The notes under the pieces are model-generated. The model was not told the DNA's origin. It worked only from the letters and a program-made list of their open reading frames with translations, and did no database searches. A stretch of DNA of 49,623 nucleotides from Bacteroidales bacterium (GTDB taxonomy: Bacteria; Bacteroidota; Bacteroidia; Bacteroidales; UBA932), in NCBI GenBank assembly GCA_017412645.1, contig JAFPWX010000015.1, positions 1 through 49,623 on the forward strand. Reading direction: 5' to 3'. This document shows, in pieces, positions 1-49,623 of this stretch. The position numbers and the translations under genes are program-made. How positions within the stretch are numbered: the first letter of the stretch is position 1; each line of letters opens with the position of its first letter.

Positions 1-1050
1 AATCAAACGCACAAAAGACACAGTGTGCTCTGGGACATTGTCACCCAACCAAATATGTAATACAGCTGATGCTTCAACTATTATTGGCAGCGTTATTAAA
101 AGAATCAGATAAAAAGATATTTTGCTGGATGAAAAATATAGCCGTTTCATAAAACCATAATCTTTTTCTGCATATGACTTTGTCAACTGGGGTCTGAATG
201 CTGTCTGGAAACTTTGAACAAACTGATTAGTTGCCGTTAAGACCTGATATGCCAAGCCTCTGGCGGCATTTACAACCGGACCGAAAAATACATTCAACAA
301 AATATTAAGTCCACTACTTTTTAAAGTTTGGGAAAGTGTATCCACAAACGAATAGCCAGCAAAGGCAGTTAAGGCCTTGATTTTCGCCCAATTCCATGAT
401 ATTAAAAAGCGCCCCAAATCAAGTTTCCTTTCAACATAGATTACATATAAGACATAGTCCAACACAGAAATACCCATAATACAAATGGAGTAAAATATCA
501 GTTTGTCTGATTCGACGAATCTAAGAACCAGTACTATTAATAATTTAAGAACCGCATCTATTACCGAAATAATAGCAAAAACATTCATTTTTTCATATGC
601 AGTCACCATAGCGGTATATGGAGACTGAAAGATTGTAAATGCTATAGCAACAATAGATGATTGGTATACCCAATTGGCGGCGATCAATCTGTTTTCAGGG
701 ATAATCATCTTATTATTTAGAAACCATAACCCTATGGTTTCCGAGATCAATAGAACGGACAATACTAACAATACCTGAGCGCCAAATGATGCCCTAAACC
801 ATTCTATCAAATTGCTTTTATCTCCCTCGCCCATCACGATATTATAATATCTCTGATAAGCGGCCAAAAGGGATGTATTTACAAAAGACACCATTGATAT
901 TACTCCACCGACTGCATTGTAAATACCGAAATCTTCTACACCTAATTCTTCAAGAATAATCCTTGAGGCATATAGAGATATAAGTAGTACTATGAAAGAG
1001 CGAAGATAGAGTAATAATGTATTTTTAAATATTAACGACGTATTTGCCAT
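1..1050 (-). CDS. wzx: Wzx-type polysaccharide flippase, partial (C-terminus outside window)
   Basis: The frame is open from an ATG at 1050 to the window edge (350 codons), so the C-terminus is missing. The translation starts MANTSLIFKNTLLLYL and has many hydrophobic segments separated by short basic loops, for example around residues 15-30, 85-105, 120-140, 165-185 and 310-330. The motif EELGVEDFGIYNAVGG near residue 35 is typical of Bacteroidota polysaccharide exporters of the MOP superfamily. Such proteins flip lipid-linked oligosaccharide units across the inner membrane. It is the last visible gene of the polysaccharide operon, 26 bp after the glycosyltransferase. Family membership is a homology judgement by eye. 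Confidence 0.85.
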   Translation of the reverse strand, partial: MANTSLIFKNTLLLYLRSFIVLLISLYASRIILEELGVEDFGIYNAVGGVISMVSFVNTSLLAAYQRYYNIVMGEGDKSNLIEWFRASFGAQVLLVLSVLLISETIGLWFLNNKMIIPENRLIAANWVYQSSIVAIAFTIFQSPYTAMVTAYEKMNVFAIISVIDAVLKLLIVLVLRFVESDKLIFYSICIMGISVLDYVLYVIYVERKLDLGRFLISWNWAKIKALTAFAGYSFVDTLSQTLKSSGLNILLNVFFGPVVNAARGLAYQVLTATNQFVQSFQTAFRPQLTKSYAEKDYGFMKRLYFSSSKISFYLILLITLPIIVEASAVLHIWLGDNVPEHTVSFVRLI

Positions 1051-1076
1051 GTTGGGCTTTATCTTACCTTATACTA

Positions 1077-2270
1077 TTAGGCCAAAAAGAGATCACTTAG
1101 TTGTTTAAAAATTGTATCATTGTCAATTACATACTTATCGCAGTTCTTTTTAATTCTAGAATACTCCTCCTTGTTATGAATCAAATTAAAGATATGTGTG
1201 TCCAAATTTTCAATTCTATCAACGTAACCATCGTAAGAATTTGTTACGAATTCTTTGGCGGAACTAAAATCAGAGCATATTACGGGTGTTTTTAATATTT
1301 TTGCCTCTATTACGACCCTTGGACATGCTTCGTAAGATGAAGTATTCACTATCAGTTGTGCATGAGAAATATATGGATAGGGATTAATCTTTCCCCCTAG
1401 ACACTTTACACAATCATCCACATTAAATGCAAGTATTTTATCTTTTAATTGGTCAAACTGACCATCTACATTGCCGTCTCCTATAATATACCAAATAAAA
1501 CTAGCCCCTCTTTGTTTAAGTTTGAAAGCTATTTCGGGAATTTTTGGAAATTGCTTGGGTGGAGCTATTCTGCCTACAGAAACAATTCTAAATTTATCGG
1601 TTAAAAACCTTTGATCATCTATCTCTTCGTGTGATTTTGAAATAATACTATCTGTATTCTGGATGTTATGAATAGATATTATTTTATTATCAATTGTGTC
1701 AAAATATAATGCAAAATCATCACGTGTAGTTTTACTGACACATATGATCTTATCAAAAAGAGCATAGCAATGTTGCTCATATTCTCTATCTTTTGCCGAA
1801 ATTTGATTCTTGTAATGGCTATATTCCGTTCTGTACCATGCGTATTTCTTTGGAGAATTGAAGTAACTGGCTAAATACGTTGAACTTCCCTCTTGACAAG
1901 ATGCCACTATATCAAACTTTTCCTTTTTCTGAATTCTATTTGCGATTCTTCTATATATATGTTTATCTATATTATAGCCAATTTTTTTTAAAAGAAAATC
2001 AACTCCCTCTATGAAAAGGAATAATATTTTTCTAATAGATGATTTTTCGTTCTTATAATCTCCCGTCAATGCGGAAAGGATAAAGCTTTCTGGTAAGATT
2101 TTATAATCCTCATATAACGCCTTTACTGGTCCTTGGTGGGTCATCCCCAATATATATATATTCAAATTGCACTTTGATAAGTAAGACAACATGTTTAAGG
2201 TACTGAATACAGTACCTCCGAATGTAAAACGTGGAAGAATAAACAAAACCTTTTTATTATTTTGAATCAT
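1077..2270 (-). CDS. Glycosyltransferase, GT4-like (group 1)
   Basis: A 397-residue protein with the GT-B layout. An N-terminal Rossmann-like start (KKVLFILPRFTFGGT) carries the glycine-rich acceptor-side loop. The C-terminal half begins with RIVSVGRIAPPKQF and contains IIGDG and a late E-x7-E type motif (SSYEACPRVVIEAKIL) that binds the nucleotide-sugar donor in GT4 enzymes. It probably adds one sugar to the lipid-linked repeat unit at the cytoplasmic face. Donor and acceptor cannot be told from sequence. Base composition is very AT-rich, unlike the right half of the window, as is common for exchangeable polysaccharide genes. Confidence 0.85.
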   Translation of the reverse strand: MIQNNKKVLFILPRFTFGGTVFSTLNMLSYLSKCNLNIYILGMTHQGPVKALYEDYKILPESFILSALTGDYKNEKSSIRKILFLFIEGVDFLLKKIGYNIDKHIYRRIANRIQKKEKFDIVASCQEGSSTYLASYFNSPKKYAWYRTEYSHYKNQISAKDREYEQHCYALFDKIICVSKTTRDDFALYFDTIDNKIISIHNIQNTDSIISKSHEEIDDQRFLTDKFRIVSVGRIAPPKQFPKIPEIAFKLKQRGASFIWYIIGDGNVDGQFDQLKDKILAFNVDDCVKCLGGKINPYPYISHAQLIVNTSSYEACPRVVIEAKILKTPVICSDFSSAKEFVTNSYDGYVDRIENLDTHIFNLIHNKEEYSRIKKNCDKYVIDNDTIFKQLSDLFLA

Positions 2271-2310
2271 ACTGCTATATGCTTTAAATGTTCTTACAAG
2301 TCATTTATTA

Positions 2311-4125
2311 TCAATAAACTCGTAAGTTATTCTTATCATCGTTTTTTACATTGATTATTTTACAACTTTTATCTTGATAGAATACCTTTATGTCACTATT
2401 ATCAGTATCTAAATACAGATCCTTTGTTATGTAATAGAAAGGTATATCTCCTTTCGGTGATGAGCATCTGCGAATCTTCAAATGGTTTTCTGCGTTATCA
2501 TAACCTTCATGAGCTTTGAACTGAATTCTGTTCACATTATGACAATCTTCTATCGTAACTTTTCCTGTAATCACCAATTCTGGAATATTTGACTGAAAAA
2601 TCTTTATTGCATCATTCCCCTTATTCTGTGCGAACAAATAATCTATTCCATTCACCTTAAAATCCACATTATTATGCCTACTTATATCATCGAAAAAAAT
2701 ATAATTATAGATAGTACGATTAGATGGGATACTTGCTCTTTTTAAGGAAGATTTAATATGGATGTTTTCGTAAACATCTTCTAAACCCATGTCGGAATCA
2801 TTCCACATTATTGTCCTTGGCATACTTTCCTCCTCAACATCTATTGAAACCTCTATATTATTCATAGAAACGGGTTCACGTTCGTATGCCGTAAACATTG
2901 TAATTTCAAATGGGCCTTTATCAATTTGAGATTCCTTATCGTCTGCGGGCATCACTTTTATATTAAATATAAGATTGTCTGAACCTTTATACTTATATAC
3001 TCCTTGACTATCCGAATATCTTGCAGGCGATAAAATACAATCTCTATTGGCAATGTATTCATTCCTAGATACTATATTAATTTTGCAATGAGATAAACCA
3101 GCCAACCAGCAGGATCTATGCTGCTTGTCAGATATCACATCAATACTATTATAGGATCCCAAATGAATGGTTACAGGATAACCACATCGTTCGGCTACTA
3201 CATTCAGTTCAGAATTAACAAGACCATTTTCACCAGTCAGATATGGCCTACTATAATCTCCAGATATCACACCATAACGAGCGCCATAAATATTCGAATG
3301 AATTTTTATATTGTAACAATCTTTATATAAATGGATAAAAGTTTGACCAAAATACCCTATGCCTGACTGCCATGTTGTGAATAAACCAGCCGTAGTAGAG
3401 TCATTATTTCTATACAAATCTTCTCCCCAATCATTATTCTCACTCCTGTAGTTCAAGTCCTGTATTGTCAGATTTTTTGAGCTTGTGATGGACAAAAAAA
3501 TCGAAAGAGCAGAATTCATTTCTTCATGATTTGTCCTAAGATCTAATATCGTAGCGTTATTTCCCTCAATTATCTTGTCCGAAATGTTTGTATATTCACA
3601 AATACATGATCTAAGTCGATTCCCCTTAATATCAAATAGAGGTTCCTTCCATATCCGGTAAGTTCTATCTGGCTCCAACTCAAGCGAGCAAGGGGATTTC
3701 CCCCTCAATGCCAAATCAAACATTGCAGCAATTAAATAAGTATCTGCTCCTACTTTTTCACTGTTTTTCTCACTTATGTATGGCCTATAATTACCAAAAT
3801 ACTTGTAAGAAACTTTTCTTACTATAAAAGAACCCTGGAAATGTATATCATAAAACACACCCTTTTTCAGTCCGGTAATTCTATTATTATCACCTATAAT
3901 TGTGCCGTCTTTTAAACGCCCTCCGCGAAACAACAATTGACTATTCTTACCTAATAGGACCGTATCGCCATTAAAGTTAATCGTATCTTTGAGAACAAAA
4001 ACAGAATTATCTTTTGATAGCAACTCTTTATTCTCTTGTTTTATAACTATATGTTCTCGTACAGGCGAACTATTGAAAATACCCAATAAAAGATATGCTA
4101 CAAGCAAGACTGAATTTAGATTCAT
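2311..4125 (-). CDS. Secreted protein, probable right-handed beta-helix fold
   Basis: A 604-residue protein with a hydrophobic N-terminus (SVLLVAYLLLGIF) that looks like a signal peptide or anchor. The body is rich in Asn, Ile, Ser and Tyr. It has short repeating beta-strand patterns such as NTINF/GDTVLLGKNSQLLF and NLTIQDLNY, as in parallel beta-helix proteins related to pectate lyases. It lies between fnlB and a glycosyltransferase gene in the polysaccharide operon, so a role in modifying, binding or cleaving the surface polymer is plausible. No catalytic residues could be recognised, so the function is open. Base composition is strongly AT-rich. Confidence 0.55.
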   Translation of the reverse strand: MNLNSVLLVAYLLLGIFNSSPVREHIVIKQENKELLSKDNSVFVLKDTINFNGDTVLLGKNSQLLFRGGRLKDGTIIGDNNRITGLKKGVFYDIHFQGSFIVRKVSYKYFGNYRPYISEKNSEKVGADTYLIAAMFDLALRGKSPCSLELEPDRTYRIWKEPLFDIKGNRLRSCICEYTNISDKIIEGNNATILDLRTNHEEMNSALSIFLSITSSKNLTIQDLNYRSENNDWGEDLYRNNDSTTAGLFTTWQSGIGYFGQTFIHLYKDCYNIKIHSNIYGARYGVISGDYSRPYLTGENGLVNSELNVVAERCGYPVTIHLGSYNSIDVISDKQHRSCWLAGLSHCKINIVSRNEYIANRDCILSPARYSDSQGVYKYKGSDNLIFNIKVMPADDKESQIDKGPFEITMFTAYEREPVSMNNIEVSIDVEEESMPRTIMWNDSDMGLEDVYENIHIKSSLKRASIPSNRTIYNYIFFDDISRHNNVDFKVNGIDYLFAQNKGNDAIKIFQSNIPELVITGKVTIEDCHNVNRIQFKAHEGYDNAENHLKIRRCSSPKGDIPFYYITKDLYLDTDNSDIKVFYQDKSCKIINVKNDDKNNLRVY

Positions 4126-4163
4126 GAAATATTCAGCTAAGTGATGAGGATAAAACAGGAATA

Positions 4164-5369
4164 TTATACTTTCTCAAAGAACGTATCAGGTTTGTCTGGA
4201 TTGAAAACCTCATTGCAGTACATCACAGTAACAAGGTCTTCGGTCTCGCTCAGATTGATGATGTTATGGGTATATCCTGGGAGCATGTGAACTGCCTCAA
4301 TCTTATCGCCATTCACTTCCCACTCCAGCACTTTGCCTTCAGGGTCGTTCAGGTTGCGTTGCTGGATAAGGCCGTGACCTTTGACCACAATGAACTGCTC
4401 AAACTTGGTGTTGTGCCAGTGCTGGCCTTTGGTGATGCCAGGTTTGGAGATATTGATGCTCACCTGACCTGCATTGAGGGTGTGCACCAACTCGGTGAAA
4501 CTGCCACGGTCGTCCACATTCATCTTCAGGGAGAAGGCGGTCTTCTCGTAAGGCAGGTAGCTTAGGTAGGTGCTGAAGAGCTTCTTGGCAAAGCTGCCAG
4601 TGGGTATCTCAGGTATCATCAGGGTCTTGGGCTGCTCTGCAAAACTCTTCAGCAGTTCCACGATTTCACCTAATGTTACTTTATGGGTAATAGGACAATA
4701 ACGGTACTTACCAAGAGGCCCAGGAATAACCTCTAATCCTTCAAACTCACAATGATGACTTTTGCCTTCCAATAACGCCATCATTTCATCTACAAGATCA
4801 TCAATATACAGCAACTCCAGCTCAACACTAGGGTCATTCACTGTATATGGCAAGTCGTTGGCAAAGGCGTTGCAGAAGGTGGCTACGGCACTGTTGTAAT
4901 TTGGACGGCACCATTTACCAAAGAGGTTAGGAAAGCGATAAACGTGCACATCTGCACCTGTTTCCTTACTATATTCCAAGAAAAGATCTTCTCCAGCTTT
5001 CTTAGAGCGTCCATACTCGCTATTGCCAAAACGGCCTGTTAGTGATGCCTGTTGGCTGCTTGACAGCATTACAGGGCACTTGTTACCATACTTCTTAAGA
5101 GTATCAAGAAGAGTAGAAGCAAAGCCAAAATTGCCTTGCATAAACTCCTCTTGATTTTGAGGTCTATTCACGCCTGCAAGATTGAAAACAAAGTCACAAT
5201 CTTTGCACCATGCTTCTAACTCCTCGGAAGTACTGTCAATGTCATACTCAAATACAGCCTCAATAGTCAAGCCAGAATGGGTCTTATCTTTACCTGCCTG
5301 TATATTCTTCAGTGCCCAACAAAGGTTTTTACCAACAAAACCTTTCGCACCAGTAACTAAAATTTTCAT
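4164..5369 (-). CDS. fnlB: UDP-L-FucNAc synthesis bifunctional epimerase/reductase, FnlB/CapF/WbjC type
   Basis: A 401-residue two-domain protein. The N-terminal part is a short-chain dehydrogenase starting MKILVTGAKGFVGKNL (NAD(P)-binding GxxGxxG) with a YGRSKKAGE catalytic Tyr-Lys pair near residue 120. The C-terminal part, from about residue 280, is a cupin with the metal-site segment GQHWHNTKFEQF. This SDR-plus-cupin fusion is the hallmark of CapF, which epimerises C3 and then reduces C4 of the 4-keto sugar made by CapE/FnlA. FnlA and FnlC genes lie just upstream, so the pathway to UDP-L-FucNAc is complete. A four-helix-bundle gene separates it from fnlC. Confidence 0.92.
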   Translation of the reverse strand: MKILVTGAKGFVGKNLCWALKNIQAGKDKTHSGLTIEAVFEYDIDSTSEELEAWCKDCDFVFNLAGVNRPQNQEEFMQGNFGFASTLLDTLKKYGNKCPVMLSSSQQASLTGRFGNSEYGRSKKAGEDLFLEYSKETGADVHVYRFPNLFGKWCRPNYNSAVATFCNAFANDLPYTVNDPSVELELLYIDDLVDEMMALLEGKSHHCEFEGLEVIPGPLGKYRYCPITHKVTLGEIVELLKSFAEQPKTLMIPEIPTGSFAKKLFSTYLSYLPYEKTAFSLKMNVDDRGSFTELVHTLNAGQVSINISKPGITKGQHWHNTKFEQFIVVKGHGLIQQRNLNDPEGKVLEWEVNGDKIEAVHMLPGYTHNIINLSETEDLVTVMYCNEVFNPDKPDTFFEKV

Positions 5370-5378
5370 ATCATGAAA

Positions 5379-5416
5379 AGTTTAAAGCGTTTAAGATGTT
5401 TAAGAGTTTAAGGTTT
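5379..5416. repeat. GTTTAA-rich tract, left flank of four-helix gene
   Basis: Four spaced copies of GTTTAA or GTTTAAG occur in about 38 bp next to the stop codon of the four-helix-bundle gene. The tract on the other side of that gene has the same words in inverted orientation (CTTAAAC). Together they frame the gene. Confidence 0.6.
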
Positions 5417-5800
5417 ATATTTCGCGCCTGTAATCTCGCTCGTTTTTATCTCCTTAATAAAGTTCATGATAGAGGCTGAGAGTTTTCTACAATCAGAATA
5501 GAGTTCTTCGTACTCTTCTGGAGTCAAATAGCCAATATCATTTGCTCTTATCAGCTGAGAGCGTACTTCACCACAAGAACCTTTAGCGATATATAAGAAG
5601 TTCAAGAATTCTTTATTGCCAGTTCTTTCGAACCATTCAGCAATATTATCCATGATGGAACCAGCTGCTGCACGTATCTGCTGAACAAAGCGATAATCGG
5701 ACTTGAACCCTTCCCTATTTGTAACAGGATAAATCTTCTTTGAAAGCTCACGTGCTTTCTGGGAGATTGCAAGTTCTTCAAAGTCTCTTACTGCAGCCAT
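5408..5800 (-). CDS. Four-helix-bundle protein (S23 / 23S rRNA IVS-encoded family)
   Basis: A 130-residue all-helical protein. Family landmarks are the N-terminal FEELAISQKARELSKKIY, the central QIRAAAGSIMDNIAEWFERTGNKEF (helix 2 with the conserved S-x2-D/N-NIAEG-like patch) and the C-terminal LYSDCRKLSASIMNFI. Members are found inside 23S rRNA intervening sequences and, often in Bacteroidota, as extra genes within polysaccharide clusters. Their biochemical role is unknown. Here it interrupts fnlC-fnlB and is bounded on both sides by GTTTAA-rich tracts in inverted orientation, which suggests it arrived as a small cassette. Confidence 0.88.
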   Translation of the reverse strand: MAAVRDFEELAISQKARELSKKIYPVTNREGFKSDYRFVQQIRAAAGSIMDNIAEWFERTGNKEFLNFLYIAKGSCGEVRSQLIRANDIGYLTPEEYEELYSDCRKLSASIMNFIKEIKTSEITGAKYKP

Positions 5801-5833
5801 CTTAAACTTCTTAAACCTTTAAACTCCTTAAAC
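5800..5833. repeat. TTAAAC-rich tract, right flank of four-helix gene
   Basis: Spaced TTAAAC words (CTTAAAC, TTAAACC, TTTAAAC, CTTAAAC) lie directly before the start codon of the four-helix-bundle gene. They are inverted relative to the tract after its stop codon. Confidence 0.6.
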
Positions 5834-5835
5834 TA

Positions 5836-6999
5836 TTACAATTCCTTCCTCCACACCATTTTATTCACTACACCTACATAAGACTGAATGATACGTACCA
5901 CCTTGGTACTTACATTCTCATCTACATAGTCGGGAACAGGTATGCCGGGTTCGTGGTTCTGGATGAGCTCTACAGCTACATCCACACTCTGCAGGAGGCC
6001 CTTGGTGTCAATGCCACTCAGCACAAAGCAACCCTTATCCAATGCTTCAGGACGTTCAGTAGAAGTCCGGATGCATACAGCCGGAAACGGATGTCCAACA
6101 CTGGTGAAGAAGCTGCTCTCCTCGGGCAGAGTGCCGCTGTCGCTCACCACTGCAAAAGCATTCATCTGAAGGCAGTTGTAGTCATGGAAGCCCAGAGGCT
6201 CATGCTGGATCACTCGCTTATCCAGCTGGAATCCAGATGCCTCCAAACGCTTCCTTGAACGAGGATGGCAGCTATAGAGAATTGGCATATCATACTTTTC
6301 TGCCATCTTGTTAATGGCATTGAACAAGCTCAGGAAGTTCTTCTCTGTATCAATGTTCTCCTCTCTATGTGCAGAGAGCAAAATGTACTTGCCCTTCTCC
6401 AAGCCCAAACGCTTGTGAATATCAGATGCCTCAATCTCTGCAAGGTTATTGTGCAGCACCTCAGCCATAGGTGAACCGGTCACATAAGTACGCTCCTTGG
6501 GCAGACCGGTATCAGCCAAATAACGTCTTGCATGCTCGCTGTACGCCATATTTACATCAGAAATGATGTCCACAATTCTGCGGTTCGTCTCCTCAGGAAG
6601 ACACTCATCCTTACAACGGTTACCAGCCTCCATATGGAAGATAGGTATGTGTAGGCGTTTAGCACCTATTACAGACAAGCAACTATTGGTATCTCCAAGA
6701 ACTAGTACTGCATCCGGTTTTACCTCCACCATCAGTTGATAACTCTTGGCGATGATGTTACCCATCGTCTCGCCCAGGTCGTTACCCACGGCTTCCATAT
6801 ACACATCCGGGTCTGCCAACTTCAGGTCCTTGAAGAATACTCCATTCAGATTGTAGTCATAGTTCTGACCGGTATGTGCCAGCAAGCAGTCAAAATACTG
6901 ACGGCACTTATTAATCACTGCAGCAAGGCGGATAATCTCCGGCCTTGTGCCAACAATAATCAGAAGCTTCAGCTTCCCGTTATCTTTAAATGCTGCCAT
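5836..6999 (-). CDS. fnlC: Non-hydrolysing UDP-sugar 2-epimerase, FnlC/CapG type
   Basis: A 387-residue GT-B-like epimerase. It has LLIIVGTRPEIIRLAAVI at the N-terminus, LVLGDTNSCL in the middle, HMEAGNRCKDECLPEETNR (family active-site region) and SDSGTLPEESSF before the C-terminal helices. In CapE/F/G clusters this enzyme inverts C2 in the last step and yields UDP-L-FucNAc. It lies between fnlA (2-bp gap) and the four-helix-bundle gene. The wecB homologue at 11009-12184 is the same superfamily but diverged, with IGHVEAGLRT in place of FHMEAGNRC. The assignment to FnlC rests on this divergence and on position. Confidence 0.9.
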   Translation of the reverse strand: MAAFKDNGKLKLLIIVGTRPEIIRLAAVINKCRQYFDCLLAHTGQNYDYNLNGVFFKDLKLADPDVYMEAVGNDLGETMGNIIAKSYQLMVEVKPDAVLVLGDTNSCLSVIGAKRLHIPIFHMEAGNRCKDECLPEETNRRIVDIISDVNMAYSEHARRYLADTGLPKERTYVTGSPMAEVLHNNLAEIEASDIHKRLGLEKGKYILLSAHREENIDTEKNFLSLFNAINKMAEKYDMPILYSCHPRSRKRLEASGFQLDKRVIQHEPLGFHDYNCLQMNAFAVVSDSGTLPEESSFFTSVGHPFPAVCIRTSTERPEALDKGCFVLSGIDTKGLLQSVDVAVELIQNHEPGIPVPDYVDENVSTKVVRIIQSYVGVVNKMVWRKEL

Positions 7000-7001
7000 A
7001 G

Positions 7002-8057
7002 TTATATAAGATTAGGAATACCATTAAGTTCATTCTGGATGTAAGTCAAAGAAGCTATCTTATCCTTAGTTTCCTCCAGATTCAGAATCCTAGTGTTATT
7101 TGAGTTGAACTCATCAATCAGCGCACGCTTCACATCACCCTCCTTGAAGTACTTGTCGTAGTTCAGGTCTCGGTTATCAGCAGGCACTGCATAGAAGTTA
7201 CCCATATCTATTGCCTTGGCAGCCTCTTCCTTGGTCAGCAGAGTTTCATACATCTTCTCACCGTGGCGTATACCAATCACGCGAATCTCAGGATCATTAG
7301 GTGCCTGGTGCTTGAAGAGTTCAACAACAGCCTTTGCCTGCGTCTCAATCGTACAGGCGGGGGCTTTCTGCACTAATATGTCACCATTCTTACCATTCTC
7401 GAAAGCAAACAACACCAAGTCAACAGCCTCTTCCAGCGACATAATGAAACGGGTCATAGAAGGCTCGGTAATGGTGATAGGATTGCCTTTGCGAATCTGG
7501 TCAATCCAAAGAGGAATAACACTACCACGGCTACACATAACGTTACCATAACGAGTGCAGCAGATTTTTGTATCACCAGAAAGACGACTCTTTGCTACAG
7601 CTATCTTCTCCTCAATGGCTTTGGTGATACCCATCGCATTGATAGGATAAGCCGCCTTGTCTGTGCTCAAGCAGATAACACACTTTACACCTGCATCAAT
7701 GGCGGCATCCAGCGTGTTGTCTGTTCCAATCACATTGGTCTTCACTGCCTCCATAGGGAAGAACTCGCAACTGGGTACCTGCTTTAGTGCGGCAGCGTGG
7801 AACACATAGTCAACGCCTTTCATAGCATATTTCAGCGTTGATTTGTTTCTAACATCACCAATATAGAATTTGATTTTGTTAGCAACTTCCGGCATACGAG
7901 CCTGGAAGTCGTGACGCATATCATCCTGCTTCTTCTCGTCGCGGGAGAAGATGCGGATTTCTCCAATATCGGTTCTGAGGAACCTGTTCAACACTGCATT
8001 ACCAAAACTACCTGTGCCTCCAGTAATGAGGAGGACTTTGTCCTTAAATACTGACAT
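7002..8057 (-). CDS. fnlA: UDP-GlcNAc 4,6-dehydratase/5-epimerase, FnlA/CapE type
   Basis: A 351-residue SDR enzyme. It has KVLLITGGTGSFGNAVL at the N-terminus, FHAAALKQVPSCEFFPMEA and the catalytic block STDKAAYPINAMGITKAIEEK, in which the family's usual Tyr-x3-Lys is replaced by Met-x3-Lys. That replacement is typical of inverting 4,6-dehydratases such as CapE and FlaA1. It converts UDP-GlcNAc to the 4-keto-6-deoxy-L-arabino intermediate, the entry step to UDP-L-FucNAc. It is followed 2 bp later by fnlC. Upstream lies a gene-free stretch and then the CBASS pair. Confidence 0.93.
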   Translation of the reverse strand: MSVFKDKVLLITGGTGSFGNAVLNRFLRTDIGEIRIFSRDEKKQDDMRHDFQARMPEVANKIKFYIGDVRNKSTLKYAMKGVDYVFHAAALKQVPSCEFFPMEAVKTNVIGTDNTLDAAIDAGVKCVICLSTDKAAYPINAMGITKAIEEKIAVAKSRLSGDTKICCTRYGNVMCSRGSVIPLWIDQIRKGNPITITEPSMTRFIMSLEEAVDLVLFAFENGKNGDILVQKAPACTIETQAKAVVELFKHQAPNDPEIRVIGIRHGEKMYETLLTKEEAAKAIDMGNFYAVPADNRDLNYDKYFKEGDVKRALIDEFNSNNTRILNLEETKDKIASLTYIQNELNGIPNLI

Positions 8058-8405
8058 AATATCTGTTACTTAAATTGATTATTTCAAATGTTAAATGTTG
8101 ACCTGCGGTCGACCTTGCTCACGCTCGGCAATGTTGGCTGTCGCCTTCCTCGGACGCGACTCGGCCATCACTAAGCAAGCTCAGATGGCGCTCGCTGCTC
8201 CCTCGGTTCAAGCAAGCTCGGTATTGCTCTCGCTAAAATCGCAATGTTAATTTGTTAACTGTTAATTGTTCAATGTTTGGCAGATGATGTGATTCTTTCC
8301 TATCACATTTCCCTGCTTATGCCGCTACTTTATTTGTGTGTTTGGCTGTTGCCAGCAAAAACCCACAAATATTACCTTGGTCATGTCTATATCGTATTCC
8401 ATATT
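8058..8405. other. Gene-free spacer between fnlA and the CD-NTase gene
   Basis: 348 bp without a supported gene. It starts with an AT-rich tract holding AAATGTTAAATGTTG (8086-8100). A GC-richer patch with repeated CTCGG/GCTCG words follows (about 8100-8240), then a second AT-rich tract of GTTAA words (about 8245-8275). The first tract recurs at 10997-11010 on the far side of the CBASS pair. I see no clear terminator or promoter. Confidence 0.5.
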
Positions 8406-9767
8406 TTAATCATTGCCTATCGGTACAGAAATTCTGTCTCTTGCTACACATACGCCATTCTTCACAACATAACATTCTACGTAATGAGGGCCATAGAAAT
8501 TGGTGTTTTCTGTGATAGTCTGTTGTTTTTTTACCACCTGCCCTCTGATACAATTTCGCTTCTCAGCTGTCTTTCCGACGTTCTTAACTTTCCAATAATA
8601 ATCAACAGCTCCAGGCACGTTATGATTACAGGTAAATGTGATACAGAAGTGATGTGGTATCCATTTGCTGTATTTATCAAGAAAATACTGTAATGGATGG
8701 GATAGGAATCCATTCCCTTGTGCCGTTGCTGTTATATGAGCATCATATTGTTCAACGACTGGCATCATGTCTTCTATATATTGCTCCGTATCATTAAACA
8801 CTGCCACGTCCTGAACACTCCGAGGTTCAAGGGCAAACATCCTTGTAGAGGCCTCAGTAACCAGATTTGTCCAGTAGTCATGATTAAAGAAGTCACTCCA
8901 TACGGAAAGTGCCTTTTCACGGGTGCAATCTGCTTCATTGAGAACACTCAACTTAGACAGATATGAATCCAGTCGATTGTAAAAGACCTCCATTCGCTGT
9001 TTGTGTGCTTCTGTCTGTAATAACGAAAGCGTTACGTCGGTTGGGTTATACACCTCCTTATTCCATTGGAGCCTGTCTCTGACTGAACACATCGTATTAT
9101 AGAAACATTCATCAAGCCTTTCACCACTTTGAAAGCGCTCTTCACATAATACAGTTTGGATAAGGCCACCTGGCATATCCCAGCCATCACGTGACTTACA
9201 GAACATTTTACTGAGACGGATAACCTTTCTAAGATTCTGTCCTTTTGTATTGATGCAGTTCTTAAACCAGCTATTGATTGCTTTGGGGTCTCGTTTGCTC
9301 CAAGCACTACCGGCATGATAATACACTACTGTGTCGTGTTCAGTGTCTTTTCTGTATATCGCAAAATCAATATGATACCCTCCACTATACTTAATACGCA
9401 CACAGTTTGTCTTCTTCTCTGGGTTAGCACTAAACTGGCCACACTTATATGAAAAGGCTTCAACGATTATATTCTTTATGGCCTGTGCACCTATCTCTCC
9501 AATATTATCTTTGCGAAAAACCACTGCGATGTCAATATCGTAATCCTTCGAATCACTCTGAACAGCAGTGTTCATAGCCATACTCCCTTGGGTTATCGTT
9601 TCAGATATCCGATAGGATGTTCCATGTTTCTCGTTATAGGTCTTCAATCCTTCTTTCAGACGCTTAATATTCAACTTTCCTTTATCATAAAGGTCTGTCT
9701 GAGTATCACCAGGAAGAACGACTTCCTGATTATAGAACTTATTGAATTCTGCGCTTAAATCAAACAT
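8406..9767 (-). CDS. CBASS cyclic-oligonucleotide synthase (CD-NTase) with AGS-C domain
   Basis: A 453-residue nucleotidyltransferase of the cGAS/DncV type. The active site is visible: GS at residues 61-62, DID at 77-79 and a third Asp in YHIDF at about 134, the usual metal-binding triad. The C-terminal 85 residues (from WIPHHFCITF) match the beta-rich AGS-C sensor-like domain that some bacterial CD-NTases carry. It should make a cyclic di- or trinucleotide after phage infection. The ATG overlaps the end of the SAVED effector gene by 8 bp, which fits translational coupling. No Cap2/Cap3 (E1/E2, JAB) or HORMA/TRIP13 genes are present, so this is a minimal (type I) layout. The nucleotide product cannot be predicted. 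Confidence 0.88.
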   Translation of the reverse strand: MFDLSAEFNKFYNQEVVLPGDTQTDLYDKGKLNIKRLKEGLKTYNEKHGTSYRISETITQGSMAMNTAVQSDSKDYDIDIAVVFRKDNIGEIGAQAIKNIIVEAFSYKCGQFSANPEKKTNCVRIKYSGGYHIDFAIYRKDTEHDTVVYYHAGSAWSKRDPKAINSWFKNCINTKGQNLRKVIRLSKMFCKSRDGWDMPGGLIQTVLCEERFQSGERLDECFYNTMCSVRDRLQWNKEVYNPTDVTLSLLQTEAHKQRMEVFYNRLDSYLSKLSVLNEADCTREKALSVWSDFFNHDYWTNLVTEASTRMFALEPRSVQDVAVFNDTEQYIEDMMPVVEQYDAHITATAQGNGFLSHPLQYFLDKYSKWIPHHFCITFTCNHNVPGAVDYYWKVKNVGKTAEKRNCIRGQVVKKQQTITENTNFYGPHYVECYVVKNGVCVARDRISVPIGND

Positions 9768-10848
9768 TCTGCACCTCTTTAACTTTTTCTATCCGACCCG
9801 CTGAACTGCCGTTAATGGTAATCCCCACTTTGTAAGAAGGCGCAGCGTAATGATAGGAGACAATCTGTGGAACACGGTTCTGCATAAGAACGAGCGACTT
9901 TCCAAAAGCGTATGCGAAGCAAGCTTGTGTCGCCAATAACAAATGTACTCTCTTGACTTGACTATTCTTCTTACACACTTCCGAGATGAAAGTCACGGTC
10001 TCGTTTATATAAGCGTTGAGCTGTCTCTTGCTGAAAATGGCATTATCTTTGGGTTCTGGAAGAGACAAGCTAAATACTGGTAAATTAAAGTGACTGGTGT
10101 TTGTCTCATTGATTATAGCCGTTGTTGAAACTGCCACCACTATTTCTGTTGCTTCATTAGTTTTGATCGCCGGTCTCAGTAATTCTGGGAACTTCTTATC
10201 ATTATTGAGCTTAGTATATTCCTGTGTAGCCTTATTGAACTCTAAATAGTATCTGATATCGCTACCACGATGCTTAGTTCCTGCATAAATGATGAAAGGA
10301 ATGGGAGCCATTCCCGTGAAACACCGTTTGCTTTTGGCTTCACGATTAAAGCGCTCCATTTGGTTTTGAATATCTGCTATAATTGCATTTGCTCGTGTTT
10401 GCGATAAACCATGCATTTCTGCCTGGCAATTAGCAGTATTTGTTTCTATTTCATCACAATTCTGGCATTTAAGCGCCTTAAGCATCCCATCCGCCTTGGT
10501 ATGGTGAATGGTTCCTGGCATGTTAAGTATAACGCAACTTGTAGTAGCATCAATGACCTTCAGAATAACACCAACGACTAACAAAAGTAAACCAATAGCC
10601 ATCAGCCACCTTGGAGAAAAGCCCTCTTCTCCTACTGTTTTCTGAATCTGCAACCAATCATACAAAAATTGCAGAATTGAATCAGAGCAAGAAGGAAGTG
10701 AAGCAATGATGATATCAACAGCAGCGACTATCAAATTCTCCGCTGTGGTTTTCTCTCCATCTTTGTCAAGAAACAAGTCCCAAAGGACCTTTATGAGAAG
10801 TCCTAAGAGTATTGCTACTACTATAAAAAGACCAAATATCTTAATCAT
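9760..10848 (-). CDS. CBASS effector: transmembrane SAVED protein (Cap14-like)
   Basis: A 362-residue protein. Residues 3-25 and about 81-100 are strongly hydrophobic helices. A short Cys-containing stretch follows (CQNC near 128, another Cys at 141). From about residue 180 the sequence looks like a SAVED domain, a CARF-derived sensor of cyclic oligonucleotides: FIIYAGTKHRGSDIRYYLEF, and the late HLLLATQACFAYAFGKSL with conserved small residues. Fusion of two TM helices to SAVED is the known Cap14 architecture, thought to damage the membrane when ligand binds. It is the first gene of the pair and overlaps the CD-NTase start. Confidence 0.83.
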   Translation of the reverse strand: MIKIFGLFIVVAILLGLLIKVLWDLFLDKDGEKTTAENLIVAAVDIIIASLPSCSDSILQFLYDWLQIQKTVGEEGFSPRWLMAIGLLLLVVGVILKVIDATTSCVILNMPGTIHHTKADGMLKALKCQNCDEIETNTANCQAEMHGLSQTRANAIIADIQNQMERFNREAKSKRCFTGMAPIPFIIYAGTKHRGSDIRYYLEFNKATQEYTKLNNDKKFPELLRPAIKTNEATEIVVAVSTTAIINETNTSHFNLPVFSLSLPEPKDNAIFSKRQLNAYINETVTFISEVCKKNSQVKRVHLLLATQACFAYAFGKSLVLMQNRVPQIVSYHYAAPSYKVGITINGSSAGRIEKVKEVQNV

Positions 10849-11008
10849 ATTGTCTTATCCCTCAGTGCTTGTTCATTTGTGCGGTAGGTTCAAGCAAGTC
10901 TGTGGACGGCTTGCCGGCCACTGTCTTGCTGTGGGGAGCGGAAGGCTCTTCTGGGCTTGTCCCAGATGTGCCTGTAGCGGGGATGTTGACTTGTTAAAAT
11001 GTTAAATG

Positions 11009-12184
11009 TTAAACTTCGTACCTATCAACAGCTTCACCATTGAGTGCTCTAACTATTCGAGAGCAGGCTTTCCCGTCTCCGTAAGGATTTACAGCCTTAC
11101 TCATACGTTCGTGGGCAGCTGCATCATCAAGGAGAGTGCTTACTTCGTTCACAATCAGGTCGTGATTGGTACCTACCAGATGTACAGTGCCACTCTTCAG
11201 GGCCTCGGGGCGCTCGGTGGTGTCACGCATCACGAGTACCGGCTTGCCGAGGCCGGGGGCCTCTTCCTGAATGCCGCCGGAGTCGGTCAGTACCACGGTG
11301 GACTTCTCCATCAGGTACACGAATTCCAGGTACTGAAGGGGCTCGATGAAGAAGAAGTTCTTGTAAGCGGTAAGATCTTCGCCAAACACTTCATGAATGG
11401 GTTTGCGCACATTGGGGTTGAGGTGCATGGGGTAGACGAAATCCACGTCCGGATACTTCTCGCTGAGATCTTTCATTGCGGTGACCATGCTGATGAAGCC
11501 GTCGCCAAAGTTCTCGCGGCGGTGGCCGGTGATGAGGACCAGCTTGCGGCCACCGTCCAGACGAGTCACGTCGTAGCCCGCCGCCTTCAGCACACCCACT
11601 TGTTCGTCGGCCAGGGCCTTGTCGTTTTTGAGTTTATTCACGACCATGTGGAGGGCGTCAATCACGGTGTTGCCGGTGACGTAGATCTTACCCTGGGCCT
11701 TTTCTTCCAGGAGGTTCTTTTCGCTGAGCGGGGTGGGGGCGAAATTGTAGCTGGCGATGCGGCCGGTTATCTGGCGGTTCATCTCTTCCGGCCAGGGGCT
11801 ATAGATGTTGTGGGTGCGCAGACCGGCTTCCACGTGGCCGACGGGAATCTGCTGGTAGAAGGCGGCAAGAGCCGCGGCGGTGCTGGTAGTGGTGTCGCCA
11901 TGGACAAGCACCACGTCGGGCTGGACTTCTTTCAGTACATCGCGCATGCCGGTGAGCACGCGGGCGGTGACGTCGTAAAGGTCCTGGCCCTGCTTCATTA
12001 TATTGAGGTCGTAGTCCGGGGTGACCTCGAAGATGCGCAGCACCTGGTCCAGCATCTCTCGGTGCTGACCGGTAACACACACTATAGTCTCGAATTCTTT
12101 CGGGTGTTTCTGGAACTCTTTCACCAGGGGGCACATCTTGATTGCCTCAGGGCGAGTTCCGAAAACTAGCATTATCTTTTTCAT
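11009..12184 (-). CDS. wecB: UDP-N-acetylglucosamine 2-epimerase, non-hydrolysing
   Basis: A 391-residue WecB/MnaA-type enzyme. It has KIMLVFGTRPEAIKMCPLV at the N-terminus, CVTGQHREML, LVHGDTTTSTAAAL, HVEAGLRTHNIYSPWPEEMN (active-site region) and LTDSGGIQEEAPGLGKPVL, all in the expected order and at full length. It interconverts UDP-GlcNAc and UDP-ManNAc. No UDP-ManNAc dehydrogenase gene is obvious nearby, since the adjacent dehydrogenase looks like Ugd. ManNAc may therefore be used directly, or the partner lies elsewhere. The gene is GC-rich, unlike the CBASS pair downstream and the RelA/SpoT gene upstream. A 160-bp gap of mixed sequence separates it from the CBASS pair. Confidence 0.93.
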   Translation of the reverse strand: MKKIMLVFGTRPEAIKMCPLVKEFQKHPKEFETIVCVTGQHREMLDQVLRIFEVTPDYDLNIMKQGQDLYDVTARVLTGMRDVLKEVQPDVVLVHGDTTTSTAAALAAFYQQIPVGHVEAGLRTHNIYSPWPEEMNRQITGRIASYNFAPTPLSEKNLLEEKAQGKIYVTGNTVIDALHMVVNKLKNDKALADEQVGVLKAAGYDVTRLDGGRKLVLITGHRRENFGDGFISMVTAMKDLSEKYPDVDFVYPMHLNPNVRKPIHEVFGEDLTAYKNFFFIEPLQYLEFVYLMEKSTVVLTDSGGIQEEAPGLGKPVLVMRDTTERPEALKSGTVHLVGTNHDLIVNEVSTLLDDAAAHERMSKAVNPYGDGKACSRIVRALNGEAVDRYEV

Positions 12185-12219
12185 TATCGTATTTTATTCA
12201 ACGGAGATTTTAGAGAAAA

Positions 12220-13269
12220 TTATTCCTTTAGATATCCTTTAATGAAACATTCTCTAGTAAAAAGACTGAGTGCATCAATGAATTCGCTTGTGTTTAAGAA
12301 GTAACTGGAATACGCTTCAAGCAACTCATTCATATCTTTAACGGATACAAGTACGATTGCTCCTTTAGTACTCTCAAGACGGCTTTCCATGTTCTTATAC
12401 GTCTCATTAGCTTCTGAGAATTCATCTTCTGAAAAATGCCGGAGTTTTGCTTTCTTAAGTTCAAAATCCGTCATGAGTAGTGCATATCCCCCCTCAAAAG
12501 AGTTTTGTTCAGTATAATCCACAGCCTTTATTAGGCTGCCGAGTCGCATAAGATAATGTCCCTGTTTATCCATCGCGGCATACTCTCGGCAATAGTCCGC
12601 CTCGGAGAAATCAGAAAACTGTTCGGGAATGGGCATTCCTTCCTCCCTGGCGAATATGGCACTAATAAGTTTGAAGAATCGCAACCAATTCTCATCTCCA
12701 ATACCAGCCTTCAATGGTGATTTGGAAATAAGTTCAGCCGTTTCCACTGCTGTTGCCCAATCGTGCTGGAGTTTGGTGCGGATCTGAAGCTCTATGCGTA
12801 GACCATCGGTATCTTCATTTGCAGAATGATAAATATATACGAAATGAATGCTTCTATATCCACTGCATTTTGGCTTGTTTACATAGTTCTTGGGTTCGTT
12901 AGCGCGTTCAAAATTCGGCAATTCCACTCCATACAAAAGATTGTAGGCCCTTTCCATGGTAGGAATATCTGGAAAAACAAATCTCACACCTCCGATATCC
13001 TGGACTCCACCCAACCTCATATCGGGATTACGGCGAAGTTTACCGATTATCGAAGTCATACGTTTTAAACGTTGGGATGAGAAAGAGGGTTGGACGCCAG
13101 CTTCTGCAAGCACGGATGAAACCGAACGGAAGAGCTCTTGCATCGGGACCTGATGATTCTTACGCCAATCATCAACGATGTTCATAGCATCGTTGTAACG
13201 GAAGAAGTCATCGATTTCCGAGATAAGAATCTCCCCGGTATTGTTCAGTTTGTTTCTAGAGTACTTCAT
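12220..13269 (-). CDS. RelA/SpoT-domain nucleotide pyrophosphokinase (small alarmone synthetase-like)
   Basis: A protein of about 349 residues with one RelA/SpoT synthetase domain and no HD hydrolase, TGS or ACT domain. Visible motifs are RLKRMTSIIGK (substrate-binding basic helix, about residues 68-77), DIGGVRFVF (metal Asp near 91), GYRSIHFVY (near 137) and ELQIRTKLQHDWA (160-172). All catalytic positions look intact. A helical C-terminal region of about 140 residues is not recognised. I chose the ATG at 13269 over a TTG at 13293 that overlaps rfbA. It sits between rfbA and wecB and is clearly richer in AT than both, so it is probably an insertion. It could make (p)ppGpp or be a toxSAS-like toxin or defence enzyme. 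No antitoxin gene is visible. Confidence 0.8.
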   Translation of the reverse strand: MKYSRNKLNNTGEILISEIDDFFRYNDAMNIVDDWRKNHQVPMQELFRSVSSVLAEAGVQPSFSSQRLKRMTSIIGKLRRNPDMRLGGVQDIGGVRFVFPDIPTMERAYNLLYGVELPNFERANEPKNYVNKPKCSGYRSIHFVYIYHSANEDTDGLRIELQIRTKLQHDWATAVETAELISKSPLKAGIGDENWLRFFKLISAIFAREEGMPIPEQFSDFSEADYCREYAAMDKQGHYLMRLGSLIKAVDYTEQNSFEGGYALLMTDFELKKAKLRHFSEDEFSEANETYKNMESRLESTKGAIVLVSVKDMNELLEAYSSYFLNTSEFIDALSLFTRECFIKGYLKE

Positions 13270-13289
13270 ATTTCTCTTTCTTAATTGGG

Positions 13290-14207
13290 TCAATTTTCCC
13301 CCGCCAGCCTTAACAGGTACTGGCCATACTGGTTTTTAATCATCGGCTGCGCCAGCTCCCTCAACTTCTCTGCGCTGATCCACCCCTGCTCATAGGCGAT
13401 TTCTTCAAGGCAAGCGATCTTGCAGCCGGTGCGCTTTTCGAGGGTCTCGATGAAGATGGAGGCGTCGGCCAGGGAGTCGTGGGTGCCGGTGTCGAGCCAG
13501 GCGAAGCCGCGGCCGAGGGTCTGAACGCGCAGCTGCCCGTCTGCCAGGAAGGCCTGGTTCACACTGGTGATCTCCAGTTCGCCGCGGGCGGAGGGTTTGA
13601 TGCCCTTGGCAATCTCCACTACCCGGTTGGGATAGAAATATAACCCCGTCACCGCGTAGTTGCTCTTCGGATTCGCCGGTTTTTCTTCGATGGAGAGGCA
13701 GTTGCCGGCCGCGTCGAAGGTCGCCACCCCGTAGCGCTGGGGGTCGGAGACCCAGTAGCCGAAGACGGTGGCCTGCCCGCGGCCGGCCTGCACGCCGCTG
13801 GCTGCCGGGGTGCCGGGAGCACCGTCGGCGTCGCGCACCGCCGCCTCCAGCATCGGGCCGAAACCCGCCCCGTAGAAGATGTTGTCGCCCAGAACCAGGC
13901 AGACGCTGTCGTCGCCAATAAACTTCTCGCCAATGAGGAACGCCTGCGCCAAGCCGTCCGGTGAAGGCTGCTCGGCATACTCGAAGCGCACGCCGAGGTC
14001 GACCCCGTCGCCCAGAAGACGCCGGAAGGCCGGAAGGTCGTCGGGGGTGGAGATGATGAGGATCTCCCGGATGCCCGCCTGCATCAGCACGCTGATGGGA
14101 TAGTAGACCATCGGCTTGTCGTAGATGGGCAGGAGCTGTTTGCTGACGCCTTTGGTTATGGGGTAGAGTCTGGTGCCGGAGCCTCCGGCGAGAACTATTC
14201 CTTTCAT
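13290..14207 (-). CDS. rfbA: Glucose-1-phosphate thymidylyltransferase
   Basis: A 305-residue enzyme with the sugar nucleotidyltransferase signature [18 protein letters not shown] at residues 3-20, [26 protein letters not shown] and the C-terminal [11 protein letters not shown], all typical of RfbA/RmlA. It makes dTDP-glucose from glucose-1-phosphate and dTTP, the first step to dTDP-rhamnose and related sugars. The rest of that pathway (rfbBCD) is not in the window. Its start codon overlaps the ugd stop (TAATG). The middle carries a short Ala/Gly/Pro-rich stretch (about residues 125-150) that is longer than usual. Confidence 0.93.
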
Positions 14208-15517
14208 TAGTCTCTCTTAAAAATATCTCTTGTATAAACTTTGCCGGCCACGTCGGCCAGGGCGTCGTCGTAGCGGTTGGCGATGATGGCGTCGCTCTGG
14301 GCCTTGAAGGCCTTCAGATCGTTGACGACGCGCGAACCGAAGAAGGTGCTGCCGTCTTCCAGGGTGGGCTCGTAGATGATGACCTTCGCGCCCTTGGCCT
14401 TGATGCGCTTCATGATGCCCTGGATGGCGGACTGCCGGAAGTTGTCGGAACCGGCCTTCATGGTGAGGCGGAACACTCCGATCACGACCTCTTTCTCTTC
14501 GGCGGGGGCGAAGGCGTTGGTGCCGGTGTAGCTGTAGTAGCCGGCTCGGTCGAGCACGCGGTCGGCTATGAAGTCCTTGCGGGTGCGGTTGGAGTCGACA
14601 ATCGCCTTGATGAGGTTCTCCGGCACGTCGTTGAAGTTCGCCAGCAGCTGTTTGGTGTCTTTCGGGAGACAGTAGCCGCCGTAGCCGAAGCTGGGGTTGT
14701 TGTAGTGCGTGCCGATGCGCGGGTCCAGGCAGACGCCTTCGATGATGTGACGCGTGTCGAGTCCCTTCATCTCGGCGTAGGTGTCGAGCTCGTTGAAGTA
14801 GCTGACGCGCAGGGCGAGGTAGGTGTTGGCGAAGAGCTTCACGGCTTCGGCCTCGGTGCTGCCCATGAAGAGCACCTGCGGGTCGTTGAGGGCGCCGGCC
14901 TTGATGAGGGAGGCGAACTGCTCGGCAGCGGGCCTGAGTTCTTCGGCCGGCTGGGTGCCGGGGGCGTCGTCGTAGCCGACGATGATGCGGCTCGGGTAGA
15001 GGTTGTCGTAGAGGGCCTTCGACTCTCTGAGGAACTCGGGGGCGAAGATGATTTTCGGGACGACGGTGCGGAACTTGCCGTCGGCGAGACGCTCGCGGTA
15101 GCTGAACTTTTCGCGGATGTTCTTCGTGTAGCCGACGGGGACGGTGCTCTTGATGACCATCACGGCGTTCGGGTTCACTTCGAGCACGAGTTCGATGACC
15201 TCCTCCACGTGCGAGGTGTCGAAGAAGTTCTTCTTGGGGTCGTAGTTGGTGGGGGCGGCGATGACGACGAAGTCGGCGTCTGCATAGGCGGCGCGCCCGT
15301 CGAGGGTGGCGCGCAGGTTGAGGGTTACCGGCGCGCCGTGGGCGTCGGTACCTGCGAGGTAGCGCTCGATGTAGTCGTCCTGGATCGGGCTCTGCCTTTT
15401 ATTGAGTTTTTCTACTTTTTCGGGAATCACGTCCACCGCCACTACCTCGTTTTTCTGGGCGAGGAGGGTGGCGATCGAGAGACCCACGTAACCGGTTCCT
15501 GCTACTGCTATGATCAT
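14207..15517 (-). CDS. ugd: UDP-glucose 6-dehydrogenase
   Basis: A 436-residue NAD-dependent dehydrogenase. It has [19 protein letters not shown] (Rossmann fold), the [11 protein letters not shown] loop, [31 protein letters not shown] and the catalytic cysteine in [18 protein letters not shown]. The last motif separates Ugd of this type from UDP-ManNAc dehydrogenases. It oxidises UDP-glucose to UDP-glucuronate for surface polysaccharide. It is the first gene of the operon, with a likely promoter about 120 bp upstream. Confidence 0.92.
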
Positions 15518-15635
15518 GCTTGTTGTGGTATGTGCATTTCTCTGGCTCCTCGAATCTCAGTTAAAGCGCTGAAATTCAAGCGTTTAAGCCTTTATTTAGA
15601 TAGGTTGCGCCGCCAGGGTGCACCTTATCAATTTA

Positions 15636-15643
15636 CAAAGATA
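15636..15643 (-). promoter_or_regulatory. Putative -7 box for the polysaccharide operon
   Basis: On the minus strand this reads TATCTTTG, the Bacteroidota -7 consensus TAnnTTTG. It would start a transcript with a leader of about 110 nt before ugd. No convincing TTTG -33 element lies 19 bp upstream. Confidence 0.5.
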
Positions 15644-15728
15644 GCAAATTAATCGACTTGTGCGAGCGCGCGACCTATATATAAAAGCGAATCTTTTTGC
15701 TACATTTGCGGCTGATCATTTACGAAGT

Positions 15729-17117
15729 ATGAGAATTTTTGAATACATAAAGGTTTCCATGCGGTCGCTGCTCAATTTCCGGGCAGACGTGGACACCGCA
15801 GCGGCAGATCTCAATATCCGGAACAATATTCATTTCAAGGGGACGAACGTGCTGATTCTCGCCTTCTCGATAATCATCGCGTCGGTGGGTCTGAACGTGA
15901 ACTCCACCGCCGTGGTCATCGGCGCAATGTTGATATCTCCCCTGATGGGACCCATCATCGGGTTCGGCCTGGCGGGCAGCATCAACGACACCAAGCTCCT
16001 GCGGGACTCCCTTTGGAACCTGTTGGTGATGGTGGTTATTTCCCTAATGGCATCGGCCATATATTTCCTGCTGTCGCCGCTGGAACTTGCGAACCCGACC
16101 GAACTGGAGGCGCGCACGTCGCCCAGTATCTTCGACGTTCTGATCGCCCTCTTCGGCGGAGCTGCCGGCATTGTTGAGCAAAGCCGCAAGGAGAAGGGGA
16201 CGGTGATCTCCGGAGTGGCGATCGCTACCGCACTCATGCCGCCTCTCTGCACCGCCGGCTATGGCATCGCCCATTGGAACGGGCACTTTTTCTTCGGGGC
16301 GATGGGGCTCTTCGGTATCAATACGATTTTTATCGCCCTGGCCACCTATCTGGTAGCGAAACTGCTCCATTTCAAGGAGGTTCAGTTCGTGGATGCCAAA
16401 AAGGCGCGCATTACCCGTGGATGGGTTTCTGCGCTCGTGGTGATAGTGGTCGTGTTGAGTGGCTGGTCGGCCGTACGCATCGTTAGAAACAATAATTTCC
16501 AGAGTAATGCTGAGGCGTTCGTGAAGGAAAACCGCTCGATGGATAAGGCCTATATCTACGACTATCATATCGACGGAGCCGCCCATAAAGTGGAGATTCG
16601 CGTGACCGGCCGACGCATGTCCGCGGAGATGCGCGACGCAGTGTATGCGAGCGCCGCCGCCCACGGAATTCCTTACGAAGCACTGACGATCACGGAGAAT
16701 ACTCTTCAGGAGACGGAAGATCTGATCCGCAGCGAGCAGATCGCGGGATTCTTCGAGCGTTCGGAGTCGGAGATCACCCGGCGCGACGCCACCATCCTGA
16801 GGTTGCGCGAGCAGCTGGATTCCCTCCAGGCCGCAGTGCTGCCCTCGGAGCAGATCGCCCGCGAGATCCGCAGCAACTATCCTGGTCGGATTGCGGAGGT
16901 GTATCTCTCGAAGGGGGATGCCGTGGAATGGGGCGGGGGCCAGCGCGACACTGTGACCTCCGTTTCGCCCTCCCCCGACGGACTGGTTACCAGCCAGCTC
17001 ACCGTCGTCATCGTCCGGACCATCGGCCGCTTCTCCGCCTCCGAGCAGGAGCGCCTCGCCGACTGGCTTCGCATCCGCCTGAACGACCCGTCGCTGAAAC
17101 TCCTGGTTTCGGAATAA
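15729..17117 (+). CDS. DUF389 family membrane protein
   Basis: The first half carries about six membrane segments with the family's signature VLILAFSIIIASVGLN, STAVVIGAMLISPLMGPI and GVAIATALMPPLCTAGYG. The second half is soluble, from about residue 250. Members are found in many bacteria and function is not established. I placed the start at the ATG at 15729 rather than the upstream GTG at 15660, because the N-terminus MRIFEYIKVSMRSLLNF fits the family and a TACATTTG box (15701-15708) lies just upstream. It is transcribed away from the polysaccharide operon and converges with the Rpn gene. Confidence 0.85.
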   Translation: MRIFEYIKVSMRSLLNFRADVDTAAADLNIRNNIHFKGTNVLILAFSIIIASVGLNVNSTAVVIGAMLISPLMGPIIGFGLAGSINDTKLLRDSLWNLLVMVVISLMASAIYFLLSPLELANPTELEARTSPSIFDVLIALFGGAAGIVEQSRKEKGTVISGVAIATALMPPLCTAGYGIAHWNGHFFFGAMGLFGINTIFIALATYLVAKLLHFKEVQFVDAKKARITRGWVSALVVIVVVLSGWSAVRIVRNNNFQSNAEAFVKENRSMDKAYIYDYHIDGAAHKVEIRVTGRRMSAEMRDAVYASAAAHGIPYEALTITENTLQETEDLIRSEQIAGFFERSESEITRRDATILRLREQLDSLQAAVLPSEQIAREIRSNYPGRIAEVYLSKGDAVEWGGGQRDTVTSVSPSPDGLVTSQLTVVIVRTIGRFSASEQERLADWLRIRLNDPSLKLLVSE

Positions 17118-17144
17118 TTCCTTCGGCCTTTTGGCAGAGGGCCC

Positions 17145-17219
17145 TGACGTTTTCGGCCATTTTTGACGGACCCCCCAGGTTTTTTGCAGGGGGGTGCAGC
17201 ATTTTTGGCCCTTTTTGCT
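17145..17219. repeat. Family A palindromic element, copy 1
   Basis: Left arm TGACGTTTTCGGCC, stem GACCCCCC/GGGGGGT, right arm GCATTTTTGGCCC. Its left half is like the GAC-stem group and its right half like the GCA-stem group. It is intergenic, between the convergent DUF389 and Rpn genes. The minus-strand reading remains open and gives EQKGPKM...SKMAEN, like the coding copies. Confidence 0.85.
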
Positions 17220-17276
17220 CCAGCCATCTCCCTTCACCGGCATCCAACCATCCTTTTCCCACGCATGCCGGCACCC

Positions 17277-17357
17277 AACCTTCATTTTTTGTTTTTTTTG
17301 TCGGTATACCCCTGATTTTTCGGGGGGATACCGTCATTTTCGGCCATTTTTGACGGT
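17277..17357. repeat. Family A palindromic element, copy 2
   Basis: Terminal inverted words AACCTTCA and TGACGGTT enclose a GGTATACCCC / GGGGGATACC stem. The left arm is degenerate (GGCC replaced). The right arm TCATTTTCGGCCATTTT is intact. Intergenic, 57 bp after copy 1. Confidence 0.85.
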
Positions 17358-17402
17358 TCGCTCCACCGTATTCTCCGCCGTATCTCGCCTTTATCGCGGT
17401 TC

Positions 17403-17431
17403 GCCCACATTTTAGGCCTTTTTCGTAGGCG
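17403..17431. repeat. Possible solo arm of family A
   Basis: CACATTTTAGGCCTTTTTCG resembles a single element arm, with CATTTT, GGCC and TTTTT in the right order and spacing. It has no GC-rich stem next to it. It could be a decayed half element or chance. Confidence 0.35.
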
Positions 17432-17576
17432 AGCCTCAATCTTCAGGCTCACTGCCAGCAGGGGCAGGCAGGCAGGCGGTCGGCGGCGGCGAGGAGGGTC
17501 CTCCCTCCAACCCCCCGCAGCTGCCGCCGGGTACCGCCAGCCGCCCGGCTTGCCTTGACGGGCGGCGGAGCCACTC
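17432..17576. other. GC-rich gene-free stretch
   Basis: About 145 bp very rich in GC, with short GGCAGGCA and GGCGGCGG runs. I see no gene here and no family A unit. Confidence 0.4.
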
Positions 17577-17612
17577 AAAAAAGCCACCATCAGAAAACTC
17601 CAAGGGTGGCTT
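17577..17612 (-). terminator. Rho-independent terminator after the Rpn gene
   Basis: On the minus strand an 8-bp stem AAGCCACC / GGTGGCTT with a 16-nt loop is followed by a T run. It begins about 20 bp after the stop codon at 17632. Confidence 0.75.
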
Positions 17613-17631
17613 CATATTCAGAGAATAAATC

Positions 17632-18510
17632 CTATTTCAACGCTAGAACCTGCTCTAGAGACATCCCCGTGACTTTGGCAATAGTCTCTGCGGGGACTCC
17701 CTGCGAAAGAAAGCCTTTGGCATTCTTCATCCTTTCCTCTTCCCTGCCTTTCTCCTCAGCCAGCTCGGCCGCGTGGTTGATGGCGTTCTTCCAGTCGTTC
17801 TCGTTCATGATACTATTCCTATAAATTTGTAGTTCTTTTGTTGGCAGCTTTGCTATTTCAGCTGCCCGGAAGAAACTCTCGAAAACCCTGTCCTGCAATT
17901 CCTTCGGACGGTTTTCCAATCGTTTCATGTTTCCGAACAAATATACCCACTTTTCCAGAATATTATCCAATTCCTCGACCTTTTTGTGGAATTTCTTCAC
18001 GGCGATGAAGGAGAATCTGAGCAGGTTCGTCATAGGCTGAAAGTCCCTGTCTTCCCTTAATGTGAATGAATGCAGAAACTCATCATCGTCCCAACTGTAG
18101 CCTTCTATCTTCTCCGGCTCAAAGTTGACGATACCTATCGAGTACACCCCCTTCAGATGATAGTCCCAATCGCCCTGAGGAGCCTGGTCGCGAATCTTGA
18201 ACGAAGAAGTCCAGATCTCCCGCTCATAGAAATACGTCTGCTCCGCCTTCTGTACCTCGACCATTACGGTCTCGCCTTTGTCCGTATCGCACACCAGGTC
18301 AAAGCGCGAAGAACGGGAGAAGAAGGAATCGCCCATATCCTCATTGTTCTGGTACGAGATGTCGGTCACCCCCAATTCCGGATACACGGCGTTGATAAAA
18401 CTGATGAGATGCTCTTTGTAGCGGTCGCTACCGAAGAGGGTCTTCCACCCCCAGTCGCTCAGAGGATCTATGTAGACCCCGGCGTCGTAATTACTGTCAA
18501 TTGTAGTCAT
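17632..18510 (-). CDS. Rpn/PD-(D/E)XK nuclease family protein (putative transposase-like)
   Basis: A 292-residue protein of the Rpn / PDDEXK_2 family. The N-terminus YIDPLSDWGWKTLFGSD is the family start. The nuclease core is RFDLVCDTDKGETVMVEVQ, with Asp71 and Glu85-x-Gln87 as probable catalytic residues. The middle region LKGVYSIGIVNF and the C-terminal NEDWKN-like helices also fit. Relatives promote recA-independent recombination, and some act in phage defence or toxicity. It stands alone with its own terminator. It faces the family A elements, but nothing in sequence ties it to them. Confidence 0.85.
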   Translation of the reverse strand: MTTIDSNYDAGVYIDPLSDWGWKTLFGSDRYKEHLISFINAVYPELGVTDISYQNNEDMGDSFFSRSSRFDLVCDTDKGETVMVEVQKAEQTYFYEREIWTSSFKIRDQAPQGDWDYHLKGVYSIGIVNFEPEKIEGYSWDDDEFLHSFTLREDRDFQPMTNLLRFSFIAVKKFHKKVEELDNILEKWVYLFGNMKRLENRPKELQDRVFESFFRAAEIAKLPTKELQIYRNSIMNENDWKNAINHAAELAEEKGREEERMKNAKGFLSQGVPAETIAKVTGMSLEQVLALK

Positions 18511-18620
18511 AACACAGTTTTAAATGTTAATGACCACAATTATATTACAAAAAAACCGACTCCAAGGGAGTAAATCCTGGAGTAAACGTGAATTTTATTG
18601 TTTCTTTATTAAAATAAATC

Positions 18621-19967
18621 TTAATGGAGCTCTACTGTGCACCCCTCCGCAATGGATTTTGCGGAAAGGGGCGTGATGGAGGTCCAGAGGGCGAGGTCGG
18701 CGAGGGTCGCGGGGTAGGAGAAGGCTGGGGCCGGCGAGCCGGACTGACCCGCAGCGCCCTCACCCCGAAGATCCTCCTCGATGGCGCGGAGCATGATGTA
18801 GTCCATGCCGCCGTGGTGACGGTCGGCCGCGAGCGCTTCGGCGCCCCAGCGTCGCCACATAGGATCGAGGTACTCCTCAATATACCCGGCGTCGGGCTCC
18901 CACTGCTCGAAGGGGCTACGGCCTTCGATGTAGATGCGGTGGTTGTCTTCGTCCCAGATGCCGCGAGTGCCCTGAATCTCAATACCATAGCTGCGTGGAC
19001 GCGGCAGGGTGGTGTCGTGCGTGAGGGTCAGCAGCTTACCGTCGGAGGTGCGGGCGACGGTCGAGACGATGTCACCCAAGGTAATCTTCGGGCAGCCTGC
19101 GCCGAGCCTTTCGCGAAGACCGGCGGCTTTGGAGGCGAAGGCGGTCACGTTCGCGAGCGTATGCACGTCACCGATGAGGCAGAGCGGGGCGATGCTGTGG
19201 GTCGGGTAGATGTCGGCGTTCTCGCTGGTGTAGAGCCGGCCGCGCCATGCCTCTGAGGGACGCTCGCGAAGGCCGGGGGCCGCGGCGGAGATGGGCGAGC
19301 CAGCGGCAGTAGAAGCGGCGGCGGGCGAACCGGGGGCCGCCGAGCGAGCGACCGGGGCTGCGTCTCCGCCGAGCACTCCGGCGGCATCGACCAGCTCGTC
19401 GCGAAGGTCGTGACGGTAGCCTCCTCGCATCGATACTATCTCCCCGAAAAGGCCCGCGCGGACCATCTCGCGAACGGCGAGGATGTCGCGTCGGAAGATG
19501 ATATTCTCCAGCGGAAACACTTTCCCAGGAAAGCCCATAAGCGGCTGGTATTCACCGAGTTCGCGCCCACCGCGGATTTCCAGGGCGACATGACATCCGG
19601 CCTTCAGGCAGTCGAGCGCCTGGGGGATGTGGCAGTTCCATGGAGAGCAGATGAAGACCAGTTCGGGGCGCTCTTCCGCCAGCATGCGGCGATAGTCTTC
19701 CGGGCCGTCGGAGTAGAGCCGCAAACCCTCGAAGGGATCGGCCGTACCGGTACCCGCCATCGAAGGAGCCCCAGCATTTTCGGCCGATTTTGACGGACCC
19801 CCCTCCCCAAAAGCCTGGGGGATCTGACGTTTTTGGCTGTTTTTGACAGGGCTGCCTGCAAAACGGGGGTCCGCCGCCGCGATCAGCTCGAAGAACGGCA
19901 TCCCCCGAAGCAGACCCAGGATGGTGCGGCCTCGGTATCCGGCTCCTATTATGGCGGTTTTCATCAC
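18621..19967 (-). CDS. Gfo/Idh/MocA family oxidoreductase with an in-frame palindromic element
   Basis: A 448-residue protein. The N-terminal NAD(P)-binding fold starts MMKTAIIGAGYRGRTIL, with FICSPWNCHIPQALDCLKAGCHVALE as the second family block. The C-terminal alpha/beta domain ends in GGMDYIMLRAIEEDL. Between the first beta-alpha unit (AADPRF, residue 35) and LRLYSD (residue 82) there is an extra segment from family A copy 3, roughly residues 40-66 (KRQIPQ... GGPSKSAENAG). Another Ala/Ser/Pro-rich insertion lies at about 200-235. The substrate is unknown and is probably a sugar derivative. Its start is 13 bp after the stop of the M49 peptidase gene, so the two are probably co-transcribed. 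Confidence 0.82.
   Translation of the reverse strand: MMKTAIIGAGYRGRTILGLLRGMPFFELIAAADPRFAGSPVKNSQKRQIPQAFGEGGPSKSAENAGAPSMAGTGTADPFEGLRLYSDGPEDYRRMLAEERPELVFICSPWNCHIPQALDCLKAGCHVALEIRGGRELGEYQPLMGFPGKVFPLENIIFRRDILAVREMVRAGLFGEIVSMRGGYRHDLRDELVDAAGVLGGDAAPVARSAAPGSPAAASTAAGSPISAAAPGLRERPSEAWRGRLYTSENADIYPTHSIAPLCLIGDVHTLANVTAFASKAAGLRERLGAGCPKITLGDIVSTVARTSDGKLLTLTHDTTLPRPRSYGIEIQGTRGIWDEDNHRIYIEGRSPFEQWEPDAGYIEEYLDPMWRRWGAEALAADRHHGGMDYIMLRAIEEDLRGEGAAGQSGSPAPAFSYPATLADLALWTSITPLSAKSIAEGCTVELH
19772..19853. repeat. Family A palindromic element, copy 3 (inside the Gfo/Idh gene)
   Basis: Arms GCATTTTCGGCCGATTTT and TGACGTTTTTGGCTGTTTTT flank a GGACCCCCC / GGGGATC-type stem. It lies in the coding region and keeps the reading frame on the minus strand. 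Confidence 0.85.
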
Positions 19968-19980
19968 GTTGTCCGAAATT

Positions 19981-22134
19981 TTACAGCGTCCTATACCTTT
20001 CTCCGTAATAAAGCATCTGGCCGAGGTAGTCGTCGGGATAGCTCAGAGTGTAGTCGACCACGACGCCGTCTTCCCCGAACACCGGCTCGATCTCCGGGTT
20101 CACGAAGCCGCCGTAGGGCTTCAGGTTCAGGGCGGCGTAGCGCTCGCGAACTTCGCTGTGCAGTTCCGGGTCGATGTCGACAGCGTACTTCTCGATGAGC
20201 GCCTTGCCGGCCTCGTAGTCGCCCTCGCTCTTGATGCGCTGGATCTCTGCGAGCAGCTCGGCGAAGAGTCCGCGAAGAGCCTCGTAATCGTTTACTACAA
20301 AGTAGGTTTTGCCGTCGCGGACGCGCTTTTCGATGACGCTCCCGGAGGCTCCCGGAACGCCGTCGGCTGCGCCCTTTTCGTAGCACCACTCGGCGATGAG
20401 CTTACGGTTCTGCATGTGCGCTTCGGTGTTCTGGCGACCGAGTTCGACGCGGGTGAACTGGGTCATGATGCCGTTGCGGATGTAGCTCGCGTACTCGGCC
20501 TTGTAAGCTTCCTTGTCGGGCACGATTCCGAGCTCGACCATCTTGGGATCGGCGCAGTAGTAGAGACCGAAGAGGTCGGCGCGGGCTTCCTCAAGCGCGC
20601 TCTGGTACTCGCCCAGGGCGGTGGAGGACACTCCCGGCAGAAGCTGACCGCTTCCGTGACCGAGGCATTCGTGCAGGTCGGTATGGATCTCGTCCATCAC
20701 ATTGCCGTACTTCTTTACGAGTTCTATCTCTGCCTGATTCCACGCAAACTCGCCCAGCACGCTCTTCGGCTGCTCGAGCGCGGCGGCGTTGTAGGCGTGA
20801 GTGATATTGGCGATGGTGACGCTCTTGGAGCCGTGCTCTTTGCGTATCCAGTCGGCGTTCGGAAGGTTGATGCCTATCGGGGTCGACGGGTAGGTGGCTC
20901 CTGCCAGAGCGACCGCGTTGATGACCTTGGCGGAGATGCCCCTGCATTCGGCCTTCTTGAAGCGCGGATCCACGGGGGAGTTGTCCTCGAACCACTGGGC
21001 ATTGGCGCTGAGCGTCTCGGTACGGGCCGATGCCGCCGCGTCCTTGATGTTCACGAGCCCTTCCCAGGTAGCCTTGCGGCCGAGCGGGTCGTCGTAGTCC
21101 TCTATGAAGCCGTTCACGTAGTCCACCGTGCCCAGAGTGTCCTGCACCCAGAGGATGTTGTAGTCGTCCCAGGTGCGGAGGCTGCCGGTGGTGTAGTATT
21201 CTATGAGTTTGTCGATTGCGGCTTTCTGGAGATCGTTCTCGGCGACCTCTTTGGCCTTGCTGAGCTCGCGGCAGATGCGCTCAATGGCGGCGGAGTAGAT
21301 GCCTCCGACCTTCCACTGCTTCTCGACCAGTCGGCCTCCTTCCTTGACGACCTTGCTGTTGAGCCCGTAGGAGACGGGGTGCTTGTCGCCTTTAACTGCC
21401 TGCCGAGCATAGAAATCGTCAACTTCTTTCCGGGAGACGCCGGGGCCGTAGAAGTTCACGGCGCTGGCTGCGACGATGTCTTTGTCGCGGGCGGTCGAGC
21501 GTCTCTGCGGGTAGATGTCGCGGTTGTAGATGACGTCCAGCAGCTCTTCGGCGGTCATGGCGAGGCCTTCGGCTCCGGTCCAGTATACGTTGGAGCTCGG
21601 AAGCGGCTCGACGTGGGCGGCGGGGGCAGCGGCGGGCTGGGCCTCGGAACTTGCTTCCGCGGCGGGGGTGGCTACCGCAGTCGGGTCGGTCTCCCCCTCG
21701 TTCGCCACGTCTGCCAAAAGGCCGGCGAAGTACTCGCGGCTGCACTCCGGGAAGAACTTGTCTTCCGCATAGTGATGATGGATGCCGTTGCTGAAGAAGA
21801 CGCGCTTGGCGTACACCACGAAGGCGTCCCAGTCCGCACCTTCACGAGGACCGGAGTAGTTGGCGAAGATATCCTCTATCGCGTGGCGGATCGGGAGATT
21901 GAAGCGGCAGTACTGGTCCCAGGTGATGTCGCGCCCGAGCTTGGCGGCTTCGGAAAGATGGTAGATGTATTCCTTCTGCTGCAGGCTGAGGTTCTCCCAG
22001 CCCGGGACCTGATAGCGCATGATGCGCAGGTCTGCGAAGGAGTCGATGGAGTATTTGAATTCGGCGTTTTTGGGGGCGCAGGCTGCGGCCGATGCGATCC
22101 CCGCTGCAATTGCAATCATCTTTACGAGTTTCAT
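19981..22134 (-). CDS. Dipeptidyl-peptidase III-like metallopeptidase (family M49), lipoprotein
   Basis: About 717 residues. The zinc motif HECLGH (about residues 488-493) and the second motif EEARAD (about 515-520) match M49, which uses HExxGH and EExR/KAE/D. The N-terminus MKLVKMIAIAAGIASAAAC is a lipoprotein signal with the Cys at 19, so the enzyme is probably anchored in the envelope and clips dipeptides from peptide N-termini. An Ala/Pro/Glu-rich stretch (about 150-178) is extra. I prefer the ATG at 22134 over a GTG at 22140. A TATATTTG box ends 5 bp before the ATG, so the mRNA may be nearly leaderless. Bacteroidota homologues are often mislabelled as dihydrofolate reductase. Confidence 0.88.
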   Translation of the reverse strand: MKLVKMIAIAAGIASAAACAPKNAEFKYSIDSFADLRIMRYQVPGWENLSLQQKEYIYHLSEAAKLGRDITWDQYCRFNLPIRHAIEDIFANYSGPREGADWDAFVVYAKRVFFSNGIHHHYAEDKFFPECSREYFAGLLADVANEGETDPTAVATPAAEASSEAQPAAAPAAHVEPLPSSNVYWTGAEGLAMTAEELLDVIYNRDIYPQRRSTARDKDIVAASAVNFYGPGVSRKEVDDFYARQAVKGDKHPVSYGLNSKVVKEGGRLVEKQWKVGGIYSAAIERICRELSKAKEVAENDLQKAAIDKLIEYYTTGSLRTWDDYNILWVQDTLGTVDYVNGFIEDYDDPLGRKATWEGLVNIKDAAASARTETLSANAQWFEDNSPVDPRFKKAECRGISAKVINAVALAGATYPSTPIGINLPNADWIRKEHGSKSVTIANITHAYNAAALEQPKSVLGEFAWNQAEIELVKKYGNVMDEIHTDLHECLGHGSGQLLPGVSSTALGEYQSALEEARADLFGLYYCADPKMVELGIVPDKEAYKAEYASYIRNGIMTQFTRVELGRQNTEAHMQNRKLIAEWCYEKGAADGVPGASGSVIEKRVRDGKTYFVVNDYEALRGLFAELLAEIQRIKSEGDYEAGKALIEKYAVDIDPELHSEVRERYAALNLKPYGGFVNPEIEPVFGEDGVVVDYTLSYPDDYLGQMLYYGERYRTL

Positions 22135-22139
22135 AACCA

Positions 22140-22147
22140 CAAATATA
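22140..22147 (-). promoter_or_regulatory. Putative -7 box before the M49 peptidase gene
   Basis: The minus strand reads TATATTTG, 5 bp upstream of the ATG at 22134. A start site at the usual distance would fall at or inside the start codon. Confidence 0.5.
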
Positions 22148-22157
22148 GTAAATTATT

Positions 22158-22265
22158 GGCACCTGTCGGGCTGTAGCCGGACAGGTCACTGGGGCGCATG
22201 GTGGCAAGTGGTTGAGTGTCAGCGAAATTCCGGTTTACCTGTCCGGCTGTAGGCCGACAGGTGCC
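22158..22265. repeat. Family B two-hairpin element, copy 1
   Basis: A 108-bp element ending in the perfect inverted repeat GGCACCTGTC / GACAGGTGCC. It holds two hairpins of the form ACCTGTC...GACAGGT, separated by about 50 bp that include GCATGGTGGCAAGT and TGTCAGCGAAAT. The same spacer and hairpins occur in reverse orientation at 38292-38399. Confidence 0.88.
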
Positions 22266-22278
22266 GAGGGGGTGGGGT

Positions 22279-22364
22279 GCGGTAGACGTCCCGTTTTTTG
22301 GGACGTCTACCGCAAAAAAGGCCAAAAATGCAGTAGGCGTCCCGTTTTTTGGGACGTCTACCGC
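22279..22364. repeat. Twin perfect hairpins, possible double terminator after rimM
   Basis: Two 35-bp hairpins (22279-22313 and 22330-22364). The first has a perfect stem GCGGTAGACGTCCC with loop GTTTTTT. The second has two changes in its left arm. The 16-bp spacer contains AAAAAAGGCCAAAAAT, which resembles a family A arm. Lying about 20 bp after the rimM stop, they may end the rpsP-rimM transcript. Confidence 0.75.
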
Positions 22365-22385
22365 ACTTCTGATCGACAGAATCCT

Positions 22386-22841
22386 TTAATACAACCCCAC
22401 CGGGAGATTGAGCACGAGTTCGCGGCGCTCGGGGTCGACGGAGACGATGAAGTCTTCGTGAAGGGGAATCATGAGCTCGCCGACGTAGAGGCAGTAGTTG
22501 CCGGGGATGGGAGCGTCGTCAGTCACGACCCCGAGAAGAGTTTTTCCGTCGTACACCGTCCAGCCGATGAAGTCGGGGCCGTCAGGCTCTTCCGAAACGT
22601 CGGCAAGGATGTCGCGGCCGACCACCTCGTCGGCGTCTTCCAGCGAGCAGATGTCGGTGAGATGGAGGATGTAACGGCTGCCTTTAGGGGTGCAGGCGGA
22701 AATGAAGAAGGGAACCTCGAGCCCATCGTAAACGATGTACACGGGTTCCCCTTTTTCCAGAGTTTCCAGGTCGACGTCGGAGCTCACGAGGAGGCCGCCG
22801 TCGGTCCCGTAGGACTTGAGGATGCGGGCGATTGCTAGCAT
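22386..22841 (-). CDS. rimM: Ribosome maturation factor RimM
   Basis: A 151-residue protein with the RimM N-terminal domain (AIARILKSYGTDGGLLV, then EPVYIVYDGLEVPFFI) and the PRC-barrel-like C-terminal domain (FIGWTVYDGKTLLGVV, then VGELMIPLHEDFIVSVDPE). RimM binds S19 and helps to mature the head of the 30S subunit. It lies 15 bp downstream of rpsP, as in many bacteria. Confidence 0.92.
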   Translation of the reverse strand: MLAIARILKSYGTDGGLLVSSDVDLETLEKGEPVYIVYDGLEVPFFISACTPKGSRYILHLTDICSLEDADEVVGRDILADVSEEPDGPDFIGWTVYDGKTLLGVVTDDAPIPGNYCLYVGELMIPLHEDFIVSVDPERRELVLNLPVGLY

Positions 22842-22856
22842 CGGAAGCGACGCGGC

Positions 22857-23447
22857 TTATTCGGCGGCGGGAGCTTCTTCAGCAGCAGGAGCCTCAGCGG
22901 CGGGAGCTTCCTCGACAGCGGCTTCGGCGGCCTCTTCGGCAACCTCAGCAGCGGCCTCAGCCTCGGCCTCGGCCTGCTTTGCAGCGAGCTTCTCGGCCTT
23001 CTTTGCGAGTTCCTCGGCGCGAGCGGCGTTCACCTTGCGCTCCTCGGCAGCGGCGGCCTTTGCCTTGGCGGCGGCGTCTTTCTCAAGACCCTCGACCTTG
23101 GCGGCTACCTTTGCGTCCCTCTGGGCTTTCCATGCATTCCACTTAGCATCGGCCTGCTCCTGGGTGAGAGCTCCCTTTGCAACGCCACCCTGGAGGTGCT
23201 TGCGGAGGAGGACTCCTTCGTAGGAGAGGATGCGGCGGCACACGAGGCTGGGCTGGGCGCCAACGTTAAGCCATGCAAGAGCCTTCTCGGAGTTGAGAAC
23301 GATGGTTGCAGGGTTGGTGTTGGGGTTGTACGAGCCGAGCTGCTCGATGAAGCGACCGTCGCGCGGTGAGCGTGAATCTGCCACGACAATGTGGAAGAAT
23401 GCGAAATTCTTCTTTCCGTGGCGCTGGAGACGAATCTTAACAGCCAT
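22857..23447 (-). CDS. rpsP: 30S ribosomal protein S16 with long Ala/Glu-rich tail
   Basis: A 196-residue protein. The first 80 or so residues are canonical S16 ([39 protein letters not shown]). The remaining 110 form a helical Lys/Ala/Glu tail ending in repeats of PAAEEA. S16 is usually about 80-90 residues, and extended forms are seen in Bacteroidota. The tail is probably an exposed charged helix. rimM follows after 15 bp. The promoter at 23503-23510 gives a leader of about 50 nt. Confidence 0.93.
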
Positions 23448-23502
23448 TGTGAATCTGTTTTAAATTAATAATAGGTTTAATATCCCTTTCTCGAAGGGGG
23501 TG

Positions 23503-23510
23503 CAAAGTTA
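23503..23510 (-). promoter_or_regulatory. rpsP -7 box, divergent with the tRNA-Leu promoter
   Basis: The minus strand reads TAACTTTG, with a TTTG about 21 bp upstream (23532-23535 on the plus strand as CAAA). The region overlaps the -33 to -7 interval of the tRNA promoter, so the two may compete. Confidence 0.55.
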
Positions 23511-23519
23511 GAAAAAATT

Positions 23520-23550
23520 TTTGCAATTATCCAAAATATATCTATATTTG
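23520..23550 (+). promoter_or_regulatory. tRNA-Leu promoter
   Basis: TTTG at 23520-23523, a 19-bp spacer, then TATATTTG at 23543-23550. This is an exact match to the Bacteroidota housekeeping promoter. The tRNA begins 10 bp later. Confidence 0.8.
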
Positions 23551-23560
23551 CAGCCCCAAA

Positions 23561-23644
23561 GCGGATGTGGTGGAATGGTAGACACGCTACTTTGAGGGGG
23601 TAGTGGGCGTTTGGCCTGTGTGAGTTCGAGTCTCACCATCCGCA
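23561..23644 (+). tRNA. tRNA-Leu (anticodon GAG)
   Basis: 84 nt that fold as a class II tRNA. The acceptor stem is GCGGATG / CATCCGC with discriminator A. The anticodon stem is CTACT / GGTAG with loop TTGAGGG (anticodon GAG). A long variable arm (TGGGCGTTTGGCCTGTG region) and GTTCGAGTC in the T arm complete it. CCA is not encoded. It reads CUC and CUU codons. Confidence 0.95.
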
Positions 23645-23648
23645 CGAA

Positions 23649-23689
23649 AAGGACCGACAGAGAAATCTGCCGGTCCTTCTTCGTTTTTT
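23649..23689 (+). terminator. Terminator after tRNA-Leu
   Basis: Stem AAGGACCG / CGGTCCTT with an inner CAGA / TCTG pair block, followed by TTCTTCG and a run of six T. It starts 5 bp after the tRNA. Confidence 0.85.
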
Positions 23690-23846
23690 GACATTCTGTC
23701 ACTGGTCCGGGGTTTGCCATAGTTGGTTGTGCAGCCCGGAAGGATGGCCGGAAGGCCCGCCGCAAGGGTTGCCGGGAACGGCCCCCGGATGGCCGGAGAA
23801 GAAATTGGAAGCCGCAGGCTTCTGAAAAACAAAGGAGATTTAAATT
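23690..23846. other. hsp20 upstream region
   Basis: It holds a small perfect palindrome TGACATTCTGTCA (from 23688) and a GC-rich part in which GGATGGCCGGA occurs twice, with CCGGGAACGGCCCCCGG between. A good ribosome site AAAGGAG lies 8 bp before the hsp20 ATG. I cannot place the promoter. Confidence 0.4.
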
Positions 23847-24278
23847 ATGGTACCCGAGAGAAGGACTAATGAGAGTTGGCTGCCTGAAATCTTCAATGAT
23901 TTCTTCGACAACCGTTGGATGGAAAGGGTGAACTATAGCGCCCCGGCCATCAATGTTAAGGAAAACGAAAAAGAGTATGAGGTGGAGGTTGCCGCCCCAG
24001 GCCTCACCAAGGACGATTTCAAGATCAACCTCGACACCGAAGGCAACCTGGTGCTTCACATGGAGAAGAAGCAGGAGCACAAGGATGAGCGCAAACACGA
24101 GCACTTCCTGCGCCGCGAATTCTCGTATGAGCAGTTCCATCAGGAATTCGCCCTGCCGGAGAATGCCGACATCGAGAAGATTTCCGCCCACATGGAGCAC
24201 GGCGTGCTGAACATCCTCATCCCGAAACTCACCCCGTCTGAGGTCAAGAAGAACATCCGGCAGATTGAAATCGGATAA
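23847..24278 (+). CDS. Small heat shock protein Hsp20
   Basis: A 143-residue member of the Hsp20/alpha-crystallin family. The N-terminal arm is short (WLPEIFNDFFDNRW). The alpha-crystallin domain runs from APAINVKENEKEYEVEVAAP to HGVLNILIPK, and includes the beta8/9 motif GVLNILIPK. The C-terminal tail carries IRQIEIG with an IxI motif. It forms ATP-independent oligomeric chaperones that hold unfolded proteins. It is a single-gene unit with a strong ribosome site (AAAGGAG) and its own terminator. Confidence 0.95.
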   Translation: MVPERRTNESWLPEIFNDFFDNRWMERVNYSAPAINVKENEKEYEVEVAAPGLTKDDFKINLDTEGNLVLHMEKKQEHKDERKHEHFLRREFSYEQFHQEFALPENADIEKISAHMEHGVLNILIPKLTPSEVKKNIRQIEIG

Positions 24279-24298
24279 CCGAGAGTTCCCGGTATAAT

Positions 24299-24324
24299 AA
24301 AGGCGCCTCGATTGAGACGCCTTT
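24299..24324 (+). terminator. Terminator after hsp20, possibly bidirectional
   Basis: AAAGGCG / CGCCTTT stem with an inner CTC / GAG block and a GATT loop. It lies between hsp20 and the convergent envelope gene at 24329, and could serve both. Confidence 0.75.
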
Positions 24325-24328
24325 GTTG

Positions 24329-26035
24329 TTAGTTCTCCTTATGTAGCGTTAGCGAGCCGGAGATGTGTTTCCAGGAGACATCCATGTTCTCGCCGGAGCG
24401 CTCGACCTCCTTGAGTTCGTTGCCCCATTTGGGCAGGAGCATCTGGGTGAGGTCGGGGACCACGATGACGTGGTGCTCCTTGATGTAGGCGATTTGGGCG
24501 GCCTTGGCGGCTTCCTGTTGTGGGGACAGGGTCTGGCTGTAGGGCTGCGAAAGATCTATATCCGGCATCTCGAAGTTCTTCAGCTCCTTCATCGCGTTGC
24601 GGAGTTCCTTGAGGGCGCTGGTCTTCTTTTCTTTCTTCTTCTTGCCGGACTTCCCACCGGACTGCTCTTCCTGTTCGGCCTGCGCCTGAGCCATCCTTTC
24701 TTTTGCCGCGGCATCGAGCGATTGTAAATCGTTGCCGGGAGCGCTGGCACCGGTGATCTGTTCCAGTTTCTTAAGGTCGAAGTGATACGACCAGCTGCCT
24801 TCTTCCAGCGACGCCAGCATGGTGGTGATGACGTTCTTGGAACTGTTGGTCTCCGCCTGGCCGGTTATGCCCCACATGATACCTTCGGCCGCCGCTCCGA
24901 TGTGGGCACCGAGGGAACCGCCGGCGCGGCCGATGATGGCCATCACGTCAAAGCCGAGGGCGAAGCCGTCTTCCCGAACCGTTTCAGTGAGGAACGACCC
25001 CATGGTGGGGAATGTGCCGCCGCCGGAACGAGTGACGGGCACGACGTCGAGCATCTGCCAGTGCGGGAGGTCGTCTTCGCCGAGAGACGCGACCACCGAG
25101 AAGCTGCCGTGCATGGTGTAGTCGTGCGCCGGGAGGGTGAACTCGTCGTGGACGGCGATATCGTAGGTCCACTTTTCGGCATCGAGCACCTCCACGTCGA
25201 AGTAGTCCTCCACCTCAACGTAGCAGTTGTTCTCCGGCTGGGCAAGGTACATGTATACGCGCAGACGCCCCTTGCCCTCCTTCACTCCGTGGATGCGGAT
25301 GCGGGCCTTGCCGTCGGCTCCGGTGGTGACTTCCGCGGCCTCGACCGTGAAGATTTCGGTGTTCATTGAGGTGACTTTGAGGGTGTAGCCGTCGATGACC
25401 CAGCGGTCCTGCGTGTCGGTGAGGATGATGTCCATCGCGCCCGTGCAGTCTTTGTAGACGGGGACGGCGGTCTCGGCGCTCGCCACGTGTACCTTAAGCG
25501 GGGTGTACCAGACTTCCACGGCGGCTTCGCCCGACATGCTCTTGTCTTTGGAGGCCTTCTTGTGGCTGGAATCGAAGCTCTGGAAGCCGTCCCAGATACT
25601 CACGAAGCCTTCGTCCATGAAGTCCGTGCGCTCGGTGTAGTGGGTTGCGTCCTTGCTTTCGCGCGTTGTATAGGTGTAGCCGGTGTGACGGGCTGCTCCC
25701 TCGCTATAAGTATCCTGTGCTTCAGTGCTGTCGGCACGGTGAACACGGATAGACGAGGAGAGAGCGTAGTGCTCCCAGTAGACCGTCTGGCCCTTGAGAT
25801 TGTTCTTCATGAGCCCCCCGCGGATATTGGCTCTGGAGTCGATATCGTCGACTATTTGCCTGGCGATGCCGGCGGCGCTGCCGGTGCCGTGCCAGAGTTC
25901 CTCAACGTAGGGAGTGAGTTCGGTTGCGGAGACGCTGCCCCTGAGCGGCGGGGTGGTCTGGGCAGACGAGGAAAGGCCCGCTACGAAGAGGCCGAATGCC
26001 GCGAGCGAAGCGACAATCAGAATAATCCTTTTCAT
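24329..26035 (-). CDS. Secreted protein of unknown function
   Basis: A 568-residue protein with a clear signal peptide (MKRIILIVASLAAFGLFVAG, cut likely after SSAQ). A middle region (about 200-290) has repeated beta-strand patterns with GKARIRIHGVKEGKGRL, like an Ig-type domain. Near residue 440-480 is a very Lys-rich stretch (KSGKKKKEKK) predicted to be helical. The C-terminal region contains VIVVPDLTQMLLPKWG. I do not recognise the family. It follows the lipoprotein gene at 26041 after 5 bp and probably belongs to the lemA-DUF2207 transcript. Confidence 0.6.
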   Translation of the reverse strand: MKRIILIVASLAAFGLFVAGLSSSAQTTPPLRGSVSATELTPYVEELWHGTGSAAGIARQIVDDIDSRANIRGGLMKNNLKGQTVYWEHYALSSSIRVHRADSTEAQDTYSEGAARHTGYTYTTRESKDATHYTERTDFMDEGFVSIWDGFQSFDSSHKKASKDKSMSGEAAVEVWYTPLKVHVASAETAVPVYKDCTGAMDIILTDTQDRWVIDGYTLKVTSMNTEIFTVEAAEVTTGADGKARIRIHGVKEGKGRLRVYMYLAQPENNCYVEVEDYFDVEVLDAEKWTYDIAVHDEFTLPAHDYTMHGSFSVVASLGEDDLPHWQMLDVVPVTRSGGGTFPTMGSFLTETVREDGFALGFDVMAIIGRAGGSLGAHIGAAAEGIMWGITGQAETNSSKNVITTMLASLEEGSWSYHFDLKKLEQITGASAPGNDLQSLDAAAKERMAQAQAEQEEQSGGKSGKKKKEKKTSALKELRNAMKELKNFEMPDIDLSQPYSQTLSPQQEAAKAAQIAYIKEHHVIVVPDLTQMLLPKWGNELKEVERSGENMDVSWKHISGSLTLHKEN

Positions 26036-26040
26036 AGATA

Positions 26041-27552
26041 TTATTTCAAACGGTAGTAGGAACTGACGACGGAACCTCCATATTCGTCCTGACTGGCAAC
26101 GGTAACGTCCCCCGTTTCGACATTAACCATGACAGTGACTGTCTGGGCAGTGCGCGTAAGACCGGTGATGATGAAGGCGCCTTCTATATACTCGGAGTTG
26201 GTGATGGAAACCAGCCCGCCAATCTCAGAGGCAGACCACTTGATGGGAATTGTGGTTTTCGTCTTGGTATTGATATCGTATTTTTGAATGTTGTTGGCGT
26301 CGCATGTATAGGCGAAGCCGTTCTCATCGTACTGGAGGGGATCCTGGGGGAAATCGGAAGGAATTCTATCTTCCGTCATTTCTCCGGTAAGGACATTGAT
26401 TTTGGAAATACCTCCGGTATAAAAGACGACAAGTCCGTTCTCCACTTTACGGATAACGACACTTTTATCCAGATACTTGGGGAATGTGACGCTGGAACTG
26501 CCTATCTGTTCGCAGTCTATCTTTTCCCCATTTTCAAAGATCCGCCATAGCGTCGCCTTGGAAGACCTATAGAGCATATAAACATTATCTTCTGTCTGCC
26601 AGATATAATTATGGCGACTCGCTCCGGAGAGGGTCGACATCATCGACTTCAACTTGTCGCTGTAATCTACGAACAGGGGAGAGAGATCGAGTGAGAAAGT
26701 CCATGTACCATCCCCGGAAACAAGAGGGATGATACGGTTTTCCTTTGTTATAAAATAGCCGGCATAGTCCTCATTCCCTGATTCGAACAACCGTTGGGAC
26801 GGCATTCTCATCAGGAGAGAGTCTCCCATATCCGACAGGACCACAGGATAGGTTTCCGTCTCTTCACACTTCCCCTGGAATGGAATGTATATAAGATTGT
26901 TCCCATCGGCAGTATTTTTCATGGAGTCATCGAAATAACTACCTGTTACCACAAGGGGACAGCGGAACAGTCCTCCATCAGACGAGCGCAACAGGTAGTC
27001 GCCTGTAACACTATTGAATAGTCTTTGCAGTAGAGCTTTTATGTCTGCTGACTGTGGATCTGAAGGCGGAAGTTCTGCCTCCCAGTCGAAATCGCAGACC
27101 GGCTGCACTCCCCCTAGCAGAATAAACTGCTTTGAGTACGGTTTTATATATGAAGGAACCAGTGTCAGTGTTTTAAAAATCTCCTTCCAGAGAGTATCGT
27201 TCTGATTGCCGACAACCACTATGGTCAATGAGGCTAAATTGGTATTTCCCTCTTTGTCAACGATATAAAGCCGGTACTCGGTTCTTTCTGCTCTTGTTCT
27301 GATATTGGAAGGCGAGGATGCGGAAGAAGACATCACAGCCAATGCGGCGGCGTTTGAAAGGTCAATACTCTTGAACTGTATCGACGTGGGGAACTCTCTC
27401 TTTGGCTGATTATCAGGCTTGGACTTATCCTCAGTGGTGGTGTTATTCGCGTCCTCAGTGGTGGTGTTATTCGCGCCATCGTCTTTCTTGCACGAGGTGA
27501 CTGGTGCCATCAGCAGGCTGAGGGTCAGAAGAAGGAATACGATTCTTTTCAT
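26041..27552 (-). CDS. Lipoprotein, paralogue of the one at 31369-32937
   Basis: 503 residues from the ATG at 27552, where the signal sequence MKRIVFLLLTLSLLM and lipobox VTSC begin. The longer upstream reading frame is only the antisense shadow of the DUF2207 gene. After the Cys come KKDD and a twice repeated NNTTTEDA. The body resembles a beta-propeller of short strands. Shared with the paralogue are DLSNAAALAV versus ADISNAVALTL, LYIVDKEGNTN versus LYKVDENGN, and IKPYSKQFILLGG versus IMPYGKDFILLGG. Function is unknown, and it is probably on the outer membrane. Confidence 0.75.
   Translation of the reverse strand: MKRIVFLLLTLSLLMAPVTSCKKDDGANNTTTEDANNTTTEDKSKPDNQPKREFPTSIQFKSIDLSNAAALAVMSSSASSPSNIRTRAERTEYRLYIVDKEGNTNLASLTIVVVGNQNDTLWKEIFKTLTLVPSYIKPYSKQFILLGGVQPVCDFDWEAELPPSDPQSADIKALLQRLFNSVTGDYLLRSSDGGLFRCPLVVTGSYFDDSMKNTADGNNLIYIPFQGKCEETETYPVVLSDMGDSLLMRMPSQRLFESGNEDYAGYFITKENRIIPLVSGDGTWTFSLDLSPLFVDYSDKLKSMMSTLSGASRHNYIWQTEDNVYMLYRSSKATLWRIFENGEKIDCEQIGSSSVTFPKYLDKSVVIRKVENGLVVFYTGGISKINVLTGEMTEDRIPSDFPQDPLQYDENGFAYTCDANNIQKYDINTKTKTTIPIKWSASEIGGLVSITNSEYIEGAFIITGLTRTAQTVTVMVNVETGDVTVASQDEYGGSVVSSYYRLK
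27428..27475. repeat. Exact 24-bp tandem duplication in a lipoprotein gene
   Basis: The unit TCCTCAGTGGTGGTGTTATT plus CGCG occurs twice in direct succession, adding eight residues (NTTTEDAN). It is a likely site of slippage. Confidence 0.85.
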
Positions 27553-27571
27553 GGTGCTAAATATTTGTCGT

Positions 27572-29212
27572 TTAACGTGCTCCACCGCCGAAGCCGCCGC
27601 CGCTGAAACCGCCGCCTCCGCCGAAGGAGGTGCCGCCGCCGAAGCCGCCGAAACTGCCGCTGGTGCGGCCCATGGCCTGCGAAGCCCGGACCTGGGCGTT
27701 GGTGATGGCCGTGGCCATCTGGTTATTGTGCCAGAGCAGCCAGGATGTGCGGTTGTAGTCCATCGCGACCGTCTCCTCGAAGAGCTGCGGGTCGATGTCG
27801 TGGAGTTCCTTAGCCACCTGGTCGGCGATGCCGAAAAGGGAAGCGTACACAAGGTAGTCCTGCCAGAGGCCGACTTCGCGCGAGCCGCGTTCCTTGACCA
27901 AGGTGAAGTCGGAAAGGAATTTCTTGAATCCAAGCAGTTTGCGGGCTTCGGCCTTGCCGGCGTCGGTGTAGAAATAACTGCCGATGTGGCCGAGGCCACG
28001 AAGGGCCTTGGAGCCGCGCTCGGAGGCGTCGGTGACCCATTTGTTCACCCTCTTCCAGTTGCGTTTGCTCCAGCGGGAGAACTCTTTGTCCTGGAGGATG
28101 AGGTCGCTTCCGGAGGCTGCCTTGAGCATGTCGTAGAGTTCGCGGGCCTCTGGATCCAGGCCGGAGGCCTTTTCGTCGTTGAAGTATATGTCAACCTTGT
28201 TCTCCCCCGCCTTGCCGGTCTCGAGCGCGCCGCGATAGATCATGCGCAAGATCATGGCCGAGGCGAAGGAGCTGCCTTTCTTTATCTCCCCGAGACGGCC
28301 GAGGGTGTAGTTGGCCGCGAGGAGGTCGCCGCCGTAGGGGACGTCACGGCACCAATCGACCTGAGAGGGACGGCAGCCGAGCACCCGGCGCTTGCTAGTG
28401 ATTGCGCCTGCAACAACGGTGAAAGCGCCGGCAAGGGTCATTATGAGCGAGAAGAGCATGCCGAGGAAGGCGTCGTCGTCTTCGTCGCCTTCGTCTTCAA
28501 AATGAGCTCCGTCGAGCGCTTCCGCCAGCACATCTTCGAAGCGGCGGTTCTGCACCGACGGCGAATTGAAGAGGCCTTTTTCGAAGCGCAGCAGGGCGAT
28601 GACGGAACGGAGACAGCCGGTGGTCTCCATACGAACGCTGCCGGATTCAAACCAACTCTGACCTTCAAAACCGAAGCCCCAGAAGCGCACGTTTTCTTTT
28701 GTGAGGCCGGGGGCGCTGATGCGAACGCTCACGTGCTGCGGTTTGCTGGAGATGCCGGGAGAGAGGAGCTGGAGGTGGAGCATGTCGGCGTCGCGCAAGG
28801 TCTTGACGGCGCGGGTCATGCGGTAGCTCACCTTATACACACGGCTGCCGTAATCGCCTATGCCCCAGCAGATTTCCACTCCCTTACGCTTGTGGATGAG
28901 ACCGCAGCGGCGGGCCTTTTCGGAGCGGGGGCGGTCGCTGTTCCACTCAGGCTCCACCAGATACTTGTGGCCGGTTTCGTCGCTCACGGAGAGTCCCTCG
29001 ACCACTATGTCGCCCAGATTCTCGCGGACCAGGTACCACTCGGTGCCCTCGGTCACATCGACCATCCACACCTCCGTTACGTTCGCGGTGCCGTCGGCCT
29101 GAAGGTTCAGGGAGATGGCGACGTCGCGCACGACGTTCCGCCCGAAAACCGGCGTTCCGGACAAGAGAGCGGCGGCCACAAAAACGGCCAGGGCGGAGAG
29201 GAATCGCCTCAT
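27572..29212 (-). CDS. DUF2207 family membrane protein
   Basis: A 546-residue protein. The signal peptide (MRRFLSALAVFVAAALLSG) is followed by a beta-rich domain with VRDVAISLNLQADGTANVTE, typical of the DUF2207 N-terminus. A TM helix lies near residue 255-275 (LFSLIMTLAGAFTVVAGAI), and a helical cytoplasmic region follows. The tail is rich in Gly, Phe and Ser (SFGGGGGFSGGGFGGG). These proteins are usually found beside LemA, as here (8-bp gap). The role is unproven. Confidence 0.88.
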   Translation of the reverse strand: MRRFLSALAVFVAAALLSGTPVFGRNVVRDVAISLNLQADGTANVTEVWMVDVTEGTEWYLVRENLGDIVVEGLSVSDETGHKYLVEPEWNSDRPRSEKARRCGLIHKRKGVEICWGIGDYGSRVYKVSYRMTRAVKTLRDADMLHLQLLSPGISSKPQHVSVRISAPGLTKENVRFWGFGFEGQSWFESGSVRMETTGCLRSVIALLRFEKGLFNSPSVQNRRFEDVLAEALDGAHFEDEGDEDDDAFLGMLFSLIMTLAGAFTVVAGAITSKRRVLGCRPSQVDWCRDVPYGGDLLAANYTLGRLGEIKKGSSFASAMILRMIYRGALETGKAGENKVDIYFNDEKASGLDPEARELYDMLKAASGSDLILQDKEFSRWSKRNWKRVNKWVTDASERGSKALRGLGHIGSYFYTDAGKAEARKLLGFKKFLSDFTLVKERGSREVGLWQDYLVYASLFGIADQVAKELHDIDPQLFEETVAMDYNRTSWLLWHNNQMATAITNAQVRASQAMGRTSGSFGGFGGGTSFGGGGGFSGGGFGGGAR

Positions 29213-29220
29213 ATCCGAAG

Positions 29221-29769
29221 TTAGATCTTCATGGAAGGCATTTCTGTCTTTCCGGCGGGCTCTTTGAGGTAGTCCTTTGCCGCGAAGCCGAGGAGGCCGG
29301 CCACGAGGCTGTCGGGGAACATGCGGACGATGCGGTTGAACTTGGTAACCGTGTCGTTGTAGGTCATGCGGGCGAGACGCACCTGGTTTTCGTAGGTGTT
29401 CACGCTGTCCATGGTTTTGAGGAACTGCTCGTTGGCCTTGAGGTCGGGATACTGCTCGGCCACGACCTTGATTTGCGCAAAGGCCTTGCCGATGGCGTCT
29501 TCCTGAGCCTGGGCGTCGGCGGCGGTGCTGGCGGAACCGACTTCCTTGCGCTGGCCGATGACGTCCATGAGGGTTTTGTACTCGTGTTCGTTGTAGCCTT
29601 TAACGAGTTCGGCAAGGGCGGTTAGGGCATCCCAGCGGCTGTTCTGCTGAACGCCGATCTGGCTCATGGAGTTTTTGCAGAGTTCTTCTGCGGAGACGAG
29701 TTTGCGCTGTACGCCCACGATCCAGAGGACGAGCAGGAGCGCGACAGCAATGATGATAATGATAGTCAT
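29221..29769 (-). CDS. lemA: LemA family protein
   Basis: 182 residues. A single N-terminal TM helix (TIIIIIAVALLLVLWIVG) is followed by NSMSQIGVQQNSRWDAL, the hallmark of the LemA family (N-x-R-x-D-L-like), and by helices ending in FNRIVRMFPDSLVAGLLGF. It is a membrane-anchored, mostly helical protein of unclear function. It is the first gene of a four-gene unit. TATATTTG (29774-29781, minus strand) ends 4 bp before its ATG. Confidence 0.93.
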   Translation of the reverse strand: MTIIIIIAVALLLVLWIVGVQRKLVSAEELCKNSMSQIGVQQNSRWDALTALAELVKGYNEHEYKTLMDVIGQRKEVGSASTAADAQAQEDAIGKAFAQIKVVAEQYPDLKANEQFLKTMDSVNTYENQVRLARMTYNDTVTKFNRIVRMFPDSLVAGLLGFAAKDYLKEPAGKTEMPSMKI

Positions 29770-29773
29770 AGTA

Positions 29774-29781
29774 CAAATATA
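29774..29781 (-). promoter_or_regulatory. lemA -7 box
   Basis: The minus strand reads TATATTTG, 4 bp before the ATG. It is back to back with the box of the divergent gene at 29815. Confidence 0.55.
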
Positions 29782-29802
29782 GCAATTCTCGAATGGATTT
29801 TC

Positions 29803-29810
29803 TATCTTTG
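29803..29810 (+). promoter_or_regulatory. -7 box of the small outer-membrane protein gene
   Basis: TATCTTTG, 4 bp before the ATG at 29815. It is divergent from the lemA box 21 bp away. Confidence 0.55.
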
Positions 29811-29814
29811 CATT

Positions 29815-30399
29815 ATGAAAAAGCTGATAACCATCGTTTTGCTGGCAGCGCTTTCACTGCCGGTGTTCGCTCAGGTAACTGAAACTTCAGAGCAGAAGTG
29901 GACCATTCGCGCGTCTGCAGGATACTATCCCACCGTTCCCACAGTGGCCCTGCCTTTTATTGCTATTGCAATTGGCCTTGCCAACAATAATAACGAAACC
30001 GAGAAGACAGATATCACCTTCCCGCCGTTCTGCCAGATTGAAGCCCTCTATTCCTTTAATCCCCGCTGGTCGGCAGGCCTGGCTGTCGGCTATTCCGGCT
30101 TCGAGATGATAAGAAAGGATAAAGCCACTGGCGAAATAAAGGGCCGTAGTTATTTCACGCTTCTTCCGGTCACCGCAGTGGGCCGTTGCAATTACCTCAA
30201 CCGCCCGGCGGTGAAGCTCTATGGTTCGCTGGAAGCCGGAGTTTTCTTACCCATTGGTACGGATGACTTCCAGGTTGTTCCCAATGTTCAACTTAACCCG
30301 ATAGGTGTGGAATTCGGCCGTCGCCTATTCGGCCTGGTCGAGCTCGGTATCGGATTGAACTACGTTCCGGTACGGATCGGTATGGGCTACCGCTTCTAA
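29815..30399 (+). CDS. Small outer-membrane beta-barrel-like protein
   Basis: 194 residues. The signal peptide MKKLITIVLLAALSLPVFAQ is followed by alternating-pattern strands with aromatic ends (SAGYYPTV, GLAVGYSGF, AVKLYGSLEAGV). A final strand VPVRIGMGYRF ends in Phe, the usual BAM recognition signal. It is probably an eight-strand barrel in the outer membrane. The specific role is unknown. The DUF5674 gene follows after 11 bp. Confidence 0.65.
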   Translation: MKKLITIVLLAALSLPVFAQVTETSEQKWTIRASAGYYPTVPTVALPFIAIAIGLANNNNETEKTDITFPPFCQIEALYSFNPRWSAGLAVGYSGFEMIRKDKATGEIKGRSYFTLLPVTAVGRCNYLNRPAVKLYGSLEAGVFLPIGTDDFQVVPNVQLNPIGVEFGRRLFGLVELGIGLNYVPVRIGMGYRF

Positions 30400-30410
30400 T
30401 CTTGCCCGCC

Positions 30411-30749
30411 ATGCTGATACTCAATCAACCCATATCAAGGGACGAACTCAAATCCATCGCCGCAAACACTTTCGGGGATATGGTCAAGGCTGTGGCGGAC
30501 GTGCGCCGTGGACTCATAGCCATAGATGCCGATCTTCACGCCGACCTTGAGCGTTATCTGCTCGAGAACGGCTCCATGCAGCAGGACCTCTGGGGTTTCA
30601 ATCTCTGGGTTGACGAGCAGGGCGAAGATTTTATCGAGTTTGATTCCCTTATTAATATTCGCGCATGGCAGGGTAATCCGTCGCGCGACGTCCTGGACCC
30701 TGAAGTACGGTCTGCTATCGCCGGAATTGTAAACAAATTCATTCTGTAA
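30411..30749 (+). CDS. DUF5674 family protein
   Basis: 112 residues from the ATG at 30411 (a TTG three codons earlier is less likely). Family landmarks are MLILNQPISRDELK, FGDMVKAVADVRRGLIAI, LHADLERYLLENGS, DLWGFNLW and FIEFDSLINIRAWQGN. The function is unknown. It is followed 2 bp later by another small conserved gene, so the two probably work together. Confidence 0.78.
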   Translation: MLILNQPISRDELKSIAANTFGDMVKAVADVRRGLIAIDADLHADLERYLLENGSMQQDLWGFNLWVDEQGEDFIEFDSLINIRAWQGNPSRDVLDPEVRSAIAGIVNKFIL

Positions 30750-30751
30750 CG

Positions 30752-31084
30752 ATGCAGCACTCAACCCTGGAAAACGGGCGCTGGGCAGCTATGCCCTTTC
30801 CACAGCAGATGGCAAACATCGGCAGTGAAACTTCGCGCATATACAAGGCTCTTGAGTCTGGAAAAGAATCCAGGGCAGAGAGTGCTTTCATCCGTTTTCA
30901 GGAGTTGATCGACCTTACCATTCAGTTCGGCCGGCAGCACGAAAGCCCATCCGCCAGATCTTCCATGTGGAAAGAGCTCTGCCGGTTCAGGGAATTGTAT
31001 TGCAATGCTTATCTGAAGCGGGATCTCAAGGAACTCGCTGCATCAAACCGTTATCTGGACAGGTTTGCGTCCGTAAGGGTATAA
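30752..31084 (+). CDS. Small helical partner of the DUF5674 protein
   Basis: 110 residues, all helix by pattern. It begins MQHSTLENGRWAAMPFPQQM and has QMANIGSETSRIYKALESG and AFIRFQELIDLTIQFG. It looks like a known uncharacterised family found beside DUF5674, and a toxin-antitoxin type pairing is possible but unproven. Its last codons lie in the duplicated segment that starts at 31072, so its C-terminus may have been altered by that event. Confidence 0.6.
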   Translation: MQHSTLENGRWAAMPFPQQMANIGSETSRIYKALESGKESRAESAFIRFQELIDLTIQFGRQHESPSARSSMWKELCRFRELYCNAYLKRDLKELAASNRYLDRFASVRV

Positions 31085-31174
31085 GTGTAAGTGTTATAGC
31101 AGGTTGGGTTTTTGTCGTGCTCGAAGGTAAATGAGTCGCCCGGGGCGAGGATAGCAACCGCTCCGTGGCCTTCC
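31072..31174 (-). pseudogene. Duplicated 3' fragment of the gene at 32924-33607
   Basis: About 103 bp nearly identical to 32949-33050 (the C-terminal coding part of the 227-residue protein), with fewer than ten differences and the frame kept on the minus strand (GHGAVAILAPGDSFTFEHDK). The upstream part of that gene is absent. The frame stays open to about 31366 with unrelated residues, so it may be a remnant or a fused C-terminal module. Confidence 0.65.
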
Positions 31175-31182
31175 TTCTGATA

Positions 31183-31368
31183 ATGTTCGACCTTCTGGCC
31201 ATCACGGTAGGTGTCGTGATAGCCATGCTCGCGCTCGCGGGTTATATCATCAAGGTGGTTATCAACCTCTTCACCGGGACAGGTGCCGGTGTGAGCGGAA
31301 CGGCGAATTGTCCCTACAAAGACGATGTAGACAGCGGCACTCTGGCCAAGTCCTGTTACCAGAAATAA
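31183..31368 (+). CDS. Possible small membrane protein
   Basis: 61 residues: MFDLLAITVGVVIAMLALAG then YIIKVVINLF, followed by a short Cys-containing tail (NCPYKDD, KSCYQK). The hydrophobic helix is convincing, but there is no ribosome site and the opposite strand is also open, so this may be chance. It ends next to the convergent lipoprotein gene. Confidence 0.3.
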   Translation: MFDLLAITVGVVIAMLALAGYIIKVVINLFTGTGAGVSGTANCPYKDDVDSGTLAKSCYQK

Positions 31369-32937
31369 TTAATTCAGCGGCACAAAAGTAGTCGTGTGAA
31401 GGCTTCCGGTAGCGGTCCCAAGCAGATCCGCCTTCCCGGTGACAGCATCGATGTAGAAGGAGATGTTGTCCTGGCCGTGGTAGGCGTTCACAAGGAAACG
31501 TTTGTTCTCTGCGTCGTAGGTCTGGGTCGGAAGCACGAATGACGGGATGGCGCTGAGGTCGGTCGAGTAGGTTCTCGACCCACCGGTGGAAATGTCGTAG
31601 CTGGAGATGCTCTTGATGTCGTCCGAAAGGATGTACGCCACTCCGTCGCTACCGTAAAGGTCGTAGTCCGTGGGGAAGTCGGCCGGGAAGGAGGAGATGC
31701 GGATTTCGTCGGCTTCGGAATCGATGGTCAGGATGCATAGGACTTCGCTGTCCTGATGTTGAAATACTGCCAGCACTGAGGTCTTCGCATCCGGGTTAAA
31801 TTTGGTGAGACGGGAACGATCCTGTATGAAATATTGGTTGTCGTCGTTGGGATATTTTATGGTGACCGGGGTGATTGAGCCGTCGGGGTTGATCCTACTC
31901 CCCAACCCTGCATACCACTTGTCTCCTACTTGGAATATATTCTGCCAGCGGATAGAATTGTCCTGGAGAGCAACCATCTCGCCCTTGCGGTCAATAATCA
32001 TAACCTGATCGGCCATATCTCTCGTTCCTGTCTGTGAGAGGAACAGGCCATCGCTATTTACAAGGAATCCTTCCTTACCGAAACAAAGTTTGGAGTTAGT
32101 CAGTTCGGAAACTATCAGATTGTCGCCTTCAGAGGAAACCTTTGCAATGCAGTTGTCGCTACGGCTGATATAGTTGGCTGTAACATATAGATTGTCTCCG
32201 ACCTCATGAAGGTAACCCTCGCGCTCGATGTTCACGTAGTGGAACATGTATTCGTCATTGAATCCGTTATTCCTACGATCCCTGATTATATCCACTGTTT
32301 CCTTCAGGTTGGGATATGGAGTTGGGAAATATAATGGAGACGGAGTCGCAGACGACCAGTCATAATACATCGACCCGGAAATGTCGAAAAGCTTTCCATC
32401 GGACTTGCGCAGCAGGAGCCAGTAGCCCGGGATGCTGCGTTGCTGGACAGAGTAGATGCCATCGTCGCAACGATACACCGTTCCGCAGCCGCAGAAGGCG
32501 TCTACCGCAGCCTGCATGTTCTGGGGCAGGCTGCTGAGGTCTCCCTTATATTCACCCACGCAGCCGCCCAGGAGGATGAAGTCTTTGCCGTATGGCATTA
32601 TCCAGGTGGGGATAAGTGCCAGGTTCAATTCCTTGGCGGTTTTGGTTTCCTTTCCGGTGGTGTCCGTCTGGACCTCGAAGTAGAAGATCACGTAGGAGAG
32701 GTTGCCGTTCTCGTCTACCTTATACAAGCCGGCCACACTGTCATCGTCGTCCGCCCTCGTGGCTTTCGTGTCGTCCTTGGTGCACAGGGTGAGGGCGACG
32801 GCGTTGGAGATATCCGCCTTTGCAACCGCAAACGACACCTGTTTGAGGTTCTTGACCTTGGGGTCTTTTTTGCACGAGCCCAGGACGACCGCCAGGGCCA
32901 ACAATGCCAGGAGAGGGAGGATTTTATTTGGTTTCAT
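31369..32937 (-). CDS. Lipoprotein, paralogue of the one at 26041-27552
   Basis: 522 residues from the ATG at 32937, where the signal sequence MKPNKILPLLALLALAVVLG and lipobox LGSC lie. The extra upstream frame is the shadow of the next gene. KKDPK follows the Cys. The body has many short beta strands like a propeller (VGDNLYVTANYISRSD, YDLYGSDGVAYILSDD). It shares several blocks with the lipoprotein at 26041. The start overlaps the end of the upstream gene by 14 bp, so translation is probably coupled. Function is unknown. Confidence 0.75.
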   Translation of the reverse strand: MKPNKILPLLALLALAVVLGSCKKDPKVKNLKQVSFAVAKADISNAVALTLCTKDDTKATRADDDDSVAGLYKVDENGNLSYVIFYFEVQTDTTGKETKTAKELNLALIPTWIMPYGKDFILLGGCVGEYKGDLSSLPQNMQAAVDAFCGCGTVYRCDDGIYSVQQRSIPGYWLLLRKSDGKLFDISGSMYYDWSSATPSPLYFPTPYPNLKETVDIIRDRRNNGFNDEYMFHYVNIEREGYLHEVGDNLYVTANYISRSDNCIAKVSSEGDNLIVSELTNSKLCFGKEGFLVNSDGLFLSQTGTRDMADQVMIIDRKGEMVALQDNSIRWQNIFQVGDKWYAGLGSRINPDGSITPVTIKYPNDDNQYFIQDRSRLTKFNPDAKTSVLAVFQHQDSEVLCILTIDSEADEIRISSFPADFPTDYDLYGSDGVAYILSDDIKSISSYDISTGGSRTYSTDLSAIPSFVLPTQTYDAENKRFLVNAYHGQDNISFYIDAVTGKADLLGTATGSLHTTTFVPLN

Positions 32938-33607
32938 CTGTCTGCTTGCGTAAGGTATAAGTGTAGGCGTTATAACAGGTTGGGTTTTTGTCGTGCTCGA
33001 AGGTGAAGGAGTCGCCGGGGGCGAGGATAGCAACCGCCCCGTGGCCTTCCAGTACCATGATGCGACCGTCTGGGAGAGGCTGTACGCAGGCTTTGTACCA
33101 ACCTGTTTCCACGACGCCGTCTTCATTCGCTCCGGACAGCGGCATGTCTTCGGGCATATATTCGTAGTTAAGTTTTTCGTAGGTGTATTCGTCCCACTTG
33201 GCGGTGAGCACGAGGCCCTCCGGGAAGACCATTTTTGAAGGCTCGACGAGGTGGCCGTCTTTCCACAGGCCGATGCCTTCTTTCAGCCATTCGACGTTTC
33301 TGCGGACCTCGGTACGCATGCTGCCGTCGCAATAGATGACGCGGCCGCAGTTGTCGAATTCAGCCGTGCTCATCACCTCTTCGTAGGTGGGACGACGGGT
33401 GTAGGTCTCTTCGGTGACCTTTTTCCGGAAGACGAAGCCGTAGCCGTTCAGCACGCCGCCCTTGAGTTCGCCGGCGAAGGCAATCTCGGACGCGCCGTCG
33501 GCGGTTTCAGCGGCTGAGGCGACGATGCAGCCGAGGCCGTTTTCGTCTCCCAGCAGACGGCGTCCGTCGGGGAGGTCTATCCATTTGATATCCAAAGTCT
33601 TGTGCAT
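32924..33607 (-). CDS. Protein of unknown function with MORN-like segment
   Basis: 227 residues without a signal peptide. A segment AFAGELKGGVLNGYGFVF resembles a MORN repeat (G-x-x-NGYGxF). The rest has Trp/Tyr-rich strands (WKDGHLVEPSKMVFPEGL, KWDEYTYEKLNYEYMPED). I do not recognise a family. It begins 3 bp after the aroDA stop and overlaps the next lipoprotein gene. A copy of its 3' end lies at 31072-31174. Confidence 0.6.
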   Translation of the reverse strand: MHKTLDIKWIDLPDGRRLLGDENGLGCIVASAAETADGASEIAFAGELKGGVLNGYGFVFRKKVTEETYTRRPTYEEVMSTAEFDNCGRVIYCDGSMRTEVRRNVEWLKEGIGLWKDGHLVEPSKMVFPEGLVLTAKWDEYTYEKLNYEYMPEDMPLSGANEDGVVETGWYKACVQPLPDGRIMVLEGHGAVAILAPGDSFTFEHDKNPTCYNAYTYTLRKQTDETK

Positions 33608-33610
33608 GGT

Positions 33611-36385
33611 CTAATAGTCGAATTGTTCCCAGAATTCGGGGAAGGACTTAGCGACGCAGTCGGGGTCGTCGAGCACCACCGGGGAGTCTGCGCCCATCGA
33701 GGCGATCTTTATGGCCATCGCCATGCGGTGGTCGCCGAAAGTCCGGAAAATTCGGCGCTCTGGGGCCGGTATTTCGCTAGCAGCCCTTGCGTTTTTGGCC
33801 GATTTTGACGGCCCCCCCTCGATTTTTGCCGGGGGGTCTGACGTTTTCGGCCCTTTTTGACAGGGCTGCCCCTGACCATCGCCCGCAAAGGATCCGCGCA
33901 GTAGTCGGCCGTTCAGAAGGCGGCTCGGGAGCGTCTCCCCGAAAATGGTCAGGTCGTTCCCGTCGATACGGGCAGGGACGCCGAAGGCTTCCAGCATCTC
34001 CAGTATCGCCGCGGCGCGGTCGGATTCTTTGCCGTGCAGCCGATCGACCCCGTGGAGTACCGTTTCGCCGTCGCAGAAGGCTGCCAGCACAGCGCAGATG
34101 GGGAAGAGGTCGGGGGCGTTGCCGAGGTCGGCTTCGAACGCCTCGAGGGGGGCCTTGCTCACGCAGACGCTTTCGTCGAGCTCCGAAACGACCGCACCCG
34201 CCTGCACGAGGATGTCGGCGATGGCGAGGTCGGCCTGGAGGCTGTCGGTATTCAGGCCGCTCACTTCAGCCTTTCCGAAGATGGCGCCGGCTGTGAGGAA
34301 GTTCGCGGCGGCGCTCCAGTCGCCCTCGAGGGTGAGGTCAGCGGCCTTGTAGTGCTGCCCGCCCTTGATACTGAAGCTGATCTGGGAACAGCCGCTCCAG
34401 TCCTGGTCCTCGATCATGCGCTCGTCGCCCTCCATTTCGGACTTGAGTTTGACTCCGAATTTGCGGAGGATGTCCTCCGTGATGAACATGTATGGGATGC
34501 TCTTAGGCTCTGATATATAGAGGGTTGAATTCTTGGCGCAGAGGGGAAGGGCAGTGAGCAGACCGCTGATGATCTGGCTGCCGTCGGCCCCGGAGACCTC
34601 GGCATTGCCGGGGATGAGAGGCGGGACGACGGTGATGGGGACGCGTTCGCTGCGGATGGGGACTCCGAACGACGCCATGACGTTCTGCACGCCCTTCAGC
34701 GGCCGGCGCAGGAGGGTCTTCTCGCCGGTGATGGTGACGGGGTTCCGGGCGATGGCGGCCATCAGCGGGATGCAGAGCCGGGCGAGGAGGCCGCTCTCGC
34801 CGACGGAGAGGGTGGGAGGGGTGGCGGTTGCGGGGGTTCCGGGGGCGGCGGGGGCTTGACCGGGGGCGGCAGCATTTTCGGCCGATTTTGACGCACCCCC
34901 CTCGATTTTAACCGGGGGGTGTTGCATTTTCGGCGTTTTTTGCAAGGGCGCCCCTCCGGCGTTCCCTCCTGGAACAACCCCTATCCCATCAATGACGAGA
35001 GTGGCGGAGCCGGCGGGGTCGGAGGCGCCGGGGGCCTCTTTGCGCACGGAAGCGCCGAGGGCTCGGGCGACGGCGATGGCGGCCTCGCTGTCGGCGCAGG
35101 GGGTGTAGGCGCGGAGGCGGCTGCGGCCTTCGGCGAGCGCAGCGCAGACGATGGCCCGCTGAGCGAAGCTCTTCGAGCAGGGCACTGCGAGATCGCCGCC
35201 GACGCGCCAGAAGCCCCGGAAGTCGCCATAGACCAGGCGATGCATCTCTTCGAAGTCGTACTGGCCAAGATCGACGGGGGCGATGGGAGCCGCGGCATCG
35301 ATGGGGCAACCGTCATTTTCGGGCGATTTTGACGGTATCCCCCCATTTTTTGAGGGGGATACCTGCATTTTCGGCGTTTTTTGACGGTTGACCTCTTCCC
35401 GAACCCCGGATTGGGAGAACGGGACCCAGGCTTGGGAGGATGGGGCGGCGGCGTAGGAGAAGGGGGCGCCGAGGCGGAGGCATTCGAGGCGGGTTTCGCG
35501 CCCTGCCGGGCCCATCGCGAAGGCAATCAGGCGCCGAGGCTCCTGGCGACCAGAGTCCGGCGTCGAGCACCCCGGCTCCCCTGCATTTTCGGCCATTTTT
35601 GACGGACCCCCTCCGATTTTTGCCGGGGGGTCTGACATTTTCGGCCCTTTTTGACAGGGCTCCTCGGAGATTTGACAGGGCTCCTCGCCGGAACCCATGT
35701 AAAGACTCAGGATCGCATCGCAATCGGCCGGTCCACACGCCGTGGTGACGATCTTAGCGATGTCGGCGCCGTAGCGATAGCAACGGGCCTGGATCTGACG
35801 GAGGTAGTCCAGGTAGGGGGTGCCAGTGAAGTCATGCCAGGAGCGGATAATCTCGACACCGAAGTCGTGGCAGAGGTCGCGGAAGCGCTTGCTCCAGCCG
35901 GCCTCGGCCTCGATTTCCAGATCGGCGTATCGCGCACCCGCCTGAATGGCGAGGGTCATCCGCCGCTCCGCCTCAGCTGGAGAGATACCGCTGGCAGACA
36001 GGGCGGAATTCGCCCCCGCAGCGACTTCCGGAGAGAGGGCGGTAGCATTTTCGGGCGATTTTGATGCACCCCCCTCGATTTTGACCGGGGGGTGTTGCAT
36101 TTTCGGGCAATTTTGATTCCGCACCCGGGCAGCCTCATCGGCAGACCCCATGCCGGCGGCCTCCCCGGCGACGTGCCCGGCAGCACCCTCCGCCGCATCA
36201 CCCCAACCCCAGTCCGCGCGACAGGTGGCGATGAGGGGGGTGTCGGTATTAGAAAAGAGGTCTTCTATCTCGGCGTCGGAGAGGGGGCAGAAGTCCAGTC
36301 GGATCTCGGCCAGCTCGACCCAGGGGTCGTCCAGGAGCGAGAGTATCTCGGCGTAGGTCTTGCCTTGTATTACTGTTGCTATCAT
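33611..36385 (-). CDS. Fused 3-dehydroquinate dehydratase / EPSP synthase with five palindromic-element insertions
   Basis: 924 residues covering two shikimate-pathway enzymes. The AroD part (about 1-390) keeps EIRLD (27-31), TCR (54-56), the catalytic His in SWHDFTGTP (184), the Schiff-base Lys in ADIAKIV (211) and FAMGPAGRETRL. The AroA part (about 391-924) keeps PCSKSFAQRA, VGESGLLARL, DGSQIISGLL, EGDWSAAANFL, APDLFPI (Asp 759), KESDR, DHRMAM and KSFPEFW. Separate enzymes would total about 650 residues. The excess is five segments from family A copies (about 90-113, 245-268, 334-358, 482-506, 842-866) and Ala/Pro-rich linkers. All known active-site motifs survive, so the enzyme may still work. 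Confidence 0.88.
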   Translation of the reverse strand: MIATVIQGKTYAEILSLLDDPWVELAEIRLDFCPLSDAEIEDLFSNTDTPLIATCRADWGWGDAAEGAAGHVAGEAAGMGSADEAARVRNQNCPKMQHPPVKIEGGASKSPENATALSPEVAAGANSALSASGISPAEAERRMTLAIQAGARYADLEIEAEAGWSKRFRDLCHDFGVEIIRSWHDFTGTPYLDYLRQIQARCYRYGADIAKIVTTACGPADCDAILSLYMGSGEEPCQISEEPCQKGPKMSDPPAKIGGGPSKMAENAGEPGCSTPDSGRQEPRRLIAFAMGPAGRETRLECLRLGAPFSYAAAPSSQAWVPFSQSGVREEVNRQKTPKMQVSPSKNGGIPSKSPENDGCPIDAAAPIAPVDLGQYDFEEMHRLVYGDFRGFWRVGGDLAVPCSKSFAQRAIVCAALAEGRSRLRAYTPCADSEAAIAVARALGASVRKEAPGASDPAGSATLVIDGIGVVPGGNAGGAPLQKTPKMQHPPVKIEGGASKSAENAAAPGQAPAAPGTPATATPPTLSVGESGLLARLCIPLMAAIARNPVTITGEKTLLRRPLKGVQNVMASFGVPIRSERVPITVVPPLIPGNAEVSGADGSQIISGLLTALPLCAKNSTLYISEPKSIPYMFITEDILRKFGVKLKSEMEGDERMIEDQDWSGCSQISFSIKGGQHYKAADLTLEGDWSAAANFLTAGAIFGKAEVSGLNTDSLQADLAIADILVQAGAVVSELDESVCVSKAPLEAFEADLGNAPDLFPICAVLAAFCDGETVLHGVDRLHGKESDRAAAILEMLEAFGVPARIDGNDLTIFGETLPSRLLNGRLLRGSFAGDGQGQPCQKGPKTSDPPAKIEGGPSKSAKNARAASEIPAPERRIFRTFGDHRMAMAIKIASMGADSPVVLDDPDCVAKSFPEFWEQFDY
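33789..33866. repeat. Family A palindromic element, copy 4 (in aroDA)
   Basis: GAC-stem type: GGCCCCCCC / GGGGGGTCTG stem with GATTTTTGCC loop, arms TTTTTGGCCGATTTT and TTTTCGGCCCTTTTT. It encodes QKGPKTSDPPAKIEGG then SKSAKNA near residues 843-866. Confidence 0.9.
34871..34947. repeat. Family A palindromic element, copy 5 (in aroDA)
   Basis: GCA-stem type: GCACCCCCC / GGGGGGTGTTGC stem. Encodes QKTPKMQHPPVKIEGG then SKSAENA near residues 482-506, inside a loop of the AroA part. Confidence 0.9.
35308..35389. repeat. Family A palindromic element, copy 6 (in aroDA)
   Basis: GTATC-stem type with perfect terminal inverted repeats CAACCGTCA / TGACGGTTG and stem GGTATCCCCC / GGGGGATACC. Encodes RQKTPKMQVSPSKNGG then SKSPEND, near the AroD-AroA junction (residues 334-358). 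Confidence 0.92.
35582..35658. repeat. Family A palindromic element, copy 7 (in aroDA)
   Basis: GAC-stem type: GGACCCCC / GGGGGGTCTG stem. Encodes QKGPKMSDPPAKIGGG then SKMAENA near residues 245-268 of the AroD part. Confidence 0.9.
36044..36117. repeat. Family A palindromic element, copy 8 (in aroDA)
   Basis: GCA-stem type: ATGCACCCCCC / GGGGGGTGTTGCAT stem. Encodes NCPKMQHPPVKIEGG then SKSPENA near residues 91-113, after the TCR motif of AroD. Confidence 0.9.
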
Positions 36386-36440
36386 TCGTTCAGTTCTATT
36401 CGGGCGGTCTCCGCACCGGCAAAGCGCGGGAGCCGTTCTG

Positions 36441-37034
36441 CTATTCTTCTATCAATTCTATCTGATCGGGGCTGATGGTGGCTGTGGCGACGGAGGCGAC
36501 CATCGGGATCTCCACGACGACGCAACGGCTGCGGTGGCCGGCGAGACGAGCGAAGACGCCCTCGACCCCGTTCCACTCTCCGCCGACGATACGCACGCGG
36601 GTACCCTTGGCCAGCCGGACGTGCCCGGGGAGAAGCACCTCGACCTTTTCGTTCTCGGATTCGCAGACGCGACGGAAGTCCGCCATCTGCTTTGCCGGAA
36701 CGACTATGGGGACGTTCTTCCCTCCTTGCACGGTGGTACGGTACTGGAGCCACTCGATCTTGCGCTTCACTTCATCGATGCGGCTGCGGAGACCGTAGAC
36801 GAAGATGAGGTTGTGGATGACGGGAAGCAGCATGCGCCTGCGGACGGCGCCCTTCTGGACCAGCTGATAGCGCATGGGAACATAGCACTGGATCGACGCC
36901 TCTCCCATGGCGGCCTGCGCCTTGAGTTCGCGGCAGTAGGTCGCGCTCATGGCGTACCATTGCGGCTGCTCTTCGGGCTCCTTCAGGCGCCTTGCCAGCT
37001 TGCGCTCTTCGTCCACTATCACAATCTTGTCCAT
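36441..37034 (-). CDS. UpxY/NusG-like transcription antiterminator
   Basis: About 197 residues from the ATG at 37034. A NusG N-terminal (NGN) domain runs from QWYAMSATYCRELKAQ to about residue 130, with the strand-loop IQCYVPMRY. A KOW domain (LAKGTRVRIVGGEWNGVEGV) is at about 145-175. Bacteroidota UpxY proteins start capsule operons and let RNA polymerase read through them. Here the gene lies about 50 bp before aroDA and far from the polysaccharide genes. TATCTTTG (37041-37048) ends 6 bp before the ATG. Confidence 0.82.
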   Translation of the reverse strand: MDKIVIVDEERKLARRLKEPEEQPQWYAMSATYCRELKAQAAMGEASIQCYVPMRYQLVQKGAVRRRMLLPVIHNLIFVYGLRSRIDEVKRKIEWLQYRTTVQGGKNVPIVVPAKQMADFRRVCESENEKVEVLLPGHVRLAKGTRVRIVGGEWNGVEGVFARLAGHRSRCVVVEIPMVASVATATISPDQIELIEE

Positions 37035-37040
37035 TAGGTA

Positions 37041-37048
37041 CAAAGATA
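37041..37048 (-). promoter_or_regulatory. -7 box of the upxY-like gene
   Basis: The minus strand reads TATCTTTG, 6 bp before the ATG. It is divergent from the transporter box at 37061. Confidence 0.55.
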
Positions 37049-37060
37049 ACAATTATTGCT

Positions 37061-37068
37061 TACCTTTG
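37061..37068 (+). promoter_or_regulatory. -7 box of the gate-domain transporter gene
   Basis: TACCTTTG, 22 bp before the ATG at 37091. This is one of the few boxes here with room for a normal leader. Confidence 0.5.
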
Positions 37069-37090
37069 CCCTCGATTCCGACACTGAAAC

Positions 37091-38269
37091 ATGAAGCCGC
37101 TTAAAATCAAAAGATATGTTGTCGAAGCCCTGATACTGCTTGCGGTACTGGTTGCAGGACTCGGCATACTTGGTCATTTCATGGGGGGCAAGAACCTGAT
37201 GAACACCATCATGGCCACCGCCCACGACCTGCTGCTGAACACCGTTTTCTTCCTGATGGGTATCACGGTTCTGGCCGGCGCCCTCGGCAAACTGCTGAGT
37301 GAGTTCGGGGTGGTACAGTTGCTCGAAAAACTGCTGCGGCCGCTCATGAAGCCGCTCTACCGTCTGCCCGGAGTGTCCGCCATCGGCGCGGTGATGACCT
37401 TCCTGTCGGACAACCCCGCCATCATCGCCCTCAGCAAGGACCGCAAGTTCGCGTCTTACTTCAAAAAGTATCAGCTGGTGAGCCTCACCAACTTCGGCAC
37501 CTCGTTCGGAATGGGACTCATCGTGATCCTGATGATGATGTCGTACGGCAAGCTTTCGGCGGCGCTGGTAGGACTGTTCGGTGCCATCTGCGGCAGCATC
37601 ATATCGACCCGTCTCATGCAGCGCTTCACCCTGAAGAGTTTCCCGGAGATGGATTCCCCCGTCATTGAGGGTGCTTCGCCGGATGGTTCGGAAGACGCCG
37701 GCCTTGAAGCTGGCGATTCTGCCGGAGCCAACGGGAAACCGGGCCGCCGCGAATCGGTGTTCATGCGCTTCCTCAATGCCATCCTCGACGGCGGCAAGAG
37801 CGGCGTGGACCTGGGCCTGCAAATCATCCCTGGAGTGCTGATTATCACCACTTTCGTGCTGCTGATTACGTTCGACGCCGGCGCGGCGGGAGTGTATAAC
37901 GGCAGTGCGGCGCAGGGCGTGCCTATCCTGCCGTGGCTCGCCGGGAAGATCCACTGGGTGTTCGAGTGGCTGTTCGGCTTCAAGGACATGAGGCTGCTGG
38001 CGTTCCCGATGACCGCTCTCGGCGCTGTGGGCGCGGCTCTCGGCCTGCTGCCGTCGTTCAGCGCAGCCGGCATCCTGGATGGCAACGCCATCGCCGTCTG
38101 CACCGCCATCGGAATGTGCTGGAGCGGATATCTGTCGACCCACACCGCCATGCTCGATTCGCTCGGCTACCGCAAACTCATCGGCAAGGCAATCGGCGCT
38201 CACACGATCGCCGGGTTCTGCGCCGGAGTGATCGCGCACTTCGTCTGGCTCCTCGTGGCGCTGCTCTAG
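37091..38269 (+). CDS. Nucleoside-recognition/gate-domain membrane protein
   Basis: 392 residues with about nine TM segments and two copies of a gate-like repeat. The first is around residues 45-180 (FLSDNPAIIALSKDRKFASYF, FGTSFGMGLIVILMMMSYG), the second around 240-392 (GLQIIPGVLIITTFVLLI, IGMCWSGYLSTHTAMLDSLG). A hydrophilic loop rich in Gly, Ala and Glu (about 195-220) joins them. This matches the spore-maturation/CD0519-like transporter family. The substrate is unknown. It stands alone, and a family B element follows its stop. Confidence 0.75.
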   Translation: MKPLKIKRYVVEALILLAVLVAGLGILGHFMGGKNLMNTIMATAHDLLLNTVFFLMGITVLAGALGKLLSEFGVVQLLEKLLRPLMKPLYRLPGVSAIGAVMTFLSDNPAIIALSKDRKFASYFKKYQLVSLTNFGTSFGMGLIVILMMMSYGKLSAALVGLFGAICGSIISTRLMQRFTLKSFPEMDSPVIEGASPDGSEDAGLEAGDSAGANGKPGRRESVFMRFLNAILDGGKSGVDLGLQIIPGVLIITTFVLLITFDAGAAGVYNGSAAQGVPILPWLAGKIHWVFEWLFGFKDMRLLAFPMTALGAVGAALGLLPSFSAAGILDGNAIAVCTAIGMCWSGYLSTHTAMLDSLGYRKLIGKAIGAHTIAGFCAGVIAHFVWLLVALL

Positions 38270-38291
38270 CGGAAAGTCCCCTTTTACCCCC

Positions 38292-38399
38292 GCGACCTGT
38301 CGGCCTACAGCCGGACAGGTAAACCAGCATTTCGCTGACAGTCAAGTACTTGCCACCATGCACCCTTGCGACCTGTCGGCCTACAGCCGGACAGGTGCC
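38292..38399. repeat. Family B two-hairpin element, copy 2 (inverted relative to copy 1)
   Basis: 108 bp. Two identical hairpin units GACCTGTCGGCCTACAGCCG plus GACAGGT are separated by AAACCAGCATTTCGCTGACA and a TTGCCACCATGCA stretch. Its reverse complement matches 22158-22265 along its length. The stems carry a bulged G, as in REP hairpins. Confidence 0.88.
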
Positions 38400-38482
38400 G
38401 GGCCAGGCACGGGGCGAGGACGGGACGGGAGCAAGGCAGGGGGATTATTGCGAATACCAAAATATTTCGCCAAATTTGTGGT

Positions 38483-39421
38483 ATGACAAAACGCTATGAC
38501 ATTGTCGCCCTTGGCGAACTCAACATCGACCTCATTCTTAATGACATTCAGGGCTTCCCCGAAATAGGGAAGGAGATTATTGCGGACCACTGCACCATGA
38601 CCCTGGGCAGTTCCACTGCCATTTTTGCCGCAAATGCATCCTCCCTCGGAACCAAAGTCGCGTTCCTGGGCCTCGTGGGCACGGACGACTTCGGCGATTT
38701 CATCGAGCGTTCGCTCCGCGAAAGGGGCGTGGACACCGGCCTGCTGCTCCGTACCAGCGAGCACAATTCCGGCATCACAGTGTGCATGAGCTATGCCCAG
38801 GACCGCGCGAACGTAACCTTCCCCGGAAGTATGAATTTCCTTGGTTATGAGCAGGTTAAGGATCTGGACTTCAGCTGCGCGAAGCATGTCCACATCTCCT
38901 CGGTGTTCCTCCAGGAGCAGCTTAAGCGCGACATTGTCCCCATCCTGAAGCATATCCGCCAGGGAGGCGCCACCATCTCCATGGATACCCAGTGGGATCC
39001 TGCCGAGAAATGGGATCTCCCCTGGGACGAGGTGCTGCCCCTGCTGGATGTGTTCATGCCGAACGCCCAGGAGCTGGAGGCCCTCACCGGCGAGGCGGAC
39101 CTGGAAAAGGCCATCGCAACGGTGGCTGGCAAGGTTAAGACCCTGGTAGTGAAGAACGGCAGCAAGGGATCGATAATGGTCAGCGGAGGCAGCCGCAGGG
39201 CCGTTCCCGCTCTGCTCAACCCCGAACCGGTGGACTGTATCGGCGCTGGCGACAGCTTCAACGCGGGCTTCGTGGCGGCCTTCGTGAAGGGCTGCCCGCT
39301 GCCGGACTGCCAGGACAACGGCAACCTCACCGGCGCCATCTCCACCACTGCAGCCGGAGGCACCGGGGCCTTCTCGAGCCCCGAGGCCATCGAGGCGGCC
39401 GCGAAACGTTTTCGGAAATAA
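38483..39421 (+). CDS. PfkB-family carbohydrate kinase
   Basis: 312 residues from the ATG at 38483. It has DIVALGELNIDLI at the N-terminus, the G-x-x-A-N-x-A substrate region (LGSSTAIFAANASSLG) and the catalytic signature CIGAGDSFNAGFVAAF with the base Asp. It phosphorylates a sugar or sugar-phosphate that cannot be identified from sequence. With the class II aldolase and alpha-galactosidase downstream, a tagatose-type route is possible. The upstream frame to 38366 is inside the family B element and not part of the gene. Confidence 0.87.
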   Translation: MTKRYDIVALGELNIDLILNDIQGFPEIGKEIIADHCTMTLGSSTAIFAANASSLGTKVAFLGLVGTDDFGDFIERSLRERGVDTGLLLRTSEHNSGITVCMSYAQDRANVTFPGSMNFLGYEQVKDLDFSCAKHVHISSVFLQEQLKRDIVPILKHIRQGGATISMDTQWDPAEKWDLPWDEVLPLLDVFMPNAQELEALTGEADLEKAIATVAGKVKTLVVKNGSKGSIMVSGGSRRAVPALLNPEPVDCIGAGDSFNAGFVAAFVKGCPLPDCQDNGNLTGAISTTAAGGTGAFSSPEAIEAAAKRFRK

Positions 39422-39487
39422 GCGAAACGTCCCGAAAGGAAAAGTTTTCGAAATCGAAACGGGGCATAACGGAAATTGAAGTACGTA

Positions 39488-41164
39488 ATGAAAACCTATA
39501 CCAAAACGGTCGGAGCAGAGACCAAAACGATAGGCATGGCGGTCATACTGGCGGCAACTCTCGTCGCCCTTACCGGCTGCGGGCCCAAGATCCCGGTGCT
39601 CAGCATCAGCTCGCCGGACGGCCGCTTCATGGTCTTCTCCGGAGCCTCGCAGGACAGCCGCCCCGACTGGGTCTTCCCGCTCGAGGGCGATACCCTTCTG
39701 GTGAATTACATGGGCCAGAACGGTCATGCCTACGGCGGCGGTATCCCCTTCTCGGTGGTGTGGACGGCCGACGAGTGCATCGGCCTGGGAAGCCTCTCCC
39801 CCGTTCCGCTGGAAATCGCCATCCCGGTGGAGAAGAAGAGCAATACAGTGACCATCAGCTTCGACGCCCGAGGCGAACAGCTGCCGGAGCTCTTCGTCTA
39901 TCGCGGAAAGGGAGACTGCTGGAAGGCGTTGCAGGCGTATTCGAAGGCTCTGCAGAACCGTGGCGTCGTGCCGGCCGGACTGCAGCCGTCTGCCCTTGAA
40001 ACGCAGTGGTGCGGCTGGGGCTACGGAGCCACCTTCACCCCCGAAGAGATTCTGGGTACGCTCCCGAAAATCAAGGAGTTGGGCATCGAATGGGTTTGCG
40101 TGGACGACGGCTTCCAGACCTCCCGCGGAGGTGCTGCCGACTGGCGCCCGAGCCGCTTCTCCGAAGGGACGATGAAGGCTCTGGCCGATGCCATCCATGC
40201 CGCCGGTCTGAAGGCGATGATATGGTGGTACCCGATGGGCATGTCGGCCGAGAGCTCTTTCGTGCGCGAGCATCCGGAGGTTGTGGCGACCGACTCGCTC
40301 GGCCGGCCGTGGCCGCTGTCGCACGAGTGTGAGTATGTGTCGCCCACGCATCCGCTGGTGCTCTCCGAGGCCAGGGCCATCGTGCGCATGTTCCTGGAAG
40401 AGTGGGGGTTCGATGGCATCAAACTGGACGGGCATCAGATGAATTCGGCCCCGCAGAACTTCAGCTGCGCCGAGGGCCCCATGTACGACGTGCACCACGT
40501 AACCGATTTCTACAAAACCATTTACGAGGAGGCGCTGGCCATCAAGCCAGAGGCGGTGGTGCAGTACTGCCCCTGCGGCGACGTGTTCTCGGTGTATCAT
40601 CTTCCCTACCTCAACCAGACGGTGTCGTCCGACCCGACGAGCCCCTGGCAGGTGCGCAGCAAGGCCTATGTGCTGAAGGCGCTGGCGCCAGACATCCCCT
40701 ACTACGGTGATCATGTGGAGCTGATAGACGACGACTTCGCCTCCCAGCTGGCGGTGGGTGCCGTTCCGGGGACGAAGTTCACCTGGCCGGCCGACAATCC
40801 CGACGAGCTGGCGAACCCCTGGGGCGGCAGCAGTCTGCTCACCCCGGAACGCGAAGGCATCTTCCGCAAGGCCTTCGGTATCTATGCGGCTGAACGTCAG
40901 GCCGAAGGCAAGCTCGTCGGCGGCCTCTACAAACTCGGATTCGAAGAGCCGGAGGTCTACGTCGTCCGGAAAGAAGGCGTTTGGTACTATTCCCTCTTTG
41001 CACCCGCGTTCGACGGCGCATTCACGTTTAAGGGCCTGCCGCGCGGGCGCTATCAGGTCGAAGACCTCTGGAACGGAAGGATGCTCGGCACCATCGGCCC
41101 GAAGGAGAAGGCTCTGGATCTGAAGTTTGAAAATTGGATATTGTTAAAAGTTTCAAAGATATGA
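39488..41164 (+). CDS. Alpha-galactosidase-like glycoside hydrolase (GH36-type), lipoprotein
   Basis: 558 residues from the ATG at 39488. The signal MAVILAATLVALTGC puts the lipid Cys at about 31. The barrel domain shows WCGWGYGATFTPEEIL, WVCVDDGFQT, MIWWYPMGM, the nucleophile in GFDGIKLDGHQ (about residue 313), QYCPCGDVFSVYH and the probable acid/base in SSDPTSPW. These fit clan GH-D enzymes (GH27/GH36). It probably removes alpha-galactose at the cell surface or in the periplasm. The stop overlaps the next start (ATGA), so expression is coupled to the aldolase. Confidence 0.82.
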   Translation: MKTYTKTVGAETKTIGMAVILAATLVALTGCGPKIPVLSISSPDGRFMVFSGASQDSRPDWVFPLEGDTLLVNYMGQNGHAYGGGIPFSVVWTADECIGLGSLSPVPLEIAIPVEKKSNTVTISFDARGEQLPELFVYRGKGDCWKALQAYSKALQNRGVVPAGLQPSALETQWCGWGYGATFTPEEILGTLPKIKELGIEWVCVDDGFQTSRGGAADWRPSRFSEGTMKALADAIHAAGLKAMIWWYPMGMSAESSFVREHPEVVATDSLGRPWPLSHECEYVSPTHPLVLSEARAIVRMFLEEWGFDGIKLDGHQMNSAPQNFSCAEGPMYDVHHVTDFYKTIYEEALAIKPEAVVQYCPCGDVFSVYHLPYLNQTVSSDPTSPWQVRSKAYVLKALAPDIPYYGDHVELIDDDFASQLAVGAVPGTKFTWPADNPDELANPWGGSSLLTPEREGIFRKAFGIYAAERQAEGKLVGGLYKLGFEEPEVYVVRKEGVWYYSLFAPAFDGAFTFKGLPRGRYQVEDLWNGRMLGTIGPKEKALDLKFENWILLKVSKI

Positions 41165-41985
41165 CCATCAAAGAAGTTCTGTACGATTGCCAGGCGAAGA
41201 AAACCGCAGTCCTGGCCACCAATTTCTACAACTACGAAACCCTGGTCTGCGTGGCCCGCGCCGCTCAGGCTATGAAGGCGCCGGTGATGCTTCAGCTCAC
41301 CCGCTCTTCGATCGACTACATGGGCCTGCACAATGCCTACAAGATGGGTCGTCAGGTGATGGAAGACTACGGCCTTCAGGGCTACATCCATCTGGATCAC
41401 GGCCCGAGCCTGGAGCTGGTTCAGAAGTGCCTTGACGAGGGCTTCGACTCGGTTATGATCGACGCTTCCGAGAAGCCGTTCGACGAGAATGTCGAGACTT
41501 CGCGCAAGGCCGTGGAGATGGCGAAGCCTTACGGCGCCAATGTGGAGGCTGAACTCGGCTATGTGGCCAAGCTCGGCCAGGAGCAGGGCGGCGGATTCAC
41601 CACTCCGGAGCAGGCGACCGAGTTCGTGAAGCTCACGGGGGTTGACGCCCTGGCAGTTTCGATAGGTTCGGCCCACGGGTTCTACAAGCAGCCGCCTCAT
41701 CTGGATATCCCGCGCCTGGCCGCCATTCACGCCGCCACCCCGGTGGCGCTGGTGCTGCACGGCAGTTCTGGCATCCCGCACGATCAGGTGCGCGAAGCTA
41801 TTGCCAACGGTATCGTGAAGGTGAACCTTGCCACGGAAATCAAGGACAACTTCATGAGGGCGCTGAAGAAGGTGCTGGGCGAAAGCGACGAGATCGACCT
41901 GCGCAAGGTGTTCCCGAAGGCCATGGAGCCGGTGGTGGAACTGCTCAAGGAAAAATATGCTGTAACCGGAGCGAAAATTTGCTAA
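41161..41985 (+). CDS. Class II fructose/tagatose-bisphosphate aldolase-like
   Basis: 274 residues from the ATG at 41161, which overlaps the upstream stop. Zinc-site motif GYIHLDHGPSLELVQKCLDEG (His in LDHG), VEAELGYVAKLGQEQGG, SIGSAHGFYKQPPHLD and LVLHGSSGIPHDQV with the second His are all present, in the order of class II aldolases. Given the alpha-galactosidase before it and the kinase further upstream, cleavage of a galactose- or GalNAc-derived phosphate is likely, but fructose-1,6-bisphosphate remains possible. Its stop codon TAA is also the start of the next -7 box. Confidence 0.88.
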   Translation: MTIKEVLYDCQAKKTAVLATNFYNYETLVCVARAAQAMKAPVMLQLTRSSIDYMGLHNAYKMGRQVMEDYGLQGYIHLDHGPSLELVQKCLDEGFDSVMIDASEKPFDENVETSRKAVEMAKPYGANVEAELGYVAKLGQEQGGGFTTPEQATEFVKLTGVDALAVSIGSAHGFYKQPPHLDIPRLAAIHAATPVALVLHGSSGIPHDQVREAIANGIVKVNLATEIKDNFMRALKKVLGESDEIDLRKVFPKAMEPVVELLKEKYAVTGAKIC

Positions 41986-41990
41986 ATTTG
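41983..41990 (+). promoter_or_regulatory. -7 box of the GH109-like gene
   Basis: TAAATTTG, overlapping the aldolase stop codon and ending 5 bp before the ATG at 41996. It allows the GH109-like gene to be expressed separately from the aldolase. Confidence 0.45.
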
Positions 41991-41995
41991 TGGAT

Positions 41996-43351
41996 ATGAA
42001 AAAGCTTATCCTTTTAGTTGCCGCTGCGGTGCTCCTTGCCGCAGGCTGTCAGACTCTTCCTATCAAGACCAAGGTTCCCGCCCGTCCCGCAGGGCAGGAG
42101 AATGTGCTCGGTCTCACCGCAGACCCGATTGCCAATGTGAGGGTTGGCATCGTGGGACTTGGAGACCGCGGCGGATGGGCTGCCGTTCGCCTGACCTACG
42201 TGCCGGGCTGCACCGTGGCCGCCGTGTGCGACATCGAAGCCGACAGGGTTGAAACAGCCTGCCGCAGAGTCGAGGAACGCGGATGCGCCCGTCCCGCCGA
42301 ATATGTGGGAGAAAAGGCGTATCTGGACCTCTGCAAGAGCGACGATATCGACCTCGTTTATATCTGCACAGACTGGAAGATGCACGTTCCAATCGCCCTC
42401 GCCGCAATGGAAAACGGCAAGCACGCCGCAGTGGAGGTCCCGTCGGCCACCAACCTTCAGGAATGCTGGGCTCTCGTGAATATGAGCGAGAAGACTCGCA
42501 AGCACTGCGCAATCCTTGAGAATTGCTGCTACGACTTCTTTGAAATGAGCGCGCTGGCAGTGGCCCAGGCCGGAGTGTTCGGCGATATCGTCCATGCCGA
42601 GGGCGCTTACATCCACAATCTCGGTCCCTGGTGGGGAGGCTACTATAAGAATTGGCGTATGGAGTTCAATACTGAGTATCGTGGTGATGTTTATGCCACC
42701 CACGGACTCGGTCCCGTGTGCCAGGCCCTCAATATCCACCGCGGCGACCGCCTGAAGACTCTGGTGTCCATGGATACCGACGCCTTCACAGGCCGCAAGA
42801 TGACGGGCAATCCGAACTTCGCGAACGGCGACCAGACTTCCACTCTCATCCGTACGGAGAAGGGCAAGACCATACTCATCCAGCACAATGTGATGAACCC
42901 GCGCTTCTACGACCGTATGTATCAGCTGGTCGGCACGGAAGGATATGCCGGAAAGTATCCTGTGGAGCAGATACTGCTGAGCTCCGAAATGGATGAGACT
43001 GGCGAAGTGAACGCCAAGGATCTGGTGGAAGAGGTTCCCCTCTCGCCCGAGCAGATGGAAATGCTGTTCGCCAGGTATCCCACCCCGGTTCTCACTCCCG
43101 AGCTCACCGAGCTTGCCAAGGAGGTGGGCGGCCACGGCGGAATGGACTATATCATGGACTACCGCCTGATCTACTGCCTGAACAATGGCCTGCCTCTGGA
43201 CGAGGATGTTTACGACCTTGCCGAGTGGAGCTGCATCGGAGAACTCTCACGCATCTCCATCGAGCACGGCTCCGCGCCCGTGGAGTTCCCGGACTTCACC
43301 CGCGGCGACTGGAACAAGGTTGACGGCTTCCACTACGCTTTCGCGGAGTAA
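41996..43351 (+). CDS. GH109-like NAD-dependent glycosidase / Gfo-Idh-MocA protein, lipoprotein
   Basis: 451 residues from the ATG at 41996. The signal peptide has lipobox LAAGC. Then come VRVGIVGLGDRGGWAAVRL (Rossmann fold) and DLVYICTDWKMHVPIALAAMENG. GGHGGMDYIMDYRLIYCLNNG and PLDEDVYDLAEWS match the C-terminal blocks of GH109 alpha-N-acetylgalactosaminidases, which use NAD in a retaining redox mechanism. It ends VEFPDFTRGDWNK, again like GH109. The true substrate is untested. The neighbours, alpha-galactosidase and aldolase, fit Gal/GalNAc glycans. Confidence 0.82.
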   Translation: MKKLILLVAAAVLLAAGCQTLPIKTKVPARPAGQENVLGLTADPIANVRVGIVGLGDRGGWAAVRLTYVPGCTVAAVCDIEADRVETACRRVEERGCARPAEYVGEKAYLDLCKSDDIDLVYICTDWKMHVPIALAAMENGKHAAVEVPSATNLQECWALVNMSEKTRKHCAILENCCYDFFEMSALAVAQAGVFGDIVHAEGAYIHNLGPWWGGYYKNWRMEFNTEYRGDVYATHGLGPVCQALNIHRGDRLKTLVSMDTDAFTGRKMTGNPNFANGDQTSTLIRTEKGKTILIQHNVMNPRFYDRMYQLVGTEGYAGKYPVEQILLSSEMDETGEVNAKDLVEEVPLSPEQMEMLFARYPTPVLTPELTELAKEVGGHGGMDYIMDYRLIYCLNNGLPLDEDVYDLAEWSCIGELSRISIEHGSAPVEFPDFTRGDWNKVDGFHYAFAE

Positions 43352-43413
43352 GGGCGCTTTAGGGACTGGCCGAGGGCACGGCTTAAGCCGGCGGCACCCC
43401 TCCAAGACCCAGG

Positions 43414-43500
43414 CAACCGTCAAAAAACGCTAAAAATGTCGGTATCCCCCTAAAAATTTGGGGGGATACTGTCATTTTTGGCCTAAAATGAAGGTTGACC
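43414..43500. repeat. Family A palindromic element, copy 9 (inverted relative to copy 6)
   Basis: AACCGTCA ... GAAGGTTG ends and stem GGTATCCCCC / GGGGGGATAC. Its left arm matches the reverse complement of copy 6's right arm at nearly every base, so it points the other way. Intergenic, between the convergent GH109-like and phosphatase genes. It contains stop codons, unlike the coding copies. Confidence 0.88.
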
Positions 43501-43536
43501 CTATCGACCGCTGACGAACCGTCCACAGTCGTCGCC

Positions 43537-45291
43537 CTATCTCCCGTTCGCGAGCCCAGCCAGCGACTGGTCTAGATAGAACTTCCTGGTGTCGGGATTC
43601 CAGACGCAGGGCGCCTTGGTGCGGATCACATCTACCGAACCGTCGGGGCGTTCAAGCTCCACGGTATTGTGGAAGGCCGGAATTCGAAGGGAGACGCCGG
43701 ATTCGGCAGCCCCCACCCTCAACACCGGCACATCGCCGCTTTCGTCGACACTGCACTCCAGGCCCTCGAACACTTTGTCGTGTGGGGCGAAGATCTCGTC
43801 GGCCAGAGCAAACAGTGGGTTGCGGGGATTCGGACCGAGAGTCTTATCTTCCCAGGACACAGCTCCCTTGAGGCCGAGCAGCTGGCAAACATACGCGTTC
43901 AGCTGGGTGTTGCGGATCACGCCGGTCGGACGCTGCCCGCGCGGGTTGTACACCCCCAGGATAACGTCTTCCCCAGTATGGTCGCCGCCGATGAGCTTGA
44001 GGTTGCTGCGGGAAAGGTAGATCTTCGCAATCGTGCCTTGAAGGTTCCAGGTGTTGGCCACCTGCATATAGTCGCCCTCGACCCGATTCATGTTCTTCTT
44101 GATATCGGAGAGCTCCGCCAGACGCAGGTCGATGCCGGTCCATTCCTTGAAGACGGTTGGAATCTCCCTTTCAGCGCAGCCTTGCAGCCGCTGGACCATC
44201 TTCCAGGAAGACGCCTTCACGCCGCGGATGCCGTAGTAGATGGAGTCGACCGGGTTGGCCTCGTAGTTGGCATAGCCGCCCCCGCCGATCTGGATGCCGG
44301 CGTTGCCGTGGTCGGACACGATGACGACGGTGGTGTTGCCGTCTTTCCGGGCGAAATCGGTGGCCACCTTCACGGCGCGGTCGAATTCGAGCAACTCGGT
44401 GATGATCTCGACGGGGTCTTTCGAATGGGCACCGTAGTCGACCTTGCTGCCCTCGACCATGAGGAAGAATCCTTTGCGGCTGCGGGAAAGCATGTCGATC
44501 GCTTTGGCGGTCATCTCAGAAAGGGAGGGTTGCTCCGAGTCGACCCGGTCGATTTCGAACTCGGTCATGTCGCCGCCGAACAGGGCCCAGAGGCGGTCGG
44601 AGTTGGCGGCGTTGGCTTTCCGGCCGGAGGGTTCGAAACGACGGAAGGCGTCGACGTCGTCCTCAATCAGGGTGGCGCCGGTGCCGGCAATCATCGCGCG
44701 CATCTCGTCGGTCAGCACGTCGGTGCCGCTGCCGAAAAGCAGGTCGAGCCCTTCGCAACTCTGCTGCAGTGCGATAGGATGGTAGGTCCAGCGATAGGGG
44801 TAGTGGGCCGATGCCGCCGCGGGAGTGGCGTGCGGGAACGTGACAGTGCAGACCAGACCGGTAGATTTGCCCTTGAGGAGACGTGCTGCTTCAAGCACCG
44901 TTGCGGCAGGCTGACCGGCGCGGTCTTCGTCTACCGGATAGAAATCGTTACCCGGATGCGGGAGGGGGTTCATGGACACATTGCCGATGCGGCCGAGCAC
45001 GCCGGTCATGTAGGCCGACATTCCCGGGGCCGAGCAGGTAATGGGGCAGTCGGACTCGTGAGTCTGCACAAGGCCGCAGATATACTGGTCGAGCGAGAGG
45101 TTGAAGCTCATGTCGCCCGTCATATAGCGCTGATACCAGCGAGCGGCGGCCAGGGCTCCCTCGGACGTGCCGTCTGTGAGCATGAATATTACGTTTTTCG
45201 TGGGGCGGACCTTGGCGGCCGGAGTGCAGGCAGTGGCGCAGGCGGCCAGGGCTATAAGGATTGCGGCGGGAAGAAGGTGTCGTTTCAACAT
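43537..45291 (-). CDS. Alkaline phosphatase, lipoprotein
   Basis: 584 residues. The signal is followed by KNVIFMLTDGTSEGALAAA with the metal Asp40. The nucleophile region is ITCSAPGMSAYMTG with Ser87. GFFLMVEGSKVDYGAHSKDP and VIVSDHGNAG supply the Zn/Mg ligands. A lipobox near residue 18-22 (LAACATAC) suggests membrane anchoring. In well known PhoA the residue before the Ser is Asp; here it is Cys. It cleaves phosphomonoesters outside the cytoplasm. TATCTTTG (45297-45304) ends 5 bp before the ATG. Confidence 0.88.
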   Translation of the reverse strand: MLKRHLLPAAILIALAACATACTPAAKVRPTKNVIFMLTDGTSEGALAAARWYQRYMTGDMSFNLSLDQYICGLVQTHESDCPITCSAPGMSAYMTGVLGRIGNVSMNPLPHPGNDFYPVDEDRAGQPAATVLEAARLLKGKSTGLVCTVTFPHATPAAASAHYPYRWTYHPIALQQSCEGLDLLFGSGTDVLTDEMRAMIAGTGATLIEDDVDAFRRFEPSGRKANAANSDRLWALFGGDMTEFEIDRVDSEQPSLSEMTAKAIDMLSRSRKGFFLMVEGSKVDYGAHSKDPVEIITELLEFDRAVKVATDFARKDGNTTVVIVSDHGNAGIQIGGGGYANYEANPVDSIYYGIRGVKASSWKMVQRLQGCAEREIPTVFKEWTGIDLRLAELSDIKKNMNRVEGDYMQVANTWNLQGTIAKIYLSRSNLKLIGGDHTGEDVILGVYNPRGQRPTGVIRNTQLNAYVCQLLGLKGAVSWEDKTLGPNPRNPLFALADEIFAPHDKVFEGLECSVDESGDVPVLRVGAAESGVSLRIPAFHNTVELERPDGSVDVIRTKAPCVWNPDTRKFYLDQSLAGLANGR

Positions 45292-45296
45292 ATACG

Positions 45297-45304
45297 CAAA
45301 GATA
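45297..45304 (-). promoter_or_regulatory. -7 box of the alkaline phosphatase gene
   Basis: The minus strand reads TATCTTTG, 5 bp before the ATG at 45291. Confidence 0.55.
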
Positions 45305-45400
45305 CAAAAAGCGTGTTAAACGTTTGAAAACCGAAAAATAAATCTTTCGATTCTACGAAAACAGAAAAAATTGCGAGGAAATCGATTTACTCCGTTGACA

Positions 45401-46306
45401 ATGCCGGAGGTGGTGCGTAACTTGGCTGGCATGAATCGCTTTTTTCATTGGTGCAGCCGGGGGCTCACCGCCGACCTGCTGTTCGCAAACGAGCAGGAAT
45501 TCATCGCAGGGATGAACCGCATCGCCGTGTGCTACCTATATTGTCTGGAGAAAGGACACCCGGTTCGCATCGTAGCCTTCTGCCTTCTGAATAACCATTT
45601 CCATTTCGTGCTGTATGGGACCGAGGAGGATACGCAGATATTTATGGAGCATTACAGTTACCTTACCGGGAAGTGGATTGCTAAGCATAGGGGGGAACGA
45701 TTGCATGATAGTATAGAGCTTGGCCATTGGCCTGCTGAAGGAACAAATAAAGTAAGAGAGAAAGTGATTTACACTCTAAGGCAAACTCTTGAAGCGGGAT
45801 TGCGTATTACTCCTCAAGGTTATCCCTGGTGTTCCGCCCGCTTGATGTTTTATGATAATTCTCTCCTATTGGACAATACGCGAGTCGCTTCGGACTTCAG
45901 TGCTAGGGCGGCCAGTAGGTTTATTTTCAGTGAGACCGAACTCCCCAAAGAATGGCGCTTCCTACACAATGGTATGATTTGGCCTGGAGAATATACCGAT
46001 GTACAAACAGCGGAAGGTATGTTTACGGGCGTAAAGGATTTTATGTTCAGTCTGAACAACGGTAATGTTGACAAAGCTGTGCTATCTGAAATGAGCCCCG
46101 AGGTCCCATCTCTCCCAGACACAGAGATTAAGAATAAGGCAGAATCGCTTGCTATGGGAATTTTTGGGAGAAAGGGTTTAAAGTACTGTCCGGCAGACGA
46201 AAGGATAAAGATTGCCGGTTTTATTCGAAAAGAACTTCACTGTGGGTATAAGCAACTCGCAAGGATTGTGAGAATGAATGAAGAGGATCTTCGGAAAACG
46301 GTTTGA
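45401..46306 (+). CDS. RAYT-like Y1 (HUH) transposase
   Basis: 301 residues from the ATG at 45401. A later ATG at 45431 (MNRFFHWCSRG) is possible, and an earlier TTG is unlikely. The Y1_Tnp core shows FHWCSRGLTADLLF (the family's YHV-x-SRG start), the HUH pair in LLNNHFHFVLYG (His66 and His68) and the catalytic Tyr in VIYTLRQTLEAGL (about 124). A C-terminal helical region (GIFGRKGLKYCPADERIKIA) resembles the DNA-binding tail of REP-associated transposases. It is a single gene with no IS200-type ends. A family A element starts 12 bp after its stop. Confidence 0.82.
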   Translation: MPEVVRNLAGMNRFFHWCSRGLTADLLFANEQEFIAGMNRIAVCYLYCLEKGHPVRIVAFCLLNNHFHFVLYGTEEDTQIFMEHYSYLTGKWIAKHRGERLHDSIELGHWPAEGTNKVREKVIYTLRQTLEAGLRITPQGYPWCSARLMFYDNSLLLDNTRVASDFSARAASRFIFSETELPKEWRFLHNGMIWPGEYTDVQTAEGMFTGVKDFMFSLNNGNVDKAVLSEMSPEVPSLPDTEIKNKAESLAMGIFGRKGLKYCPADERIKIAGFIRKELHCGYKQLARIVRMNEEDLRKTV

Positions 46307-46317
46307 AGTTCTATAGG

Positions 46318-46403
46318 CAACCGTCATTATAAGCCAAAAATGAAGGTATCCCCCTTATTTTTTTGGGGGATACCGTCAATAATAGCCAATTTTGAAGGTT
46401 GAC
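46318..46403. repeat. Family A palindromic element, copy 10 (next to the RAYT-like gene)
   Basis: Very palindromic: CAACCGTCA on the left, GAAGGTTGACG on the right, with a stem GGTATCCCCC / GGGGGATACC around a T-rich loop. It lies 12 bp after the transposase stop and 60 bp before the convergent GH20 gene. Confidence 0.9.
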
Positions 46404-46465
46404 GCCTCTCCGACCCCGCAGGACGCCTCTCCAAGCCCGCGAGCCACATCCTTAGCCCCGCCGCC

Positions 46466-48115
46466 CTACTCTTCCGGCCGGAAGTGGTAGTCCAGGGAGG
46501 AGAGGATCGCTTGCTGGTGGCCGACAAGGGCGGCGTGGAAGCGGGCGTAGTCGCGATCGGCGGGCGCACACCACTGCACTTCCGCGAGAGCGAGCATTCG
46601 GGGCAGGAGCATATACTCGAGGTGCTCCGGGGTGGCTATGTATTCGGTCCAGAGATTGGCCTGAACACCGAGGATGTGACCCGCGGCTTTCTCCGAAAGG
46701 CCTTCCAGCGGTTCGTAGCTATAGATTTTCTCCAGAGTTACAGCCCTCTTTGGGTCGCGAATAATTCCCAGGGGCTCGGACTCAAGGTCGGAAGACTGTG
46801 CATAATCTAAATAACAGTAGTTGTTGGGAGTCATTATGACGTCCATCTCGCGCTCGGCGGCAGCAATACCTCCGGCAACGCCTCTCCAGCTCATCACCGT
46901 GGCACCATCTCCCAGTTCTCCTTCCAGAATCTCGTCCCAACCTATGACCTTGCGGCTCTTGTCTGCCAGATAGGCCTGTATGCGAGCGGTCACATAGTTC
47001 TGCAACTTCTGCTCGCGTGTGCCGTGCTCGTCAGAGACCAGACCGAGGGCGTCGGCCCGGGCCTGACAACGGGGACAGGCCGCCCAGCGGACCTTCGGGC
47101 ACTCGTCGCCCCCGATATGGATATACTCGGATGGGAAGAGCTCGCATACTTCGTCGAGCACGCCCTCCAGGAAGCCGAAGGTTTCCTCCAGTCCAACGCA
47201 GAGCACGTCTTCCGAAACGCCCCAACGGGTCCAGACCTCATATGGACCTCCGGTGCAGCCGAGATGAGGATAGGCCGTGAGCGCCGCCTGCATGTGGCCG
47301 GGAAGGTCGACTTCGGGAATCACCGTAATTCCACGCTCCCACGCATAGTCCACGATCTCCCGTATCTGCTCCTGGGTATAGTAGCCGCCGTAGCGGATGC
47401 CGTCGTTGGAGCCAAAGTCGCGCCCTATCATCGTCCCGTTGCGGAAAGCTCCCTTCTCGGTGAGGGCGGGATAGCGCTTCACTTCGAGGCGCCAGCCCTG
47501 GTCGTCCGTAATATGCCAGTGGAAGCGGTTCAGCTTGTAGAGGGCCATGACGTCGAGGTACTTCTTCGTCTCCTCGACGCTCCAGAAATGCCGGACCGGG
47601 TCCAGATGCATGCCGCGGTAGGCAAAGCGGGGGCCGTCGGAAATCACCCCGCAGGGCAGTTTCCATTTGCCGCCTGCCTTGCCTTTGTACACGCCGACCG
47701 GAAGCATCTGCCGAAGGGTCTGCACCGCATAGAAGAAGCCGTTGTGCGAGCTGGCGGTGACCTTTACCCCCTTCCGGGCGATCTCGATGCGGTAGTCTTC
47801 TTCCGGAAGGGAGGCGTCTTTCAGGAAGTAGATGCCTTTAATCTTTGCTGCCTCGGACGAAGACTTTACGCCGGCGGCGATCGCGACGCTGCTCATCTTT
47901 CCAGTGGCCGCGGAAATGTCGTCAGCCAGGGCTCCGATGGCGTTCACCGTGCGCTCTTCGAGGCTGGAGTCGTAATTGAATCCGGCGCCGCGAACGTTGA
48001 AGCAGCCATTGGCCAGTTTGATTTCCCTGGGCTGGGGAGTAATCTGCAGGGTCGGGGCCTTTGCTGTGGCGGACATAGGCGCAAGCAGCGCGAAGAGAAG
48101 AAGCAGTTTTTTCAT
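46466..48115 (-). CDS. Beta-N-acetylhexosaminidase, GH20
   Basis: 549 residues. A signal peptide (MKKLLLLFALLAPMSATAKA) is followed by the GH20b domain (about 20-155) and the TIM barrel with RGMHLDPVRHFWS, NRFHWHITDDQGWRLE, VIPEVDLPGHMQAAL and the catalytic Asp-Glu pair in HIGGDECP (337-338). It releases terminal GlcNAc or GalNAc from glycans by substrate-assisted catalysis. It converges with the RAYT-like gene, with copy 10 between them. The two chromate-transporter genes lie just upstream. Confidence 0.93.
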   Translation of the reverse strand: MKKLLLLFALLAPMSATAKAPTLQITPQPREIKLANGCFNVRGAGFNYDSSLEERTVNAIGALADDISAATGKMSSVAIAAGVKSSSEAAKIKGIYFLKDASLPEEDYRIEIARKGVKVTASSHNGFFYAVQTLRQMLPVGVYKGKAGGKWKLPCGVISDGPRFAYRGMHLDPVRHFWSVEETKKYLDVMALYKLNRFHWHITDDQGWRLEVKRYPALTEKGAFRNGTMIGRDFGSNDGIRYGGYYTQEQIREIVDYAWERGITVIPEVDLPGHMQAALTAYPHLGCTGGPYEVWTRWGVSEDVLCVGLEETFGFLEGVLDEVCELFPSEYIHIGGDECPKVRWAACPRCQARADALGLVSDEHGTREQKLQNYVTARIQAYLADKSRKVIGWDEILEGELGDGATVMSWRGVAGGIAAAEREMDVIMTPNNYCYLDYAQSSDLESEPLGIIRDPKRAVTLEKIYSYEPLEGLSEKAAGHILGVQANLWTEYIATPEHLEYMLLPRMLALAEVQWCAPADRDYARFHAALVGHQQAILSSLDYHFRPEE

Positions 48116-48117
48116 TT

Positions 48118-48765
48118 TCAGTAGATTATGAGCCCGAGTATACCCCCGAGCACTATTAGTATTATCGGATTGACTTTGAATATGAACGATGCGGCGACGG
48201 TGGCGGCGAGGATGGCCCAGGAGGTCCAGTCGGCGAAGTTTTCGGTGAGCACGGAGACGTCGAGGCCGATGCTGCCGGGCAGGGCGCTACCGCTGAACCG
48301 GAACATCAGCAGCAGCGCGGCCGCTCCAATGAGCCCCGCCACGACAGGCCTGAGGCCGGACATGACGTTGCCGAAAAGCGGGGTGCTGCGGTATTTTTTG
48401 TACAGGGCGACGATGCCCCAGAAGATTATGAACGAGGGCAGTACCAGCGCCAGCGTGGCAAGGGCAGAACCGGCGATACCGAGGGCGACGGAGCCGGAGG
48501 AGGCGGCAAGGGCGCCGGGGGCAGAGATGAGGGTGCCGGCGTGGCAGCCGACTTCGTAGCCGACGTAGGTGGCGCAGTTGATGCCGATGGGCCCCGGAGT
48601 GGTCTGGGAGATGGCGACGATGTCGGTGAACTGAGCCTGGGATATCCAGCCCAGATCGGTGACGACGCGGCTCTGGATGAGCGAAATCATCGCCCCGCCT
48701 CCTCCGAAATTGAAGAGACCGATGACGAAGAAGGTCCAGAAGAGTTGCAGGAAGATGGCCGTCAT
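48118..48765 (-). CDS. Chromate transporter, second half-size subunit
   Basis: 215 residues from the ATG at 48765 (the longer frame starts in the upstream gene). The ChrA half motif FFVIGLFNFGGGGAMISLIQ with QTTPGPIGINCATYVG is at the N-terminus, and five or six TM helices follow. Half-size ChrA proteins work as pairs. Its start overlaps the stop of the partner (ATGA). Whether it exports chromate or another anion is unknown. GH20 follows after 2 bp. Confidence 0.88.
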   Translation of the reverse strand: MTAIFLQLFWTFFVIGLFNFGGGGAMISLIQSRVVTDLGWISQAQFTDIVAISQTTPGPIGINCATYVGYEVGCHAGTLISAPGALAASSGSVALGIAGSALATLALVLPSFIIFWGIVALYKKYRSTPLFGNVMSGLRPVVAGLIGAAALLLMFRFSGSALPGSIGLDVSVLTENFADWTSWAILAATVAASFIFKVNPIILIVLGGILGLIIY

Positions 48766-49307
48766 TTGCGCTGTTTGATGAGGGTGACGGCCACCGCCAC
48801 GACGATAGTGACCAGAATTATATATATAGGAGAGAATTTCAGCAGGACGATGGCGGCCAGCGTGCCGGCGCAGAGCAGCCACTGCCACCAGCTGCGGCAG
48901 CCCCTGCGGGCCATGTTCACGGCCGGGATGATGATGAGGCCAACCGCTACGGGCCTGATTCCGCGGAAGATGCGCTCGACTATCGGATTCTCGCGGATTT
49001 CCGTGAAGAGCATGGCGACCAGCAGGATGATGACGAACGACGGCAGCACGGCTCCGAGGGTGGCAGCAACGGCGCCCTTCAGGCCGCGGAGGCGCCAGCC
49101 GCAGTAGATGGCCATGTTCACTGCCAGCAGGCCCGGAGCGCTCTGGGCCAGCACCGTGATGTCCGGCATTTCGTCTTCCGGAATCCAGTCACGACGGCGC
49201 ATGGCACTCTCGACAAGGGGAATCATGGCGTAGCCCCCGCCTATCGTAAAGGCGCCGATGCCAGCGAAAACGGTGAAAATCTGCCAGAGACTGACCTTGT
49301 TCTCCAT
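48762..49307 (-). CDS. Chromate transporter, first half-size subunit
   Basis: 181 residues from the ATG at 49307 (MENKVSLWQIF). The ChrA motif FAGIGAFTIGGGYAMIPLVE and QSAPGLLAVNMAIYCG are present, with about six TM helices. It pairs with the next gene, which it overlaps by 4 bp. A TATCTTCG box (49317-49324, minus strand) ends 9 bp before its ATG. Confidence 0.88.
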   Translation of the reverse strand: MENKVSLWQIFTVFAGIGAFTIGGGYAMIPLVESAMRRRDWIPEDEMPDITVLAQSAPGLLAVNMAIYCGWRLRGLKGAVAATLGAVLPSFVIILLVAMLFTEIRENPIVERIFRGIRPVAVGLIIIPAVNMARRGCRSWWQWLLCAGTLAAIVLLKFSPIYIILVTIVVAVAVTLIKQRK

Positions 49308-49345
49308 AGATAAAGGCGAAGATAGCGAAAAAATCTTCAAAAAAG

Positions 49346-49376
49346 TTTGGAGGTTTGTAAAAAGTGCTTATCTTTG
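49346..49376 (+). promoter_or_regulatory. rRNA operon promoter
   Basis: TTTG at 49346-49349, a 19-bp spacer, then TATCTTTG at 49369-49376. This is an exact Bacteroidota housekeeping promoter, about 145 bp before the 16S gene. Confidence 0.85.
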
Positions 49377-49520
49377 CAGCCCCGTTTGAGAAAAGGGGAC
49401 AAAAGATCATTGAAAATACTGGAAGATAAGTACAAGCAAGTACCGAGAACTAAAAAAGAATCGAGAGCGTCAATTCTTAGGAATTGGAACGTCGGGGTCA
49501 AGCTTAGATATATAAATTAT
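49377..49520 (+). other. rRNA leader
   Basis: About 144 bp of transcribed leader. It includes a hairpin CAATTCTTAGGAATTG near 49472. Part probably pairs with sequence after the 16S gene for RNase III processing, but that partner lies outside the window. Confidence 0.55.
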
Positions 49521-49623
49521 ACAAAGAAGAGTTTGATCCTGACTCAGGATGAACGCTAGCGGCAGGCTTAACACATGCAAGTCGAGGGGCAGCGCGGGTA
49601 GCAATACCTGGCGGCGACCGGCG
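49521..49623 (+). rRNA. 16S ribosomal RNA, 5' part
   Basis: Starts with AGAGTTTGATCCTGACTCAG (E. coli positions 8-27) and continues GATGAACGCTAGCGGCAGGC and AACACATGCAAGTCGAGGGG, as in Bacteroidales. Only the first 100 or so bases are in the window. Position 22 is A where most bacteria have G. It would still pair with U12 in helix 1. Confidence 0.95.

Follow-up and report, generated by a model that had tools for sequence, protein, structure and literature searches.

REP, BIME and REPIN elements are described as being mobilised by RAYT (TnpAREP) proteins, e.g. in the REPtron of E. coli (PMC6006769, PMC8266576, PMC3116915). The CGTC REPs, which include RPE-4 and RPE-6 of Rickettsia, are also listed for Bacteroidetes, and no dedicated transposase is apparent for them from the account in PMC3733652. 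TnpAREP subclass 2.6, a Bacteroidetes subclass, is presented as being flanked by 'atypical secondary structures' of which the genome contains further copies (PMC6006769). As these sources present them, CGTC REPs and subclass 2.6 show that the statement of an earlier sequence-only reading of this DNA, i.e. that no such family is described in Bacteroidota, was too strong. In-frame intragenic REPs are already known elsewhere, i.e. Rickettsia RPE-4/-6 and the intragenic GTAG REPs of O. terrae (PMC3733652), and in-frame REPs are also described within the tnpAREP genes of subclass 2.4 (PMC6006769).

Palindromic inserts in frame have until now been best known from Rickettsia. We describe here an element family in the genome of an uncultured rumen bacterium and in other members of its gut Bacteroidales genus, whose genomes also encode a candidate transposase; new here is the presence of such hairpins as flanks of some RAYT-like Y1 HUH transposase genes of the genus. 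Our data make it fairly probable that the inserts in the gene aroDA are REP/REPIN-like hairpins mobilised in trans by RAYT, with in-frame copies being kept by selection. The window, i.e. the whole stretch of 49,623 nucleotides analysed, contains aroDA with its five elements as follows:

33611..36385, minus strand: aroD-aroA fusion (type I 3-dehydroquinate dehydratase and EPSP synthase), 924 aa, host of the five elements
36038..36127, minus strand: element 1, stem type C, residues 87-116, R1 match of 87.6 bits
35576..35665, minus strand: element 2, stem type A, residues 241-270, R1 match of 91.1 bits
35306..35395, minus strand: element 3, stem type B, residues 331-360, R1 match of 96.4 bits
34865..34954, minus strand: element 4, stem type C, residues 478-507, R1 match of 94.0 bits
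33782..33871, minus strand: element 5, stem type A, residues 839-868, R1 match of 97.4 bits

The sequence-only reading had reported five hairpin copies in a single orientation and frame, and we were able to confirm coordinates and frame on the minus strand, each element comprising approximately 84-90 bp; the span given there, 33789-36117, holds the elements but slightly trims the outer stems compared to 33782-36127. From the N- to the C-terminus of AroDA the stem types follow the order C-A-B-C-A, and since three types alternate in the five copies we reject a single element duplicated in tandem; the three stem types rather suggest at least three arrivals in aroDA. The window contains 20 occurrences of the core motif TCAAAANNNGCCGAAAATG, allowing up to three mismatches, compared to 0.54 expected; the observed 20 are reached by 0/100 shuffles. 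The encoded peptides are similar, as claimed from the letters, but more variable than was stated there, one copy starting with NQNCPKM and PSKNGGIPSKSPEND also being present. The proposed likeness to the in-frame RPE of Rickettsia holds, these palindromic elements being in frame in an apparently intact gene: RPE-4/RPE-6 and RPE-1 are described as in-frame palindromes in functional genes, sometimes two per gene, with dimers or groups encoding 20 to 30 residues (PMC3733652). Set against the RPE descriptions given there, the elements reported here differ by having no CGTC tag conserved across the stem types and by longer stems and loops. The REPs of subclass 2.4 (PMC6006769) and of O. terrae (PMC3733652) are likewise REP-type hairpins kept in coding sequence; as described, they have a GTAG foot and belong to other organisms, whereas here core metabolic genes are hosts with up to five copies per gene.

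Comparison of AroDA with its orthologues, restricted to checked ORFs (n=7; 642-668 aa), shows all five elements to be cleanly absent from all seven, which is the outcome of an alignment proposed in the sequence-only reading. In at least six of the seven aligned orthologues 262 AroDA residues correspond to gaps, in agreement with the earlier estimate of about 270 additional residues. These residues form seven runs with the elements in five; approximately 150 (5 x 30) are element-encoded and the remaining approximately 110 constitute Ala/Gly/Pro/Ser-rich stretches adjoining the elements. Because the inserts bring additional Ala/Pro-rich DNA, neither a target site nor an exact insertion junction of the elements could be defined. 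The catalytic-motif residues are invariant in the seven-orthologue comparison, supporting the claim of intact AroD and AroA active-site motifs, and the ORF with its EPSP_synthase and DHquinase_I domains runs through 924 codons without stop or frameshift. We therefore reject aroDA as a pseudogene, and the protein is presumably functional despite its five inserts. The genome is available as a draft in 26 contigs, and repeats of this kind lie at an end of two of them (C9, C18), which could point to an assembly or binning artefact, or to a decaying gene; the intact ORF and its invariant residues render this extremely improbable, as do an HU-like gene that another assembly also contains, element included, on a contig with 99.66% identity over 2047 bases, and the same pattern in 17 Pfam-recognised genes.

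These 17 genes of the own genome (1.8 Mb) harbour 24 copies in frame. Altogether, the family is dispersed over 56 places, 26 intragenic and 30 intergenic according to the approximate gene calls of a simple codon-usage gene caller. The places derive from 69 of 79 R1 match lines, and two pairs of them overlap within tandem arrays (contigs C9 and C18); the ten weakest lines, which were left out, comprise nine opposite-strand repeats of listed places and a distinct degenerate copy at 17371-17437 of the window. The genome search thus bears out that many coding genes hold the element, as the sequence-only reading had expected; its view of a spread within genes applies to this part of the family, which with 30/56 places being intergenic is not mainly genic. 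One frame is used by 22/25 near-full-length intragenic copies, and the same frame is open in 18/29 intergenic copies (n=54 copies in all, two short ones of 68 and 37 nt being dropped). Drawing uniformly among the open frames of each intragenic copy, 0/20,000 draws reach the observed frame use, showing that a stop-free frame, offered earlier as the explanation, is insufficient. We infer that the frame bias results from selection keeping in-frame copies. Self-removal or bypass of the insert is not needed as an explanation, as the copies in recognised genes are read through in frame.

The predominance of one frame and the similarity of the encoded peptides would also fit a selected peptide or linker domain gained by proteins, the DNA palindrome being secondary. 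We consider this very unlikely given the intergenic places, the host proteins having no evident common function, the arms changing in step with base pairing and the left-half frame shifting with 1-nt loop changes.

Each element contains two conserved linkers of the form A4-NN-GGCC-N-A4, which are approximately 52 bp apart, a spacing held in several stem types, and repeat in direct orientation. In types A-C, linker, hairpin and linker are closed by an outer stem, whereas the elements beside RAYT genes consist of a hairpin-linker-hairpin pair. An alignment of 47 of the 56 places shows covariation of the arms: 80.7% of the cells are paired, the covariation score is 0.400 compared to 0.146 when shuffled and at most 0.119 when slid, and 212 cells are changed on both sides compared to 95 when shuffled. 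By inspection, the stem types have no GTAG/GTGG or CGTC foot in common. Many copies of types A and B have CGTC or TGTC ahead of the linker, a feature lacking from types D-F and from several other species. Rfam searches at the gathering threshold gave no match for the elements of the window. The family resembles the REP/REPIN-RAYT systems, as far as these are described in PMC6006769, PMC8266576 and PMC3116915, in its dispersed, often paired hairpins, its species-specific stems, a hairpin-flanked RAYT gene and intergenic copies residing mostly between convergent or co-directional genes. It differs from them in the missing GTAG/GTGG foot, the conserved part being the A4-GGCC-A4 linker between hairpins, in the direct orientation of the linkers and in 26/56 copies being intragenic.

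The strong covariation, the spacing, a linker conserved across species with different stems and the placement of 17/26 intergenic copies with both neighbours called between convergent genes (approximate gene calls), as reported for REPs, could alternatively reflect a selected functional module, in which the hairpin acts in mRNA or DNA, e.g. by binding protein or stabilising mRNA, and the genic peptide is incidental. We regard this as improbable, as presence is patchy among orthologues and relatives, five copies in a single coding sequence have no evident regulatory use and a transposase recognising the hairpin would also impose conservation of structure. A role of the elements as terminators only was considered and rejected.

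Candidates for such a transposase, which lay beyond the reach of the sequence-only reading, are the RAYT-like Y1 HUH proteins of the genus. In 13 of these the HxH motif and the tyrosine are conserved (H75, H77 and Y134 in P0003 numbering being invariant), mostly as NHVH and Y[VI]xMN. P0002-P0005 match NCBIfam REP_Tyr_transpos with E-values of 6e-6 to 3e-8, under the cut-off of this family, and no solved structure was matched by P0003 in a phmmer search. In the own genome, the stem beside the RAYT gene P0002 (type H) is found at 16 places, four of which adjoin that gene; 14/16 form pairs 51-52 bp apart, and one pair is in frame in an S15-peptidase gene. In the relative G004, the stem beside RAYT P0004 is found at 11 places, four adjoining the gene, and reversed-pattern controls gave 0 in both genomes. 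A Y1 HUH gene flanked by dispersed hairpins, the arrangement characterising a REPtron, is thus present for type H with P0002 and for the G004 stem with P0004 but not for types A-C, as none of the four Y1 genes of the assembly is a RAYT flanked by these stem types. With TnpAREP subclass 2.6, as outlined in PMC6006769, these genes share the phylum, the NHVH-type motif and atypical gene-adjacent hairpins with genomic copies. Its YIH[QN]NP motif and its WQ motif, the latter listed in a table of that source for REP-binding subclasses, are absent here, WQ from 13/13 RAYT-like proteins.

Across whole genomes, uniform placement would put fewer elements near Y1 genes than are observed: 3/62 R1 matches, two of them at one locus, are located within 1 kb of a Y1 domain compared to 0.19 expected (P 0.001), as are at least 3/53 linker-pattern matches compared to 0.16 expected (P 0.0006). 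This placing test replaces as evidence a comparison of Y1 loci, in which a near match at 8/13 RAYT-type loci compared to 4/28 others (p 0.0036) is biased by pre-selection, 8/41 loci having been fetched on account of a nearby element or motif known beforehand. With these eight removed, the counts are 2/6 and 4/27 (p 0.30), or 4/6 and 6/27 (p 0.053) at a looser threshold, the looser thresholds having been chosen after the strict linker scan matched at just 1/41 loci.

The RAYT flanks could, however, be mere accumulation sites, the spread of elements being due to recombination or gene conversion among existing hairpins and to slippage in repetitive linkers, without a dedicated enzyme. Consistent with this, one ampG-like site is occupied by stem type C here and by type A in a close relative, an element in the HU-like gene is identical although its surroundings have diverged, Ala/Pro-rich runs are expanded beside inserts and the assembly has no RAYT flanked by types A, B or C. 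Three stem types in one gene and 17 unrelated Pfam-recognised host genes nevertheless require new arrivals, the RAYT-adjacent stem recurs elsewhere in two genomes with different stems, and elements near Y1 genes exceed the uniform-placement expectation, by which we judge spread without a dedicated enzyme to be rather unlikely.

R1 matches at E<=0.001 are present in 33/121 genomes of the genus including the own genome. Among the 72 matches in relatives that were examined, the linker is kept while stems are species-specific in the genomes fetched, and in-frame copies in other species reside in ORFs matching Pfam Mur-ligase (folC-like), MatE, HrpB, OMP and DUF4271. Between near relatives, presence of the element differs at single sites. 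Our literature search returned, within the titles and abstract openings covered, no description of the A4-GGCC-A4 linker or of in-frame palindromes in this genus.

In our model of RAYT mobilisation in trans, the unit is a stem-loop of variable sequence tied to its neighbour by the A4-NN-GGCC-N-A4 linker with a period of approximately 52 bp. As single-stranded DNA (or RNA), the element could fold into a single extended rod interrupted by A.A internal loops. Cutting and pasting of the elements in trans would most probably be the work of the RAYT-like Y1 HUH proteins of the same genomes, i.e. of a transposase-like enzyme with a gene that can itself be flanked by hairpins of this kind; transposition and RAYT catalysis on these elements would account for arrivals both between and within genes. 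Genic copies would survive only if the frame is kept and a tolerated hydrophilic loop is encoded, which would explain the dominance of one orientation and frame. A more specialised version, tentative and on the unlikely side though conceivable, would be a gene-adapted, RAYT-driven sub-lineage with a tuned one-frame hydrophilic loop, strand- and phase-biased insertion and stem types alternated against deletion between copies, by which the mobile element would increase in number within essential genes and yet leave them working. Element spread and protein tolerance become testable in this genus, which combines the candidate transposase with well over 100 species genomes and, in a single genome, two dozen copies that are in frame in recognisable genes. 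The A4-GGCC-A4 linker with free stems provides a search motif for similar elements elsewhere. A genome-wide pattern scan matches at least 120 loci; among the 120 listed, 11 have at least 6/8 paired arm bases at both linkers, all 11 being titled Bacteroidales/Bacteroidia, and the others mostly look like low-complexity chance matches. One further locus, L355, carries a clear type A element yet falls under the 6/8 threshold.

The window contains additional elements outside of aroDA:

17140..17229, minus strand: type A intergenic element, array member, R1 match
17275..17364, minus strand: type B intergenic element, in an array with the 17140..17229 copy, R1 match
17371-17437: degenerate copy in the array of the 17140..17364 elements
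19767..19857, minus strand: type A element, in frame in a Gfo/Idh/MocA-type (Glyco_hydro_109_C) gene at 18621-19967
22283..22360, plus strand: pair of type-H hairpins, 51 bp apart, with the conserved linker between them
43409..43498, plus strand: type B intergenic element between convergent genes
46313..46406, matches on both strands: type B intergenic element, more fully paired

The type-H pair belongs to the stem family of the hairpins beside the RAYT gene P0002, from which it differs by 2-3 mismatches.

Searching the draft genome that holds the window with R1, a covariance model of the element built from an alignment of eight window copies (A1), gave 79 lines corresponding to 56 places, 26 being intragenic and 30 intergenic according to a simple codon-usage gene caller, the calls of which are approximate. 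We found 24 of the 26 intragenic copies in 17 genes with Pfam matches, host gene names beyond the Pfam family names being our interpretation; the other two (C4:53459 and C11:42696) have a weak gene call or no Pfam match.

Genes of this genome carrying the element, by Pfam match
Single copy, first group: OstA-like, ApbE, GH109/Gfo-Idh, ATP synthase gamma, HU-CCDC81, AmpG-like transporter
Single copy, second group: GHMP kinase (IspE-like), DUF3109, MFS, OMP barrel, aspartokinase-homoserine dehydrogenase, UPF0004/radical-SAM MtaB-like
Several copies: AroDA (5), RsmE-like (2), radical-SAM HemW-like (2), DsbD (2)
In-frame type-H pair: S15 peptidase

The rsmE-, hemW- and dsbD-like genes each combine different stem types, the stem families A to I being our naming for this genome. 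The gene with five copies is the aroD-aroA fusion:

window 33611-36385, minus strand: aroDA ORF, 924 aa, DHquinase_I and EPSP_synthase domains

Its five elements, 84-90 bp each, follow the stem-type order C-A-B-C-A. AroDA protein matches are present in 112 of the 121 genus genomes searched (own genome counted), the closest relative showing 75% identity across residues 515-832. Seven checked orthologous ORFs are 642-668 aa long, and 262 AroDA residues, spread over seven runs, are gaps in at least six of these seven, all five elements falling within five of the runs. The invariant alignment columns include H184 and K211 in the dehydratase part and SKSFAQR, GESG, RP, DHRM and K913 in the EPSP synthase part, which we take to be catalytic or substrate-binding residues.

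The intragenic copies are strongly biased in orientation, which is that of the host gene in 24 of 26 and opposite in two, and in reading frame, one common frame (taken at the right-hand linker) being used by 22 of the 25 copies of at least 80 nt, more than in any of 20,000 uniform draws among each copy's own open frames. This frame is open in 23/25 intragenic versus 18/29 intergenic copies. Mean hydropathy is -1.3 to -1.1 for peptides read from the forward frames, which are hydrophilic, and 0.0 to 0.3 for those of the reverse frames, which range from neutral to mildly hydrophobic. Given the hydrophilic forward-frame peptides and the loss of stop-bearing frames, the simplest explanation of the bias is that selection sorted the in-gene insertions; an insertion process itself biased by codon phase or strand could also produce it. 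In an element tree resting on few columns, with many forks open, intragenic copies and intergenic copies group (10 label changes versus a shuffled mean of 18.1, 0/500 as low).

The predicted fold is a single rod comprising outer stem, linker, inner stem with loop, second linker and outer stem. The linker CAAAA-NN-GGCC-N-AAAATG is present on both arms and, because it is identical on both, A tracts lie opposite A tracts. The stems differ in sequence yet stay paired: across 47 copies, aligned with MAFFT without the model and using the structure from A1, 80.7% of cells are base-paired, the covariation score is 0.400 versus a shuffled mean of 0.146 and 0.119 for the best slid version, and 212 cells are altered on both sides versus 95 shuffled (0/500 shuffles as high). 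Weaker measures are the number of pairs with two-sided change (19 versus 17.3 shuffled, equalled by 74/500 shuffles) and the GGCC helix, paired in only 66.8% of cells. In the element alignments A1 and A5, the spacing is about 10.5 bp between A tracts inside one linker and about 52 bp, near five helical turns, between linkers; other stem types also show 51-52 bp. This spacing may reflect phased bent DNA.

R1 matches (E<=0.001) occur in 33/121 genus genomes (own genome counted), and the relatives' copies inspected keep the linker and have stems of their own. Pfam-matched ORFs of relatives hold in-frame copies as well: Mur-ligase (folC-like) in G069, MatE and, with the copy near the N terminus, DUF4271 in G109, and HrpB and OMP in G132; two of the seven relatives' ORFs scanned (L141, L185) gave no Pfam family, and many further copies in short or spurious-looking ORFs were left unclassified. 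A pattern scan of genome contigs for two linkers 28-46 bp apart gave at least 120 matches; among the matches listed, 11 show well-paired arms at each of the two linkers, and every one of these comes from a Bacteroidales or Bacteroidia MAG, the host animal being a ruminant wherever the title names one.

The goat rumen contig JAFTEQ010000025.1 (L355) is 89% identical to the C13 region of our genome. The HU-like gene carries an identical element in both (L123 4666-4755, L355 3948-4037) within surrounding DNA of about 89% identity, suggesting recent conversion or constraint. The ampG-like site holds type C in our genome and type A in L355. The DUF3109 gene lacks the element at the same place in L385, a contig of the same bin, its frame being open with and without it. 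This bin (G145, JAFTEQ/RGIG3749) looks chimeric, judged from its sequences: contig C51 matches our genome at 99.66% over 2047 bases and C79 at about 89%, yet identity drops to 68% in the bin's aroDA, which has no long inserts.

Y1_Tnp (PF01797) genes are present in 46/61 genus genomes, and elements lie near them more often than uniform placing gives: 3/62 R1 matches are no more than 1 kb from a Y1 domain, where 0.19 would be expected (P 0.001), and two of these three flank a single gene in G015; for linker-pattern matches the figures are at least 3/53 versus 0.16 (P 0.0006). Scanning the flanks of 41 Y1 loci, with RAYT type defined by SNH[VF]HF or DNH[FL]HF, showed that 8/13 RAYT-type versus 4/28 other loci have, no more than 400 bp from the ORF, a linker whose arms are complementary, a comparison biased by eight of the 41 loci having been chosen for an already known neighbouring element. 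Without these, the counts are 2/6 versus 4/27 (p 0.30) at the same threshold, 4/6 versus 6/27 (p 0.053) at a looser and 1/6 versus 1/27 at a stricter one. Matches outside the ORF lie within 400 bp in 15/17 cases at RAYT-type and 4/13 at other loci; control aroDA loci gave 8 linker-with-arms matches in 111 kb. The scan overlooks hairpin pairs visible by eye at the RAYT loci L206 and L228. Two RAYT-like genes belong to our genome:

C8:63047-64159: P0002 gene, one hairpin pair directly downstream, a second about 2.3 kb upstream
C17:70394-71320: P0003 gene, linker with arms on either side, at 83 and 350 bp

With <=3 mismatches allowed, the P0002-flank stem recurs at 16 places in this genome, against 0 for the reversed pattern. 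Seven pairs with a spacing of 51-52 bp account for 14 of these places, including window 22283/22334 and the in-frame pair in the S15-peptidase gene; four of the 16 make up the two pairs next to the RAYT gene itself. The stem that flanks the RAYT gene of G004 (P0004) on either side occurs at 11 places in that genome (<=1 mismatch; control 0), four beside P0004, two forming a pair some 5.5 kb from it and five single on other contigs. That, in two genomes, the RAYT flanks share their stem with dispersed copies is consistent with enzyme-element co-evolution. Types A-C have no RAYT partner in our assembly. P0002-P0005 match NCBIfam REP_Tyr_transpos below cut-off (E 3e-8 to 6e-6), and the RAYT-like proteins have HxH and a tyrosine in common.

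Passages of PMC6006769 and PMC8266576 describe TnpAREP as cutting and rejoining REP sequences. By analogy, a RAYT-like Y1 protein is the probable mobiliser: its target would be single-stranded DNA folded into the hairpin-linker structure, of which it would place copies at other sites. In genes, frames with stops would then be lost and selection would sort the insertions. In-frame REP insertion is already known as a kind: PMC3733652 reports GTAG and CGTC REPs lying within genes of several species, some genes having two insertions, and PMC6006769 reports in-frame REPs inside subclass 2.4 tnpA genes. PMC3733652 also classes RPE-4 and RPE-6 as CGTC REPs, places CGTC REPs in Bacteroidetes and reports no transposase for them; atypical hairpins are described for Bacteroidetes subclass 2.6 RAYTs (PMC6006769). 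As far as our literature search shows, no earlier work describes an A4-GGCC-A4 linker architecture, connects it with RAYT-like proteins such as these or reports in-gene copies this dense and this uniform in frame, five of them in one shikimate-pathway gene.

Of the 26 intergenic copies for which both neighbours were called, 17 are between convergent, 7 between co-directional and 2 between divergent genes (approximate gene calls), a convergent-rich pattern that matches the intergenic distribution reported for REPs. Some intergenic copies form composite arrays with stem types D, A and B in succession, in several cases A then B, which look as if the whole array had been copied:

window 17080-17480: composite array
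L110 3950-4600: composite array
L123 3380-3700: composite array
L131 3450-3780: composite array
L120 3460-3880: composite array

Tandem type-E hairpins with a period of about 52 bp stand at the ends of contigs C9 and C18 (L117 1-260; L130 1-260), where they probably break the assembly. The window itself breaks off 100 positions into a bacterial 16S rRNA gene (49521-49623, plus strand) and carries a tRNA at 23561-23644.
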